A stretch of 56,476 bases of DNA, from assembly GCA_025362495.1 (NCBI GenBank), contig JANYGI010000097.1, positions 1 to 56,476 on the forward strand, given 5' to 3'. Shown one piece after another: positions 1-56,476 of this stretch. The position numbers and the translations under genes are program-made. The number at the start of each line of letters is the position of its first letter. The first letter of the stretch is position 1. The notes under the pieces were generated by a model that was not told the origin of the DNA, did no database searches, and saw nothing but the letters and a program-made list of their open reading frames with translations. The DNA is from Byssovorax sp. GTDB lineage: Bacteria > Myxococcota_A > Polyangia > Polyangiales > Polyangiaceae.

Positions 1-1464
1 GTAGGCCACCCGCGGCGCCGCGTCGAAGGCGTCGCGAGAGGGCCTGTGGCGATCTTCACCCGCGTTCGTCGGGACGACGAGCGGATCCTCGCGGAACAGG
101 AACGCCAGGCGGTAAGAAGCCCAGTAGTCGGCGACGGCCGCATGGATGTCGCGCTCGCGTAGCAGCTCACCGAGGTGCGCGTCGACGGCGAGGCTCGGAT
201 GCGGCGAGAGGCCGAACGGGGCGTACGACACCCACCCGGAGACGGCCGCCGAGATCAGGTACGGTCCGAGCGCGACGATGAGGCGTCGAGGCCCGAGCAG
301 CGCGGCGACGGGCGCGAGCGCGAAGGGAGCGAGGAGCAGTATCGCCACCAGATACCGTGACGAGAAATGGTCCATCACCATCGGCGAGACGAGGAATCCG
401 CCGAGCGTGACCGGGATCATCGCGGCGCCGACGAGGCCGAGGCGGCGGATTTCCCAGGGGATCGTGCAGCGGAAGAAGAACGCGGCCCCGGAAAGGAGGC
501 CCAGCACCAGGAGCGCCGCCGCGAGCACCTGGAAGGCGTGGTAGGCGCGCCCCGGCTCCCAGGGGGCGTAATCGGACATGTGCTGAGCCGCGTAGATCCG
601 CGTGCTCAGCAGCCACGGGAGGCAGACCTCGCGCAGCAGCTCGAGGTTGTGGGGCACGGCCGCGAGCGAGAGCTTCGTCTGCCCCCGGCTCGCCAGGGGA
701 TGATGGATGAGGAGCTGATACGGTATCAGCCCGATCAGCGCCCCGCCGAGGGTGGAGCCGAGTCGCTCCAGGATCACCCGCCGCGGCGGCAAGCCCGGCT
801 CGAGGCGATCGAGGCCCGCGAGGAGGCCGAGCAGCGCCGCGCCCGGGAGGAACAGCAGCGCATACGGATCGGCGAAGCAGGCCAGGCCGGCGACGAGGCC
901 GCCCGCGGCCGCGCGGAGGCGAGGACGAGCCGAGGAGGCCGCGCCGTCGAGGAGCCAGAGGCTGAGGAAAACGAGGGTGAGCGAGGCCTGGCGCGGCGGA
1001 TAAAGGACGTAGGTGTGAACCGGATCCGGCGTGAAGACGAGCGGCGTGACCAGGATCGCGGCCCGGATGCCCGCCGCGTCCATCGATATCGCCGGGAGGC
1101 GCGCAAAGGCCTTGCGGAGCACCGAAAATGCGAACCAGGTGAGCCCGATGTGCTCGGCGAGCGTCGAGCCCATGAGCGCGAGCGGCGAGGGCCCCGTGAA
1201 GAAGAAGACGATCGCCGCGACGAAGGAGTCGACCGAGGTCTGGTAACCGCTGCCGAGCAGGAACCACGACCGCTCCCCGCGGAGGATGTGCATCGCCTGG
1301 AGCCCGACGATGGCCGCGTCGGAGTTGGTCCCCGCGGCGTTGATCAGCGGCGGGAGGCGAAAGAGAATCGACGCCGCGAGGACGACGAGCCAGGGCGCTG
1401 AGGGCCGGAGGCGGTTCCATCGGCCGGGAGTGGGCGGATCGCTCGGGGCCGGGGGCGTTTTCAC
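1..1464 (-). CDS. Polytopic membrane protein, GT-C/GT39-like (3' end cut by window)
   Basis: Read on the minus strand, the frame is open from a GTG at 1464 to the window edge (488 codons). It does not begin with ATG. The first residues are polar (K-T-P-P-A-P-S-D). A string of hydrophobic segments follows, starting with W-L-V-V-L-A-A-S-I-L-F near residue 25. The first extracytoplasmic loop reads INAAGTNSDAAIVGLQAMH, an arrangement reminiscent of GT-C fold glycosyltransferases (ArnT/PMT-like), in which an early loop carries the catalytic Asp. This frame is clearly the coding one: the overlapping minus and plus frames translate to Arg/Ala/Pro-rich shadow sequence. The substrate is unknown, and it could simply be an uncharacterised membrane protein. 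The family call is tentative; the membrane nature is firm. Confidence 0.7.
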   Translation of the reverse strand, partial: MKTPPAPSDPPTPGRWNRLRPSAPWLVVLAASILFRLPPLINAAGTNSDAAIVGLQAMHILRGERSWFLLGSGYQTSVDSFVAAIVFFFTGPSPLALMGSTLAEHIGLTWFAFSVLRKAFARLPAISMDAAGIRAAILVTPLVFTPDPVHTYVLYPPRQASLTLVFLSLWLLDGAASSARPRLRAAAGGLVAGLACFADPYALLFLPGAALLGLLAGLDRLEPGLPPRRVILERLGSTLGGALIGLIPYQLLIHHPLASRGQTKLSLAAVPHNLELLREVCLPWLLSTRIYAAQHMSDYAPWEPGRAYHAFQVLAAALLVLGLLSGAAFFFRCTIPWEIRRLGLVGAAMIPVTLGGFLVSPMVMDHFSSRYLVAILLLAPFALAPVAALLGPRRLIVALGPYLISAAVSGWVSYAPFGLSPHPSLAVDAHLGELLRERDIHAAVADYWASYRLAFLFREDPLVVPTNAGEDRHRPSRDAFDAAPRVAY

Positions 1465-1487
1465 CCGGAGCGATCTACCAAAAAAAA

Positions 1488-1513
1488 CCGCCCGAGCGGT
1501 GAGGCTCGGGCGG
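1488..1513 (-). terminator. Rho-independent terminator-like hairpin with A/T tract
   Basis: A perfect 10-bp stem (CCGCCCGAGC at 1488-1497, GCTCGGGCGG at 1504-1513) closes a 6-base loop. Eight A's at 1480-1487 become a U8 run for minus-strand transcripts, and CTTTT follows on the plus side. It lies only 16 bases upstream of the GTG of the membrane protein. It would therefore end any transcript arriving from the right before that gene, acting as an insulator or leader attenuator. Confidence 0.6.
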
Positions 1514-1598
1514 CTTTTCGCACTTCGCGGGGCGTCGACGGGCGCGGGAAAGGACGTCTACCACTCGACCAGGGACATGGAAGGCTCACCGAACTCGC

Positions 1599-1682
1599 CG
1601 GTAGCTCACCCCTCCGCGCGCGTACGGAACCGCGAACGGCGAGGTTGTCCCAGGCCGTCGCGCGCGGAGGGGTGAGCTACCG
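1599..1682. repeat. Perfect 24-bp inverted repeat with 36-bp spacer
   Basis: The arm at 1599-1622 begins CGGTAGCTCACCCCTCCG and is matched exactly, reverse-complemented, by 1659-1682. The spacer is 36 bp. There is no T-tract, so it is not a typical terminator. Open frames crossing it on either strand both end in the same kind of peptide (AHPSARxR...RAEG), as expected from a palindromic element rather than a gene. It may be a dispersed REP/MITE-like repeat. No other copy occurs in this window. Confidence 0.7.
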
Positions 1683-1928
1683 ATAGCGACGTTCTGGAAC
1701 AGCCTTCCTTGTGAAGGATGCGAAACGAATTGCTCGGGCGGCGCAACGCCGCCCATGGTGCAGAGCACCAAGCTAGACTCGTGTCCTCGCGGCCCGCAGA
1801 GAGCTGCTGCGCGCTCTGCCATCCGCTGTTCCCGCGTTGTGAAAGACCATTCGAGGCCACCCTCGAAGTGCGTCGACGGTGGTATCACGAGCCGTTCCGG
1901 TTGGAAACGAAATCATTCGGGCCTCGAA

Positions 1929-2216
1929 ATGACGCGAAAAGAGCTGATCGAAAGGGTGCGCGCGGGCCTCGGGGACGAGGCGCTCGGCGATCGCCAGGTG
2001 GCGGCGGTGATCGACCGCGTCTTCGAGGAGATCGCCGCGTCGCTGCGCGAGGAGGGCCGCTACACGCACCCGGGCTTCGGCACGTTCACGGTGCGCGTGC
2101 AGGCGGCGAAGACGGGCCGCAACCCCCGCACCGGCGAGGCGATGGCCCTCGACGAGGGGCGCACCGTCGCGTTCAAGCCCGCGCCGGATCTCAAGGGCTC
2201 CTTGCCGCGCGAGTAG
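1929..2216 (+). CDS. HU/IHF-family DNA-binding protein
   Basis: This encodes 95 residues, the usual size for HU. The N-terminus MTRKELIERV is the helix that starts HU/IHF proteins. The beta-arm region shows the family signature HPGFGTFTVRVQAAKTGRNPRTGE and the C-terminus reads VAFKPAPDLK, matching the V-x-F-x-P-x-x-x-L-K end of HU. The start at 1929 is chosen because the homologous sequence begins there, although the frame is open further upstream. HU proteins bind and bend DNA as dimers and organise the nucleoid. The stop codon directly abuts the stop of the convergent Cys-rich gene, with no spacer. Confidence 0.93.
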   Translation: MTRKELIERVRAGLGDEALGDRQVAAVIDRVFEEIAASLREEGRYTHPGFGTFTVRVQAAKTGRNPRTGEAMALDEGRTVAFKPAPDLKGSLPRE

Positions 2217-5039
2217 CTACGGCGTCGGCGCGCTCAGGAGGTTCTGCGGGTTCGACGGCGAGACGGCGCCGGTGAAGTCGGCGTGGCTCACCCCGGTGTC
2301 GGTGCCGTTGCCGAGGGCGCCTCCGGGCTTGCGCTCGAGGCTCGCGTCGACAGTCCCCGCGGGAGACACTCCGTTGTCGTGCGGGAGGTTGCTCACCGGC
2401 GCGCCTTCGCACACGTAGGCGAGGCCCGGGCACGCGGTGAGGTTCGCGAGCGTGGCGGCGTCGAAGTAGAAGCAGACCGCGTCGACGACCGCCGCGCCGT
2501 GGAGGATCGCGACGCTCCCGCCGTCGGGGACGCCGCCGTTCACGAGCGGCGCGTCGGACGCCGGAGCCTGCGCGTACCCAGCCCCCGTGATCAGAAAATG
2601 GGCGTGCGGCGGGATGACCTGGGTCGACCAGAGGAAGCGCACCGCGGGCTTGTCGGCCGGCGCGACGGTGCAGTTGCCGACGGCGTTGCGGATGCTGACG
2701 ACCCAGGTGGAGTCGAGCTGCACCGGGGCGCTGCCGGGGTTGTACACCTCGATGAACTCGTCGGCGCCGCCCGCGCCGGCGGGCGCGGCGCCGCGGCTGC
2801 GGATCTCGCTGAGCAGCAGGCGATCGGCGCACACGCCGCCGACGCAGCTCCCGCTCTGGCAGTCGATCGAGGCGCTGCACGCCTTGCCGGTGGCGCACGC
2901 CGGGCAGACGCCGCCGCCGCAGTCGACGGCCGTCTCGGCCCCGTTCTTCGCGAGGTCGGTGCAGCTCGGAGCCGCGCAGAGCTGCGCCGCGCAGACGTGA
3001 CTCGCGCAGTCGGACGAAGCCGCGCAGCCCTCGCCCGCGGGGCACGCGCTGCACGTCGGGCCGCCGCAGTCTTTCCCGGTCTCGGCGCCGTTCTTCGCGC
3101 CGTCGCTGCACGTGGGGACGACGCACACGCCGGCCCCGCAGGCGAGGCTGACGCAGTCGGCCGGGACGCCGCATTTGGAGCCGAGCCCGCAGGCCGCGCA
3201 GGTGCCGCCGCCGCAATCGACGTCGGTCTCGGCGCCATCCTTGGTGACGTCGTTGCACGTCGGCGCCTTGCAGAAGCCAGCGGTACACACCGTGGACGAG
3301 CAGTCGTTTCCGATCGCGCAGGCCTTGCCGCCGAGGCATCCCGGGCAGCCGCTCCCGCAGTCGACGTCGGTCTCGGTGCCGTTCTTCGCCCCGTCGGTGC
3401 ATGAGGGCGGCGCGCAGACGCCCATCGCGCAGTCGAGCGTCGCGCAGTCAGCGCCGAGCTTGCAGCCCTTGCCGAGGCCGCAGGGCGCGCAGCCGTTGCC
3501 CCCGCCGCAGTCCTTGGCCGTCTCGAGGCCGTTCTGCGCGCCGTCGGTGCACGTGGGCGCGGCGCAGAGCCCGCCGCTGCAGACCGCGCTCGCGCAGTCG
3601 CTGGCCGCGCTGCAAGTCGTCCCCGCGGGGCAGCCGGGGCAAGCGCCGCCGCCGCAGTCGACGAGGATCTCCGCGCCGTTCACGAGGCCGTCCGAGCACG
3701 TCGGCCCGATGCAGACGCCGCCGGCGCAGATGCCGCTCGCGCAGTCGGTGGGCCCCGCGCACCCCTGCCCGAGCGCGCACGCGTTGCAATCGGCACCGCC
3801 ACAATCGACGCCTGTTTCACCGGCGTTCTTCGCGCCGTCGGTGCACGTCGCCGTGGCGCAGAGCTTCCCCGCGCAGACGTGGCTCGCGCAGTCGCCGCCG
3901 ACCGCGCAGGCCTTGCCACTCGAGCAGCCGGGGCAGGCGCCGCCGCCGCAGTCGACGTCGCTCTCGGCGCCGTCCTTCGTGCCGCTGACGCAGCTCGCGG
4001 GGACGCAGACGCCCACCGAGCAGATCCCGCCCGCGCAGTCGCCGCCGTCGCCGCAGGCCTTGCCGTCGAGGCACTTCGCGCAGTCGAGGCCGCCGCAGTC
4101 GGCGTCGCTCTCGAGGCCGTTCTTCACGCCGTCGGTGCAGGCCGCGAGGCACGTCGATCCCGAGCACGATCCGCCGACGCAATCGGTCGCGAGCGCGCAG
4201 CCCTTCCCTGCCCCGCACGGCGCGCAGGCCGCGCCGCAGTCGACGTCGGTCTCGCTCCCGTTCTTCACGCCGTCGCTGCACGTCGCGGCCTTGCACGCGT
4301 GATCCGCGCCGCACACGCCGCTGTCGCAGTCCTTCGCGCGATCGCAGCCGTGCCCGTCGCCGCACGCGACGCAGAGGCCGCCGCAGTCGACGTCGGTCTC
4401 GGCGCCGTCCTTCGCGAGATCGAGGCACGTGGACGGGACGCAGCGGCTGTCGAGGCACTTGAGGCCCACCGCGCAGTCGCCCGCCGTCAGGCACGCGACG
4501 CACGCGCCGAGCCCGTCGCAGACCTTGCCGCCGTCGACGCTGCAGGCCTTGCCGCCCGCGTTCGCGGCGACGTTGACGGGCTTGCCCGCGGCGCACCCAT
4601 CGTCGGTGCACGGGTTCTGATCGACGAAGGGATCCGCGGCGTCGTCCACGAGTTTCTCGCTGCCCGCGCCGTCGCAGGCGACGTGGCGGCAATCGCCGAC
4701 GATCTGCGCGGCGATCGGCGTGTCGGCCGCGACGAGCGTCACCGAACAATGGCCGGCGACGCAGGCGCGACCGCGGCACGCGCTGTCGACGCCGGGGCAA
4801 TCGCTCGGGCCGAAGCACTCGACGGCAGGGCCGCTGCTGCTGCTCTGCCCGCCGGCGCCGCCCTGGCTCCCGCCCATCCCCGAGCTCGTCGTCGCGCCGC
4901 TCGCGCCGCCGGTGCTCCCCGTGCTCGTGGTCTTCGGGATCGCGCCCCGATCGACCGAGGCGACGAGCTCGCACCCTGCGGCTCCGGCGGGCGCGACGAG
5001 AGCGAGGATCAGGAGGCGGCGAAAGGCGAAGGTTTTCAT
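2217..5039 (-). CDS. Cys-rich 11-repeat lipoprotein with lamin-tail domain
   Basis: This 940-residue surface or secreted protein begins MKTFAFRRLL and has a lipobox-like PAGAAGC (Cys23), so it is probably an outer-membrane lipoprotein. A Ser/Gly/Thr-rich linker covers about residues 38-72. Two or three irregular Cys modules follow. Then come eleven tandem repeats of about 48 residues (about 203-736) with the pattern C-x-D-G-x-K-N-G-x-E-T-D-V-D-C-G-G, C-x-x-C, G-K-x-C, D-C-x-S-x-x-C and a final C. The C-terminal 200 residues (LLLSEIRSRG...EFIEVYNPG) look like a lamin-tail (LTD) domain, often found in secreted proteins. The start is placed at the ATG that gives a signal peptide; the frame extends 39 codons upstream. 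Such repeat proteins are common in Polyangiales. The ligand is unknown. Confidence 0.88.
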   Translation of the reverse strand: MKTFAFRRLLILALVAPAGAAGCELVASVDRGAIPKTTSTGSTGGASGATTSSGMGGSQGGAGGQSSSSGPAVECFGPSDCPGVDSACRGRACVAGHCSVTLVAADTPIAAQIVGDCRHVACDGAGSEKLVDDAADPFVDQNPCTDDGCAAGKPVNVAANAGGKACSVDGGKVCDGLGACVACLTAGDCAVGLKCLDSRCVPSTCLDLAKDGAETDVDCGGLCVACGDGHGCDRAKDCDSGVCGADHACKAATCSDGVKNGSETDVDCGAACAPCGAGKGCALATDCVGGSCSGSTCLAACTDGVKNGLESDADCGGLDCAKCLDGKACGDGGDCAGGICSVGVCVPASCVSGTKDGAESDVDCGGGACPGCSSGKACAVGGDCASHVCAGKLCATATCTDGAKNAGETGVDCGGADCNACALGQGCAGPTDCASGICAGGVCIGPTCSDGLVNGAEILVDCGGGACPGCPAGTTCSAASDCASAVCSGGLCAAPTCTDGAQNGLETAKDCGGGNGCAPCGLGKGCKLGADCATLDCAMGVCAPPSCTDGAKNGTETDVDCGSGCPGCLGGKACAIGNDCSSTVCTAGFCKAPTCNDVTKDGAETDVDCGGGTCAACGLGSKCGVPADCVSLACGAGVCVVPTCSDGAKNGAETGKDCGGPTCSACPAGEGCAASSDCASHVCAAQLCAAPSCTDLAKNGAETAVDCGGGVCPACATGKACSASIDCQSGSCVGGVCADRLLLSEIRSRGAAPAGAGGADEFIEVYNPGSAPVQLDSTWVVSIRNAVGNCTVAPADKPAVRFLWSTQVIPPHAHFLITGAGYAQAPASDAPLVNGGVPDGGSVAILHGAAVVDAVCFYFDAATLANLTACPGLAYVCEGAPVSNLPHDNGVSPAGTVDASLERKPGGALGNGTDTGVSHADFTGAVSPSNPQNLLSAPTP

Positions 5040-5148
5040 GGGCGACGAGCCCGCCAGGCTATCATGCTTCGCGCTCAGGATCGGCCGCGGCGAGAGCGCG
5101 CGCGGGCCTCTTCTCGACGACGCGCGGCGCGCAGAGTATCGAGCGGCG

Positions 5149-6786
5149 ATGACCACGACCCACGAGGTGTTGAACCAGGTCCCGCCGCTCGTCGGCTACA
5201 ACCCGTTCGATCGCGACGCGGCGCTGCGCGAGGCGCTCCAGCGCGAGGGCGGCGGGTTCGCCGAGGACGAAGCGCGGGCGCTCGGGGCGCGCGTCGGCAC
5301 CGCCGAGATGCTGCAGTGGGGCTTCCAGGCCAACGAGTACCCGCCCGTCCTGAAGACGCACGATCGCTCCGGAAACCGGCTCGACGAGGTCGACTTCCAT
5401 CCCGCCTGGCACGAGCTGATGCGGGTCTCGATCGAGGCGGGGCTCCACACTGATCCGTGGCAAGCGCCCCGCGACGGCGCCCACGTGGCGCGCGCCGCCA
5501 AGTTCATGCTCGTGGCGCAGAACGAGTACGGCCACCTCTGCCCGGTCGCGATGACCTACGCCGTGGTGCCCGCGCTGCGCCGTCAGCCCGACGTCGCCGC
5601 GACGTGGGAAGCGCTGCTTCTCTCGAAGAAATACGATCCCCGCTGCGTCCCCGCGGCGCAGAAGTCGGGGGTGATCATGGGCATGGCCATGACCGAAAAG
5701 CAGGGTGGATCCGACGTGCGCGCCAACACCACGCGCGCGGTCCCGATCGGCCCGGGCGGCCCCGGCGGCGAGTACCTGATCACCGGGCACAAGTGGTTCT
5801 GCTCCGCCCCGATGAGCGACGCGTTCCTGGTGCTCGCCCAGACGACGACGGGCGTGTCGTGCTTCCTCGTGCCGCGCTTCACCCCCGACGGGAAGAAGAA
5901 CAAGCTCTATTTCCAGCGGTTGAAGAGCAAGCTCGGCAACCGATCCAACGCGTCGAGCGAGGTGGAGTTCGACGCGACGTGGGCGCAGATGGTCGGCGAG
6001 GAGGGGCGCGGCGTGCCGACGATCGTCGAGATGGTCAATCACACGCGGCTCGACTGCGTGCTCGGCTCGGCCAGCCTCTCGCGATCGGCGCTGACCCAGG
6101 CGCTGCACCACGCCGATCACCGGAGCGCGTTCGGTCGCACGCTCTCGCAGCAGCCGCTGATGAAGAACGTGCTCGCCGATCTCGCCGTCGAGTCCGAGGC
6201 CGCGACGCTGCTCGGGATGCGCCTCGCGCGCGCCTACGATCGGCAGAGCGACAAGGCCTTCGAGGCGCCGTTCAAGCGCATCGCCACCGCCGTCGCGAAG
6301 TACTGGGTCTGCAAGCGCGGGCCGGCGATCGCCGCCGAGGCGCTCGAGTGCCACGGCGGCAACGGCTTCGTCGAGGACTCGATCCTCCCGCGCCTCTACC
6401 GCGAGTCGCCGCTCAACTCGATCTGGGAAGGCTCGGGCAACGTGATCTGCCTCGACGTCCTCCGCGCCATGGCCCGCGAGCCCGGCACGATGGAGGCCCT
6501 GTTCCACGAGATCAAGCTCGCGGTCGGCCAGGATCGTCGCTTCGACGCGTACGTGCACACCCTCGAGACCGATCGCGACAGCGGCGATCTCGAGGTGCGC
6601 GCGCGCCGCTTCGTCGAGCGCCTCGCCCTCGGCCTCCAGGGCTCGCTCCTGCTGCGCTTCGGCCACCCGGCGATCACCGAGGCGTTCTGCGCCTCGCGCC
6701 TCGCGGGCGACTGGGGCCAGGCCTTCGGCACGCTGCCGCGCGACGTGAATTTCGACGCGATCCTCACCCGCGCTCGCGGGATCTGA
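5149..6786 (+). CDS. aidB: AidB-like acyl-CoA dehydrogenase
   Basis: The protein has 545 residues (E. coli AidB has 541). The start MTTTHEVLNQVPPL is where AidB-type similarity begins. The central sequence MTEKQGGSDVRANTT matches the acyl-CoA dehydrogenase flavin-binding signature. The C-terminal block CHGGNGFVEDSILPRLYRE followed by SPLNSIWEGSGNVICLDVLR is diagnostic of the AidB branch rather than of beta-oxidation enzymes. AidB is an FAD protein induced by alkylation stress and binds DNA; isovaleryl-CoA dehydrogenase activity has been reported for it. The gene is divergent from the Cys-rich lipoprotein, with about 110 bp between starts. Nothing in the immediate context indicates an alkylation-repair operon. 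Confidence 0.9.
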   Translation: MTTTHEVLNQVPPLVGYNPFDRDAALREALQREGGGFAEDEARALGARVGTAEMLQWGFQANEYPPVLKTHDRSGNRLDEVDFHPAWHELMRVSIEAGLHTDPWQAPRDGAHVARAAKFMLVAQNEYGHLCPVAMTYAVVPALRRQPDVAATWEALLLSKKYDPRCVPAAQKSGVIMGMAMTEKQGGSDVRANTTRAVPIGPGGPGGEYLITGHKWFCSAPMSDAFLVLAQTTTGVSCFLVPRFTPDGKKNKLYFQRLKSKLGNRSNASSEVEFDATWAQMVGEEGRGVPTIVEMVNHTRLDCVLGSASLSRSALTQALHHADHRSAFGRTLSQQPLMKNVLADLAVESEAATLLGMRLARAYDRQSDKAFEAPFKRIATAVAKYWVCKRGPAIAAEALECHGGNGFVEDSILPRLYRESPLNSIWEGSGNVICLDVLRAMAREPGTMEALFHEIKLAVGQDRRFDAYVHTLETDRDSGDLEVRARRFVERLALGLQGSLLLRFGHPAITEAFCASRLAGDWGQAFGTLPRDVNFDAILTRARGI

Positions 6787-6919
6787 GAGACTCCGCGCTC
6801 TCGTCATCTTCCCGGGGCTCGGCTCCTTCGAGGACGACGAGAGTGGGTGTCTGCGACCGGCTTGCGACGGTTCCTCCGCGTACCAGGTTTGCCGCTGGGC
6901 TCCAGATCGCGGAGGTTCT

Positions 6920-8014
6920 GTGCTGGTGCAAAAGCTCGTACTCGTCGCCGGTGCGCTCTTCAGCGCTCACGCGTTCGCCGCCGACAGCGCCTGGGAGTTT
7001 CCGGCGGACAACCTCGATCCCACCGTGTCTCCCGCCGACGACTTCTACGAGCACGCCGTCGGTGCCTGGCGAAAACACCAGCCCATCCCGGCGGATCGCG
7101 ATCGCTGGGGCACCTTCGATGTGGTCCAGGAGAGAACGGAAGAGCGCCTCCGCGCCATCCTGGAGGACGCCGCGAGCGCCCACGCTCCGCCGGGGAGCGA
7201 TCTCCAGAAGATCGGTGATTTTTACACGAGCGGTCTGGACACCGCGGCGATCGAGGCGGCCGGGATGGCGCCAATCGATCCAGAGCTGGCGCGGATAAGC
7301 CACGTGACGAGCCTCGAGGAGCTGGAGGCGGAGATCGCAGAGCTGCAGTCGATCGGCGTCGATGTCGCCTTCGATTTCGGGGCGATGCCCGATCCGATGG
7401 AGTCGACGCGGAACCTCGGAGTCGCCGACGAAGGGGGCCTGGGGCTGCCGGATCGAAGCTACTATTTCCCGAGCGACGAGGCCACGGCCGCGCGGCTCCG
7501 CGACTACACCGCACACGTCGCGAAGACGCTCGCGCTCGCGGGCGAGGCCATGGACGACGCCCGCGCCGACGCCGACCGCGTGGTGCGGCTGGAGACGACC
7601 CTCGCCGGAGGGACGATGAGCCGCGTCGAGCGGCGCGATCCGCACGCCGTTTACCACCCGACCAGCCTCGACGAGCTCGCAGCGCTGACTCCGCGGCTCT
7701 CGGGGACTCGGTATTTCGATCTCCTCGGTCTCCGCGGCATCGAGCGGATCAACGTGACCTCGCCGCGGTTCTTCCAGACGCTCGACGGGCTGCTCGCCGC
7801 GACGCCGATGGAGGACTGGAGAGCCTACCTGCGCTGGCACCTGCTCGAGGCCACGTCAGCCTATCTGCCCGCCGCGTTCGCCGACGAGAGCTACGCCTTC
7901 ACCGCGCGGTTCAGCGGGACGACCGAGCCGCCGCCGCGGTGGCTCCGCGTGCTCCGCGCCACGAACGCCGCGCTCGGGTTCGCGGTCGGAAAGCTCTACG
8001 TCGAGCGGCATTTC
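6920..8014 (+). pseudogene. M13 (neprilysin-like) metallopeptidase, N-terminal half only
   Basis: A GTG at 6920 follows a good GGAGG (6911-6915). The product has a signal peptide (LVLVAGALFSAHAFA) and then the N-terminal domain of M13 peptidases: FPADNLDPTVSPADDFYEHAVGAW, the NLG...GLGLPDRSYY block and, last, GFAVGKLYVERHF. Similarity stops at about 8014, roughly 365 residues in. Intact M13 enzymes are about 680 residues and carry HExxH plus a distal Glu in the missing half, so no catalysis is possible. Beyond 8014 this frame runs on as Arg-rich shadow through the next gene remnant to 8728. The junction looks like a deletion that joined two genes. Confidence 0.85.
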
Positions 8015-8441
8015 TGGCCTCGACACCTTCCGCGTGCTCGATCCCCACACCGTCGCCTACCTCGATCTCACCGGGAGCGGCGTCGAGACCATCGCGCACC
8101 TGCGGCAGAATGGCCGGATCACGCTGATGTTCTGCGCCTTCTCCGGCGCTCCGAACATCGTCCGGCTCTACGGCCGAGGCGAGGTGATCCGCCACGACGA
8201 AGAGGGCTTTGCCGAGCTCGCTGCCCTGTTTGCCCCGGTGCCCGGCGCCCGCGCCTTGATCCGCGTACGGCTCGACCGGGTCTCGACCGCGTGCGGCTAC
8301 GCCGTCCCGCGGACGGGGTACGAGGAGGACCGCGATATCCTGGTGAACTGGGCCCAGCACAAGAGCGCGGAGGAGATCACCCGCTACCGCGAGAAGAAGA
8401 ACTCCGAGAGCGTCGACGGCTTGCCGGGGATCGAGAAGTAG
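8013..8441 (+). pseudogene. Pyridoxamine 5'-phosphate oxidase-like protein, N-terminus lost
   Basis: From 8013 the frame reads SGLDTFRVLDPHTVAYLDLTG, then GVETIAHLRQNGRITLMFCAF and RLYGRGEV, the usual core of the PNPOx-like FMN-binding family with an S-P-K-G-L-D-[ST]-F-R-V-L-D motif. The conserved strand that normally precedes it (about 40 residues) is absent. Instead the DNA upstream is the M13 peptidase remnant in another frame. The C-terminus (ITRYREKKN...GLPGIEK) looks natural. A GTG at 8034 could start a shortened protein, but there is no convincing ribosome site. I judge it a remnant created by the same deletion that truncated the peptidase. Confidence 0.8.
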
Positions 8442-8446
8442 ATCGG

Positions 8447-8623
8447 TCACGCGGCGAGCAGGCTCTCGATCTCGCGGAGCGTCTCCGGTGCTGCGTCGCG
8501 GTGCCCGCGCGCCCGCAGCTCGTCGCGCCCGTTCGAGGGGATCGATCCGGGGGCGGGAGAGGGTTGCCCCGCTTCGAGGATGTCAAAGCTCGGCTCGCCC
8601 AGGCCTTCGCCCGTACACCAACA
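8447..8623 (-). pseudogene. 3' gene remnant ending like the neighbouring helicase
   Basis: On the minus strand this short stretch is open for 58 codons before an in-frame stop (8624-8626) and ends ...APETLREIESLLAA then TGA. The last dozen residues match the C-terminus of the SNF2-type helicase at 11619 (TETLREIESLLAG), and the DNA match is 35 of 36 bases. Upstream of that the sequence (GEPSFDILEAGQ, NGRDELRARGHRD) is not helicase-like. There is no start codon with a ribosome site. It is either the tail of a lost gene or the product of recombination at the repeated tail. Confidence 0.5.
8452..8487. repeat. Left copy of 36-bp direct repeat flanking the pectate-lyase pair
   Basis: CGGCGAGCAGGCTCTCGATC and the following 16 bases recur at 11624-11659 with one mismatch. 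Both copies encode, on the minus strand, the last codons of a gene. The two copies bracket the two beta-helix genes. Confidence 0.75.
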
Positions 8624-8724
8624 TCAAAAATTAACACGGCTAGAATGTTTACAGTCGAGGTCGCATTGCGACCAGACACGATGTCCTCGACAAATCAACG
8701 AGAGGAGGCGTATCGTCATTCGAG

Positions 8725-10173
8725 ATGAGGCAACCTGGACATGGCCTGAAATTGATTCTTCGCGCCGGGTGCGCGCCGCTCCTGGCGGGTGCCATGCTTC
8801 TCGTTCATTGTGGTCATTCCGATCCCGCGGAAAACGGCTCTCCTGACGCCGGCGACGAGCTCGACGGAGGGGCCGACGGCGCATGCAACGACGACGCTGG
8901 TACGCCGACTGGCGATGCCGGATCCGGGAGCTCGTACGTTCACCCGCTGGAAGGGCTCCGCTACTTTGACGTTCGTCAGGCGCCCTATGGCGCCATCGGC
9001 GACGGTAAGACCGACGACACCGCCGCCTTCCAGCACGCGCTCGACGCCGCCGCGAATCTTCCCGGGTTGACCAAACCGACCGATCCGGGGCACGGAGGGT
9101 TGGTCTTCGTGCCAGCCGGCACGTACCTCATCGCCGGGACGCTCGACATACCGAGCTACGTCACGCTCGTGGGGGAGACGCCGGCGCCAGCGTCCACAGC
9201 GATACCGTGGAACCCCGCCACTGGAACGGTCCTTCTCTCCACCGCCAGTGCCGGGAAGGCCGACGGCACTCCCTTTCTGTCGATGGGTCTCGCTTCGAAC
9301 CTGGAAGGCGTCGCGATCTTCTATCCGAAACAGACCGACACCAATCCGCCCGTCGCTTATCCGTGGACGATCCGCGGCGTGCAGTTTCCGATTTCTCTCG
9401 TCAACGTCACGCTCGTCAATTCTTACCTGGGAGTCGACGTGGCAAGCTCCGCGTCGGGCCGGCACTTCTTCCGCGGGGTCTACGGTCAGCCGCTGAACAC
9501 GGGTATTTACATCAGCAAATCCCTCGATACCGGGCGTGTTGAAAACATCCATTTCACACCGATCTGGCATTCCGAGGAGACGAGCCCTGCCCTCGCGTAC
9601 CAGCGAAGCGTGGGCATCGGTATCAACTCCACCCGCGCGGACTGGGAAATCTTCCAGGACATCGAGGTGCGCGGCTACGCAGTTGGCCTTCTGCTCGGCC
9701 GGAGCGCTTGCGCCTCTCTCTGCGGCGTGGGTAACGGCCAGATCAGCGACCTGACGGTGGACGCCGACGTCGGCATCGAAGTCACGGGGACCGGTCCCGC
9801 CAGCTACTTCGTCCGCAATTTCACGTGGACCTCTTCGTGGAAGGGAACGAAGGGCCTCGCCATGTGGCATCCGGTCGGAGACGCGGCGTACATCGCGATG
9901 TCGAATGCCGACTTCAAAGCTCCGATGACGGGCGGCGTCCTCTGGGAGGGCGAAGGCACCTTCAGCCTTGCCGGAGGGAAAATTGGCCAGTGGTCGGCGA
10001 CGACTGCCGCCCTTTCCTTCAAGGCGGGACGCGGGCTCGTGCAGCGCGCAGTCTTCGACAAAGGTGCCAACACCGCCATCGCCGTCTCGGGCACCGGGAA
10101 GCTGGTGGCCAATGCCAATCAACTCCAGGGAAACAAGATCAGCGGCACCGCTGTGGGAACCAACACGCCATGA
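8725..10173 (+). CDS. Pectate-lyase-superfamily beta-helix lipoprotein, paralog 1
   Basis: The protein has 482 residues. A signal sequence ends at a lipobox-like LLVHC (about Cys29), followed by an Asp/Gly-rich linker. The mature part opens with the Pectate_lyase_3 signature, FDVRQAPYGAIGDGKTDDTA then AFQHALDAA and GGLVFVPAGTYLIAGTL, typical of right-handed beta-helix proteins (GH55, tailspikes, epimerases). Catalytic residues cannot be assigned, so it could be a polysaccharide lyase, hydrolase or just a binder. It is the first of two paralogous genes overlapping by four bases (ATGA at 10170-10173), which implies translational coupling. An AT-rich patch at 8625-8650 (TTAACA, TAGAAT) may hold its promoter, but no clean -35/-10 pair is visible. 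Confidence 0.85.
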   Translation: MRQPGHGLKLILRAGCAPLLAGAMLLVHCGHSDPAENGSPDAGDELDGGADGACNDDAGTPTGDAGSGSSYVHPLEGLRYFDVRQAPYGAIGDGKTDDTAAFQHALDAAANLPGLTKPTDPGHGGLVFVPAGTYLIAGTLDIPSYVTLVGETPAPASTAIPWNPATGTVLLSTASAGKADGTPFLSMGLASNLEGVAIFYPKQTDTNPPVAYPWTIRGVQFPISLVNVTLVNSYLGVDVASSASGRHFFRGVYGQPLNTGIYISKSLDTGRVENIHFTPIWHSEETSPALAYQRSVGIGINSTRADWEIFQDIEVRGYAVGLLLGRSACASLCGVGNGQISDLTVDADVGIEVTGTGPASYFVRNFTWTSSWKGTKGLAMWHPVGDAAYIAMSNADFKAPMTGGVLWEGEGTFSLAGGKIGQWSATTAALSFKAGRGLVQRAVFDKGANTAIAVSGTGKLVANANQLQGNKISGTAVGTNTP

Positions 10174-11597
10174 GCACCAAGCAAGCGATGGAAGCTTCGC
10201 CTGCGCACCGAGCCTCGCACCGCGCCCGCCTTCGTGGCGCGTACGCCGTGGGCGCGGCGATCGTTGCCTGCGCCTCCTTCCGCGCGATCGACGTTCATGG
10301 CGACCCCTGTGGCCCCGGGACGACTCCGCCGGATCCTGCCACGGCGCGCCACGTTTTTTCGGTGAGCGTGCGCGACGCTCCGTACAACGCCAAGGGCGAC
10401 GCCGTCGCCGACGACACCACAGGCATTCAGCATGCGCTCGACGACGCCAAGACGTTTCTCGATACGCCGTCGGCGGGAACGCGCGTCGCGACGGTCTTCA
10501 TCTCGTCGGGCGCTTACCTGGTGCGAGGCCATCTGAGCGTACCTGCCGGCGTGATCGTGGCCGGCGTCTCTCGCGCACCGGGGGAGGCTCGGCCCCTCAG
10601 CGGCTCCGCGCTTTACGCCGTCGAGGGCGCCGGCAAGCCAACCGGCACGCCATTCATCACACTTGCCGAGCGCTCCACGCTGCGAGGTGTGACGATCTTC
10701 TATCCCGAGCAAGTCGATCAAGAGACGCCTATCACTTACCCGTGGGCGATCCGCGCGGGCGGAGAGAACGTCTCGATCATCGACGTGGCCTTGACCAATC
10801 CCTGGCAAGGAATCGACCTCGCCAGCAACGCGACGGCGGGGCACCTCGTCCAGCGCGTCTTTGGTCAGGCCATCCAGAGCGGCCTCGTCGTCGATCACTC
10901 GAGCGGCGGGGGCCGACTCGAGGACATCCACTTCTGGCCTTTCTGGAAGACGTCGGGCGCAACCCCCACGCGACAGTACACGGCCGCCCACGGGACGGCG
11001 TTCGACTTCCGCCTGGCGAAGGACGAAGTCGTCAAAGGGGTCCTCGAAATTGGCTTTCGCACGGGCATGCACTTCATGACCAGTCCGCCCACCGACTGCA
11101 CCACCGGACTGCCCTGCGGCGCGAGCAGCGGGACCATGACGGACATCAACTTCGACACGACCGGCATCAGCCTCGACATTTCCAGCACCGATGCAGCCGG
11201 CTGGAAAATAGACGGCGTGAATTCGGTGGGTGACGTCGGCACGTACCCCATCGCCATCTGGCACCAGGGCCCTTCCTACGCAAAGATGGATATCTCCAAT
11301 GCGGCTTTCTGGGGCGGCCATGCGAGCGGTGACACCTGGGTGGGGCTCTACCAGATCCTCCGCTGGGATGGGATCGGGGACATCGCTCTCTCCAGCTCGA
11401 ACATGCTTCATCAGAACCCCAATACGCCGGCGGTCGACATTCGCGCTGGAACGGCTGTCATCGATGGAAACTACTTCGGCGAGGGCGTTGGGGTGGCGAT
11501 CGCTTCGAGTGGCGGCGCGAAGGTCACGGCAACCGGGAATCAGATGATTGGCAATACGGTCACCGGAGCCGTGAAGCTCACCGCCAACGCGATGTGA
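10170..11597 (+). CDS. Pectate-lyase-superfamily beta-helix protein, paralog 2
   Basis: This 475-residue protein has an N-terminal signal or anchor (AYAVGAAIVACASFRAIDVH) and the same fold signature as its neighbour: VSVRDAPYNAKGDAVADDTT, GIQHALDDA and VFISSGAYLVRGHLSVPAG. The two proteins align along their length; both have a [VT]-x-IFYP-[EK]-Q-x-D...YPW-x-IR block and a LEDIHFWPFW / VENIHFTPIW block, so they arose by duplication. The ATG at 10170 overlaps the upstream stop codon. Such paired beta-helix proteins may act on the same polysaccharide. The enzyme activity is not deducible from the sequence. Confidence 0.83.
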   Translation: MSTKQAMEASPAHRASHRARLRGAYAVGAAIVACASFRAIDVHGDPCGPGTTPPDPATARHVFSVSVRDAPYNAKGDAVADDTTGIQHALDDAKTFLDTPSAGTRVATVFISSGAYLVRGHLSVPAGVIVAGVSRAPGEARPLSGSALYAVEGAGKPTGTPFITLAERSTLRGVTIFYPEQVDQETPITYPWAIRAGGENVSIIDVALTNPWQGIDLASNATAGHLVQRVFGQAIQSGLVVDHSSGGGRLEDIHFWPFWKTSGATPTRQYTAAHGTAFDFRLAKDEVVKGVLEIGFRTGMHFMTSPPTDCTTGLPCGASSGTMTDINFDTTGISLDISSTDAAGWKIDGVNSVGDVGTYPIAIWHQGPSYAKMDISNAAFWGGHASGDTWVGLYQILRWDGIGDIALSSSNMLHQNPNTPAVDIRAGTAVIDGNYFGEGVGVAIASSGGAKVTATGNQMIGNTVTGAVKLTANAM

Positions 11598-11618
11598 CTG
11601 GACCTGCTGCGCTCAAGA

Positions 11619-13244
11619 TCAGCCGGCGAGCAGGCTCTCGATCTCGCGCAGCGTCTCCGTGTCGTCGCCGATCATCTCCTTCATCGACTGGATCCGACCG
11701 GCGACCACGCGGGCGATCTTCTCTTCCACGGTGGCGTCGGCGTACGTCCAGTAGACCTGGGCGAAGCGGCCGTCGCGGTGACAGCGGCCTTCGATCTGCG
11801 CCATCTGGATCGCGGACCAGCGGAGATCGTGGATGATCTCGGAGCGGGGAGCGTCGTTGTGCTCGCCCTGGTGGAGCGATATGCCCTCTTCGACGGTGAA
11901 GAGGATCACGCGCGCCACGCCCTTCTGGAAGCGGAGCCGCTCCTGCTCGCGCGCGGCGGCCGGGATGCCGCCGTGGATCGCCGCGCACGGGACGGCGCCG
12001 AGGCCACTCTCGAAGGCTTCGCGCAGCGCCGTGAGCGTCTCGACGAAGGCGACCGATATCGCCACCTGGCGGCCATTTTCAAGCAAATCGCGCGCGAGGT
12101 CGACCGTGCCAGCGGCCCGGATGAGCGAGCTCTTCTGGCGGAGGCGCAGGATGGCGGCGAGCGCCGATCGCGGGTCCTTGCCGCGCGGCAGAAGGTCGAA
12201 CTCGCGGCGGAAGGCCGTCCACGCATCCTCGTAAAGCGCGCGGGCGTCGGGCGCGAGCTCGACCGGCGTGAGGATACGATTGATCGCGGGCCAGCCGGCG
12301 ATGTCCTCGGGGCGGCGGCGCAGGCCGGCGGGGCTCTCGCCGGCGCGCGGGGCGTCGAACAGCAGCGCTCGTACCTTCGCGCAATCCGCACGATCGCCGC
12401 GCCACTCCCATTTACCGAAGGTGCCGCGGGTGACGCCGAGCTTCTGATCGATGCACCACTGTTCGAAGGCCTTGAGATCCTTGGCGCGCGCGCCGGTGGC
12501 CGAGGCGAGGACCGGGGCGAGATACGATAGCTCGAGGGGATTCTGCCCCGCCGTGGCCGAGAGCCAGAGCGTGAATCCGGCGCTGGCGACGAGCTTCGCG
12601 GCGAGCTTGGACCGCGCGGCCGTGGGGTTCTTGCAGCGATGGCTCTCGTCGAGGACGACGACGTCGGTGTCGGGCGCGGTGCCGGCGCGGGCGAGCCCCT
12701 TCTTCGAGCGGACCTTCTTGCGGGCGGCGTCGCTGAGCTCGAACAGCTTGCCGAGGCGCTCGTAATTGAGGACGACGATCTGCTTGGCGCCGTCGCCCAT
12801 CGCTTCGATCGTGCGGCGCCAGTGGGGCACCACGCTGAGCGGGCAGACGATCAGGACGCTCTCGACGTCTCGCATCTCGAGGATCGCGGCCCAGGTGGAG
12901 AGGGTTTTGCCGAGGCCGACGTCGTCGGCGAGGAGAAAGCCCGGGCGGCCCGCGGCGCGGGCGGCGACGATCGCGCGAACGGCCGAGACCTGGTGCGGCC
13001 GGAGCTGGAGCGCGGAGGCAGCTTTGCGGACAGGCGCGGGAGCGGCCCCGCCCGAGAGCTCCTGCTGCACGCGCATCTCCCACGAGTACGGCTGGGCCCG
13101 GAACGGGGCGAGCGCGCGAGGGACCTTTTGCCCCTCGTAAACGAACACGCCGTGAGAGGCGTCCCAGCGGGCGGACTCCGCGGCGGCCACACCGCGCAAC
13201 GCAAAGGGCACATCGAGAACGAACGCCGTCATGACGACGCGCAT
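11619..13244 (-). CDS. SNF2/DEAD-like superfamily 2 helicase
   Basis: The protein has 541 residues from the ATG at 13244 (a TTG at 13256 and an ATG at 13232 are alternatives). It reads LRPHQVSAVRAIVAARAAGR, then Walker A LLADDVGLGKT (about residues 104-114), motif Ia LIVCPLSVVPHW, motif II LDESHRCKN (DESH instead of DEAH, residues 199-202) and motif III WLSATAGQNPLEL. The C-terminal half carries the second RecA lobe, with VARVILFTVEEGISLHQ and QIEGRCHRDG as motifs V/VI. This is the core of small SNF2-type, SMARCAL1/ZRANB3-like or phage-type helicases without accessory domains. It is an ATP-dependent DNA translocase whose role here is unknown. Its 3' end carries one copy of the 36-bp direct repeat. 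Confidence 0.87.
   Translation of the reverse strand: MRVVMTAFVLDVPFALRGVAAAESARWDASHGVFVYEGQKVPRALAPFRAQPYSWEMRVQQELSGGAAPAPVRKAASALQLRPHQVSAVRAIVAARAAGRPGFLLADDVGLGKTLSTWAAILEMRDVESVLIVCPLSVVPHWRRTIEAMGDGAKQIVVLNYERLGKLFELSDAARKKVRSKKGLARAGTAPDTDVVVLDESHRCKNPTAARSKLAAKLVASAGFTLWLSATAGQNPLELSYLAPVLASATGARAKDLKAFEQWCIDQKLGVTRGTFGKWEWRGDRADCAKVRALLFDAPRAGESPAGLRRRPEDIAGWPAINRILTPVELAPDARALYEDAWTAFRREFDLLPRGKDPRSALAAILRLRQKSSLIRAAGTVDLARDLLENGRQVAISVAFVETLTALREAFESGLGAVPCAAIHGGIPAAAREQERLRFQKGVARVILFTVEEGISLHQGEHNDAPRSEIIHDLRWSAIQMAQIEGRCHRDGRFAQVYWTYADATVEEKIARVVAGRIQSMKEMIGDDTETLREIESLLAG
11624..11659. repeat. Right copy of 36-bp direct repeat
   Basis: It matches 8452-8487 at 35 of 36 positions and encodes the final residues of the helicase on the minus strand. 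The distance between copies is 3.17 kb. Confidence 0.75.
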
Positions 13245-13675
13245 ACCACAAGGCAAGCTCGAGGATCAGGTCGACGACGGGGAGCGCGCGACCGGGGCGG
13301 CGAGCGCGGACGACGCGCGACGTCGTCTCCCCCATCCCCGGGATCGGCGTGGCCGTGCTCTCGGCGCCCGGCCGAGGCGCGGCCGCCTCGCGACGCGCGT
13401 CAACCCGAGGTTGACACTGTAGACCCGCAGTTTTCATCTGCCCGTCTGTGCCCAGCGCAGGATCACCGTGGCAGCGGCCGCAGCGGGCCATTTCCGTGTA
13501 ACTCGACAGGCTCCCTCGAAACCGCGCGCGGAGCACCCGCTGGCACCTGCCTTGCTCTGACAATCCTCGAACCTGAAGACTCCTGAACAGGAGACGTCGC
13601 AGGGGACATCTCGGTGACTGTGGTGGTCATGGAGATGAGCTCGCGACTTCGATTCTTCAAGGCGAGGATCAAACC
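13245..13675. other. Intergenic region between divergent helicase and zincin remnant
   Basis: About 430 bases hold no convincing gene on either strand; the frames crossing it are Arg/Pro-rich shadows. The only notable structure is the dyad and promoter-like sequence at 13399-13439. Just before the zincin remnant there is AAGGCGAGG, a plausible ribosome site. Confidence 0.5.
13399..13439 (+). promoter_or_regulatory. Sigma70-like promoter with overlapping 7-bp dyad
   Basis: GTCAACC (13399-13405) and GGTTGAC (13409-13415) form a perfect dyad with a 3-base centre. The right arm overlaps a consensus -35 box TTGACA (13411-13416). After 17 bases comes TCATCT (13434-13439), a weak -10. A repressor or activator could bind the dyad. 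It points towards the zincin-lectin remnant, but with about 240 bases of leader. Confidence 0.35.
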
Positions 13676-14311
13676 ATGCGTCGACATAGCAAGATGAGCT
13701 TCCCGAGCGTCGCTGCTCTGCTGCTCGCGCTCCCGCTTGGCTCGATGGGCGGCTGCTCCGTCGAGGGCCCCGGCGAACAGGAGGACTCCGTCACCGTGGG
13801 GTTGACCCGCAGGATCTTCGACGCCGTCGAGGAGACCGGCCCCACCGTCTTTGCCGCGCGCGCAGTGCCGAAGTCGGAGCGACGCGTCGCGGTGAACATG
13901 GACGCTCTGGAGTCACAGCGGCTGGTGCTCAACCTGCCCGGTCGGGAGCTCATCGCCGTCTCCTCGGCCATCGCGGAGCGAGAAGAGAGCTCGGAGTGGA
14001 TCGGGAAGATCGAAGGAGAATCGACGCTCGACAACGAGGTGATCGTGACGCGCAACCACGGCGCCGTCTCCGGCTACATCCGGCTGGACGGCGTCGTTTA
14101 CGAGATCGAGCCCACGGCAGCGGGGGAGACCCTCTTCTTCGAACGATCCAGCGCGGCGATCGAGGACGATGAAGAAGACACCGTTGCTCCCGCGCCGAAG
14201 CCGGCCCCCGCGCCGGCGGGGACCGGGCCTTCCCACGAGGCCGCGCTGGTCCTGGGCAGCAAGCAGATCGACGTGATGATCGTCTATACCACCGCGGCGA
14301 AGGTGATGTGA
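13676..14311 (+). pseudogene. Zincin metallopeptidase lipoprotein: propeptide without catalytic domain
   Basis: The 211-residue frame has a lipobox-like LGSMGGC and a propeptide-like region: the V-F-x-A-R-x-V-P-K stretch, then IGKIEGESTLDNEVIVTRN and GAVSGYIRLDGVVYEIEP, as in secreted reprolysin-like zincins. After a Pro/Ala linker (PAPKPAPAPAG) it reaches KQIDVMIVYTTAAK, the first beta strand of an M12-type catalytic domain, and then stops. HExxHxxGxxH is missing. The next codons, in another frame, start a lectin domain that probably was the C-terminus of the same gene. An internal deletion with a frame change is the simplest explanation. Confidence 0.75.
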
Positions 14312-14628
14312 GGAACACGGCGGGCGTCATCGCCGGCTTCCGCACGCAGTCGCTTTGCGCGACGGCGAGCGAAGCCGGAACGACCACGCTCAGTTGCCCG
14401 TCAGGCAAGGTCATCACCAGCGTCAGCTTCGCGAGCCACGGCACGCCGGTCGGCGGCTGCGGCGGCTTCTCGACCAGCTCGTGCAACGCGACTGGCTCCA
14501 TGTCCGCCGTCAACGCGGCGTGTTTGAACAAGGCGAGCTGCGCCGTCAGCGCGTCCAACAGGGTGTTCGGAGACCCGTGCTACGGCACGAAGAAGCGGCT
14601 GTCGGTGCAGTTCGCCTGCGGAGGCTGA
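14308..14628 (+). pseudogene. Galactose-binding (SUEL-type) lectin domain, detached C-terminus
   Basis: The frame begins at a GTG overlapping the upstream stop (GTGA) and encodes about 106 residues without a signal peptide. The sequence follows the Gal_Lectin family: LCATASEAGTTTLSCPSGK, then ITSVSFASHGTP, GGCGGFSTSSCNA, then V-N-A-A-C-L-N-K-A-S-C-A-V-S-A, FGDPCYGTKKRLSVQFAC, with all the paired Cys in place. Domains of this kind often sit at the C-terminus of secreted myxobacterial peptidases. Without its own export signal it is most likely the stranded end of the zincin gene. The GTGA overlap could still allow coupled translation of a cytoplasmic fragment. Confidence 0.7.
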
Positions 14629-14740
14629 GCTCCGCCGCCCCGGAGCCCATCCGCGGCTCCGAGGACTCGTTCGACCGACGCCGTTCCACCGCAGCGCGCG
14701 CGGGCCGCGCCAGGGTGACGTTCGATCAATCGTCTCTGTC

Positions 14741-14752
14741 TGTGTGTGTGTG
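14741..14752. repeat. (TG)6 microsatellite in the leader of the GH16 gene
   Basis: Six TG units lie 9 bases before the GAAGGAGG ribosome site of the beta-glucanase. Dinucleotide runs are rare in this GC-rich DNA. Slippage would change leader length or promoter spacing, not the reading frame of the protein. Confidence 0.6.
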
Positions 14753-14775
14753 TCAATTCGTTGAAGGAGGATGCC

Positions 14776-15552
14776 ATGAAACTGTATCTCGCGACCTTTG
14801 CTCTGGTGATGATGACGGCCGGTTGCAACGGCGACGTCGACAGCGATGTTGCTCCGCAAGACCCGCAGGTCGGCACGGAGGCAAACGCTCTCGGTGGGAA
14901 CTTTTTCGACAGCTTCAGCGGCTACAACTCCTCCCTCTGGACGAGGGCGAGCTGGGCCGATCCGTGGCCGAACAACTGCGGCTGGAAGCAGGATCATGTC
15001 TCCTTCGCCGGTGACTTCATGCAGCTGCTCCTCGACAACTCGCCGAGCGCTGGGCGGGGATTCAGCGGCGCCGAGCTCTCGAGCAACAGCCTGTTCGGGT
15101 ACGGCAAGGCCGAGACCCGGATGATCGCCGCCAAGCGGAGCGGCGTCATCTCGTCGTTCTTCACCTACACCGGCGCGTCGGATGGGAACCCGTGGGACGA
15201 AATCGACGTCGAGTTCCTCGGGGACGACACCACCAGCGTTCAATTCAACTACTTCAAGAACGGCAACGCCCATCACGAGTACATCCACCACCTCGGCTTC
15301 GACGGCGCGGCGGCTTATCACAACTATGCCATCGTCTGGACGCCGAACTCGATCAAGTGGCAGGTCGACAGCCAGACCGTTCACACGGTGTGGGGCGACC
15401 CGTCCACCCTCCCCAGCCACCCGATGCACATCATGATGAACCTGTGGAACACGACGGGCGTGGACGGCTGGGCCGGCTCCTTCACGTATCCCGGGCACTC
15501 CCTCACCGCAGGCTACGACTGGACTCAGTACTTCGCCAATGCCACCAATTGA
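14776..15552 (+). CDS. GH16 beta-glucanase (lichenase-like) lipoprotein
   Basis: The protein has 258 residues. GAAGGAGG ends 7 bases before the ATG. The lipobox is VMMTAGC (Cys17), giving an exported lipoprotein. The catalytic signature DEIDVEFLG sits at 141-149, with Glu142 as nucleophile, Asp144 as helper and Glu146 as acid/base. Flanking family blocks are KAETRMIAAK, GVISSFFTYTG, VQFNYFKNG, HHLGFDGAAAYHNYAIVWTP and HIMMNLWN. This matches bacterial 1,3-1,4-beta-glucanases (licheninases), which cleave mixed-linkage beta-glucan; laminarinase activity is possible but less likely given the short, compact domain. The gene is intact although both neighbours are damaged. Confidence 0.92.
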   Translation: MKLYLATFALVMMTAGCNGDVDSDVAPQDPQVGTEANALGGNFFDSFSGYNSSLWTRASWADPWPNNCGWKQDHVSFAGDFMQLLLDNSPSAGRGFSGAELSSNSLFGYGKAETRMIAAKRSGVISSFFTYTGASDGNPWDEIDVEFLGDDTTSVQFNYFKNGNAHHEYIHHLGFDGAAAYHNYAIVWTPNSIKWQVDSQTVHTVWGDPSTLPSHPMHIMMNLWNTTGVDGWAGSFTYPGHSLTAGYDWTQYFANATN

Positions 15553-15612
15553 AGCCTCCGGATCGCCGGCTCCACGGGGCGCCGGCGATTTCAGAGCGGG
15601 CCTCGATCATCA

Positions 15613-16024
15613 ATGACGGTTCCAGAGGAGAGTTTGTCGGTCATGACTACCAGTGAAGCGCTCAATACGCTCTTCCTGCGGGAGCACAATCGTATCTGCG
15701 ATGTGCTCTCGCGCAGCAACCCCTCGTGGGACGATGAGCGGCTCTTCCAGACGGCTCGCAACATCGTGATCGTCCTCGTCATCAAGATCGTCGTCGAGGA
15801 GTACATCAACCACATCTCGCCGTACGACTTCAAGTTCAAGGTCGATCTACCGATCACCAGAGCCAGCCAACCCGCTGCTGGCCGAGAACATCTGGAATGA
15901 GAAGACGTTCGGTGCCGACGGGCTCCAGATCCTCACCAGCACCGGCAGCCTGTCCGACATCGTGCACCGGAACCTCCCCGCGAGCGGCGCGAGCTTCCTG
16001 ATCTCGATGACCCGCACGAGCTGA
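15613..16024 (+). pseudogene. Animal-type haem peroxidase, two surviving fragments
   Basis: The first fragment (open to 15900) contains [20 protein letters not shown], then [20 protein letters not shown] and [12 protein letters not shown], the hallmark segment of the An_peroxidase (prostaglandin-synthase-like) family that supplies the proximal-His region. From 15869 to 16024, in another frame, the sequence [18 protein letters not shown], then LQILTSTGSLSDIVHRN and a stop matches the family's C-terminal tail. Both the roughly 200-residue N-terminal part and most of the middle are gone; intact enzymes are 500 or more residues. A start (ATG 15613 or 15643) and a possible ribosome site exist, but no functional enzyme can result. 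Confidence 0.8.
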
Positions 16025-16027
16025 GCT

Positions 16028-16043
16028 CGGGGTCGGGACCCCG
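16028..16043. terminator. Short hairpin after the peroxidase remnant
   Basis: CGGGGTC (16028-16034) pairs with GACCCCG (16037-16043) across a 2-base gap, directly after the remnant's stop codon. There is no T-tract, so it is a weak terminator candidate at best. The remaining 230 bases up to the rhodanese gene show no gene. Confidence 0.3.
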
Positions 16044-16273
16044 AAACCAGGGTTGAAGGCGCCGGAATTTACTTCCGGCACCAGGACCGTCGGAGCGCCC
16101 TGAAACCGAGGAAGTGGCTGGACGGCGAATGCCGGCCAGACTGTGAGCGCCATCAGGCCACCGGGCAGGTCCGGCTCCCGACGAGCGTCGTGAAAGCGCT
16201 CGTCCTTGCCGTTCCGGGTCGAAGGTGAGATTGTTCCTCTGGACGCTCGACCTCGAACGGGAGAATCGAATCA

Positions 16274-16735
16274 ATGAAACACCACCGATTGCTGTGGACG
16301 GCGCTCCTGGCGCTCCCCCTCGCGCTGAGCGCGGTCGGCTGCAAGGCCGGCTCCGAGGCCTCCGGGCACCGGGCGCCGACCGGCGAGCCCGAGACCGAGC
16401 CGTTCGGCCGGCTCACCGTGGAGGCGCTCGACGCCAAGATGGCCGAGGCCAGGGCCGGCAAGCTCGCGCTGGCCATCATCGACAACAACGGGCGCGAGCG
16501 CTACGCGAAGAGCCACATCGCCACGGCGAAGTGGGTGGAGTCCAACGCCGTCACCGCGGCCGATTTGCCCGCCGACAAGGACACGACGCTCGTCTTCTAT
16601 TGCGCAAACGACCATTGAAGCGCTTGCCATACCGGCGCGGTCAGCGCCGTCAAGCTCGGTTACAAGAACGTGTTCATTCTGCCCGCCGGGATCATGGGCT
16701 GGGAAAAAGCCCAGAAGCCCATCGAGAGGGGGTAG
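16274..16735 (+). CDS. Rhodanese-like lipoprotein with in-frame TGA (candidate selenoprotein)
   Basis: The protein has 153 residues if the TGA at 16616-16618 is read as an amino acid, or 114 if it is a stop. A signal peptide ends in the lipobox LSAVGC (Cys23). The rhodanese fold follows: FGRLTVEALDAKMAEA, LAIIDNNGRERYAKSHIATA and the active loop LVFYCANDH (Cys110). The TGA codon is residue 115. After it the same frame continues without damage as SACHTGAVSAVKLGYKNV and FILPAGIMGWEKAQKPIERG to a TAG at 16733-16735. These are exactly the conserved elements expected after the active loop (A-L-G-Y-x-N-V, P-A-G-I-x-G-W). Many rhodaneses with this loop have Cys at the position five residues after the first Cys (F-Y-C-x4-C), which is where the TGA falls. 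A SECIS-like hairpin follows at once. The alternative is a single nonsense mutation (TGC/TGT to TGA), which is realistic because neighbouring genes are decayed. The selenocysteine machinery is not in this window. Confidence 0.6.
16619..16656 (+). promoter_or_regulatory. SECIS-like stem-loop immediately 3' of the in-frame TGA
   Basis: Counting the T of TGA (16616) as 1, bases 18-23 (CGGCGC) pair perfectly with 29-34 (GCGCCG) and close a 5-base loop GGTCA. A lower helix forms from bases 4-6 and 9-11 with 36-41, with a 2-base bulge and a 6-base internal loop containing a T. Bacterial SECIS elements lie just after the UGA with a G/U-containing apical loop at a similar distance; E. coli fdhF has a GGUC-containing loop around positions 22-25, here 24-27. 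The stem is inside a conserved coding segment, so part of its pairing could be chance in GC-rich DNA. Confidence 0.45.
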
Positions 16736-16752
16736 CCCATTCACCGCTGAAC

Positions 16753-16781
16753 CGTGGAGCGCTGCGAATCAGCGCTCCACG
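16753..16781. terminator. 12-bp perfect hairpin between convergent genes
   Basis: CGTGGAGCGCTG (16753-16764) and CAGCGCTCCACG (16770-16781) flank the loop CGAAT. It lies after the rhodanese TAG and after the reverse-transcriptase stop on the other strand, so it can end both transcripts. No clear T-tract follows. It could also be part of a structured RNA linked to the RT. Confidence 0.5.
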
Positions 16782-16800
16782 ATCTTCGAGCAGCGGAGTG

Positions 16801-16863
16801 CCTCCGTTCCTCCCGTTCCCGTTCCCGTTCGCCCGGTCCGGGAACAGGAACGGGAACGGAGGG
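16801..16863. repeat. Imperfect inverted repeat built from CGTTCC units
   Basis: The left arm 16801-16830 is made of repeated CGTTCC/CCCGTT units. The right arm 16840-16863 (GGGAACAGGAACGGGAACGG and onward) is its imperfect complement, giving a long GC-rich stem about one base from the RT stop codon. It could be a minus-strand terminator or the msd-like stem of a retron RNA. Confidence 0.5.
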
Positions 16864-16864
16864 C

Positions 16865-18181
16865 TCAGGGAGCAGCGCTGTCGAGCGCCGCGAGCTGCTT
16901 CAGCAGCTTGGCCCCCAGCAGCGGATCCGTCATGTAGATGTACGCGGCATACCCGCTCAGCCGAGCCACCGAGTCGCCCGCCTTGAGCGGTTTGCCGTGG
17001 CTGGCGTTGTGGATCGCGGCGCGGATCTCCCGCTTCATCTCGCGCGGAACGCGGGGCGCGCCGCTGCCATTCACCACCAGGCCCGTGACCTTCTGCCGCG
17101 ATCCAGAGCGGGTGATCCGCGTCTTCTTCGGATGGACGCGAAACCCTTCGTCGACCGCGACGCGGCCGATCGATCCGAGCAGCGCGCCGAGGCGCGGCCC
17201 GGCCTTGTGGGTATCCGGTAAGCTGAACGTGAGGTCGTCGGCGTAGCGCGTGTAACGCCAGCCGAGCTTGGCCGCGAGCGCCGTCAGGCGGCGATCGAGG
17301 CGCAAGCAAAGCGTATTGGTGAGAGCGGGGCTGGTCGGCGCGCCCTGCGGGAGGCAGCGCGGGCCGAGGGCGACATAGTACGTCTTGCCGTCGCGTTCGA
17401 CGATCTCGCGCGGCGCCTCGGTGCAGAGGAGCGCCATCAACGTGGCCACCTGATCGCGGTAGCCGGCCTTGCGGAAGATGCCTTTGGCGCGACGGAAGGT
17501 GACGGTCGGGAAGAAGTCTTTGAGGTCGACCTTGAGGATGATCTTCGAGGCGACGTGCGCCGCGGCGTTGGTGGCGATGGAGCGGCCGGCGAGGAACCCG
17601 TGGCTCTTGCCGTGCACCGGGAGGCGCTCGACGACGTGCTCGAGGATCCAGCGCTGAGCGGCCTTGAGCTTCGGTAGAGGGGCCCAGATCGCGCGCTCGG
17701 AGCCGTCGCGCTTGGGGATCGTGAAGCGGCGGTAATGAATGCTCTCCGCCGCGTCGCGGTGGAAGGCCAGCCAGCGCAGCTCGGGGATGGTGAGGCCGAG
17801 CGCCTCGGCGAGCTTCTGGGGCTTGTCAATCGGCGGGAGATCGTTCTCGGCGGCGCGCTCCTCGGCGCTCGCGTGATCCCATTTGTCGAAGTCGAGCTCG
17901 TCGGACCAGAACAGGCCCTCGCCCTCGCCGAGGTGGACGACGTGCGTCTCGCGGTACGCGAGCCAGGTCTCGCGCTTGAGCCGACGGCGCTCGGCGGCCT
18001 CTTCCTTGAGGCTCTTCTTGTAGGCCGCGAGCTCGGCCTTGCTCAGGTCGTCGGTCTTCTTCCGCTCGAGGACGAAGCCGCGGGTGCGCAGCTCTTGCTG
18101 CACGTAGGCGTTGACGCCGCCGGCCTGGCCGATGGCGCGCCAGAGGTCGAGGAGGCGCTCGGAGTTCGTTCGCGTCGTCAT
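16865..18181 (-). CDS. Retron-type reverse transcriptase
   Basis: The protein has 438 residues from the ATG at 18181. The first 140 residues are a charged, helical extension (KKTDDLSKAELAAYKKSLKE), as in long myxobacterial retron RTs. The RT core has retron-specific NAAAH (205-209), the catalytic Asp in KVDLKDFFP (Asp219), QGAPTSP (279-285), YADD (313-316; Asp315 and Asp316 catalytic) and the retron hallmark VTG in KVTGLVVN (365-367). NAXXH and VTG together separate retron RTs from group II intron, DGR and Abi-type RTs. Such enzymes use a structured RNA as primer and template to make msDNA. The gene is last in a four-gene operon and starts 5 bases after the SWIM gene stop, so there is no room for msr-msd directly upstream. 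Confidence 0.92.
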   Translation of the reverse strand: MTTRTNSERLLDLWRAIGQAGGVNAYVQQELRTRGFVLERKKTDDLSKAELAAYKKSLKEEAAERRRLKRETWLAYRETHVVHLGEGEGLFWSDELDFDKWDHASAEERAAENDLPPIDKPQKLAEALGLTIPELRWLAFHRDAAESIHYRRFTIPKRDGSERAIWAPLPKLKAAQRWILEHVVERLPVHGKSHGFLAGRSIATNAAAHVASKIILKVDLKDFFPTVTFRRAKGIFRKAGYRDQVATLMALLCTEAPREIVERDGKTYYVALGPRCLPQGAPTSPALTNTLCLRLDRRLTALAAKLGWRYTRYADDLTFSLPDTHKAGPRLGALLGSIGRVAVDEGFRVHPKKTRITRSGSRQKVTGLVVNGSGAPRVPREMKREIRAAIHNASHGKPLKAGDSVARLSGYAAYIYMTDPLLGAKLLKQLAALDSAAP

Positions 18182-18186
18182 CGGGA

Positions 18187-20118
18187 TCAGCTCGCGCTCG
18201 CGTCGAGGAAGCCGCGTTTTTCGAGGTCGTCCACGCGCGCGAAGTAGGCGGCGCGGGCGTCGTCGATCGAGTTGAAGAAGAGGCTCTGGACGCGCGCGTC
18301 CTGCCCGCGCAAACCCCAGCGGACCTTGAGGCGCTTCTGATCGAGCGCGAGCTGGTAGACGTCCTCGCCCTTCACGTGGCGGCGAGCGTAAGTGCGGGTC
18401 TCGATCGTGACGCGATCGCGATCCTTGCCGCGCTCCTTGCGGCGCTTCACCTCTTCGCGCGCTTCGAAGAGCCGGAGCGCGATCAGGTGCTCGCACGGGC
18501 CCTCCTTGAGCTGGTGCTTGCGGAAGAAGGCGCAGGTGCACTCGGCCTTCTTCACGCGGCCCTCGTCGTCGAGGAGGAGCTCGGGGCGGTACTCGCGCTT
18601 CTCGGCGGCGACGGTGATCTTGCCCGTGAGCTCGAGGCCGACGCCGTGGATCCGGTTCTCGGTGGCCACGCGGACGACGCCTTTCTGGGCGCAGAGATCG
18701 TGGGCGCGGCGCTCGCGGACGTTGCGAAACTCGAAGCGCGACGGATCGAGCGGCTCGCCGGTGAGCGGGCGGTACCGGTAGATCTCGCTCGCGACGTCGA
18801 ACATCAGCTTGCCTTGCTGGCAGCCGACTTGAAGGGCTTCCAGCGCCTCGGCCGGGGAGAGCTTGGTTGCCTTGGCGATGGCCTCGGCCGAGCCCGACCA
18901 GGTCTTCGCGAGGTGGGCCGTGACGCGCTCGGCCGCGGCCGAGTCGGCCCGGCGCGGGAGCAGCAGATCGAAGCTGACGGCCTGCGCCCAGTTCGCCGAG
19001 GTGAACCCCGAGAGGCCGAGCGTGAAGGTGAACGCGCCGGCGCGGAGGACGTAGAAGCTCGGCAGCCCCGAGCCGAGGATGTGGACGTCGATCGCGTCGG
19101 CGAAGGGCAAGAGGCGGCGCAGCAGCATCAGCCGGCGGCGCCCCCAGATGCGGACGACCTCGGGCTTCGAGCCCTTGAAGACGCCGGCGGTCGTCGGGAT
19201 CACGACCTCCCACGGCTCGAGGACGAGGCGCGGAGCTTCGCCGGGGACGAGCTCGATCCGCATGCCGCGGCCGCCGCGCTTCGGCTTCGCGCTCTTCGCG
19301 GCGCCCGGCGTCGGCGTGGGCACGTCGGCGTTGAGGCGGAGGTGCCGGAGCACGTTGTAGAGATCGATCGGCGCGAGGCGGAACGCGGTGCGCGGCAGGG
19401 TGCCGGCCGACTGCACCTGGAGGAAGCCGCGCAGCCACGCGTCGGGCACGCGGACCTTCTTTTCGAGCACTTCGGGAACGCCGGTCGTGGTGAGCGCGAC
19501 CGCGTGCGAGGCCACGGCGAGGCGCGTCTCGCGGTAGCTGCGCATGCGCTGCACGCCGCCGAAGAGCTCGTCGCTGAAGTCGATGTTGGTGGTCCCGAAG
19601 ATCGGGCTCGGGTCGGGCTCGAGCGCCGAGAGATCGACGCCGAGCTTGGCGTAGCTACCCTCGTCCTTGCTGAAGACCTCGAAGAAGATCTCGTCGGGGT
19701 GGACCGAGACGATCGGATCGAGGAGCGCGAACGCCAGCGGATCGTTGCGCTGCAGCCAGTCGACGTAGGCGCGCTGGGCCTCCCAGAGATCGAGCCCGGC
19801 GGAGGCCTTCTTGAGGCGCGTGTACGCGAGGTACGCGGTGCGATCCTTCGGGACGTAGCGGAAGTCGCTCTGGACGACGTCGTGGAGCGCGGAGAGCGCC
19901 TCGCGGAAGCGGAGCGGATCCTTGATCTTGCCGCCGCCGCGGACCTCGCTGCGGTGGACGTTGCCGAAGAGCGCGACCGTCGCCGCGCCGGCGTCGGCGA
20001 CGACCTGGCTCGCGCCCGCGTAGCCGAGCTCGACGTCGGTGCGCGGCGCGACGACGTCGTCGCCCTCGGCCGCCCTGGGATCCGTTCCCTCGGGAGATGC
20101 AGGGGTTTCGGTGCTCAT
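18187..20118 (-). CDS. Winged-helix/SWIM/WGR-domain protein
   Basis: The protein has 643 residues. The ATG at 20118 overlaps the previous gene's stop (ATGA). Residues about 1-400 are unassigned, with a basic linker near 268-286 (GAAKSAKPKRGGRG). Residues about 405-450 (SGSAEAIAKATKLSPAEALE, then V-G-C-Q-Q-G-K-L-M-F-D) look like a winged helix. Zinc ligands C527-x-C529...C542-x-H544 (ECTCAFF...GPCEHLIAL) form a SWIM finger. The C-terminus 575-640 (VYQLALDQKRLKVRWGLRG, then FFNSIDDARAAYFARVDDL) resembles a WGR domain, with W601-G602-L-R604-G605. SWIM and WGR modules bind nucleic acid or DNA ends; WGR is known from PARP-type nick sensors. In the operon this is the likely nucleic-acid-recognition partner of the RT. 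Retron systems that pair an RT with 'WHSWIM' and ARM/HEAT proteins have been described; this one adds WGR. Confidence 0.85.
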   Translation of the reverse strand: MSTETPASPEGTDPRAAEGDDVVAPRTDVELGYAGASQVVADAGAATVALFGNVHRSEVRGGGKIKDPLRFREALSALHDVVQSDFRYVPKDRTAYLAYTRLKKASAGLDLWEAQRAYVDWLQRNDPLAFALLDPIVSVHPDEIFFEVFSKDEGSYAKLGVDLSALEPDPSPIFGTTNIDFSDELFGGVQRMRSYRETRLAVASHAVALTTTGVPEVLEKKVRVPDAWLRGFLQVQSAGTLPRTAFRLAPIDLYNVLRHLRLNADVPTPTPGAAKSAKPKRGGRGMRIELVPGEAPRLVLEPWEVVIPTTAGVFKGSKPEVVRIWGRRRLMLLRRLLPFADAIDVHILGSGLPSFYVLRAGAFTFTLGLSGFTSANWAQAVSFDLLLPRRADSAAAERVTAHLAKTWSGSAEAIAKATKLSPAEALEALQVGCQQGKLMFDVASEIYRYRPLTGEPLDPSRFEFRNVRERRAHDLCAQKGVVRVATENRIHGVGLELTGKITVAAEKREYRPELLLDDEGRVKKAECTCAFFRKHQLKEGPCEHLIALRLFEAREEVKRRKERGKDRDRVTIETRTYARRHVKGEDVYQLALDQKRLKVRWGLRGQDARVQSLFFNSIDDARAAYFARVDDLEKRGFLDASAS

Positions 20119-23100
20119 CGCGATGCCTCCCGCGCGGCCGCGGCTTGCTCGGTCTTCTTCTTCAGGTAGCGATGCCCGCGGCGGAGCGCGCGCCACGCGG
20201 CCTTGCGGAGCTCTTCGTCCTCGGCCTCGTCCTTCGCGAGGGCGAGGATCGGCGCGAAGGCCGCGTCGGTGGCGATGCGCGCTAGCGCCTCGATCGCGCC
20301 GAGCCGCGTGGCCTCGGGCAGCTTGCGGTCGGTGAGCGCCGCGGCGAGGCCGGCGACGTCGCCGCCCTCGACCAGCAGCGGGAGCGCGACGCCCTGGGTG
20401 TGGACCTCGAGGGCGGCGCCGCGGAGCGCGACGAGGGCGCTCTGCGGGTGCCCCGCGAGGAGACGGCGGAGGCTGTCGCGATCGTCGAGGAGACGCGGCG
20501 CCAGCGCGGCGGCGCGCTCCGGCGCGAGCTTGCCGATCGCCCCGGCGGCGATCTCGCGCTCGCGACCGTCGTTGCCGACGGCGGCGGCGGCGAGCGCGTC
20601 GAGGCCCGGCGCCTTCGCGAAGCCCGACGCCAGCGCCGTCAGCGCCGCGACGCGCACCGGCCGCGCGTGCCCGTCGTCGCCGCCGAGCGAGGCCGCCGCG
20701 ACCACCTCGGCGTCGCCGATCTCGAGCTTGCCGAGCGCCTCGACGAGGCGGCGATAGCGCGCTGTCGCGGCCTCGAGATCGACGTCGTCGCGATCGATCT
20801 CGGCCCGCGCTTTGAGCCAGCCCGCGGCGGCCTTCTGCGCGGCCGCGATGACGCCCTTGCCGTGGGCCTTCGCCGCGGCCTTTCCAGCGCGCGCCACGAT
20901 CTGCGCGGCGACCTGCGCCACGCGCTCGTGCACGCTCTCGAGTCGCGCCGCGGCCGCGTCGAGGGGCAGCGGCGATCGCGCGAGCAGCGCCGCCGTGAGC
21001 GGGCGAACGAGCTCGTCCTCGCGCTCCTCGGGGATCTTCGGGAGCAGGTCGAGGATCCGCGCCGCATCGCCGCGCTCGCGGAGCCGCTCGACGGTCCGCG
21101 GCTCGAGGTCGCCGTACGCGGCGCAGGCCAGCGCGTAGTCGGGCTCGAGCGAGTCGTCGCCGTCGAGCTTGCGCAGGCTCTCGGCGGCCCTCCTCGCGAC
21201 GCGGTAATCGTCCTCGTTCTCGAGGCGATCGAGGAGCGCCGCGCGGCTCGCGGGATCGGGCGAGTGAGCGAGGATCTCCGCTACCTGGAGGCGGATCTGA
21301 GCGTCGTCGTCCTTCGCGCGATCGCGCACGAGGCGCCAGCCTTCGAGGCTGTCGAACCAGCGCAGGCCGGCCAGCGCCTGCCGCGCGACGCCGCCGTTGC
21401 CCGCGGCGAGGCGGAGCAAGATCGCCTCGATTTGTGGGCCTTTCGGCGTGGCCTTGAGGTGTCCGATCGACTCGGCGGCCTCTTCCTGGAGGGCGTGGCC
21501 CGCCTCGTTGACGAGGCGCAGGAGCGGATCGAGGCCGCGCGGATCGGCGAGCTTGCCGAGGGCGCGCACCGCGCGGCGGCGCTCGTCGAGCTCGGGGAGC
21601 AGATCGATCCCGGTGAGCAGGACGCGGATGCCGTCGGCGCGTCCCGCGAGCGCGAGGCTCTCGGCCGCGAGGAGCTGCGTCGACGGGCTCGGGTGCGAGA
21701 GCGCGGCGACGAGCGGCTCGGCGGAGCCGCCGCGCTTGCGCAGGCGGAACCCGAGGGCCTCCACGGCGCGGTCGCGGACGTCGTCCTTGGCGAACGTGGC
21801 GAGCGGCGTGAGCGCGACCTCGACGGCGCGCGACGGCGCCCAGCGAGCGGCCGGGAGGAGCTGCCCGAGGAGCGCGGCGTCACCGAGGCGGTAGGCCGCG
21901 TCGAGCAGCTGCGCGAGCACGGCGTCGTGGCGCGGGTGCGGCTTCTCGCCGGCGAGCTCGGCGCTCGCGCCCTCGAGCTCGGGATCGTGGATCTCCTGAT
22001 CGTAGCCGCTCACGGTGAGCAGCGCGCCGAACGCGCCGCTGCGCTTCTTGCGATCGTCGAGGTACGCGAGCAGGCGCGGCGCGATCGCCGGGAGGCGGAA
22101 CGCCGCGGCCGCGGACAGCAGCGCGCTCGTCATCGCCGTGCCCGCGGGATCGCGATCGATCCGGTCGAGCAGCGCGTCGGGCGCGCGCGGATCGCCGAGG
22201 CGGCCGAGCGCCTCGATCGCGCGCCGCTGCGCCTCGCCGTCGAGCATCGTCACGAGGGCCGCGAACGCCGCGGGATCCTTCTTCCCGGCGAGCTCGATCG
22301 CCACGCCCTCGCGGACGTGGCCGTAGCGTGAACCGAGCGCGCCGCGGAGCGCCTTCTTCACCGCGTCGCTGCTCTCCCAGAGCTCGGCGAGGCCGGCGAC
22401 GGATCGATCGCGAACGCCCGGCGATCGCGCGAGCAAGCCCTGCTCGTGCACCGTCGCGGGCACGACGAAATCGAGCAGCAGCTTGCCCGCCTCGTCCTGG
22501 AGGCCGTCGGTCGTGACGAGGAAGACCTGCTCCAGCACCTTGCGGCGCTGCGCGGCCTCGCCTCCGGAGGCGAGGAGCGCGAGGCCCATCGCCCCGACGT
22601 CGCGCTGCCCCACCGCCAGCGCCTCGGCGCCGAGCTCGGCCGAGGGCATGCCGATCGCGACCAGCGTGTCGAACCCGAGCTTGCGCACGGTGGCCACGGG
22701 ATCGCCGAGCGCGAGCAAGAGGAGCGGCAAGATGCCTTCTCTTTCGCCCGGCGCGAGGCGCGCCATCTCCGCGAGGCGGGCGATCGCGGTCAGGCGCACG
22801 CGCACCTCGAGCGCCCCGCCGACCTGACGCGAGAGGCCCGCGTAAGCGCCCGTGACGACGCGGCGAAGCTCGGCCTCGGCGTACTCGGGGGCGGCCCGCT
22901 TGCGCTTCTTCGCGGCGGCGAGGAGCGCGTCGATCGTCGACGCGAAGCGCTGCTGGTAGATCGCGAACGCGTGCTCGAAGCGGTCCTGCTTCTCGTCGTC
23001 GAGGGCGTCGAGGAGCCTCGCCGTGCGGACCTTGAGCTGCGGATCGCCGAAGGTGAGCGCCTCGGCGAGGATCCGCGCGGTGTCGCCCGGGATCGTGAAC

Positions 23101-26100
23101 GCCCTGGCGTCGTCGCCGCGATCGTTGAGCAGCTCGAGCACGAAGGCCGTGAACGCCGCGGGATCCGCGAACGACTCGAGGGCCCGCGCCGCCGTGAGCC
23201 GCACGCGCGGGTGCGACGACGACAGCGCCGCGAGGCACCGATCCGGCGCGCCGTCTTGCTCGCTCGACTCGATCAGCATCATCGCCAGGAGGGCGCGGCT
23301 GCGGACCTTCTCGTCGCCGTGATCGAGGTAGGCCATGAAGAGATCCGCAGCCGTTTCGCCGAGCGCGATCGAGGCCGCGAGCCCGCGGAGAGCGAGCGGG
23401 GCGGCCGCCGTGACGAGCCCCTTGAGAATCGGCAGGCCAGCCGGATCCGCGGCGGCAGCGAGGCCTAGCGCGGCGTCGCGCGCGAGGTCGGCGTCGGAGG
23501 CCGCGAGCGCGTCCTTGAGGGGCGCGAGGTCCCCGTCGGGGCGCGCGACGCCGCCGAGCGCCTCGACCGCGGCGCCGACGATCCGCTTGTCTTTGTGGGT
23601 CGCGAGCGCGGCGATGGCCGGCTGCGCTTCTGGCGATCCCAGCTCGCCGAGGGCGCGGAGCGCGCGCGCCACGCGATCGATCCAGGCCTCGCGCTTCTCG
23701 GCGAGCTCCGGCTCTTTCTCGGTGACGAGGCCGAGCAGCGGGGCGAGCGCCCTCGGATCGCCGAGGATCGCGCGGGCCGCGGCGGCGCGGACGCGCACGT
23801 CGGCGTGCGGGCTCTCCATCGCGGCGGACGCCTCGTCGGCGAGCAGCGCCAAGGCCGCGGCTATGCGGACCTTCTCGGCGTCATCGCCGAGGGCCTTCTC
23901 CAGGAGCGCCCGCGCGCCGTTGACGCGGCGCTTCGCGATCACCTCGATCGTCTTCAGCTTGAGATCGACGTGGCGCCCCGCGAGCGCGGCGGCGAGCGGC
24001 TCCGGCGCCTTGCCCTTGCTGCGCTTCTGCGAAAAATCGAAGGCCTCGCCCCGCACGCCCGCGTCGGGATCGCCGAGGATATCGAGCAGCAGCGCGGCGG
24101 CCCACGGCTCCTGGATCCGGCCCATGACCTCGTTCAGCACCTCGCGGCGCACCTCGGCGTGGACGCTGCGGAGCGCGAAGCGGAGCGTGGCTGCGCCTCC
24201 GCCGCCGATCTCGATCGCCAGCGCGGCCTTGAAGGCCTCGCCGCGCACGGCGCCGGCGGAGTCGTCGAGCGCGCGAGAGAGCAGCGCCGCGGCCGGCGCC
24301 GCGAGATCCTTCGGCGGATCCTTCTTGAGGACGCGGACGAGGAGCTGCAGGGCGCGGCCGCGCACGTCGGCCTCCGGCGCGAGCAAGCCCGCCTCGGCGG
24401 CGCGCAGCGGGGTCTGCTCTTCGAGCTTCGCCAGTGACGAGAACGCCGCGTCGCGCACCTCGCCGGCGCCGTCGCGGAGGAGCTGGCGCAGGCGCGGAAG
24501 GCCGCGTGCATCGCCGAGATCGGCGAGGGCGCGGCAGGCCTCCACGCGCGCGCTCGGCTGCTTCTCGTTGGTGAGCTGGAGCAGCGTCCCGAAGGCGCGC
24601 TCGTCCTGGAGCGAAGCGAGCCCGCGCGCGCCGGCGAGGCACGTGTCGAGCGCGCGGCTCGCCATCGCCTCCAGCAGCGGGCGGAGATCGGCCTCGACGA
24701 GCGTGGACGCCTCGGGCCTGGCCTTCTTCGACGTGGCCTTCGGCTCCGCGGTCGCGGCGGCCCTGGCGCGTGACGCCCTGGTTTCGGCCTTGGTTTCACC
24801 CTCGGCCACGGCGGCCTTCTGCCCGAACGTCGCGAGCTCCCCGAGCTTCGCGGCGAGATCGCGATCGCGCGCGCCGAGCGCCCCGGCCAGCGCGGGGCGC
24901 GTCATCAGCGACACCAGGAACGCCGCGCGGCGCACGTCCGCGTCGGGATCGCCCTCGTGACGACGGAGCGCGGCGAGCACCTCGGCCTCTCCGAGCAAGT
25001 GCCGCTGGAACGCGCGCACCAGCGCGAGGCGACGGATGTCGGCGCGGCGCGATCGCAGGGCGATGATCACGGCCTCGGCGCTGGGCGCGGGCAGCAGCTC
25101 TTCGAGCCCTGCGACGGCCGCGGCGCGCACCTCCACGGGCTCGTCGTCGAGCGCCTGGACGAGCCGCGCCATCGCCTGATCGTCGGTCTTCGCGAGCGCG
25201 GTCAGCGCCGTCACCGCGGCGGCGCCGACGTCGCGCTTCTTCGCGTCGAGGCCGAGCTCGAGCGGCCGCAGCGAAGCTTGCCCCTCGTGCGCGCGCAGCC
25301 CGGCGAGGGCCGCGAGCCGCACCTGCTCTTCGCCCGCGGTGAGCAGCGCCTCGAGGGGCTTCACGGCGCGCGGGTTCTTCGTCGCGCCGAGCAGCGTCGT
25401 CGCCAGCGCGCGCAGGCCGTGATCGGCGTCGCCCGAGGCGCGCGCCGCCACGATCTCGATCGCCCGCGCGTCGTCGTGCGCCGCGAGCGCGCGCAGCGCG
25501 GCCTCGCGGCGCTCGGGCGCGCGCTCCTCGAACGCGTGCTCGGCGAGCGCGTAGGCATCGCGCACGATCAGCGAGCGCTCGTTGACCTTGCCGCCTGTGT
25601 CGAGCGGGAAGAGGCGGATCGTCGCGTCCTCGGCGAGGACCGCGAGGTGGGCTCGCCCCTTGTGCTCCACGCGCATCAGCGCGACGGCGTTGCCGACGCC
25701 GTCCTTCAGCGTCGACGGCCGCTTCTTCGGCCCGCGGGTCCAGGTCTTGATCGTCCCGTCGCGGCCGCCCGTGTAGAGCTTGTCGTCGAGGCCGACGCCG
25801 ATCGCCGTCGGGGCGCCGTCGTGCGCGGAGCCGCCGGCGCGATCCTCCGGCTCGAGCTCGCCGCGCACGTGCGTGAGCAGCAGCTTGCCGTCGGATCCGC
25901 CCGAGTACACCCGCGGCTCGTCGGGATCGAAGAGCAGCGCGGTGACCGCGCCCTCGTGGATCTTCTTCGACGAGGCGCCGATGAAATCGCGCCGCTCCTC
26001 GCCGTCGAAGACCGCGATCGTCCCGCGCGACGTGCCCGCGACGAGCCACGCGCCCGGGGCGTCGGCCGCCAGCACCGTGCCCGCGTCCGGGAGCGCGAGC

Positions 26101-26495
26101 GTCTGCAAACGCTTCCCCTTGGCTCGATCGACGATCACGATCGACGCGCCGGAGATCGCCGCGAGGCGCCCCTCGGAGAGCACGGCGAGCGCGACCGGCG
26201 CGGGATCGAGCGCCTCGCCGAGCGGCGCGAGATCGCCGCCGTCGGCCTTGCCGCGATGGATTCGCCCGTCGGTCCCTGCGACGAACACGAAGCCGTCGGC
26301 CTCGACGATGGCGACGGCGCCGCCCGGGAGCCCGTCCTCGTCGAGGTCGCCCTTGTCGAGATCGAGGCGATACACCGCGGTGGGGCGGCCCTCCGGGTGC
26401 ACCGTCACGAAGACGAGCACGTGCTTCTGCGCGAGCCCGGCCCGGAGCGCACCCCGGAACGACGCGTACCTGTCAGCGGTGGTGTCGGCGCTCAC
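20115..26495 (-). CDS. Giant WD40-HEAT repeat protein (2126 residues)
   Basis: I place the start at the GTG (26495) overlapping the upstream stop (GTGA), giving VSADTTADRYASFRGALR; the frame is open 23 codons further. Residues about 10-320 form a beta-propeller: repeated DG-x-L/I...GG-x-DG motifs such as RVYSGGSDGKLLLTHVRG, KLYTGGRDGTIKTWTRG and ATIRLFPLDTG. From about 340 to the end are dozens of HEAT/PBS-lyase-like helical repeats (RALAAHDDARAIEIVAARAS, EVRAAAVAGLEELL, PEVQVREA-type units) with D-x-x-V-R-x-A-A signatures. No enzymatic motif is visible. It should be a very large scaffold that could wrap a partner or nucleic acid. It is coupled at both ends to neighbours in the RT operon. TIGR02270-like ARM repeats were noted in some retron systems; this is far larger. 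Confidence 0.85.
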   Translation of the reverse strand: MSADTTADRYASFRGALRAGLAQKHVLVFVTVHPEGRPTAVYRLDLDKGDLDEDGLPGGAVAIVEADGFVFVAGTDGRIHRGKADGGDLAPLGEALDPAPVALAVLSEGRLAAISGASIVIVDRAKGKRLQTLALPDAGTVLAADAPGAWLVAGTSRGTIAVFDGEERRDFIGASSKKIHEGAVTALLFDPDEPRVYSGGSDGKLLLTHVRGELEPEDRAGGSAHDGAPTAIGVGLDDKLYTGGRDGTIKTWTRGPKKRPSTLKDGVGNAVALMRVEHKGRAHLAVLAEDATIRLFPLDTGGKVNERSLIVRDAYALAEHAFEERAPERREAALRALAAHDDARAIEIVAARASGDADHGLRALATTLLGATKNPRAVKPLEALLTAGEEQVRLAALAGLRAHEGQASLRPLELGLDAKKRDVGAAAVTALTALAKTDDQAMARLVQALDDEPVEVRAAAVAGLEELLPAPSAEAVIIALRSRRADIRRLALVRAFQRHLLGEAEVLAALRRHEGDPDADVRRAAFLVSLMTRPALAGALGARDRDLAAKLGELATFGQKAAVAEGETKAETRASRARAAATAEPKATSKKARPEASTLVEADLRPLLEAMASRALDTCLAGARGLASLQDERAFGTLLQLTNEKQPSARVEACRALADLGDARGLPRLRQLLRDGAGEVRDAAFSSLAKLEEQTPLRAAEAGLLAPEADVRGRALQLLVRVLKKDPPKDLAAPAAALLSRALDDSAGAVRGEAFKAALAIEIGGGGAATLRFALRSVHAEVRREVLNEVMGRIQEPWAAALLLDILGDPDAGVRGEAFDFSQKRSKGKAPEPLAAALAGRHVDLKLKTIEVIAKRRVNGARALLEKALGDDAEKVRIAAALALLADEASAAMESPHADVRVRAAAARAILGDPRALAPLLGLVTEKEPELAEKREAWIDRVARALRALGELGSPEAQPAIAALATHKDKRIVGAAVEALGGVARPDGDLAPLKDALAASDADLARDAALGLAAAADPAGLPILKGLVTAAAPLALRGLAASIALGETAADLFMAYLDHGDEKVRSRALLAMMLIESSEQDGAPDRCLAALSSSHPRVRLTAARALESFADPAAFTAFVLELLNDRGDDARAFTIPGDTARILAEALTFGDPQLKVRTARLLDALDDEKQDRFEHAFAIYQQRFASTIDALLAAAKKRKRAAPEYAEAELRRVVTGAYAGLSRQVGGALEVRVRLTAIARLAEMARLAPGEREGILPLLLLALGDPVATVRKLGFDTLVAIGMPSAELGAEALAVGQRDVGAMGLALLASGGEAAQRRKVLEQVFLVTTDGLQDEAGKLLLDFVVPATVHEQGLLARSPGVRDRSVAGLAELWESSDAVKKALRGALGSRYGHVREGVAIELAGKKDPAAFAALVTMLDGEAQRRAIEALGRLGDPRAPDALLDRIDRDPAGTAMTSALLSAAAAFRLPAIAPRLLAYLDDRKKRSGAFGALLTVSGYDQEIHDPELEGASAELAGEKPHPRHDAVLAQLLDAAYRLGDAALLGQLLPAARWAPSRAVEVALTPLATFAKDDVRDRAVEALGFRLRKRGGSAEPLVAALSHPSPSTQLLAAESLALAGRADGIRVLLTGIDLLPELDERRRAVRALGKLADPRGLDPLLRLVNEAGHALQEEAAESIGHLKATPKGPQIEAILLRLAAGNGGVARQALAGLRWFDSLEGWRLVRDRAKDDDAQIRLQVAEILAHSPDPASRAALLDRLENEDDYRVARRAAESLRKLDGDDSLEPDYALACAAYGDLEPRTVERLRERGDAARILDLLPKIPEEREDELVRPLTAALLARSPLPLDAAAARLESVHERVAQVAAQIVARAGKAAAKAHGKGVIAAAQKAAAGWLKARAEIDRDDVDLEAATARYRRLVEALGKLEIGDAEVVAAASLGGDDGHARPVRVAALTALASGFAKAPGLDALAAAAVGNDGREREIAAGAIGKLAPERAAALAPRLLDDRDSLRRLLAGHPQSALVALRGAALEVHTQGVALPLLVEGGDVAGLAAALTDRKLPEATRLGAIEALARIATDAAFAPILALAKDEAEDEELRKAAWRALRRGHRYLKKKTEQAAAAREASR

Positions 26496-29400
26496 GCGGC
26501 TACTTTCGAGGGCTGGGGCGCGGCCTTTCGAGCCGCGGCGATCCGGGTCAGGGCGACGAGGCACGCCGCGCGCTCGCTCGCGCCGCGCGTGGCCGAGAAC
26601 TCCTGGAGCAGCGGCTCGATGACGTCCGCGAAGGCGAGATCCTCGACCGCGAGATCCCGGAGCGCCTCGACGAGCGCGAGCTTGGCTTTGCGCGCGGGGA
26701 TGGGCCGCGTCCGCGCGACGGGCGCGGCCTTCGGCGCGGGCTTGCCACCCACGGCCTTTGCCGCCTTCGCGGCCTGCGATTTCATCCGACCCGGCGACAC
26801 CGTGAAGAGGATCCGCCGCAGAAAATCGCGGAGCGCATCGTCACCTGCCGGACGCCCCGCCGGGCGCTGCGGCGGCCCCGCCGGCGGCGTCACGGCGGCG
26901 ATCTTCTTCGCGGCGTCGAGCTTCTTGCCGACGGTGATCTCGGGCTTGGGCGCCGGCTTCCAGTGCAGCGTGATCCCCTTGTCGCGGTAGAGCGACCACA
27001 CGGTGCGGATCACGAACGAGCGCACCTGCCGATCGGGGCTCTCGGTGAGGCGGAACAGCTCCTCCGGGATTGCCAGCCGCGGGTTCAGGCCGATGAGCCG
27101 CATCCCGAGCGCGCGCGTCTCGGCGTCGAGCGACTCGCAGAAGCGGTACACCGCGTCGGCGGTCAGCGCCTCGGGCGGCATGCGGTAACGCGCGTGCTCG
27201 CGCTCTTCACCGACGGTGAGAGCCTTCGCGAGGAAGTCGCGCACCTCGGCGTACGGCGCCTCGCAGAGCTCGACCACGGCTTCAATTGAAGGCTTCCAGC
27301 GCGCGAGCTCCCAGCGCGCGAGCTCGAGCGCGAAGGCGCGGATCGGCTCGCGCGGATCCGAGAACAGCGGCCGCACGCGATCGAACGTCAGGAACGCGGC
27401 GGGCATCTCCGCGCCGGGATCCACCGGTCGATCCGTCTCCGCGAGGCTGATGTCCGGGTGGTGCCGGCGGATGTAGCGCATCGCGAAGAGCCGCAGCGGC
27501 GCGTCGACGGGGCCGGGCTCGGTCGCGAGGGTCCAGAGCCGGAGCGCGCCCTCGGTCACCGTGTCGGCGGAGAACGTCCGCTGCTCGCCCGCGAGCATCT
27601 GCAGGAACGCCGTCTCCGAGATGATCTTGATCGGCGCGCCCTGACCGACGAGCTTCTCGGCGTCGACCTGCTTCGAACCTTTTCGCCCTGCGCCGTAGAG
27701 CGGCGACCCCTCGTCGCCGATGACCAGGTAGTCGAGCTTGGCGTTGACGCTCGACGCGTTCTTGCCGTTCGCACCGGTGACCTTCTTCGTCGCGTCACCG
27801 CGCTGCATCGTCGCCAGCTTGCCGGTGAACAGGAAGCTCTGGCCCTCGAGATCGATGGTCGCGGGCGCCGCCTTCGCGGCCTCGACCGGCCTGGGCTCTT
27901 CCTTCTTCGGCGCGAAGTCCGCCGGCAAAAAGGCCTTGATCATGTACTCGACGGCGAAGTCTGCGTACTCCTTCTCGCTCCTCGCCGCGAGCTGCATGAG
28001 CCAGTCGAAGCCGAGCTCGCCGGGCGAAAACTTGCGCACGTCGCTCAGCAGCTCGAGCGCCAGCGTCGACAGGCGCGGGCTCCACGCGAGCTCCTTCGCC
28101 CACGGCCTCCCCGAGGCTTTCAGCTCGTTCACCCACGGATCGGCGTCCCACGTCGGGCGGAACGCGAGGGCGCGCAGCAGCGGCGCGCCGAGATCCTTGG
28201 CCTTGATCCGCTCTTCCTCGATCCAGCCGGCGACGGCGCTGCTCGTGAGCGGATGGACCAGCACGCGCCGGAGAAAATCGCCGTCGAGATCGCCTTCGGG
28301 GAAGCGCGCGAGCGCGTCGAGGGCGAAGCGCGCCGCCGACGACGTCAGCCGCGGATCGTCGAGCAGCCCCTGGAAAAAGGATGCGCCGAGGGCCCTGGGC
28401 GCGTGGATCTTCGCGAGCAGATCCGACGCCAGCTCGAACACCTCGTCGCTCTCCGAGAGCAGCCGCTCGGCGAACCACGCCGGGGTGAGCTCCTTCGCGC
28501 CGAAGTACTTGCGGATCGCCGCGGCGGCCTGCTCGTGGCCGTGATCGGTACCGAGGAGGCGCCCCCAGCCGTCGAGGCCGATCTCTTTCCTCGGATCGCG
28601 ATCGGCGAGGAGATCGCGCGCCACCTTGCGGACCTCGTCGCTGTCGTTGTTGGCGAGGCGAATCAGCTCGTCGAGCGAGAGATCGCGGGCGTGCGTGCGC
28701 GCGTACGACGCCGCGTATTTGCGGGCGTCGTCCGACGGCGAATCGAGGAGCGCGATCACCGCGGCGTGGAGCCCGAGCTCGCGGAACGCGCCTTGCTCGA
28801 AGCGCGGGACGTTGGCGAAGAGCCAGATCACGAAGTCGTCGACCTCGGAGCTGCCCACCGCGACGAGGCGCGCGGCCCACGCCGGCTCGACGTCGCGGAG
28901 CTGGGCGCGAAAATCCGTCTTCAGGGCGGCGACGGCGAAGCTCCGGGCTTGATCGGATCGCGCGCGCTCCAGCAGCGTGAACAGCGGCCGCGGCGTGCGG
29001 CGCCAGAGGTCGGCGTAGGCGCGGTACTGCGTCAGGCTGCTGGTGCGGCGATCGAGCTTGAAGCGCCGCCGGGTGAACTTCTTCGTCTCGTGAAAGACGA
29101 TGTGGTTGAAGACCCACGTGCCGAGCCAGCGCACGCCGCCCGCGTCGTAGAAGCGCAGCACCGAGGACGCCGCGTCGGCGTAGGCCGCGGGCAGCGTCTC
29201 GGCGCAGCGCCGCAGGTTGCGCCAGACGCGGCGCACGAGGTAGCCCAGCGTTTTCTTGCTGATCTCCCGCTGGAACTGGCCCCCCATCGAGAACGCGGCA
29301 TCGAATCGGGCCGCGAGCGCGCCCTGCATCTCCCAGTCGCCGCGGGCCTCGGCCTCCTTGAAGATGCGCTTCATCGCGCGCCACGGGCCCCACGCGAGAT

Positions 29401-29767
29401 GGATCTTTTCGATGATCCGGATCAACGTGTCGCGCTCGAACGCGCCGTCCGCGGCCCACAGCTCGAGCAAGATCCGATCGAGCCGCATCCGGTCCGGGAG
29501 GTCGGCCTCGGCGCCCTTCGCCTCGAGGGCCTTGAACCCTTCGATGCGACGATGCCGCTGCTCTTCCGGTGTCTTCTTCAGGAACTCGCGGCCGCGCAGC
29601 TCCGCCGTGAAGACTGGAAGCGTCAGCGCGGTCTCGCGCGCAGGCGCGTCGCTCTCGCCCGGCGAGGCGTCGGGTTGCTCGCCCAGCGCGACGATCAAGT
29701 CGGCCAGATCGCCGTCCCTTGCGTCCCACGCGCGGCGCACGTCCTCGAAACTGAGCGCTCGTTCCAT
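26492..29767 (-). CDS. HEAT-repeat protein with internal BRCT domain
   Basis: The protein has 1091 residues from an ATG at 29767 with GGGGA upstream. It is helical throughout, with HEAT-like units (VRKVARDLLADRDP, SSAARFALDALARFP, REPIRAFALELARWELARW). About residues 638-728 form a BRCT domain: IDLEGQSFLFTGKLATMQRG, then ATKKVTGANGKNASSVNAKL, DYLVIGD...GRKGSKQVDAEKL and IKIISETAFLQML, close to the NAD-ligase/RFC1 type that binds DNA ends or phospho-residues. A basic Pro/Ala linker follows (GPPQRPAGRPAG; KAAKAVGGKPAPKAAP), then a short helical end. It is the first gene of the operon and is probably transcribed from the 150-base gap to the divergent deacetylase. I recognise the domains but not the whole protein. 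Confidence 0.85.
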   Translation of the reverse strand: MERALSFEDVRRAWDARDGDLADLIVALGEQPDASPGESDAPARETALTLPVFTAELRGREFLKKTPEEQRHRRIEGFKALEAKGAEADLPDRMRLDRILLELWAADGAFERDTLIRIIEKIHLAWGPWRAMKRIFKEAEARGDWEMQGALAARFDAAFSMGGQFQREISKKTLGYLVRRVWRNLRRCAETLPAAYADAASSVLRFYDAGGVRWLGTWVFNHIVFHETKKFTRRRFKLDRRTSSLTQYRAYADLWRRTPRPLFTLLERARSDQARSFAVAALKTDFRAQLRDVEPAWAARLVAVGSSEVDDFVIWLFANVPRFEQGAFRELGLHAAVIALLDSPSDDARKYAASYARTHARDLSLDELIRLANNDSDEVRKVARDLLADRDPRKEIGLDGWGRLLGTDHGHEQAAAAIRKYFGAKELTPAWFAERLLSESDEVFELASDLLAKIHAPRALGASFFQGLLDDPRLTSSAARFALDALARFPEGDLDGDFLRRVLVHPLTSSAVAGWIEEERIKAKDLGAPLLRALAFRPTWDADPWVNELKASGRPWAKELAWSPRLSTLALELLSDVRKFSPGELGFDWLMQLAARSEKEYADFAVEYMIKAFLPADFAPKKEEPRPVEAAKAAPATIDLEGQSFLFTGKLATMQRGDATKKVTGANGKNASSVNAKLDYLVIGDEGSPLYGAGRKGSKQVDAEKLVGQGAPIKIISETAFLQMLAGEQRTFSADTVTEGALRLWTLATEPGPVDAPLRLFAMRYIRRHHPDISLAETDRPVDPGAEMPAAFLTFDRVRPLFSDPREPIRAFALELARWELARWKPSIEAVVELCEAPYAEVRDFLAKALTVGEEREHARYRMPPEALTADAVYRFCESLDAETRALGMRLIGLNPRLAIPEELFRLTESPDRQVRSFVIRTVWSLYRDKGITLHWKPAPKPEITVGKKLDAAKKIAAVTPPAGPPQRPAGRPAGDDALRDFLRRILFTVSPGRMKSQAAKAAKAVGGKPAPKAAPVARTRPIPARKAKLALVEALRDLAVEDLAFADVIEPLLQEFSATRGASERAACLVALTRIAAARKAAPQPSKVAA

Positions 29768-29918
29768 GCGATCCCCGGCGCCGGGCCCCGCGCCGCGGCG
29801 GGCGGAGCATCGCGCGGGATGCCGGATGACATCAACGGTTTTCTCTCCGTCCAGGTCAGCCCCGAGGTTCGACCCTGGAATGCCCGGTGTGCGGCGCGAC
29901 GTTCCTCGCCCACCCCCG

Positions 29919-30842
29919 ATGAACCTCCGTCAAGCCGCGCTCGCGCTCCTTCCTTTCCTGAGCGCGTGCGTCGCGCAGGCGCCTCACCTGGCCGCGACGC
30001 CGGCGCCGATCCTGACGGCGTTTGACGCGAGCCAGACGCTCGCGACACCGGTCATGACGCTCGCTGCACCGATGATGACGCTCCCGACGTCGAACACGGC
30101 CGAGGCGATACCGATCGTCGTGAGCCCCGTTCCTGCTGCGCAACGCGCCTTTCGCGAGCCGCTCGTCGCGCGCGCCGATACCCACGCTGTCGTCCTGCTC
30201 TATCACCTCTTCGGAGCGACGATGACCAGCGCACAGAGCCTCTCCCCCGACGCGTTCGACGCGCAGCTCGGCTGGCTCGCCGACCATCACGTGGAGATCA
30301 TCACCGCGGCCGAGCTCGCGAGCTTCCTCGACGGCGCGCTCACGCTCCCCGCGCGCGTCGCGGTGATAACCCTCGACGACGGGCACGTCAGCACCTTTGC
30401 GCGGGCCTATCCGATCCTGAAGAAGCACGACGTCCGCTTCACGCTCGCGCTCAACACCGAGGCGATCGAAGGGCATCGCCCCGAGGCCGTGACCTGGGAC
30501 AACGTCAACGAGATGCTGGCCTCGGGCCTGTGCGAGCTCGCCAGCCACAGCCACATTCACGGTCACATGGAGCGACTGACCGAGGCCTCGAATCGCCGCG
30601 AGGTCACCCTCTCGCGCGCGATCATCGAGCAGCGCACCGGCGTGCGCGCCGAGACGTTCGTGTTCCCGTTCGGCGGCCACGATCAGCGCGTGATGAGCCT
30701 CGTCAAGGAGGCCGGCTACCGCGCGGCGTTCGCGGTGGGGACGGGGCGAGTGCGCCTCGATTCGCCGCGGTGGGAGCTGCCGCGCAAGGGCGTGCTGCGC
30801 TCGACCACGCTGAGCGATCTCGCGGTGCTGTTCTCGTCCTGA
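29919..30842 (+). CDS. Polysaccharide deacetylase (NodB-type) lipoprotein
   Basis: The protein has 307 residues. The signal and lipobox are LLPFLSAC (Cys17), with a low-complexity linker to about residue 75. The NodB domain shows the catalytic Asp pair in ITLDDGHVS (153-154), a metal-binding His pair in ASHSHIHGH (210, 214) and FVFPFGGHD (248-255), plus a C-terminal VGTGRVRLDSPRWELPR. Such enzymes remove N- or O-acetyl groups from chitin, peptidoglycan or other glycans at the cell surface. The ATG at 29919 is the one that provides a signal peptide; its ribosome site is poor. The frame continues upstream as shadow of the HEAT-BRCT gene. Its promoter must lie in the 151-base divergent gap. Confidence 0.9.
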   Translation: MNLRQAALALLPFLSACVAQAPHLAATPAPILTAFDASQTLATPVMTLAAPMMTLPTSNTAEAIPIVVSPVPAAQRAFREPLVARADTHAVVLLYHLFGATMTSAQSLSPDAFDAQLGWLADHHVEIITAAELASFLDGALTLPARVAVITLDDGHVSTFARAYPILKKHDVRFTLALNTEAIEGHRPEAVTWDNVNEMLASGLCELASHSHIHGHMERLTEASNRREVTLSRAIIEQRTGVRAETFVFPFGGHDQRVMSLVKEAGYRAAFAVGTGRVRLDSPRWELPRKGVLRSTTLSDLAVLFSS

Positions 30843-31091
30843 TCGCCCCGGCTCACCGCGCCGTCCCTCTCGACGAGCGTCCTCGCTGCGCGACGCCGAC
30901 GGCCCGGTGACGGCGCACCGCCTGCGCCGCCTCGACGTCCCGATGCGATCGAGCCGGGGTCGCTGGACGTTTCGTGCGGCGGGCGCACGATCGGTCTGCC
31001 AAGGCTTCGTGGTCGAGGATATGGTCTCGCCGTCGCGCCCCTCTGCGCGCGCCGGCGGAGGCAGCTCGCGAGGCCTCCGCCCTCCTTCATC

Positions 31092-34000
31092 GTGAACCCG
31101 CTCGTCCCCGATTTCATCCTGCACAAGGACAGCCTGCACCAGACCTCGGGTGAGCTCGAGGCCGCGGCGCTCTTCGTGGACATCGCCGGGTTCACCGCCG
31201 TCACCACGCGCCTCGTGCAGCACGGCCGCGAGGGCGCCGAGGCCCTGGCGCACACGCTCCGCTTCTATTTCGATCCGCTGATCAAGGCCGTCCACGAGGC
31301 CGGTGGCTTCATCACCGGGTTCGCCGGCGACGCGTGCACCGCGCTCTTCGAGGACACCCGCCTCCGCAACGCCGCCGAGTTCGCGCTCGACGCCGCCAAC
31401 CGCATGCAGCGCTTCGTCGCCGAGAACCCGGTGCACGAGACCCGCTTCGGAAGCTTCGGCTTCTCGCTCCGCGTCGGGCTCTCGTGGGGCAAGGTCCTCT
31501 GGGAGATCGTCCCGGCGACGCCCGATCGCTCGTACTTCTGCTTTCACGGGCCCGCCGTCGAGGGGTGCGCCGCCGTCGAGCACCACGCCGAAGCCGGCCA
31601 GGTGCTCCTCGACGCGGCCTTCCGCCGCCGCGTCCCCCGCGCCGAGGCCACCCACGTGATCGGCGACGTGTTCCGCGAGATCCGATCGAGCGCGCCGAGC
31701 CAGCGCCTCGGCGCGCAGTGGCTCCCGGCGGGCCCCGAGGCCGCGCGCTTCCTCGCCCCGGGGATCATGTCGATCCCCGCCCTCGGCGAGTTCCGCGACG
31801 TCGTCAGCGTCTTCGCGCTCTTCCAGGACGCGACCGATCTGCCGACGCTGGTGCGCCTGCTCCACGACCTCGCGCAGCGCTACGGCGGCACGTTCAGCGG
31901 CCTCGATTTCGGCGACAAGGGCACCAACGTGCTCATCCATTTCGGCGCCCCGCTGGCGCACGAGAACGACACCGAGCGCGCCCTCGACTTCGCGATCGAG
32001 CTCCGCCGCACCTGCCCTTTGCCGACGCGGCTCTGCGCGGGGATCACCCGCGACGTCCGCTACGTCGGCTTCAACGGCGGGACCCGCCGCCACGAGTTCG
32101 CGTGCCTGGGCCGCGCCACCAACCTCGCCGCGCGCCTGATGATGAAGGCCGCCGTCGGCGAGATCCTCTGCGATCCCAGGGTCGCCGCCGACGCCGGCGC
32201 CGCATACCACCTGAAATCGAAGGGCCACCTCGCGCTCAAGGGCTTCGACAAGCCGGTCGAGGCGTTCGCGCTCGGGCGCAAGCGGCAGCAGTCGATCCAC
32301 AAAGAGTTCTCGGCGAAGGAGCTCGTGGGTCGCGCCGCGGAGCTCGCCGCGCTCGAGGCCGCGGTCGCGCCGATCTTCGCGTCCCCTCCCCGCCCCGCCG
32401 GCGTGATCCACATCGACGGCGACGCGGGCCTCGGCAAGAGCTACCTCGTCGAGACCTTCCGCCGCGCCCTGGATCACCGCCCCGGCCCGCCGCTCCTGTG
32501 GATCGAGGCGCCCTGCGATCAGACGCTGCAGCGCTCGTTCAACGCCTTCGAATCGGCGCTGCGCGAGTACTTCCACCAGGCCGCGGCGGCGGGCAAAGAA
32601 GAGAACCACGTCCGCTTCGACGACGCGCTCGACTGGCTGCTCGATCGCCTCCCCGAGAGCGCGGCGGCGCTGCGGCGCGAGCTCGATCAGGCCCGCTCGA
32701 TCTTCGCCGCGCTGGCGGGGATCCGCCGCGAGGGCTCACTCTACGAGCGCCTCAACCCCAAGGATCGCTTCTCGCGCACGCTCGCGGCGATCACCTCGTG
32801 GATCCAGGCCGAGGCCCTGCTCGGGCCGGTGGTGCTCCACCTGGAAGACGCGCAGTGGGCCGACGTCGACACGCTGCGGGCCGTGCAGGCGATCGCCCGC
32901 CTCAGCGCCGACGGCGCGCCGATCGCGGTGCTCTCGAGCTCGCGCTACCGCGACGACGGCACGACGTTCCGGATCAGCCTTGACGGCGACGTGCCCCGCG
33001 CCGACATCGCGCTCGGCCCGCTCACGACCGAGCAGATCGGGCAGGTCGCCGACAACGCCGCCGGTCGCCGCGTCCCCGACATCTTCCGCGCGCTGCTGCT
33101 CGAGCACGCCGGCGGAAACCCTTTCTACACCGAGGAAATCGTCTCTTACTGGGCCGACTCCAGCGTCGAGCACGTGCTCGGCGACTCGACGGTATCCTCG
33201 CCCAGCGTCGCGCTCCTCCCGAGCGACGTGAACACGATCCTGATAGCCCGGCTCGACCGCCTCCCGCCTCCCGTGAAGAGCACCGTCCTCGCCGCGGCGG
33301 TGCTCGGCAAGGAGTTCGACATCCGCATCCTCGCGCACATGCTCGACACCCGCGCCGGCCTCGTCGGGCACGTGCGCGCGGCCGAGGTGCAGCGGATCTG
33401 GACGTCGAGCGACGGCGTGCTCTACCGCTTCCGCAACACGCTGCTCCGCAACGCGGCCTACGAGATCCAGGCGCGCGCGCGGCTGCAACGCCTGCATTTC
33501 CGCGCCGCGGAGGCCACCGAGCTCATCCATCGGGGCGATCTCGACGATCACTTCGCGGTGCTCGCGCGGCACTACCGCCGGGCCGACGCGCCCGATCGCG
33601 CGCGCCACTATTTCCTCCGCGCCGCGCGCCAGGCGGTGAGCCGCTGGGCCCACGCCGAGGCCAAGCGCATGTACCGCGGCTACCTCAAGCTCGTGCCGAC
33701 GCCGACGCCGGAGAGCATCGTCGCGCGCTACGAGCTCGGCCGCGACGCCCTCGAGATCGCCGGCGAGCTCTCGCGCGCGCGCGACGAGCACGGCCTGGTG
33801 ATCGCCGAGGCAGCGCAGATCGGCGACAAGGGCTCGGAGGCGCTCGGGTGGCTCGGCCTGGGCCGCGTGCGCTGGGCCACGGGCGACCTCGACGAGGCCG
33901 AGGGTTGCCTCGCCCAGGCCCTGGCGATCGCGCGCAGCAGCCAGGGCCGCTGGACCGAGAGCCGCGTCCTCGCGCAGCTCGCGCTGGTCCACCGCGGCCG

Positions 34001-34181
34001 CGGCCACACCGATCTCGCGCTCGCCGCCTTCGAGGAGGCGCTCCGCATCGGCGTCGCGCTCGGCATCCACGACGAGACCACGGTCTTCGGCGGCATCGTC
34101 CAGCACTTCGCGACGGAGGGCCGCGTCGACGAGGCCCTCGCGCTCTACGAGCAGGCCATGGACCTGCGGCGCGAAGGCTGA
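31092..34181 (+). CDS. Tandem class III adenylate cyclase-ATPase-TPR protein (soluble-AC-like)
   Basis: The protein has 1029 residues and a GTG start. Two class III cyclase domains come first: about 20-200 (LFVDIAGFTAV, Asp30; FAGDACTALF, Asp80) and about 235-395 (LDFGDKGTNVLIHFG; ACLGRATNLAARLM). A STAND/AAA_16-type P-loop follows (GDAGLGKS, 443-450; Walker B-like VVLHLEDAQWAD), then a long helical TPR-like region (EALGWLGLGRVRWATGDLDE). This order is that of mammalian soluble adenylyl cyclase (ADCY10). If active it makes cAMP. The second cyclase domain has Gln-Asp in place of a clean first metal motif, so it may be the degenerate partner. No HAMP or membrane segment is present. The 250 bases before it hold no gene. 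Confidence 0.85.
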   Translation: MNPLVPDFILHKDSLHQTSGELEAAALFVDIAGFTAVTTRLVQHGREGAEALAHTLRFYFDPLIKAVHEAGGFITGFAGDACTALFEDTRLRNAAEFALDAANRMQRFVAENPVHETRFGSFGFSLRVGLSWGKVLWEIVPATPDRSYFCFHGPAVEGCAAVEHHAEAGQVLLDAAFRRRVPRAEATHVIGDVFREIRSSAPSQRLGAQWLPAGPEAARFLAPGIMSIPALGEFRDVVSVFALFQDATDLPTLVRLLHDLAQRYGGTFSGLDFGDKGTNVLIHFGAPLAHENDTERALDFAIELRRTCPLPTRLCAGITRDVRYVGFNGGTRRHEFACLGRATNLAARLMMKAAVGEILCDPRVAADAGAAYHLKSKGHLALKGFDKPVEAFALGRKRQQSIHKEFSAKELVGRAAELAALEAAVAPIFASPPRPAGVIHIDGDAGLGKSYLVETFRRALDHRPGPPLLWIEAPCDQTLQRSFNAFESALREYFHQAAAAGKEENHVRFDDALDWLLDRLPESAAALRRELDQARSIFAALAGIRREGSLYERLNPKDRFSRTLAAITSWIQAEALLGPVVLHLEDAQWADVDTLRAVQAIARLSADGAPIAVLSSSRYRDDGTTFRISLDGDVPRADIALGPLTTEQIGQVADNAAGRRVPDIFRALLLEHAGGNPFYTEEIVSYWADSSVEHVLGDSTVSSPSVALLPSDVNTILIARLDRLPPPVKSTVLAAAVLGKEFDIRILAHMLDTRAGLVGHVRAAEVQRIWTSSDGVLYRFRNTLLRNAAYEIQARARLQRLHFRAAEATELIHRGDLDDHFAVLARHYRRADAPDRARHYFLRAARQAVSRWAHAEAKRMYRGYLKLVPTPTPESIVARYELGRDALEIAGELSRARDEHGLVIAEAAQIGDKGSEALGWLGLGRVRWATGDLDEAEGCLAQALAIARSSQGRWTESRVLAQLALVHRGRGHTDLALAAFEEALRIGVALGIHDETTVFGGIVQHFATEGRVDEALALYEQAMDLRREG

Positions 34182-34194
34182 GGCGGATCGCGGC

Positions 34195-35394
34195 TCAGGG
34201 CGCGGTTCCGGCGAGGATCCTCATCGCGCGGAGCCGGTAGCCGGCGGCGTTGCCGGAGATCATGCCCGGCGGAAAGATCGGCTCTTCGATCGTCGCGTCC
34301 ACGGCGTCGCACGCGAGCCAGCGCTGCTGGATCACCTGCGCGTGGACGACTCCCGGCAGCGTCAGACTGCCAATCGGGGTGCGCGCGAGCGTCGCCAGGT
34401 CGAGCCGCGCGGTCTCGCACGTATCGTCCGCGCAGACGAGACCTCTGGCCAGCGTCCCGTCGAGGACCTGATCGCCGACGGCGTAGCTGTTCGCGATCGC
34501 GTAGAGGAGCGGATCATCGGTCGAGCCTCCCATTTGCGTGCCCTCGGGGCTCACACGCCAGACCTGCGGAGTCCCTGATGGGAGGAAGTCGCCGACGAGA
34601 AACCAGCCCTTCGGCGCCGGGACTGCCAGCCAGTAATTCTTGACGATCTCCGGCGTCGTGAGGATCGTCGTCCACGTTGCCCCCGGAACGAGCGGGGCAA
34701 ACGAGACCGACGTCCCGTCGGTCAACGAGCGGGTATACGCCGTCACGACCGGTCCAGAAGGGAGGGTGACGCGCCTCATCGGCGTCCTGTCGCCAACTTC
34801 GAAGAGCGGTGTGCTCTGGCCCGTGGCCCACTCGAAGCGCTCCAGATCGGGCTTGGCGTGCCCCCAGAGGATCGCCTCGTCGCCGGAGAATGCTCCGAAG
34901 AACGGCGAGTAGCCGGCCGGCAAGTCGTGACTCATCCCCGCGCTCCAGACTTCGCCCTTCGCGTCGAGCGTGAGATCCGTGAGGGCCGCTGCTGCAGGAC
35001 TCTTTTCGACGACGCATCGGAGCGGATCGCCGTAGCACCCGGCGTAGCCCGGAACGTGATGAAGCAACGAAGTCACTCCGGTCGCCAGGTCGACGAAGCG
35101 GAGGGTCGCGCTCGGCCCGGGCTCCGGGGAGTCCGCAGCCTCGATGTACTCACGTCCGTTCACCGAGACCACGAATGGCTCCGAGGTGTCTTTCGCGTCT
35201 TCGTACACCACGCGGGGCGCCACCGATCCGGGGCACCCGACGTCGGCGACGCAGGCCCCTTCGTCGCAGCGCTCGCCGACGACGCAGCCGAACGAGGTCA
35301 CGCAGGGAGCGCCGCTCGCAGGAGCAGGAGCCGGCGTCACGTCGACCGAGCCGCAGCCGACGAGCGCGAGAAGACCGATCAGCAAGCGGCGCAT
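34195..35394 (-). CDS. Hypothetical lipoprotein with beta-propeller-like repeats
   Basis: The protein has 399 residues. The start is the second Met of the frame (35394), because MRRLLIGLLALVGCGS gives a clean signal with lipobox Cys14. A short Cys-rich segment (GAPCVTSFGCVVGERCDEGA) resembles the Cys modules of other myxobacterial lipoproteins. The rest has blade-like strands (ATLRFVDLATGVTSLL, LTDLTLDAKGEVWSAG, PQVWRVSPEGTQ, TARLDLATLARTPIG) suggesting a propeller. No catalytic motif or known family was recognised. Confidence 0.65.
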   Translation of the reverse strand: MRRLLIGLLALVGCGSVDVTPAPAPASGAPCVTSFGCVVGERCDEGACVADVGCPGSVAPRVVYEDAKDTSEPFVVSVNGREYIEAADSPEPGPSATLRFVDLATGVTSLLHHVPGYAGCYGDPLRCVVEKSPAAAALTDLTLDAKGEVWSAGMSHDLPAGYSPFFGAFSGDEAILWGHAKPDLERFEWATGQSTPLFEVGDRTPMRRVTLPSGPVVTAYTRSLTDGTSVSFAPLVPGATWTTILTTPEIVKNYWLAVPAPKGWFLVGDFLPSGTPQVWRVSPEGTQMGGSTDDPLLYAIANSYAVGDQVLDGTLARGLVCADDTCETARLDLATLARTPIGSLTLPGVVHAQVIQQRWLACDAVDATIEEPIFPPGMISGNAAGYRLRAMRILAGTAP

Positions 35395-35407
35395 GCCACC
35401 AGCAGTA

Positions 35408-35734
35408 TCAGCCCCGCTGCTCCCGCGGCGAACTACTTGCATCGCGAACGCCGGTGAGCTTCGTCGCGGGAAAGACGCCGGCCTTTGCCGTGCCCACCAT
35501 CGCGTCGCCGTCGATGGTGACCTCGAATTTCACGTTGAGCCGCAGGGGTTTCGTCACGTCTTGATTCCATGTCAGGCGACTGCCGTCGATGCGCGCCTCG
35601 AGGAACGAGACGGTCTCCTGGCCTTGCCGGGCCGTACCCCGGAGCGCTCCATCGGTCGTGGTGATTTCGAGCACGATGGGCTGCTTGCCGATCGGCGTGG
35701 CGATGATGACGTTCCAGGTTCCGTCGACGACCAT
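35408..35734 (-). CDS. Small conserved beta-rich hypothetical protein
   Basis: This 108-residue protein has an ATG preceded by AAAGGAG at a suitable distance, which decides this start over the upstream in-frame one. The sequence is strand-rich (GTWNVIIATPIGKQPIVLEI, then GTARQGQETVSFLEARIDGS and LKFEVTIDGD-like end), with the W-N-x-x-I-x-T-P-I-G opening found in small soluble proteins of actinobacteria and proteobacteria. No function is known. It follows the DJ-1 gene on the same strand by 35 bases and may share its transcript. Confidence 0.75.
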   Translation of the reverse strand: MVVDGTWNVIIATPIGKQPIVLEITTTDGALRGTARQGQETVSFLEARIDGSRLTWNQDVTKPLRLNVKFEVTIDGDAMVGTAKAGVFPATKLTGVRDASSSPREQRG

Positions 35735-35769
35735 TCGATAACTCCTTTGCCGCAATCCATGCCGTGAAA

Positions 35770-36417
35770 TCAGGGCGCGATCGGCTCGGGACCGCGCGCC
35801 CGCCACACCGTGCCTCGCCGCTCGTAGGCGAACAGCGACTCGACCGCGTGGGCGATCCGCGGGCCGATCTCGCGCTCGAGCAGGTACAGCGCGAGATCGA
35901 GCCCCGACGTCACGCCACCCGCGGAGACGAGGTTACCGTCGTCGACCACGCGCGCGGCGACGGCGATAGCGCCCGTCGCCGCGAGCACGTCCATACCGAG
36001 GTGGTGAGTGACCGCGTGGCGCCCGGTCAGGAGCCCGGCCATCGCCAGCACGAGAGAGCCACCGCAGACCGTGGCCACGGTGACCCCCGGCCTCCCGAGA
36101 GCGCGCTCCAGCGGCGCCGAGAGGCCACTCTCGATGGCGCGACCGAGGAGAGCAGGTATCGTGTCGGGTCCATCACCGCTGACCGGGCCGGCGGCGCCCG
36201 GCACGAGGATCAGAGTGGCACGCTCCACATCGAGCGCCGCGGTGGCGGCGATCGTGACGCCGCTCGGGCCGCTGGGCACCGCGCGGGCTCCCGCCAGCGA
36301 GACGAATTCGACGCGAAGGGCGCCTCCCGCCGCGATCCCGCCGGCAGAGAGCACCTCGTAGGGCGCGACCGCGTCCAGCAGATCGAAGCCGTCGAAGAGG
36401 ACAATCTGAGCGAGCAT
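35770..36417 (-). CDS. DJ-1/PfpI (isonitrile hydratase-like) family protein
   Basis: The protein has 215 residues, with GGAAGGA before the ATG at 36417. The sequence reads IVLFDGFDLLDAVAPYEVL, then TLILVPGAAGPVSGDG, and the nucleophile elbow VATVCGGSLVLAMAGLLTGR (Cys118) and AVTHHLGMD, ending in GGVTSGLDLALYLLE. This is the GATase1_PfpI branch related to isonitrile hydratase and to the N-domain of GlxA-type regulators; here no AraC-type DNA-binding domain follows. The activity cannot be fixed (glyoxalase III, hydratase or chaperone). Confidence 0.85.
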   Translation of the reverse strand: MLAQIVLFDGFDLLDAVAPYEVLSAGGIAAGGALRVEFVSLAGARAVPSGPSGVTIAATAALDVERATLILVPGAAGPVSGDGPDTIPALLGRAIESGLSAPLERALGRPGVTVATVCGGSLVLAMAGLLTGRHAVTHHLGMDVLAATGAIAVAARVVDDGNLVSAGGVTSGLDLALYLLEREIGPRIAHAVESLFAYERRGTVWRARGPEPIAP

Positions 36418-36557
36418 GGCAATCCTTCCCGGGCCGCGGCAACTCACGACCACGACCCCGACTATCGCTCCCCCGCCCCGCCCGCGCGAGCGGCCAAAAC
36501 GACAATGATCGACGACTTCGCGCCACGCCTGCCGCGCGCCTGCGCGTAGAGTGGCGC

Positions 36558-37502
36558 ATGCCTTCTCCTCCCTCGCCCTCACGCCGCGATCGGCTCGCCG
36601 GGGGCGTTCACGGCCTCCTCGTCGGCGACGCGGTCGGTGTCCCGTACGAGTTTCACCGGCCCGAGGCGCTCCCCGAGCTCGCCGCGATCGAGCTCGATCC
36701 GCCGGCGAATTTTCACCGCGCGCACCTCGGCGTCCCGCCCGGCACCTGGTCGGACGACGGCGCCCACGCCCTCTGCCTGCTGGCCTCGCTGCTCGAAAAA
36801 GATCGGCTCGACGTCGACGATCTCGGGCGACGCCTGCTGGCCTGGTACGACGAGGGGTATCTGGCCGTCGGAGGCAAGGTGTTCGACGTCGGTATCCAGA
36901 CGGGTCGCGCCCTCCGCGCGCTCCGCAGCGGGACTCCGGCCTCGCACAGCGGGCCTGCCGACACGCAGGACAACGGCAATGGCGCGCTGATGCGCGTGCT
37001 CCCGCTGGCGCTCTGGCACCGCGGCCCGGACGCCGAGCTGGTCTGTGACGCCCACGATCAATCGGCCGTGACCCACGGACACCCTCGCTCCCAGGCGTGC
37101 TGCGCCCTTTACTGCCTCTGGGCCCGCCGGATCCTCGCTGACGCGGCCGATCCCTGGGCCGAGGCGGTGGCCGCGCTCCGCTCGATTTACAGCGATTTTC
37201 CTGGCTACTCCGGAGAGCTCGAAGGCGCGATCCGCCCCGACGACGCGCCCGACGGGCGAGGCGGTGGCTACGTGGTCGACTGCCTGCGATCGGCGCGCCT
37301 GGCGATGCTCGCCGGCCCCTACGAAGCGGTGGTGAAGGCGGCCATCGCGCTCGGCCACGACACCGACACGACGGCCTGCGTCGCGGGCGGGGTCGCCGGC
37401 GCGCGAGACGGCGTCGAGGCCATTCCGCCGCGCTGGCTCGACCGCCTGCGCGGTCGCGATCTCTGCGATCCGTTGATCGAAGCCTTGCTGGCGCGGGGAT
37501 GA
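36558..37502 (+). CDS. ADP-ribosylglycohydrolase family protein
   Basis: The protein has 314 residues. The family's metal-binding signatures are present: LLVGDAVGVPYE (residues 21-30), TWSDDGA (63-69) and, near the end, ALGHDTDTTACVAGG. These supply the two-magnesium site of DraG/ARH enzymes, which remove ADP-ribose from proteins (or from small molecules or DNA). No partner ADP-ribosyltransferase is in the window. It is divergent from the DJ-1 gene with about 140 bases between. Confidence 0.9.
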   Translation: MPSPPSPSRRDRLAGGVHGLLVGDAVGVPYEFHRPEALPELAAIELDPPANFHRAHLGVPPGTWSDDGAHALCLLASLLEKDRLDVDDLGRRLLAWYDEGYLAVGGKVFDVGIQTGRALRALRSGTPASHSGPADTQDNGNGALMRVLPLALWHRGPDAELVCDAHDQSAVTHGHPRSQACCALYCLWARRILADAADPWAEAVAALRSIYSDFPGYSGELEGAIRPDDAPDGRGGGYVVDCLRSARLAMLAGPYEAVVKAAIALGHDTDTTACVAGGVAGARDGVEAIPPRWLDRLRGRDLCDPLIEALLARG

Positions 37503-37646
37503 GTCGCCGCGCGCAACCAGGGCCGGCGCAAACCGTCCCGGAAACAACGCCGCACAATCCATTCATTCCGGGCCTTGCGCAGAGTCCATCTTGCGCGGAA
37601 GATAGCTCGAGGGGGCTTTCGGGGACATTCGTCTCCGGATCTGGCC

Positions 37647-39902
37647 ATGCAAGCAGAGCTGAACACGCGGGCGACATTGACGAGCTCGCCCGGCGCGCGC
37701 CCGGCGCAGGAGCAGGTGCGCGTGCTGCCTGGCCTCGTCGCCGGGGCGATCTCCGGCACCCTGATCGTCACGTTCGGGATCTCGCTGGCGGCGCTCATCT
37801 TCACGGGCGATCTGGCGCACTACGTTCCGGCCGGGATTGGCGTCCTCCTGTTCAGCTCGTTCCTGATCGGCGCGGTCGTCGCGCTCAAGAGCTCGTTCAA
37901 GCCCGTGATCTCGGCTCCGCAGGAGAACACCTCGGTCATCCTCGCCCTGATGGCGACGGCGATTGGCCAGAAGCTCCCCGCGGGCGCCGACGCGCTGCCC
38001 ACCATCCTCGCCTCGTTCGCGCTGGCCTCGATCGGGACTGGCACCCTCTTTGCGATCCTCGGGTGGCTGCGGCTCGGGAAGATCGTCCGCTACATCCCCT
38101 ACCCCGTGATTGGCGGCTTCCTCGGCGGCACCGGCTGGCTCCTCGTGCAAGGCTCGCTCTCGGTCCTCACCGGCGTCACGATCACCGCCGACAACGTGCA
38201 GCGGCTGTTCGCCCCCGGCGCGGCGGTGGCCTGGGTCCCGGGGATCGCGTTCGGCGCGCTGATCACGCTGGTGATCCGCCGCAAACATCATTTCTTGTTG
38301 CTCCCTGGCCTGCTCGCCGGCGGGGTCGGGATATTCTATCTGGTGCTCGCCGCCTCCGGCATCTCGGTCGCCACGGCCGAGGCCCGCGGGTATCTGCTCG
38401 GCCCCTTCCCACAAGGAGGCCTGTGGCCGCCGTTTCGCCTCGAAGCGCTGGGGCGCATCGACTGGGGCATCCTCCGCGGCATGGCGGGCAGCATCGCGGC
38501 GCTGACGGTGCTCGCGGCGATATCGATCCTCCTCAACGCCTCTGGCCTCGAGCTCGCCACCGACGAGGAGATCGATCTCGATCGCGAGCTGCGCGCCACG
38601 GCCCTCGCCAACCTGCTCTCCGGCGCGCTCGGCGGCGTCATGGGCTACCTGTCGCTGAGCGAGTCCACGCTCAATTACAAGATCGGCGCGCGGACGCGGC
38701 TACCTGGCCTGATCTCGGCCGGCCTCAGCCTGCTCACCCTCATCGCCGGGGCCGCCGCCGTCTCCTATTTCCCCAAGCCCGTCCTCGGAGGATTGCTGTT
38801 CTTCCTCGGCCTCTCGTTCCTGCTCGAGACGGTCTACGACGCCTGGTTTCGCCTCCCGGTGGTGGAGTATGCGCTGGTGCTCGCCATCCTCGGCGCGGTG
38901 GTCATGCAGGGGTTCCTCGCGGGGATCGGCGCCGGCCTGGTGATCTCGGCGGTGCTGTTCGCCGCGAGCTACGCGCGGATCCAGGTCGTCAAGCACGCGA
39001 TCAAGGGCTCGCTCCTCCGCAGCAAGGCCTCGCGCACGGCCGCGAAAGAGACGATCTTGAAGCGGCGCGGGGGCCGGATCCACGTGCTCCAGCTCCAGGG
39101 CTACATCTTCTTCGGCACCGCGTACGATCTACTGAAAGACGTGCAGCTGCGCCTGCTCGCGGTCGGGGCCGACAAGGCGCGCTTCGTCGTCCTCGATTTT
39201 CATCACGTCGACGGGCTCGATTCATCGGCCGTGGTCGCCTTCACGCGCATGCGCAAGCTCGCCGCGGCCGAGGGCGCGACGCTGGCCTTCACCGAGCTGC
39301 CGAGGAGCGTGTCACGGCAGCTCGAGCGCGGCGGGTGCCTCGATCGCGCGGCCGCGGCGCCGCCGCCCGGGCGCCTGCCTCGGGCGGCGCGCCCCGCTGC
39401 GGCGGTGTTCGAGGATCTCGATCGCGGCCTCGAGTGGTGTGAAAATCAGGTCCTCGGCGCCGGCTCGGAGGACGAGATCGCCCCCGAATCCGAGCGCGCC
39501 CTGCTGCATCGGCTCCGCGATTACCTCGAGCGGATCGAGGCCCCGGCGGGCTACGATCTCTACCGCCGCGGCGACGTGGCCGACGATCTCATCCTGATCG
39601 AATCGGGCGAGGTCGTGGCCTGGATCGAGGTCGACGAGGGCCGCTCGAAGCGCCTGCGCACCATGGGCGCGGGCAGCGTCGTCGGCGAGGCGGGGCTGTA
39701 CCTCGGGCAGCCGCGATCGGCCTCGGTGCGCACGTCGCGCCCCTCGGTGCTTCATCGCCTCACGGCCGGATCGCTGCGGCGAATGACGCGCGACGCGCCC
39801 GAGCTCGCGGCGGCGCTTCATCAGTACGTGGCGCGCCTGCTCGCCGAGCGCGTGGTCGAGACCACCAGCGCGGCGCAGATGGTGTTCTACGGCGGAGTGT
39901 GA
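37647..39902 (+). CDS. SulP anion transporter with STAS and cyclic-nucleotide-binding domains
   Basis: The protein has 751 residues; the ATG at 37647 is taken because the 24 codons before it are Arg-rich leader. The first 430 residues are a SulP permease with 10-14 membrane segments (GLVAGAISGTLIVTFGISLA; FKPVISAPQENTSVILALMA; YIPYPVIGGFLGGTGWLL; GALGGVMGYLSLSES). A STAS domain follows (HVLQLQGYIFFGTAYDLL; FVVLDFHHVDGLDSSAVVAF). The C-terminal 130 residues are a CNB-like module (YDLYRRGDVADDLILIESGE; GSVVGEAGLYLGQPRSASVR). The architecture suggests bicarbonate or sulfate uptake gated by a nucleotide. The stop overlaps the next start (GTGA). Confidence 0.9.
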   Translation: MQAELNTRATLTSSPGARPAQEQVRVLPGLVAGAISGTLIVTFGISLAALIFTGDLAHYVPAGIGVLLFSSFLIGAVVALKSSFKPVISAPQENTSVILALMATAIGQKLPAGADALPTILASFALASIGTGTLFAILGWLRLGKIVRYIPYPVIGGFLGGTGWLLVQGSLSVLTGVTITADNVQRLFAPGAAVAWVPGIAFGALITLVIRRKHHFLLLPGLLAGGVGIFYLVLAASGISVATAEARGYLLGPFPQGGLWPPFRLEALGRIDWGILRGMAGSIAALTVLAAISILLNASGLELATDEEIDLDRELRATALANLLSGALGGVMGYLSLSESTLNYKIGARTRLPGLISAGLSLLTLIAGAAAVSYFPKPVLGGLLFFLGLSFLLETVYDAWFRLPVVEYALVLAILGAVVMQGFLAGIGAGLVISAVLFAASYARIQVVKHAIKGSLLRSKASRTAAKETILKRRGGRIHVLQLQGYIFFGTAYDLLKDVQLRLLAVGADKARFVVLDFHHVDGLDSSAVVAFTRMRKLAAAEGATLAFTELPRSVSRQLERGGCLDRAAAAPPPGRLPRAARPAAAVFEDLDRGLEWCENQVLGAGSEDEIAPESERALLHRLRDYLERIEAPAGYDLYRRGDVADDLILIESGEVVAWIEVDEGRSKRLRTMGAGSVVGEAGLYLGQPRSASVRTSRPSVLHRLTAGSLRRMTRDAPELAAALHQYVARLLAERVVETTSAAQMVFYGGV

Positions 39903-41065
39903 TCCGCCGACGCGAACGGCTAACGTGGCCCGCGCCGATGCCGACCCCGACGCCGCCCGCGAGGCCCACGCTCCTGCCCGCGCCGGGCGAGCCCGACGCT
40001 TGTTATCTCCTCGATCTCTCGGGCTGGGCGCGCGGGATCCACGAGGTGCGTCGGCCGCTCACCGGCGATCATGTCGTCTCGCGATCGGTCGTGGGGCGCC
40101 TGGTGAACCTGCTGCTCGATCAGCGGCCGGCGTTCCTCGCCGTCGCCGCCGACACCCCGGGCGCGACGTGGCAGAACGCGATCTGGCCCGGATACAAGGC
40201 GAAACGCGTCGATCCCGGCGCCGCGTACGACGCCGAGATCGAGACGATCCTCCGCGTGCTCGTCGCCCACCGGATCCCCGTGCTCCGCGCCGCGGGCTTC
40301 GAGGCCGACGATCTCCTCGCGACGGCGGCGAGGCGCGCGCGCCGCGCGGGGCTCCGCGTGGTGATCGTCAGCCGCGATCACGATCTCTGGCAGCTCTGCG
40401 ACGAGGCCGGCGAGATCGTGGCCTGGGACGGCGCCGCCGACACGGCGATCGGCGCCGCGGAGGTGCGCGCGCGCTACGGCGTCGGTCCCGAGCTGCTCGC
40501 CGATCTGATGGCGCTCGCGGGCGACTCGGACGAGGCGCCCGGGATCGCCGGCATCGGCGAGAAGACGGCGGCGGAGCTGCTGCGCAAGCGCGGATCGCTC
40601 GCGGAAGTGCTGCGAAAATGGGACTGGGAGACGGGAGCACGCCGCGCGCGCCTGCGCGACGGAGGCGACGCGGCGCGGATGTCGCGCGAGCTGGTCACGC
40701 TGCGCGAGGACGCGCCGATCGCCCTCGATCTCGCCGAGCTGGCCGTGGGCTGGGACGCGGCCGACGCCGCGGTGATCCGCGCGCTCGGCGTCGAGCTGGA
40801 GATCCCGCGGATGATCGGCGTGCTGCCGGGAGGCTTTCCGAAGAAGCCGCCCCGCGCCGAGCAGCTCGCCGCGATGGCGGCCGCGCCGGTATCCGCAGAG
40901 CCGAGCATGCCTGTCGCGATCGCGATCGTGATCGCCGCGCCCGAGCCGGCCGCGCCTGCGCCGGTCGTCGCTATCGCGCCCACCGTCGCTCCGCTCGACG
41001 AGAGCGGCCCGCGTCAGGGCGATCTCTTCGCGCGCCTCGCGCCGCCGCGCGGCGAGGGGGCCTGA
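39899..41065 (+). CDS. 5'-3' exonuclease (PolA N-terminal-like, FEN family)
   Basis: The protein has 388 residues, starting at a GTG overlapping the transporter stop; the ATG at 39938 is a possible alternative. The flap-endonuclease fold is clear: CYLLDLSGWARGIHEVRRPL, FLAVAADTPGATWQNAIWPG with YKAKR, the metal-binding AAGFEADDLLATAA and VVIVSRDHDLWQL, a DLMALAGDSDEAPGIAGIG Asp cluster, and the helix-hairpin-helix GIGEKTAAELLRKRG. The last 100 residues are a low-complexity Ala/Pro linker ending RQGDLFARLAPPRGEGA. No polymerase domain follows, so it is a stand-alone 5' nuclease. Co-translation with a transporter is unusual. Confidence 0.88.
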   Translation: MIRRRERLTWPAPMPTPTPPARPTLLPAPGEPDACYLLDLSGWARGIHEVRRPLTGDHVVSRSVVGRLVNLLLDQRPAFLAVAADTPGATWQNAIWPGYKAKRVDPGAAYDAEIETILRVLVAHRIPVLRAAGFEADDLLATAARRARRAGLRVVIVSRDHDLWQLCDEAGEIVAWDGAADTAIGAAEVRARYGVGPELLADLMALAGDSDEAPGIAGIGEKTAAELLRKRGSLAEVLRKWDWETGARRARLRDGGDAARMSRELVTLREDAPIALDLAELAVGWDAADAAVIRALGVELEIPRMIGVLPGGFPKKPPRAEQLAAMAAAPVSAEPSMPVAIAIVIAAPEPAAPAPVVAIAPTVAPLDESGPRQGDLFARLAPPRGEGA

Positions 41066-41069
41066 CGCC

Positions 41070-42413
41070 TCACTGGCAGACGACGAGGACCTCGATCGGC
41101 CGGTCTTTCGCGTCACCGAAGAGATCGCACGTGGCCGGACAGAGGACGATCCGCGCGGGCGCGATCGGCCCCGAAGGATCCCTGTCGAAGTAGAATCCGC
41201 CCGTCGCCGCGTCGCAGCCAACGGCCGAGTCGCGGCGCTGCGCCAGCGTCGGCTGGCCACCGGGCGGCGTGAGGCGCACCGTCGCGCGGGCGAGATCGGG
41301 CCGCGCCCCGCCGCTCGTGGGGATCGCGTACTCGCACGCTTCGGACGAGTGCCGCACGTTCCCCAGGGCCTCCAGGAGCTTCTGCGAGACGATCTCGCTC
41401 GTGGTGATCACCAGCGCCGTCTTGCTCCCGCCGGCCGCCGCTATCGCGTCGAGGTTGCTTTGCGCCGCCGCCTTCTCGTCGGGGGAGAGCACGCCAATCA
41501 GGAACGTTTGCACGCCGCCCGAGAGCCCGGCGCTGGCGGCGTCGACGAGGGCCGGTATCCCCGACTGGAGATCGGTCTTCTTGATCGCCGGATCACAGGT
41601 GGTGGGGAGCCCGTCGGTCGCGAGGATCACGATCGCCTTGTGGGTCGGGAGGGCGAGCGTTCGCGCCTGGGCCGCCGCGATCGCGCCGGAGAGCGCCGCG
41701 AGCGTGGGAGTCGCGCCGGCGGGATCGCGCGCGTCCATCGCCGCGAGGATGTCCGGCGCCGCGGCCGGGAGCAGCTCGACGGCGACGACCGGCGTCGCGT
41801 ACGCGCCGAGGTCGCACGACGATTGGTTGTCGCAGATGCCCTCGTCGAGGCAGGCGCCCAGCCCGCCGCCGCACATCGGCGTCTGCGCAGGGATGCAGTG
41901 CTGGCCGAGATCGTTCTGGCACCGTCCGAGCGTGAGGCACGCGTCGTTCACCTGCCCGAGCGCGGCGCAGTCCGCGTCCGTCTCGCAGAGATCGGTGGCC
42001 GTGGGCAGGCACGCTCGGATGATGTCGCACGCCCCCGGAAGGCCGCAGTCGGCGTCGCTGCTGCAGTTCTGGGGCACGTGAGGATCGAGGATGGGAAAGA
42101 AGGCGATCTCCGCGCCGATGCCGGCCGACGCTGGATCGATGAGGAACTGGCCCAGCGCCTGCCGCATCGCCGACCACTTCGAGATGCCCTCGGCCGTCTT
42201 GAAGTCCATCGAGCCCGACGAGTCGACCATCAGGAACACGTCGAGCGGCGCAACGTCGGCCACGGCGTTGAACGCGGTGCACGCGGCCCTGTCGCCGATC
42301 GGCAGGCCGGTGCGCGCCCCACAGGCGGGCCCGAGCGTCGCCGCAGCGGTGAGCAGAAGCGCCGTCGCGCCGAGCTTCGTCGACCAGGATCCCGCCGTGC
42401 GCGTCGCGCCCAT
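41070..42413 (-). CDS. von Willebrand A-domain lipoprotein
   Basis: The protein has 447 residues; GGAGG lies 7 bases before the ATG at 42413. The signal ends at LGPAC (Cys31). The vWA domain begins PLDVFLMVDSSGSMDFK, an intact MIDAS D-x-S-x-S (from Asp64), interrupted by a Cys-rich insertion with C-x5-C pairs (NCSSDADCGLPGACDIIRAC; ETDADCAALGQVNDACLTLG), and resumes with HKAIVILATDGLPTTCDP. The C-terminus ends with a strand-rich region (IEVLVVCQ). Such proteins are abundant surface lipoproteins of myxobacteria, thought to mediate metal-dependent adhesion. It starts 4 bases beyond the exonuclease stop on the other strand. Confidence 0.9.
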   Translation of the reverse strand: MGATRTAGSWSTKLGATALLLTAAATLGPACGARTGLPIGDRAACTAFNAVADVAPLDVFLMVDSSGSMDFKTAEGISKWSAMRQALGQFLIDPASAGIGAEIAFFPILDPHVPQNCSSDADCGLPGACDIIRACLPTATDLCETDADCAALGQVNDACLTLGRCQNDLGQHCIPAQTPMCGGGLGACLDEGICDNQSSCDLGAYATPVVAVELLPAAAPDILAAMDARDPAGATPTLAALSGAIAAAQARTLALPTHKAIVILATDGLPTTCDPAIKKTDLQSGIPALVDAASAGLSGGVQTFLIGVLSPDEKAAAQSNLDAIAAAGGSKTALVITTSEIVSQKLLEALGNVRHSSEACEYAIPTSGGARPDLARATVRLTPPGGQPTLAQRRDSAVGCDAATGGFYFDRDPSGPIAPARIVLCPATCDLFGDAKDRPIEVLVVCQ

Positions 42414-42508
42414 GAGCCACCTCCACACCGAGCCAGGAGGGCACCGTAGCGGAGAAGCGAGCGGCGCGGGACGCCGGCGGCGATTGCCACGCTCGCTGGC
42501 GCGCAATT

Positions 42509-44077
42509 TCAGGGACGAGGCGCGACGATCCCGAGATCGAGCAGCTTCGGCAGCCGCCGCGCGCAGAGCTGATCGAGCTGCTCGGCGAGCACGCGGGCCT
42601 TCTCGCCCGGATCGTCGAGCCAGCGATCGCCGACGCGGAGACGCAGCGGCTGCCGCGCCACGAGCGCGCGGATCCAGGCCGGCCGCGCGGCGGGCTCGAC
42701 CTCGGTGAGGAGCCGCAGCGAGATCGCCTCGAGCTGGGAGATGATCATCGCCGTGCCGGCCACGGGCGAAGCGAGGATGATCGGGTTCTCGGCCGAGAGC
42801 CGCTGCGCCAGCATCATGCGGTTGTACGGGAGCGGGACATCGTAGATCGCGCCGCGCGGGGGCGCGGCCGGCGGCGCCGAGCACGCCATGGGGATCACCT
42901 GTCCTCCGATGAGCAGGATGCGCAGCGACTCGCGGATGCGCGCCTCACCGGCGCCGGCGAGGCCTGGCAAGAGAGCGAGCTCGGCCACCGTCTTTGCGCC
43001 GGCGGAGAGCGCCGCTATCAGGGCGTCGAACAGCGGCCCCGTGAGCTGGAGCGTGCGGTGAGGGAGCGCCGTTTCCCGGGCGATCTGCCCCGATTCGAGC
43101 AGCGTCCCGAAGGCGGCGCCGTCGAGGTAGTCGCGCGTCGTCTCGGGCGAGCAGGCCTGCTCTCCCTTGATGTACACGTCGCGCCGGAAGAACTCGTTGA
43201 GGGCAAAATCCTTGAGGCTCTCGAAGGCGATCCGGTCCGTGACCCCCTTGAAGACCTCGAGCTGCGCGGGCGAGAGCGCCAGATCGCGGTAGTTGAGGTG
43301 GAGCGGGAGCTGACCGATGAAGTGGAGCCCGCTCCCGGCCATCTCGCGGGCCACGTCGAGGAAATACCGAGGATGCCAGTGCGGCTGGAGATACTCGTGC
43401 ACGACGTAGGGCAACCCCAGCCTGGTCATCGTCTCCAGCATCGTCCGGGCAGCGGGGTTACCGGCGAAATACTCGGCGCCGCCGGCGCTGAGCGCCGTGA
43501 CGACGTCGAGGGCGCGGCGGGCGCGCTCGACGCCGCTCCCCGGGCCGGCCGCGGCCTCCATCATCAATCGTCGCAGCGGCTCGACGGCCGCCCAGCCGGG
43601 CAGCGCGTTGTAGCTCACGTAGAAGAGCCCACCGGGCTTGAGCTTCGCGGCGGCGACCTCGATCATGGTCTGGCGCATCGCCGGGCTGACCCAGCTGAGG
43701 ACGCCATTGGCCGTGATGAAGTCGAAGTCGGGGAGATCAGCGCGGCCGAGATCGGCGAAATCGAGCGCGAGAAAGCGCAGATTCTCGACGCCGCCGCGCC
43801 GCGCGAGGCCCTGACCGAAGGCGGCGTGCTCGGGGCTGACGTCGACGCCGACGAAGCGCGACCCCGGATTGGCGGCAGCCAGCGCGGCCGTGGTGTCGCC
43901 GTTGCCGGCGCCGAGCTCGCAGTAGTCGAACCCGGCGCCGGGTGGCGGGGTGAACCCGTTGAGCGCCGCGACGAGCCGCAGCAGCGCCGGGCTCAGATCG
44001 CCCGAGAACGTGCGCAGGTACGGGACGTCGGTCGAGTACTCGTGATCTCCGCTGCCTGTCCCGGCGCCCTCCGTCAT
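42509..44077 (-). CDS. Class I SAM methyltransferase with regulatory domain
   Basis: The protein has 522 residues. The N-terminal Rossmann domain has motif I YCELGAGNGDTTAAL, VGVDVSPEHAAFGQG, FLALDFADL and FDFITANGVLSWV. Residues from about 225 on (HPRYFLDVAREMAGSGLHFI; ALNEFFRRDVYIKG; RLRVGDRWL end) match the methyltransferase regulatory domain found in a family that often methylates small peptides or cell-surface substrates. The start at 44077 has GGAGG about 13 bases upstream; the frame runs further as shadow of the divergent DTW gene. The substrate is unknown. Confidence 0.85.
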   Translation of the reverse strand: MTEGAGTGSGDHEYSTDVPYLRTFSGDLSPALLRLVAALNGFTPPPGAGFDYCELGAGNGDTTAALAAANPGSRFVGVDVSPEHAAFGQGLARRGGVENLRFLALDFADLGRADLPDFDFITANGVLSWVSPAMRQTMIEVAAAKLKPGGLFYVSYNALPGWAAVEPLRRLMMEAAAGPGSGVERARRALDVVTALSAGGAEYFAGNPAARTMLETMTRLGLPYVVHEYLQPHWHPRYFLDVAREMAGSGLHFIGQLPLHLNYRDLALSPAQLEVFKGVTDRIAFESLKDFALNEFFRRDVYIKGEQACSPETTRDYLDGAAFGTLLESGQIARETALPHRTLQLTGPLFDALIAALSAGAKTVAELALLPGLAGAGEARIRESLRILLIGGQVIPMACSAPPAAPPRGAIYDVPLPYNRMMLAQRLSAENPIILASPVAGTAMIISQLEAISLRLLTEVEPAARPAWIRALVARQPLRLRVGDRWLDDPGEKARVLAEQLDQLCARRLPKLLDLGIVAPRP

Positions 44078-44167
44078 CGTCTCTCGTCGTCCTCCGCGCG
44101 GGCACGCTACCACTATCGCCGGAGATCCGCGCGCGAGTAGTGCTAGCGTGCCCGCCGGAGAACCCCC

Positions 44168-44788
44168 TTGGGAAAACGCGAGCGCGAGAAGAATCGTTGT
44201 CCAGGCTGCCTGATGAGCGCGCCGCTCTGCATCTGCGCCTCGATCCCGCGGCTGACGACGGCGACCAGGGTCATCGTCCTCATGCACCACCGCGAGGTGA
44301 AGATGCCGACCAACACCGGTCGCCTCGCGCACCAGTGCCTCGTGGGCAGCCAGCTCATCCTCCGCGGCCTGAAGGACCACCCTGCCGAGCTCGACGCTGA
44401 CGCGAGCTTCGTGGGGACTCCGCTGCTCCTCCACCCGACCGACGACGCGATCGAGCTCGACGCGGGCTTCCAGGCGAAGATCCCGCCGCCCTACACGCTG
44501 ATCGTCCCCGATGGGAGCTGGCGGCAGGCGTCGAAGATGGGCAGTCGCGAGGAGAGCCTCAAAGCGATCGTGCGGATCAAGCTCGGGCCGTACGCGCCTA
44601 GCCGCTATCAGCTACGCAAGGAGACGAAGCCGGGCGGGCTCGCGACCATCGAGGCCATCGGCAGGGCTCTCGGCGTGCTCGAATCCCCGGCGACCGAGGC
44701 CGAGCTGGAGAAGATATTCGCGCTCATGGTCGAGAGGACGCTGCGGAGTCGGGGCGTCGCGCCCGCGTCAGCCTCTCAGCGCTCGTAA
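44168..44788 (+). CDS. DTW-domain protein (tRNA aminocarboxypropyltransferase-like)
   Basis: The protein has 206 residues and a TTG start, chosen because the zinc cluster CPGCLMSAPLCIC begins 10 residues in; the first ATG (44213) would cut this cluster. DTW proteins (TapT/TrmT family) transfer aminocarboxypropyl from SAM to uridines in tRNA. The motif is DGSW (IVPDGSWRQASK) rather than D-x-T-W, a conservative change. Other family blocks are RVIVLMHHREVKMPTNTGRL and SRYQLRKETKPGGLATIEAI. The last 13 bases overlap the 3' end of the convergent kinase gene. Confidence 0.87.
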   Translation: MGKREREKNRCPGCLMSAPLCICASIPRLTTATRVIVLMHHREVKMPTNTGRLAHQCLVGSQLILRGLKDHPAELDADASFVGTPLLLHPTDDAIELDAGFQAKIPPPYTLIVPDGSWRQASKMGSREESLKAIVRIKLGPYAPSRYQLRKETKPGGLATIEAIGRALGVLESPATEAELEKIFALMVERTLRSRGVAPASASQRS

Positions 44789-46428
44789 GGATTGCGGGCA
44801 TCGAGGCTGCGGCCGGACTTCAGGGGCGCGCCGACCTTGACCGGCGAGCCGCCCCTGCGGGTCGCGACGGCGGGAGTGGCCTCGCCGGGCGCGTCGGGAG
44901 CAGCGATGAGCGAGACCTCGAGGACCGTGTCCTGATCGAGCTTGATCGTCTGCGTGCGCGTGACGAAGCCGGGGGCCTCGACGCGGAGCTCGTGCGCGGC
45001 TCCGTCGGGCGGGCGAACGTCGGCGAACGGGTTACTGTCGAGGGGCGAGCCGTCGAGGAAGATCCGGGCGTCCTGCGGGAAGGCGCGGATATTCATGGCC
45101 ACGCGGCTCGCGACGGGCGCTGACGCCGACGCGAGGGTGCTCACGGCCGCGGTCTGGACGGCGGCCGACGCAACGGGCCCGCGCCAGGGCGCCCAGAGCG
45201 AGAGCGCAAAGGCCGCTGCCGCGAGAGTGCCAATCGCCAGCGCGGGGCGGATCCGGCCGCCCGGCCGCGGCTCGATGGCGCGCTCGAGCGCGGGCAGCGA
45301 CGTCCCGACGCTGGGCGTGCGGTGCGCCGCGAGCGGCGGGACGGCGACCGTGACGGCCGCGCGAAGCGGACCGCCGGGAGCCACGGTGCGGTCCTGATTG
45401 GGCGCCGAAGGACGGGCGGTGATCCGGGGCAAGTCCCCGGTGGTCGCCTCGTGCCCCTGCGGATCGCGCAGGGCTTCTTCGAGTCGATCGTGGATGATCT
45501 GGCGATCCTCGGCGAACTGCTCCGCCAGGAGCTTGCCGAGCTCGCGCATGTCGACGCGCTCGCCCAGCTTCTCCAGGTAATCCTCGAGCGCCGTCTGGAA
45601 CTCGGCGGCCGTGGAGTAGCGATCGTCGCGCTCCGGGGCGAGCGCCTTGGCGAGGATGGCTTCGAGCTCGGGATCGATGCTGGCGTTGACCGAGCGCGCC
45701 GACGGGAACTGCCCCGCCATGAGCCGCTCGATGATGTGCTGATCCGACTTGCCCTTCCAGGGGCGCGTCTTGGTGACGGCCTCCCAGAGCATCACCCCGG
45801 CGGCGAAGATATCGACGCGGCGATCCAGCTCCTCGCGGCGGGCCTGCTCGGGAGCGAGATAGGCAATCTTGCCCTTGACGATGCCAGCGCGCGTCTGGGT
45901 CTCGGCGCCCTTGACCTTGGCAATGCCGAAGTCGACGACCTTGACGACACCATCGTAGGTCACGAAAACGTTCTGCGGGGTCACGTCGCGGTGGACGACG
46001 CCGAGCGGGGTGTCGTCCCAGTCGCAGAGCTCGTGGGCGTGGTGAACGCCGGCGAGCACGTCGGCGAGGATGCGCAGATGAATCGAGAGCGGGAGGCCGC
46101 CGTTGCGGTGAACGCGCTGGAAGATGCGGTGAAGCGGCTGTCCTTCGAGGTACTCCATGGCCATGTACGTGTGGCCGTGATCCTGAGCGACCTCGTGCGT
46201 CTCGACGACGTTGGGGTGCCGGAGGCGGGCCGCGAGCCGCGCCTCGTCGAGGAACATGCCCAGGAGCTCGGGATCGTCCGACATGTCTTCGCGGATCTGC
46301 TTGAGCACGACGAGCTTGTTGAAGCCCAGATCGCCTTGCAGGAGGGCCAGATAAACCTCGGCCATACCCCCACGCCCGATCTCCGCGATGAGACGATACT
46401 TTCCTCGGTACATTGCCCTGGTGCTCAT
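44776..46428 (-). CDS. Hanks-type Ser/Thr protein kinase with C-terminal PEGA-like domain
   Basis: The protein has 550 residues. The kinase domain occupies about 8-270: Gly loop EIGRGGMAEVYLA, VVLKQIRED lysine, catalytic loop GVVHRDVTPQNVFV, VVDFGIAKVKG, AYLAPEQARREELD, VDIFAAGVMLWE, all residues for activity. A juxtamembrane helix follows, then a Pro/Ala-rich linker, one membrane segment (ALAIGTLAAAAFALSLWAPW) and an extracytoplasmic PEGA-like beta domain (RAFPQDARIFLDGSPLDSNP; HELRVEAPGFVTRTQTIKLD). It is a typical myxobacterial sensor kinase. A ribosome site GAGGT lies upstream of 46428. It follows the small membrane protein on the same strand at a distance of 260 bases. Confidence 0.93.
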   Translation of the reverse strand: MSTRAMYRGKYRLIAEIGRGGMAEVYLALLQGDLGFNKLVVLKQIREDMSDDPELLGMFLDEARLAARLRHPNVVETHEVAQDHGHTYMAMEYLEGQPLHRIFQRVHRNGGLPLSIHLRILADVLAGVHHAHELCDWDDTPLGVVHRDVTPQNVFVTYDGVVKVVDFGIAKVKGAETQTRAGIVKGKIAYLAPEQARREELDRRVDIFAAGVMLWEAVTKTRPWKGKSDQHIIERLMAGQFPSARSVNASIDPELEAILAKALAPERDDRYSTAAEFQTALEDYLEKLGERVDMRELGKLLAEQFAEDRQIIHDRLEEALRDPQGHEATTGDLPRITARPSAPNQDRTVAPGGPLRAAVTVAVPPLAAHRTPSVGTSLPALERAIEPRPGGRIRPALAIGTLAAAAFALSLWAPWRGPVASAAVQTAAVSTLASASAPVASRVAMNIRAFPQDARIFLDGSPLDSNPFADVRPPDGAAHELRVEAPGFVTRTQTIKLDQDTVLEVSLIAAPDAPGEATPAVATRRGGSPVKVGAPLKSGRSLDARNPYER

Positions 46429-46690
46429 CGAAGCTTACCTCGCTGGACGGGCCCGTTTCCCCTCCGTGTCGAACCGGTAAAGCAAGTGACGGGCCGCACT
46501 CGTTCTGCCGGTTTTCATGCGGCTCCAGGGTTTCCCCGAGCCGCCCCTGTCGTGAATCGCCTCATCGTGTGGCGACATCGTGCTCGCCTGCCTCAGCGAT
46601 GAAACAAGCAAGAATTCGTAACTGGCAACGAGAGCCTCAACCGCTCACCCGCGCACTGGAGCCCCGTGCGCACGCCGACACGGAGCGCGT

Positions 46691-46903
46691 TCAGCGGTAG
46701 TAGTGCGACGGCATCTCGGCGCTGGCGAGGGTCGTCCCCGAGCGCGATCCTTCGGCCGTGGCGCCGCGCGCCTCGTGCGTCGCGGTGACCGACGCGGGGT
46801 CGAGCGACGACTCCACGGCTGCGGCGGTGAACAGGGCGCAAACCAGGAGGCCAATCACCCCGAAGAACGCATGCTGCGGTGAGCAGAGAATGAAAGAGTT
46901 CAT
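46691..46903 (-). CDS. Small membrane or secreted protein (70 aa)
   Basis: It starts at an ATG with GAGGT about 6 bases ahead. MNSFILCSPQHAFFGVIGLL is followed by VCALFTAAAVESS, a single hydrophobic segment that could be an anchor or signal peptide. The tail is Ala/Ser/Thr-rich (ASVTATHEARGATAEGSRSG) and ends MPSHYYR. No family was recognised. The frame further upstream is shadow. The codon use and ribosome site support it as a real gene. Confidence 0.55.
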   Translation of the reverse strand: MNSFILCSPQHAFFGVIGLLVCALFTAAAVESSLDPASVTATHEARGATAEGSRSGTTLASAEMPSHYYR

Positions 46904-47234
46904 GGTGGCAACCTCGGACTTTCGCCTCAGCAACTGCGGTGCCAGCACGATGATGCAGGTTTGTCCGCGCTTTCCGCGTCCGTGCGGCAGGCGAGGTGCG
47001 CATACATTGTGACACGCGCGCGGACTGGGGCGTACCTGTACACCAGCGGCGTATTGACCGGTGGAGTGGCGCCTCCGCGGGCGCAAGCGCGCCACAGGGC
47101 TGCACATTTGCCTCCCGGTAGGGCGCCGGGTGCGCGCGGGGCGGCGGCGAGGTCGCGAAACGCGTTAGGCTGCCCGCGCAGAGAGAAACCCTGGAAGTCG
47201 TCGCCGTGAGCGGCGGCGAGGAGGACGAGACCAC
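46904..47234. other. Intergenic region upstream of the sugar isomerase
   Basis: About 330 bases between divergent starts hold no gene I can support. It must contain promoters for the small membrane protein and for the isomerase, but no clear -35/-10 pair was found. A GGAGGA at 47218-47223 is the isomerase ribosome site. Confidence 0.5.
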
Positions 47235-48770
47235 GTGCAAGGCTCAGCATCGACGAAAGAGAAGATCGCGCTGTTCTGGCCGGGAGACGCGCGGCAGAAG
47301 CCCAACGAGCTCGCGCTGCCCGAGATCACCGAGGCGACCGTGCAGCTCGAGCACGCGCTCGGGAAGCTGGGGCGCGCGACGTACCGCGTGGAGGGTTTCC
47401 TCGCGAAGCCGCACGAGGCGATCGAGAAGCTCGGGCCCATCGACGATCCGATGATCGGAGTCTGCGTGCACTGGTTCTACGCGCCGCACACCACGGACGG
47501 CGTGGTGGGCAAAGACAACCCGCTCCTCCTCGCGAGCAACTTCTCGGGGCGGTGGCCGGGCCTCGTGGGGCTGCTCAACACCGGCGCCTCGCTCGAGATG
47601 TTGAACCGACGCTTCGCCCGCGCCTGGACGTCGTCGCCCGATTTCAGCGCCGATTCAGGCTTCATGGATCGCCTCGACGCCTGGTGCCGCACCGGCCGCA
47701 TCGCCTATGCCGAGGACGAGATCAGCTATCACGCCCCGATCACGCCCGCGGCGTCCCAGCTCGCTAGACGGGTCGCGGACGGGATCCGCCGCCGTCGGAT
47801 CCTGATCTTGATGCTCGGCGATACGTCGATGGGGATGATCAACGGCTACTTCGGGCCGCGCCTGCTCAACCTCCATGGCTTCACCGAGCACAAGGTCGAT
47901 CAGGCCTGGATCCTCGATCGCGGGCGGCGGATCGAGGACAGGCGCCTCGACGACGCGCTCCGCTTCGTGAAGGACCGCGGCGTCACGTTCCACCACGGCG
48001 AGGGCGCGGCGACGGACTTCGACGAGCACGCCACGCGCGAGCAGCTCCGCGACTACTTGGTGGTGCTCGACCTCGTGAACGAGTTCAAGGCCGACTGCAT
48101 CGGGTGGCAGTACCAGCTCGGGATGATCCCGCTGCGCCCGCCGTCGGATTTCGCCGAGGGCCTCTTCAACTCGACCTGTCGACCCGAGTCGAACGGCGAC
48201 ACCATCGCCTGCGCCACCGAGGCAGATCAGGGCAATGTGGTGCCGATGGAGCTGATGAAGCGGCTCTTGAAGGAGAAGGGCCTCCACCAGGCGGTGATGT
48301 TCCACGACGTGCGCTGGGGCCACGAGCACGACGGGCGCTTCCTCTGGGTGCTCCTCAACTCGGGCTCGTGCGGGGCCTACGCCTTCAACCACGATCCCGA
48401 CACGCTGCGCGGCGTGCACTCGTACCGGCAACCGTCGCTCTACTTCCCGAGCCCCGGCGGGACGTTCGCGGGCGAGAGCCTCCCCGGCAAGATGACGTGG
48501 GCCCGCGCCTACATCCGCGGCGGCGTGCTCTGGATGGATATCGGCAAGGGCGAGGTGGTGAGTCTGCCCCCCGACGTGCGCGACGCCTGGTGGCAAGGAA
48601 CCACGCGCGAGTGGCCGTTCATGGCCGCCGACATGGGTATCTCGCAGCAGACGCTGATGGCCCACTACCTGTCGAACCACGTCGCCGTGGCCTATGGCGA
48701 CATCTTCGACGAGATGGTGGCGCTCTCGCAGGAGCTTGGATTCAAGGTCCGGGTGCTCGGCGCGCGGTAG
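47235..48770 (+). CDS. L-fucose/L-arabinose isomerase-family sugar isomerase
   Basis: The protein has 511 residues from a GTG 11 bases after GGAGGA. The N-terminal part KEKIALFWPGDARQKPNELA and VCVHWFYAPHTTDG lead into the isomerase core: ILMLGDTSMGMINGYFGPRL, ADCIGWQYQLGMIPL, FNSTCRPESNGDTIACATEAD, with a candidate metal-ligand Glu in CATEAD, then QAVMFHDVRWGHEHDG, FNHDPDTLRGVHSYRQPS and GKMTWARAYIRGG. FucI also converts D-arabinose to D-ribulose. Together with the pentulose kinase and ribose-type transporter nearby it points to uptake and isomerisation of a pentose or deoxyhexose. Which aldose is used cannot be told from the sequence. Confidence 0.8.
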   Translation: MQGSASTKEKIALFWPGDARQKPNELALPEITEATVQLEHALGKLGRATYRVEGFLAKPHEAIEKLGPIDDPMIGVCVHWFYAPHTTDGVVGKDNPLLLASNFSGRWPGLVGLLNTGASLEMLNRRFARAWTSSPDFSADSGFMDRLDAWCRTGRIAYAEDEISYHAPITPAASQLARRVADGIRRRRILILMLGDTSMGMINGYFGPRLLNLHGFTEHKVDQAWILDRGRRIEDRRLDDALRFVKDRGVTFHHGEGAATDFDEHATREQLRDYLVVLDLVNEFKADCIGWQYQLGMIPLRPPSDFAEGLFNSTCRPESNGDTIACATEADQGNVVPMELMKRLLKEKGLHQAVMFHDVRWGHEHDGRFLWVLLNSGSCGAYAFNHDPDTLRGVHSYRQPSLYFPSPGGTFAGESLPGKMTWARAYIRGGVLWMDIGKGEVVSLPPDVRDAWWQGTTREWPFMAADMGISQQTLMAHYLSNHVAVAYGDIFDEMVALSQELGFKVRVLGAR

Positions 48771-48795
48771 AGCGAGAGTCGGAGTCGGAGGATTT

Positions 48796-48883
48796 ACAGG
48801 GAGGCGGGGAGACAGGGAGTCCGGAATTTCGGGGATCGGACTTCCGGATCTGCTCCGACCTCCCCGTCTCCTCGCCTCCCTGT
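48796..48883. terminator. Long inverted repeat between convergent isomerase and permease genes
   Basis: ACAGGGAGGCGGGGAGAC (48796-48813) is complementary at 17 of 18 positions to 48866-48883. Further pairing occurs inside (AGTCCGG with CCGGA; GTCGGAG with CTCCGAC). It lies 12 bases from the permease stop. It is most likely a bidirectional terminator, with GATTTTC after it on the plus side. Confidence 0.55.
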
Positions 48884-48895
48884 GATTTTCTCCGG

Positions 48896-49900
48896 TCAGG
48901 TCCGGCGGCTGCGGGCGCGATCCACGGCGACTGCGGTGACGATGATCCCGCCGGTTACCAGGTCTTGTACCCAGTTGGGTAACCCGACGTGGACACAGCC
49001 GGTCTTGATCACGGTCATCAGGAATCCTCCGATCAAGGCTCCCAGGATCGATCCGGCTCCGCCAGAGAGCGAGCCTCCGCCGATCACCACCGAGGCGATG
49101 ACTTCGAGCTCCAGGCCTGCGGAGTCGGTCGGATCACCAACGGTGAGGGTGCCGAACTCGATCACGCCCGCGAGGCCGGCGAGGGCCGCCGCGAGCGTGT
49201 AGACGAGGATCTTCACCCGGCTGACCTCGATGCCGCAGAGGCGCGCCGTCGCCTCGCTGGAGCCGATGGCGTAGATGTGCCGGCCGAGTCGCGTCCAGCG
49301 GAGCATCGCGGCGGCGAGCGCGGCGACGACGATCAGGAGCCACACGCCGGGGGGGAAGAGCATCCATTGCCGCTCGGGCGGGAGGGCTGCGACGAGCGAG
49401 TCGAGGCCGTGGGCGTCGACGTCGATCTTCTGCTCGTGGGCGAGGCCCTTGGCCGCGCCGCGGAGGATGCGCATCGCGCCGAGGGTGATGATGAACGGCG
49501 TCACGCGGAGGCCTGTGATCAAGGTGCCGTTGACGAGGCCGGTGAAGGCCGCGACGACGATCCCGCCGAGCGCCGCCGTGAGCGGGCCCGCGCCGCTCTT
49601 GAGCAGCGAAGCGATCACCACCGTCGTCAGCGCGACGGCGGAGCCGACCGAGAGATCGATGCCGCCGAGGATCACCACCAGCGTCATCCCGACCGAGCAG
49701 AGGCCGAGCGCCACGGTCTGGCGCGCCATCGTCACCAGGTTCACCGGGCGCGCGAACGTGTCGGGCACGAGGATCACGAAGAGCAGGTAAACCAGGGTCA
49801 GCGCGATCAGCGGGCCGAGCCACGGGTTGCGGGAGATCGTCGCCCAGGCGCGGCGCGCGGGATTCTCTCGGGGCAGGTTCGTCGCGGCGTCGTCGCTCAT
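48896..49900 (-). CDS. Ribose-type ABC transporter permease (RbsC-like)
   Basis: The protein has 334 residues with 8-10 hydrophobic segments and the family core VGMTLVVILGGIDLSVGSAV, GLRVTPFIITLGAMRILRGA, GRHIYAIGSSEATARLCGIE and ASVVIGGGSLSGGAGSILGA. This is a CUT2 carbohydrate permease. It overlaps the ATPase gene by four bases (ATGA) and is last in the transporter operon. The sugar is not deducible; ribose, xylose, galactose or autoinducer-like pentoses are all moved by such permeases. Confidence 0.93.
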   Translation of the reverse strand: MSDDAATNLPRENPARRAWATISRNPWLGPLIALTLVYLLFVILVPDTFARPVNLVTMARQTVALGLCSVGMTLVVILGGIDLSVGSAVALTTVVIASLLKSGAGPLTAALGGIVVAAFTGLVNGTLITGLRVTPFIITLGAMRILRGAAKGLAHEQKIDVDAHGLDSLVAALPPERQWMLFPPGVWLLIVVAALAAAMLRWTRLGRHIYAIGSSEATARLCGIEVSRVKILVYTLAAALAGLAGVIEFGTLTVGDPTDSAGLELEVIASVVIGGGSLSGGAGSILGALIGGFLMTVIKTGCVHVGLPNWVQDLVTGGIIVTAVAVDRARSRRT

Positions 49901-51366
49901 CCGGCGGTGGCCTCCAGCAAGACTTCGTGCTCGGTGCGCTCTGCGATCGGCCGCGCTTCGCCGAGGCGCCCGCGGCTCATCACGGCGAGTCGATCGCAGA
50001 CGCCGAAGAGCTCTGGCAGGTAGCTCGACACCATCAGGATCGCCTTTCCTTTGGCGGCCTCGCGATCGATCACCTCGTAGATCTGGGCCTTGGCGCCGAC
50101 GTCGATCCCGCGCGTGGGCTCGTCGAGGAGGAAGACGTCGGCGTCGTGGTGGAGCAGGCGCGCGAGGGCCACCTTCTGCTGGTTGCCGCCGGAGAGATCG
50201 AGGACGGGCTGGAAGGGATCGCGGCTCTTGATCCCGAGCACCTCGATCCAGTGGGACGCGGCGGCGCGCTGCCAGGCGCTGGAAATGAAGCGCGGGAGAT
50301 CCGAGAGCGTGAGGTTGTCGGCGATGGAGAGCGCGCCCGCGAGGCCCTCGCCTTTTCGATCCTCGCTGAGGAGATCCATCCCCTGCGCGAGCCTGTGCGC
50401 GGGCGACGCGGGGCCGATGAACGTCTTCAAGCGCACCTTGCCGCTCGCAATGGGATCGAGGCCGAACAGCGCGCGCAGGAGCTCGGTGCGGCCCGCGCCG
50501 ACGAGGCCGGCGATGCCGAGGACCTCGCCGCGATGGAGCGTGAGTGAGGCCGAGCGAGGCTTGTCCTTGCCGGCGACATCGGAGATGTCGAGCACCGCTT
50601 CGCCTGCTTTTCTCGGGCTGCGCGGGTAGAGCGCGTCGAGGCGGCGGCCGGCCATCTTCGTCACGATCTCGGCCGGCGTCGTCTCGCGGGTGGCGCCCGT
50701 GGCGACCGTCTTCCCGTCGCGCAAGACCGTGTACGTCTGCGCGAGCGACTGCACCTCTTCGAGGAAGTGCGAGATGTAAAGCACGAGCAGGCCGCGGGCC
50801 GCGAGCGCGCGGACGACGTCGAAGAGGCGCGCCGCCTCGTCGCGGCCGAGGCTGCTCGTGGGCTCATCGAGGATCAGCACGCGCGGGCTCTCATGCGCGA
50901 GAGCGCGGGCGATCTCCACGAGCTGCCGCGACGCCGGAGGCAGCTCGCCGACGATGGCGTCCGGCGCGATCGATCCCGCGTCGCCGAGGAGCGACTTCAT
51001 CACGCGCGCTGCGATTCGAGCCATTTCGCCGCGCCGGAGGAGGCCTCCGCGGGTGGGCTCGACGCCGAGCAGGATGTTCTCGGCGACGGTGAGGTGCGGG
51101 CAGAGCGAGAGCTCTTGATAGACCATGGCGACGCCGGCGCGGCGCGCTTCGAGGGGATTGCGCGGGCGATACGGCGCGTCACCGAGGCGGATCGATCCGG
51201 CGTCCGGCGCGATCACGCCCGCCAGGATCTTCATCAGCGTGCTCTTGCCGGCGCCGTTCTCGCCGACGACGGCGTGGATCTCGCCGGCGCGCCCCACGAG
51301 ATCGACGCCGCCGAGGGCCGCCGTGCCGCCGAACGATTTACCGAGGCCGGCGATGGAGAGCAGCAC
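49897..51366 (-). CDS. Sugar ABC transporter ATP-binding protein (RbsA-like)
   Basis: The protein has 489 residues and a GTG start, with two fused ABC ATPase halves. Half one: Walker A GENGAGKSTL, signature PPASRQLVEIARALA with Walker B RVLILDEPTSSLG. Half two: degenerate Walker A GLVGAGRTEL, signature LSGGNQQKVALARLL and Walker B VFLLDEPTRGIDVG. This is the CUT2 arrangement in which only one half hydrolyses ATP strongly. It follows the binding protein by 13 bases and overlaps the permease, so the three form one operon. Confidence 0.95.
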   Translation of the reverse strand: MLLSIAGLGKSFGGTAALGGVDLVGRAGEIHAVVGENGAGKSTLMKILAGVIAPDAGSIRLGDAPYRPRNPLEARRAGVAMVYQELSLCPHLTVAENILLGVEPTRGGLLRRGEMARIAARVMKSLLGDAGSIAPDAIVGELPPASRQLVEIARALAHESPRVLILDEPTSSLGRDEAARLFDVVRALAARGLLVLYISHFLEEVQSLAQTYTVLRDGKTVATGATRETTPAEIVTKMAGRRLDALYPRSPRKAGEAVLDISDVAGKDKPRSASLTLHRGEVLGIAGLVGAGRTELLRALFGLDPIASGKVRLKTFIGPASPAHRLAQGMDLLSEDRKGEGLAGALSIADNLTLSDLPRFISSAWQRAAASHWIEVLGIKSRDPFQPVLDLSGGNQQKVALARLLHHDADVFLLDEPTRGIDVGAKAQIYEVIDREAAKGKAILMVSSYLPELFGVCDRLAVMSRGRLGEARPIAERTEHEVLLEATAG

Positions 51367-51379
51367 GCGCGGATCCGCT

Positions 51380-52378
51380 CTATTTCCCGAGCCATTTCTC
51401 GAGATCGGGGGAGAGCAGCTCCTTCGTCGGGGGCTCGTTCATGTTCTCCTTCGTGACCAGGCGCGCGCCGGTGTCGATCCGCGCTTCGATCGTCTCGCCG
51501 CGGAGGTGCTGCACCATGGTCTTCACGGCGAGGTAGCCGATGTTGAACGGATCCTGCAGCACGAGGCCGTCGATCTGCCCGGACGCGAGGCCGGCGACGA
51601 GCTTGGGGGAGCTGTCGAACCCGACGAGCTTGATCTTGCCCGCGAGGCCGGCCTTCTGGAGGGCGAGGAGCATCCCGAAGGTGGTCGACTCGTTGGGGCA
51701 GAAGACGCCGCTCACGCCGCCGTCCGCGGCCTTCTGCGCGCCGAGGAGGCGCTCGCTCGTCGAGAACGCGCTCTCGGTCGTGGCGCCGCCGTACTGGTTG
51801 TCGGAGACGATCTGGATCTCGGGCGACTTCTTGATCCCTTCGAGGAAGCCTTGCTCGCGGTTCGCCGTGCTCGCCGAGCCCTCCTGATAACGAAGCAGCA
51901 CGACCTTGCCCTTGCCGCCGAGGAGCTTGCCCAGGGCCTCGCCGGCGAGGCGCCCCGCGGCGACGTTGTCGGTGGCGACGAAGCTCGCGTGCTCCTTGCC
52001 CTGGAGATCGGAGTCGAACACCACGACGGGGATCTTCGCCGCGACGGCGGCCTTCACTGCGCCGCCGAGGGCCTTGTCATTGAGGGGCGCGAGCACGATG
52101 CCGGAGACGCCCTGTGCGGTGAAGCTCTGCACGACGTCGATCTGATCCTTGAGATCGTCTTCCTTGACGGGGCCCTTCCACACGATGTCGACGCCGAGCT
52201 CGCGCGAGGCCTTGACGGCGCCGGCGTGGACCGATTTCCAGAACTCGTGGGTCGTCCCCTTGGGGATCACCGCGATGGTGATTTTCCCGCTCGCGGCGCC
52301 GCCTTCCTTGCGGCTGCACGAGAGCATGGTGACGAGGCAGAGGGCAGAGAGGACGAGGGCGAGGATCCTTCGGAGCAT
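51380..52378 (-). CDS. Sugar ABC transporter substrate-binding lipoprotein (RbsB-like)
   Basis: The protein has 332 residues. The start at 52378 is chosen over the upstream in-frame ATG because MLRRILALVLSALCLVTMLSC gives signal and lipobox (Cys21). The mature protein follows the periplasmic binding protein type 1 pattern: KITIAVIPKGTTHEFWKSVH, GVSGIVLAPLNDKALGG, IPVVVFDSDLQGKEHASFVA, TDNVAAGRLAGEAL, GVFCPNESTTFGMLLALQKA and LVGFDSSPKLVAGLASGQID. It is first in the transporter operon and divergent from the kinase with only 52 bases between, so a shared regulatory site is likely there. Confidence 0.93.
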   Translation of the reverse strand: MLRRILALVLSALCLVTMLSCSRKEGGAASGKITIAVIPKGTTHEFWKSVHAGAVKASRELGVDIVWKGPVKEDDLKDQIDVVQSFTAQGVSGIVLAPLNDKALGGAVKAAVAAKIPVVVFDSDLQGKEHASFVATDNVAAGRLAGEALGKLLGGKGKVVLLRYQEGSASTANREQGFLEGIKKSPEIQIVSDNQYGGATTESAFSTSERLLGAQKAADGGVSGVFCPNESTTFGMLLALQKAGLAGKIKLVGFDSSPKLVAGLASGQIDGLVLQDPFNIGYLAVKTMVQHLRGETIEARIDTGARLVTKENMNEPPTKELLSPDLEKWLGK

Positions 52379-52430
52379 GGCTTTCGCCAAGAGACGCCCT
52401 GCCGGCGCGTCGGTCAAGTAGAGTTGCGGC

Positions 52431-54077
52431 ATGGAAGACCGCTTCTACCTGGGGATCGACGTCGGCACCGGCAGCGCGCGCGCCGGGATCTTCGATGGCA
52501 AAGGAAAGATGCGCGGCGCGGCGACGCACCCGATCTGCATGTTCCGCCCCGCGGAGGACTTCGTCGAGCAGTCGTCGGACGACATCTGGAGCGCGTGCGG
52601 CCTCGCGGTGCGCGCGGCCCTGGGCGTCGCGGGCGCGTCTGCCGAGACAATCGTCGGTGTGGGCTTCGACGCGACCTGCTCGCTCGTGGCCCTCGATGCG
52701 GGAGATCGCCCCGTGACGGTGAGCCCCACCGGCGACGACGCGCAGAACGTGATCGTGTGGATGGATCACCGGGCCACCGAGCAGGCGGCGCGGATCAACG
52801 CCGCCGGGCACGAGGTGCTCCGCTACGTGGGCGGGACGATCTCGCCCGAGATGGAGACACCGAAGCTCGTGTGGCTGAAAGAGAACCTGCCCGCGAGCTG
52901 GCAAAGGACGACTCGATTCCTCGATTTGCCGGATTTCCTGGCCTATCGCGCCACCGGCGTCGATACGCGCTCGCTCTGCACCACGGTCTGCAAGTGGACG
53001 TACCTGGGCCACGGAGAGGGCCACTGGGACGAGAGCTATTTCCGGCAGATTGGCCTCGTGGATCTCGTGGACGAGGGCTTTGCGCGCATCGGCGCGCGAG
53101 TGCGCCCGATGGGCGAGCCGCAAGGGGTGTTGACGGAAGCGGCGGCGCGGGAGCTCGGTTTGCGAGCCGGGATCCCGGTGGGCGTGGCGATCATCGACGC
53201 TCACGCGGGTGGCCTGGGGATGCTGGGAGCATCGATTGACGGCGTGGCGCCGGACGCCGAGGGCCTGGAAGAGCGCCTGGCGCTGATCGGCGGGACGTCG
53301 ACGTGTCACATGGCCGTGTCCCGCGAGCCGAAGTTCCTGAGCGGCATCTGGGGGCCGTACTGGTCGGCGATGGTGCCTGGCCTCTGGCTCACCGAAGGTG
53401 GTCAGTCGGCGACCGGGGCGCTCATCGATCACGTGATCCACTCGCACGCTCGCGGAGCAGAGCTGACGGCGGAGGCGGCAGCGAAGGGGACGAACGTCTA
53501 TGCGCTGCTGAACGAGCGGCTGGAGAAGCTGGCGGCGGGAGCGGCGTTTCCGGCGGAGCTGACGCGGGATCTGCACGTGCTCCCGGATCATCACGGCAAC
53601 CGCTCACCGCGGGCCGATCCCTCGCTCCGGGGGATGATCTCGGGGCTGCGGCTGACTGACTCGGTCGACTCGCTGGCGCTGGTTTATCTGGCGACGGTGC
53701 AGGCCATCGCGCACGGGACGCGGCACATCCTGGAGACGATGAACGCCGGCGGATACCGCATCAAGACGCTGTTCGCGTCGGGCGGTGACGCGAAGAATCC
53801 GCTGTTCATCCGCGAGCACGCCGACATCACCGGCTGTCGTGTGGTGCTGCCGAAGGAGCCCGAGGCGGTGCTGCTCGGGGCGGCGATCCTCGGCGCGGTG
53901 GCCTCGGGCGATCAGCCGAGCGTGCTCGCGGCGATGGGCGCGATGAGCGCGGCCGATCGGGTGATCGAGCCTGCGGGCGGGGCCGTGATGCGGTATCACG
54001 CCGCGAAGCACCGCGTGTTCCAGCGGATGTACGACGACCAGATGGCCTATCGAGGGTTGATGGGCGGCGCTCGCTGA
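52431..54077 (+). CDS. FGGY-family pentulose kinase (D-ribulokinase-like)
   Basis: The protein has 548 residues. It reads [55 protein letters not shown], the FGGY-type [60 protein letters not shown] and [20 protein letters not shown]. The H-G-N-R-S-P-x-A-D block is typical of the FGGY/D-ribulose kinase subfamily rather than AraB or XylB. With the FucI/AraA-type isomerase and ribose-type transporter, a D-arabinose to D-ribulose to D-ribulose-5-phosphate route is a reasonable inference. The stop abuts the stop of the convergent AAA/PDDEXK gene. Confidence 0.88.
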
Positions 54078-55814
54078 TTAACCTCGTCGCTTGCTGACGC
54101 CGCGCTTCTTCGTCGAGCGTGGCGTCTTGCCCGCCGCGACGCGGACCTTCTTTCCATCGAAGGCCACCGCGAAGGCATGCACCTCCGGGGCTCCGGCTTC
54201 GCGCAGCTCGGCGCCGTAGTCGTTCTCGTGGAGATGCTTCAGTCCCTCGGAGAGCGCCTGCGTCAGCGTCTTTCGGCGGGGCCTGGCGACCTTCAGCTCC
54301 ATCACCACGCCCGGCTTGCCCGGCCGCATCGGCCGGATCATCACGTCTGGACGACCCTGACTCGACTCGCGGTTGGAGCGCACCTGGTAGGCCGGCTCGA
54401 GCACCGCGAGCAGGCCCACCAGGAATCCTTGATAGACGCGCTCGGGGTTGACGGTGCCTGGATCGTGATAGGAGAGCAGGTTGCTCACGAAGGACTGGAG
54501 CTGCTCTTCGAGGAGCTCCGCGTCGCCGCTGAGCAGCGCATGCGTGAGCTGGTCGAGGCTCCCGCCGTGCCCTTCCATGCGCGTCGTCATCCAGCGCCGG
54601 AAGGTGGTCGCGTACACGAGGCGCACCTCGCGGTTGGGAATCGAGAGCAGATGGGCCGCTTGCTCCATCGGGCCTCGTGCGTGCTTCTCGGCCTTGAGGT
54701 AGCCGGAGAAGACGAGGAGGCTCCACAGCGCGTCCTCGTTCTCGCAGACCTCGCTCAGGACCACGTTCTCGTCGAGCACGCGCTCGACGCCCCCGCCTTC
54801 GAGCAGCGCCTCGAACATCGGCTGGAGCTTGATGGCGTTGTGCGCGAGGACCTCGTGGACGAGATCGTTGGAGCTGGTCGAGAGCCAGTAAGGTCTCGGG
54901 CTCTCGTCCCCGGCGTCGAGGAAGCTCAGGACGGACCAAGGGTTGTAGATGACCTCGCCGCCGAAGAGATACCCGTTGTACCAGGTGCGCACCTCGTCCA
55001 GCTTGTTTGCCCGCCCGGTCCGCTCGAGCAGCGCCGTGACCTCGGCCTCGGTGAAGCCGAAGCAGGTGTTGTACGGCGTCGCGAGGAGGGTATGGACGCC
55101 GAGGTTGTTCAGGCCCGAAAAGAGGCTCTCCCGGGCGACCCGGAGGATGCCCGTCACCACTGCCTTGAAGAGGTGTAGGTTGCTCTCGAGGCCTCCGCCG
55201 AGGAAGGCCCGCAAGAACTCGAGGATACGCGGGGCGTAACCGTGGATGTGGCCGGCGTGGATCGGCTCGTCGTACTCGTCGATGAGGATGACGACCTTCT
55301 CGCCGTGGTGAGCGTGGAGGTAGGCCGAGAGATCGAGGAGCGCGCGATCGAAGAGCGCTTGATCGGCGGACCCGTCGAGTATCGCGCCAAAATCACGGCG
55401 TTCCCGCCCGGTGAGGCGATCGCTGCGGAGCAGATACCCGTGCTCGTCGAAGAGCACCTCGATCTTCTTCTTCAGGGCACCCCAGGCCCGCTCGAAGCTC
55501 TCGAACTTGGTCTCCTTGAAGGAGAGATGGATGACGGGATACCGCTGAAAATGCGCCCGGTACGCGTCGCCGGCCTGCCAGATCGCCAGGCCCTCGAAGA
55601 GGTGGGAGAGGTCTTCTTCGCGCTTCTCGAAGTAGTAGCGGAGGAGGGATAGGTTGAGCGTCTTGCCGAAGCGGCGGGGCCGCGGGAGCAGGGTGACCTC
55701 GACGCCCGGCCGGTCGAGGAGCGCGCCGACCAGGTGCGATTTGTCGATGTACTCGAGCTTCTGCTCGCGCAGAGTGCGGAAGTCGTCGATGCCGATGGGG
55801 AAATTGAGGGGCAT
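54078..55814 (-). CDS. AAA-ATPase-like protein with C-terminal PD-(D/E)XK nuclease domain
   Basis: The protein has 578 residues. The N-terminus IGIDDFRTLREQKLEYIDKS, P-loop LLPRPRRFGKTLNLSLL, Walker B VVILIDEYDEPIHAGH and GILRVARESLFSGLNNLGVH match the AAA-ATPase_like (PF09820) family. The C-terminal part RVYQGFLVGLLAVLEPAYQV, GRPDVMIRP and GVVMELKVARPR holds the D...E-x-K core of PDDEXK_9. These genes are numerous in Bacteroidetes and myxobacteria and behave like selfish or defence-type elements; a definite function is not established. The last residues are basic (STKKRGVSKRRG). Confidence 0.88.
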   Translation of the reverse strand: MPLNFPIGIDDFRTLREQKLEYIDKSHLVGALLDRPGVEVTLLPRPRRFGKTLNLSLLRYYFEKREEDLSHLFEGLAIWQAGDAYRAHFQRYPVIHLSFKETKFESFERAWGALKKKIEVLFDEHGYLLRSDRLTGRERRDFGAILDGSADQALFDRALLDLSAYLHAHHGEKVVILIDEYDEPIHAGHIHGYAPRILEFLRAFLGGGLESNLHLFKAVVTGILRVARESLFSGLNNLGVHTLLATPYNTCFGFTEAEVTALLERTGRANKLDEVRTWYNGYLFGGEVIYNPWSVLSFLDAGDESPRPYWLSTSSNDLVHEVLAHNAIKLQPMFEALLEGGGVERVLDENVVLSEVCENEDALWSLLVFSGYLKAEKHARGPMEQAAHLLSIPNREVRLVYATTFRRWMTTRMEGHGGSLDQLTHALLSGDAELLEEQLQSFVSNLLSYHDPGTVNPERVYQGFLVGLLAVLEPAYQVRSNRESSQGRPDVMIRPMRPGKPGVVMELKVARPRRKTLTQALSEGLKHLHENDYGAELREAGAPEVHAFAVAFDGKKVRVAAGKTPRSTKKRGVSKRRG

Positions 55815-55893
55815 GCCGGGGCTCGGCGGGGACGGTACGCTCGCAGGGCGGGAGCAGCAAGCGGAGGGGCCGCTCGGGCCGCCGGGTGGGCGA

Positions 55894-56166
55894 TCAACGA
55901 TCGCCGAACCACAGCAGCACGACGACCGCCAGGATCATCCCGACCACGCCGGCGAGCCAGGCGCCGACCTGGGCCCACGCCAGCGGCACCCCGGTTTTCG
56001 GATCGACGGGCTCGCCGACGATCAGGAACCAGAGGCCATAGAGGAGGAGGACCGGAGTCGCGCAAAGCACCCTGCCGGTGGTGAAGCGGGTGACGAGCTG
56101 GAAGACGAGGAGGCCGACTCCCAGGAGGAAGATGCCGGCGCCGCGGAGTCGAGGGTTGTGAAGCAT
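55894..56166 (-). CDS. Small membrane protein (90 aa, three membrane segments)
   Basis: The start at 56166 gives MLHNPRLRGAGIFLLGVGLL, then VLCATPVLLLYGLWFLIVGE and QVGAWLAGVVGMILAVVVLL, three hydrophobic helices with a short polar loop (PVDPKTGVPLAW). An in-frame start 14 codons earlier is less likely. No family function is known. Confidence 0.7.
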   Translation of the reverse strand: MLHNPRLRGAGIFLLGVGLLVFQLVTRFTTGRVLCATPVLLLYGLWFLIVGEPVDPKTGVPLAWAQVGAWLAGVVGMILAVVVLLWFGDR

Positions 56167-56226
56167 GGTCGGCGGCGCGAGCGTAGGGCGAATCGAGGGG
56201 AGGCTCAAGCCGCGCGGCGAGATGCG

Positions 56227-56476
56227 CTATTCGTCGCCGTCGGCTTCAAGCTGGGTCGCCTCGTCCCACAGGGCGTCGAGATCCACGGTGAGGCCCTTGC
56301 AGCCAGGCACCGTGTCGATGACGCCGCTCGCGGCGCCGATGGCCTTCACATACCGCCCGTCGGCGCCCAGCTCGAAGATTTCGAGGCTGCGCAGCGCGGG
56401 ATCGACGATCCAGTAATAGCGGACTCCGAAGACGGCATACTCGTTGGTCTTCTCGACGCGATCGCGCCGCGCGTCC
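56227..56476 (-). CDS. Uma2-family (DUF820) nuclease, C-terminal part (5' end outside window)
   Basis: The minus strand is open from the window edge to a TAG at 56227-56229, encoding [20 protein letters not shown], then [21 protein letters not shown]-x-R-D-x-x-E-K...Y-A-x-x-G-V-x-x-Y-W-I-V-D-P is the standard end of Uma2 proteins, a restriction-endonuclease-like fold with a PD-(D/E)XK core whose first Asp lies outside the window. Members are common in cyanobacteria and Polyangiales; their role is uncertain. Confidence 0.85.

What the first reader, a model, noticed from the sequence alone, without database searches (positions are those of the whole stretch)
16865..29767. Four-gene retron-like operon: reverse transcriptase + WH-SWIM-WGR + giant WD40-HEAT + HEAT-BRCT
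Four minus-strand genes are joined by 4-base overlaps (GTGA at 26492-26495, ATGA at 20115-20118) and a 5-base gap (18182-18186), so they are translated as a unit. The last encodes an RT with the retron-specific NAXXH (NAAAH) and VTG motifs plus YADD. The others carry modules linked to DNA ends and repair: BRCT (about residues 638-728 of the first), WGR and SWIM in the third, and long HEAT arrays. From memory, one retron class pairs RT with WHSWIM and ARM/HEAT proteins; the WGR, BRCT and WD40 additions and the 2126-residue scaffold may make this a distinct or undescribed variant. A phage-defence or DNA-damage-response complex is the working idea.
Basis: partly seen in the sequence, partly recalled or inferred. 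Interest (0 to 1): 0.88.

Follow-up and report, generated by a model that had tools for sequence, protein, structure and literature searches.

The report
Retron with a detached template RNA
This bacterial gene cluster is a known type of reverse-transcriptase (probably anti-phage) system, a type XIII retron, but the RNA it should copy into DNA is not beside it: it looks like a separate small gene 15 kb away, and in related genomes it sits elsewhere too, sometimes in several differing copies, which breaks the usual one-unit layout of retrons.

Summary
The four-gene operon is real and at the stated coordinates. PADLOC models place all four proteins in retron type XIII, so the gene set is not undescribed. 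The template RNA is what is unusual. In 15 related operons a msr-msd RNA fills the SWIM-RT gap; here the gap is 5 nt. A covariance model built from ten cis RNAs (window excluded) hits window 1576-1775, minus strand: 122.5 bits, E 2.6e-24. This is a stand-alone gene with a1/a2 arms and a terminator, 15 kb from the RT, syntenic with a copy in another genus whose operon is 1.87 Mb away. None of 22 gapless operons has the RNA between SWIM and RT; 21 of those genomes have it elsewhere, in up to 7 matches. At three of five orthologous places the long stem differs entirely yet stays paired. In the order, 19 of 21 operon genomes and 1 of 162 others have the RNA. The RT tree indicates several relocations. 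The SWIM protein is predicted to hold a PCNA-like clamp and a WGR domain. msDNA synthesis, use of this RNA by this RT, and phage defence are inferred.

The parts
16865..18181 (-). reverse transcriptase, retron type XIII (NAAAH, YADD, VTG); last gene of the operon
   Evidence: PADLOC RT_XIII 545 bits, residues 5-434; best PDB match Ec86 retron RT, E 2.5e-40; motifs
18182..18186 (-). 5-nt SWIM-RT spacer; in 15 related operons this interval is 285-367 nt and holds the msr-msd RNA
18187..20118 (-). SWIM protein: predicted PCNA-like clamp (res. 60-379), probable winged helix, SWIM (516-548), C-terminal WGR (about 570-640)
   Evidence: PADLOC SWIM_XIII 630 bits; AlphaFold2 model pLDDT 79.8, PCNA Z 15.6; WGR-domain model pLDDT 88.7, PARP2 WGR Z 8.8; winged helix rests on weak Pfam HTH hits in few members
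20115..26495 (-). giant WD40-HEAT scaffold, 2126 aa
   Evidence: PADLOC HEAT-ARM_XIII PDLC02919, 2048 bits over 8-2118; Pfam HEAT_2 17 stretches, WD40
26492..29767 (-). HEAT protein with BRCT-like insertion, first gene of the operon
   Evidence: PADLOC HEAT-ARM_XIII PDLC02921, 1151 bits; BRCT below cut-off
1544..1797 (-). stand-alone msr-msd-like RNA gene (a1 1797-1774, a2 1560-1544)
   Evidence: core 1576-1775: R1 122.5 bits, E 2.6e-24; R2 146.5 bits (the window was in the R2 training set); fold z -7.57; coordinates
1697..1713 (-). conserved 5' box CACAAGGAAGGCTGTTC, base of the msd hairpin
1576..1590 (-). conserved 3' box GGTGAGCCTTCCATG, pairs with the 5' box by compensatory changes
1480..1513 (-). 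rho-independent terminator of the RNA gene

Best explanation
A type XIII retron whose template RNA is encoded in trans. The operon (16865-29767) makes RT, a clamp-like SWIM/WGR protein and two HEAT scaffolds. The RT most likely copies the msd part of a separately transcribed msr-msd RNA (1544-1797, minus strand), giving an msDNA with a duplex stem of about 26-36 bp. The WGR, BRCT and PCNA-like parts, which in other proteins read DNA ends and duplexes, probably assemble on that msDNA. Tampering with it by an invader would then change the state of the complex, as in other guard-type retrons. SHOWN computationally: gene set, no detectable cis RNA, presence, structure and covariation of the unlinked RNA, its near-exclusive co-occurrence with the operon in the order, its conserved locus in a second genus. 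INFERRED: that this RT uses this RNA, that msDNA is made, how the complex signals, and any phage trigger. No toxic enzyme domain was recognised in the four proteins, so the effector step is the least certain.
For: Type XIII proteins. In cis relatives the RNA fills the SWIM-RT gap; R1, built from 10 of those without the window, hits window 1576-1775, the only match that the own-genome search reports at E<=0.01 (that search did not report the weaker cis RNA of the second retron on C91, 41.9 bits). Genome level: 19 of 21 operon genomes against 1 of 162 others in the order (G004, whose two RNAs lie just upstream of an RT), Fisher p 1.4e-22 (not corrected for relatedness). Gap and location: 15 of 15 gapped operons have the RNA in the gap, 0 of 22 gapless ones. 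Covariation over 29 RNAs: 96.6% of cells paired, 49 of 68 pairs changed on both sides, score 0.747 against 0.161 shuffled. RNA locus syntenic with G129: HU 52%, membrane protein 65%, RNA 166 of 200, although that operon is 1.87 Mb away; operon flanks of the two share no block longer than 43 nt while the RNA locus shares 227 nt at 84%. RT and RNA distances correlate: Mantel r 0.85 in 29 genomes, 0.61 in 10 unlinked clade I genomes, p 0.0002. NAxxH, YADD and V/ITG are present in 38 of 39 RTs of the subtype; the other, G447, is cut by its contig. Terminators (my cut-off -12 kcal/mol) in 12 of 25 clade I-type copies.
Against: No RNA or msDNA data. The models are biased to this RNA family: no RNA was reported in 8 of 48 operon genomes at E<=0.01 (G110, G002, G371, G297, G289, G325, G353, G461), of which G002 has a truncated cis match at a contig end; G325 is gapless with no RNA found. 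The genome search can miss weak matches (C91 above). No sigma-70-like promoter was found before the window's RNA. The AGC branch site is replaced in four copies (G239, G329, G362, G230). The Mantel result is not corrected for species phylogeny. 13 of the 15 unlinked cases rest on separate contigs of draft assemblies, so their true distance is unknown.
Confidence: 0.8

Rival explanations
1. The stand-alone RNA is a dead retrocopy of an old msDNA template, as proposed for msDNA-like repeats in Nannocystis (Lampson and Rice 1997; Lampson 2002, seen only as titles in a reference list), and the RT now works without it or not at all.
For: Dispersed, sometimes multi-copy RNAs in relatives; copies at contig edges or truncated exist.
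Against: The copies include msr, a1/a2 arms and often terminators, parts that msDNA does not carry; stems covary; the locus is conserved in two genera; gapless RT operons persist with catalytic motifs.
Confidence: 0.07
2. The operon has its own cis RNA of an unrelated family that the models miss, and the distant RNA belongs to something else.
For: An 88-nt 5' spacer and a 3' flank exist; a GTTCCC inverted repeat follows the RT; in 7 operon genomes besides G002 no RNA was found at all.
Against: The SWIM-RT spacer is 5 nt; operon flanks of window and G129 share no block longer than 43 nt while the RNA locus shares 227 nt at 84%; R2 finds nothing better than E 0.11 in 16 other gapless operon loci and L072; in the order the RNA almost never occurs without the operon.
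Confidence: 0.07
3. The RNA at 1544-1797 serves the genome's second type XIII RT (contig C91, 47% identical).
For: A second RT exists in the genome.
Against: C91 has its own cis RNA, 41.9 bits just upstream of its RT; the detached RNA is of the WD40-HEAT subtype and, at E<=0.001, is reported in no order genome lacking that operon except G004.
Confidence: 0.03
4. An ordinary type XIII retron with an unremarkable genome rearrangement in one strain.
For: Protein set already in PADLOC.
Against: None of the 16 RTs of clade I has an RNA found between SWIM and RT, and clade II shows further relocations.
Confidence: 0.03

Closest known systems
Retron type XIII (PADLOC RT_XIII, SWIM_XIII, HEAT-ARM_XIII, WGR_XIII; classification of Mestre et al. 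2020, recalled)
   Same: RT, SWIM and HEAT-ARM families match nearly full length; cis relatives have the msr-msd between SWIM and RT
   Different: RNA is a separate gene; SWIM protein carries its own WGR; BRCT-like insertion in the HEAT protein; giant WD40-HEAT partner
Retron Ec86 (Eco1)
   Same: RT homology (E 2.5e-40); msr-msd RNA plan
   Different: Ec86 has a linked RNA and different partner proteins (recalled)
msDNA-like repeats of Nannocystis exedens (Lampson and Rice 1997; titles only, in the reference list of PMC6868368)
   Same: dispersed msDNA-like sequences in a myxobacterium
   Different: by title similar to msDNA and a possible retrotransposition; here whole RNA genes with arms and covariation accompany an operon that lacks one. 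Whether the old repeats are of this kind was not tested
PCNA / DnaN sliding clamps
   Same: predicted fold of SWIM protein residues 60-379 (Z 15.6, 213 residues, rmsd 2.8)
   Different: 11% identity, no sequence-level match; ring formation unknown

Membership tests
Retron type XIII | RT of the type XIII family | tested here: met
   RT_XIII 545 bits, next RT_other 320 bits
Retron type XIII | SWIM and HEAT-ARM partner proteins in one operon | tested here: met
   PDLC02972, PDLC02919, PDLC02921, nearly full length
Retron (general) | NAXXH, YADD and VTG motifs in the RT | tested here: met
   NAAAH, YADD, VTG
Retron (general) | msr-msd RNA: a1/a2 arms, AGC branch site, msr stems, long msd hairpin | tested here: met
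   window 1544-1797, by sequence and predicted structure only
Retron (general) | msr-msd linked to and co-transcribed with the RT | tested here: not met
   5-nt SWIM-RT spacer; RNA 15 kb away with its own terminator. It is therefore called a variant that works like a type XIII retron, not a canonical one
Retron (general) | production of branched msDNA | not testable with these tools
   needs nucleic acid from the host
Retron (general) | anti-phage activity | not testable with these tools
   no data
WGR domain (SWIM protein C-terminus) | WGR fold and WG(R) motif | tested here: met
   predicted fold matches 2ra8 Z 11.5 and PARP2 WGR Z 8.8; motif VRWGLRG; Pfam only weak (8 of 17, below cut-off in the window)
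PCNA-like clamp | two-domain clamp fold | tested here: met
   predicted model only: Foldseek E 2.8e-7, VIA Z 15.6; no sequence support
BRCT domain (HEAT protein) | Pfam BRCT at the curated cut-off | tested here: inconclusive
   16.0, 18.4 and 12.6 bits against 21.3 at the same position in three clade I homologues; not matched in 9 clade II homologues

The most novel reading that the evidence does not exclude
A multi-template retron: one RT-clamp operon serves several unlinked msr-msd genes whose long duplex stems are exchangeable cassettes, giving a repertoire of different msDNAs that act as decoys or sensors for different invader enzymes. In the window the repertoire has one known member; some related genomes have 2-7.
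Probability: 0.35. Interest if true: 0.94.

Novelty: new variant of a known kind. Interest (0 to 1): 0.85.

Why it matters
Retrons are described as one unit in which RNA and RT come from a single transcript (PMC8867640, passage seen). A natural detached RNA, moved several times and in some lineages multiplied with differing stems, would show that the template can evolve as its own gene, give a natural trans design for retron engineering, and offer a comparison set for finding what the msDNA duplex senses. It names one RNA to knock out. The predicted clamp-WGR architecture gives a testable structural hypothesis for type XIII, on whose mechanism my searches found nothing.

Tried and rejected
Palindrome (restriction or methylation site) sensor idea: 6-bp palindromes are enriched in stems of multi-copy genomes (13 against 5.6, sd 2.3, in 7 representatives, p 0.004) but not in the other 16 representatives (10 against 10.5) nor in the 10 cis stems (8 against 9.4). 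Kept only as a weak lead.

Stems as captured phage DNA (spacer-like): one stem arm against phages, no match; two conserved RNA strings in viral contigs, exact matches only, none. Too little to judge.

tRNA-linked insertion of RNA copies: no tRNA in 36 RNA-bearing stretches.

HU gene as partner of the RNA: beside the RNA in window and G129 and in L264 of G485 only. In 18 of 20 examined loci of the neighbouring membrane gene (31 of 108 family genomes have that gene) neither HU nor RNA was seen in the fetched flanks; in L289 only 376 nt lie upstream. A lead, unproven.

Promoters: a sigma-70-like pattern at -55 to -71 (one copy at -101) in 14 of 23 clade I-type RNAs against 1.4 (sd 1.1) in shuffles. 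The pattern was chosen after looking at the sequences; window and G129 lack it, and a related pattern was in 0 of 22 other far copies.

a1/a2 swap test: native duplex stronger than the mean of swapped partners in 24 of 24, but strictly best in only 9 of 24; one of the 25 copies was dropped for too little upstream sequence.

Mantel test left out 7 genomes whose RNA the script's pattern missed.

Literature: ten searches of the open library, seen as listings (one search listed 15 of 40), showed nothing on detached or multiple retron RNAs or on a clamp in a retron. Passages of three papers were seen. Key papers I asked for by identifier are not held, so absence from print is not established.

Rfam: no family reached its gathering score in the window.

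Full report
OBSERVATION. The four minus-strand genes are present at the stated coordinates with the stated overlaps. PADLOC assigns all four to retron type XIII with nearly full-length matches: HEAT-ARM_XIII 1151 and 2048 bits, SWIM_XIII 630, RT_XIII 545. The gene set is therefore known. The RT is homologous to solved retron RTs (Ec86, E 2.5e-40) and keeps NAAAH, YADD and VTG.

THE MISSING RNA. Of 80 type XIII loci from named genomes, those with an RT open frame downstream of SWIM show an interval of about 190 nt or more in all but four (L034, L072, L091, L095, open frames stop to stop). Within the subtype that has the giant WD40-HEAT gene, found in 21 of 183 genomes of the order, some loci have a SWIM-RT gap of 285-367 nt with an obvious msr-msd RNA, while others, the window included, have at most about 60 nt before the RT start. 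A motif scan placed both conserved boxes of that RNA about 120 nt apart on the minus strand near window 1.6-1.7 kb, the spacing seen in the cis RNAs.

THE TEST. A covariance model (R1) was built from ten cis RNAs, window excluded. It hits window 1576-1775 minus with 122.5 bits, E 2.6e-24. The whole-genome search reports only this match in the window's genome at E<=0.01; it did not report the weaker cis RNA of the genome's second retron on contig C91 (41.9 bits), so it can miss weak members. The window stretch folds far better than its shuffles (z -7.57, 0 of 200), has a1/a2 arms at 1797-1774 and 1560-1544 and a terminator at 1513-1480. It lies between a divergent HU gene and a membrane-protein gene, 15 kb from the RT, with no RT beside it.

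BREADTH. WD40-HEAT operons were found in 21 of 183 order genomes, 33 of 377 phylum genomes (8 of them already counted) and 2 of 291 genomes of the class of Desulfobacterales HSG16: 48 genomes. Searched with R1 or R2, 40 of 48 have the RNA at E<=0.01 (20 of 22; 20 of 26). Placement, sorted by hand: in the SWIM-RT gap in 15; directly 5' of the HEAT-BRCT gene in 4 (G183, G666, G447, G454); within about 1 kb 3' of the RT in 2 (G478, G392); on the same contig 4.9 kb before the WD40-HEAT gene in 1 (G222, whose RT is off the contig); detached in 15, of which 2 on the same contig (G000 15 kb, G129 1.87 Mb) and 13 on other contigs (G106, G005, G006, G007, G009, G366, G285, G485, G239, G336, G362, G329, G230), where draft assembly leaves the distance open; operon broken over contigs in 3 (G068, G234, G247). 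G488 has its RNA in the gap plus two more 3' of the RT. Of 22 operons measured as gapless (G285 has a longer open frame before the RT and is the least clear), 21 have an RNA elsewhere and G325 none. No operon protein was found in the fetched stretches (up to 1.5-4 kb each side) around the detached copies. G129 is a single 16-Mb contig (listed contamination 15%).

CONTROL. Over all 183 order genomes R1 hits 20 at E<=0.001: 19 of the 21 operon genomes and 1 of 162 others, G004, whose two RNAs lie just upstream of an RT (Fisher p 1.4e-22, not corrected for relatedness). The two operon genomes without a hit are G110 and G002; G002 has a truncated cis match at a contig end.

STRUCTURE. Over 29 aligned RNAs 96.6% of cells pair, 49 of 68 pairs have changes on both sides and the covariation score is 0.747 against 0.161 in shuffles and 0.106-0.127 when slid by 1-3 columns. 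This alignment was fitted to R1's structure, which favours it. The long stem carries most of the signal: 29 of 30 pairs changed on both sides.

A CONSERVED LOCUS. The window RNA locus is syntenic with that of G129 (HU 52%, membrane protein 65%, RNA 166 of 200 identical), while the flanks of the two operons share no block longer than 43 nt. Among 20 loci of the membrane gene in the family only these two show HU and RNA beside it.

HISTORY. In an RT tree of 48 rows the subtype is one clade of 39 rows (100/100). Clade I (16 rows, 99/97, window included) has no member with an RNA found between SWIM and RT. Clade II is mostly cis, with other placements in G005/G006/G007/G009, G106, G068 and G478 ('far' needs 7 changes, at least 4 forced by well-supported branches; G183 was labelled far there and later moved to 5' of HEAT-BRCT). 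RT and RNA distances correlate (Mantel r 0.85, 29 genomes), as expected for partners but also for vertical descent.

MULTIPLE COPIES. G005, G006, G007 and G009 have 7, 5, 6 and 4 matches (one in G005 is weak, 33.6 bits, and several are cut by contig ends). Five pairs of G005 and G007 copies share flanks (72-89% identity; three of the pairs on the upstream side only). In three the stem sequence differs entirely while the msr is alike (C239/C81, C344/C15, C232/C2); in two it is kept (C413/C95, C275/C29). How both arms change together is unexplained; exchange of whole hairpins between copies is my guess.

PROTEIN SIDE. The SWIM protein model (17 sequences, pLDDT 79.8) contains a PCNA-like clamp at residues 60-379 (Foldseek E 2.8e-7; VIA Z 15.6, rmsd 2.8, 213 aligned); a sequence profile does not show it. 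Its C-terminal 84 residues fold as a WGR domain (pLDDT 88.7; best matches 2ra8 Z 11.5 and PARP2 WGR-DNA complexes Z 8.8). BRCT is below the cut-off but recurrent in three clade I proteins and unmatched in nine clade II ones. No catalytic toxin domain was recognised by Pfam or PADLOC in the four proteins.

MECHANISM. Described for retrons generally (passages of PMC8867640; abstract and passages of PMC12548924): the RT copies msd from a branched guanosine, and the RT-RNA-DNA complex restrains an effector until phage infection. Here I infer that the RT takes its RNA in trans and that clamp, WGR and BRCT parts hold the msDNA duplex or its ends. The effector, the trigger and the use of this RNA by this RT are not shown.

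NOVELTY. Type XIII is known. A detached, multiplying RNA did not appear in ten literature searches of an open subset, and key papers could not be read, so priority is not claimed. Titles of 1997 and 2002 papers on msDNA-like repeats in Nannocystis (reference list of PMC6868368) may describe related copies.

Noticed in passing
window 1929-2216 (+); L204 3646-3921 (-); L264 1841-2125 (+): An HU/IHF-like gene adjoins the detached RNA in the window, in its G129 counterpart and, in another arrangement, in G485.
   Followed up: partly
L044, L045, L063, L064, L068-L070, L080: Cyanobacterial SWIM_XIII relatives with no RT recognised in the fetched stretch; the RT may be lost, distant or off the contig.
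   Followed up: no
L072 11601-11640: A Deltaproteobacteria type XIII locus with no WD40-HEAT gene recognised also has almost no SWIM-RT spacer; R2 finds no RNA in it.
   Followed up: partly
L150 1954-3555; L154; L206 4088-4286: In G068 the RT, the SWIM-HEAT genes and the RNA lie on three contigs, and the RT has an unrelated divergent gene upstream: possibly a three-way split.
   Followed up: partly
L148, L234, L236 SWIM proteins: SWIM zinc ligands are lost in some homologues while the rest of the protein is kept.
   Followed up: no
window 16797-16862: GTTCCC inverted repeat directly after the RT stop, not followed by a T run.
   Followed up: no
L205 872-4273 and L034: In Desulfobacterales HSG16 the HEAT-BRCT gene with the RNA is on another contig than the other three genes and is not within the 3.4 kb before WD40-HEAT.
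   Followed up: partly
L152 3857-4136: G166 cis RNA holds an internal repeat with an N, probably an assembly artefact.
   Followed up: no
L254, L263, L269 (G454); L191 (G006); L257, L265, L268 (G247): Tandem arrays of three RNAs in a row with differing stems.
   Followed up: partly
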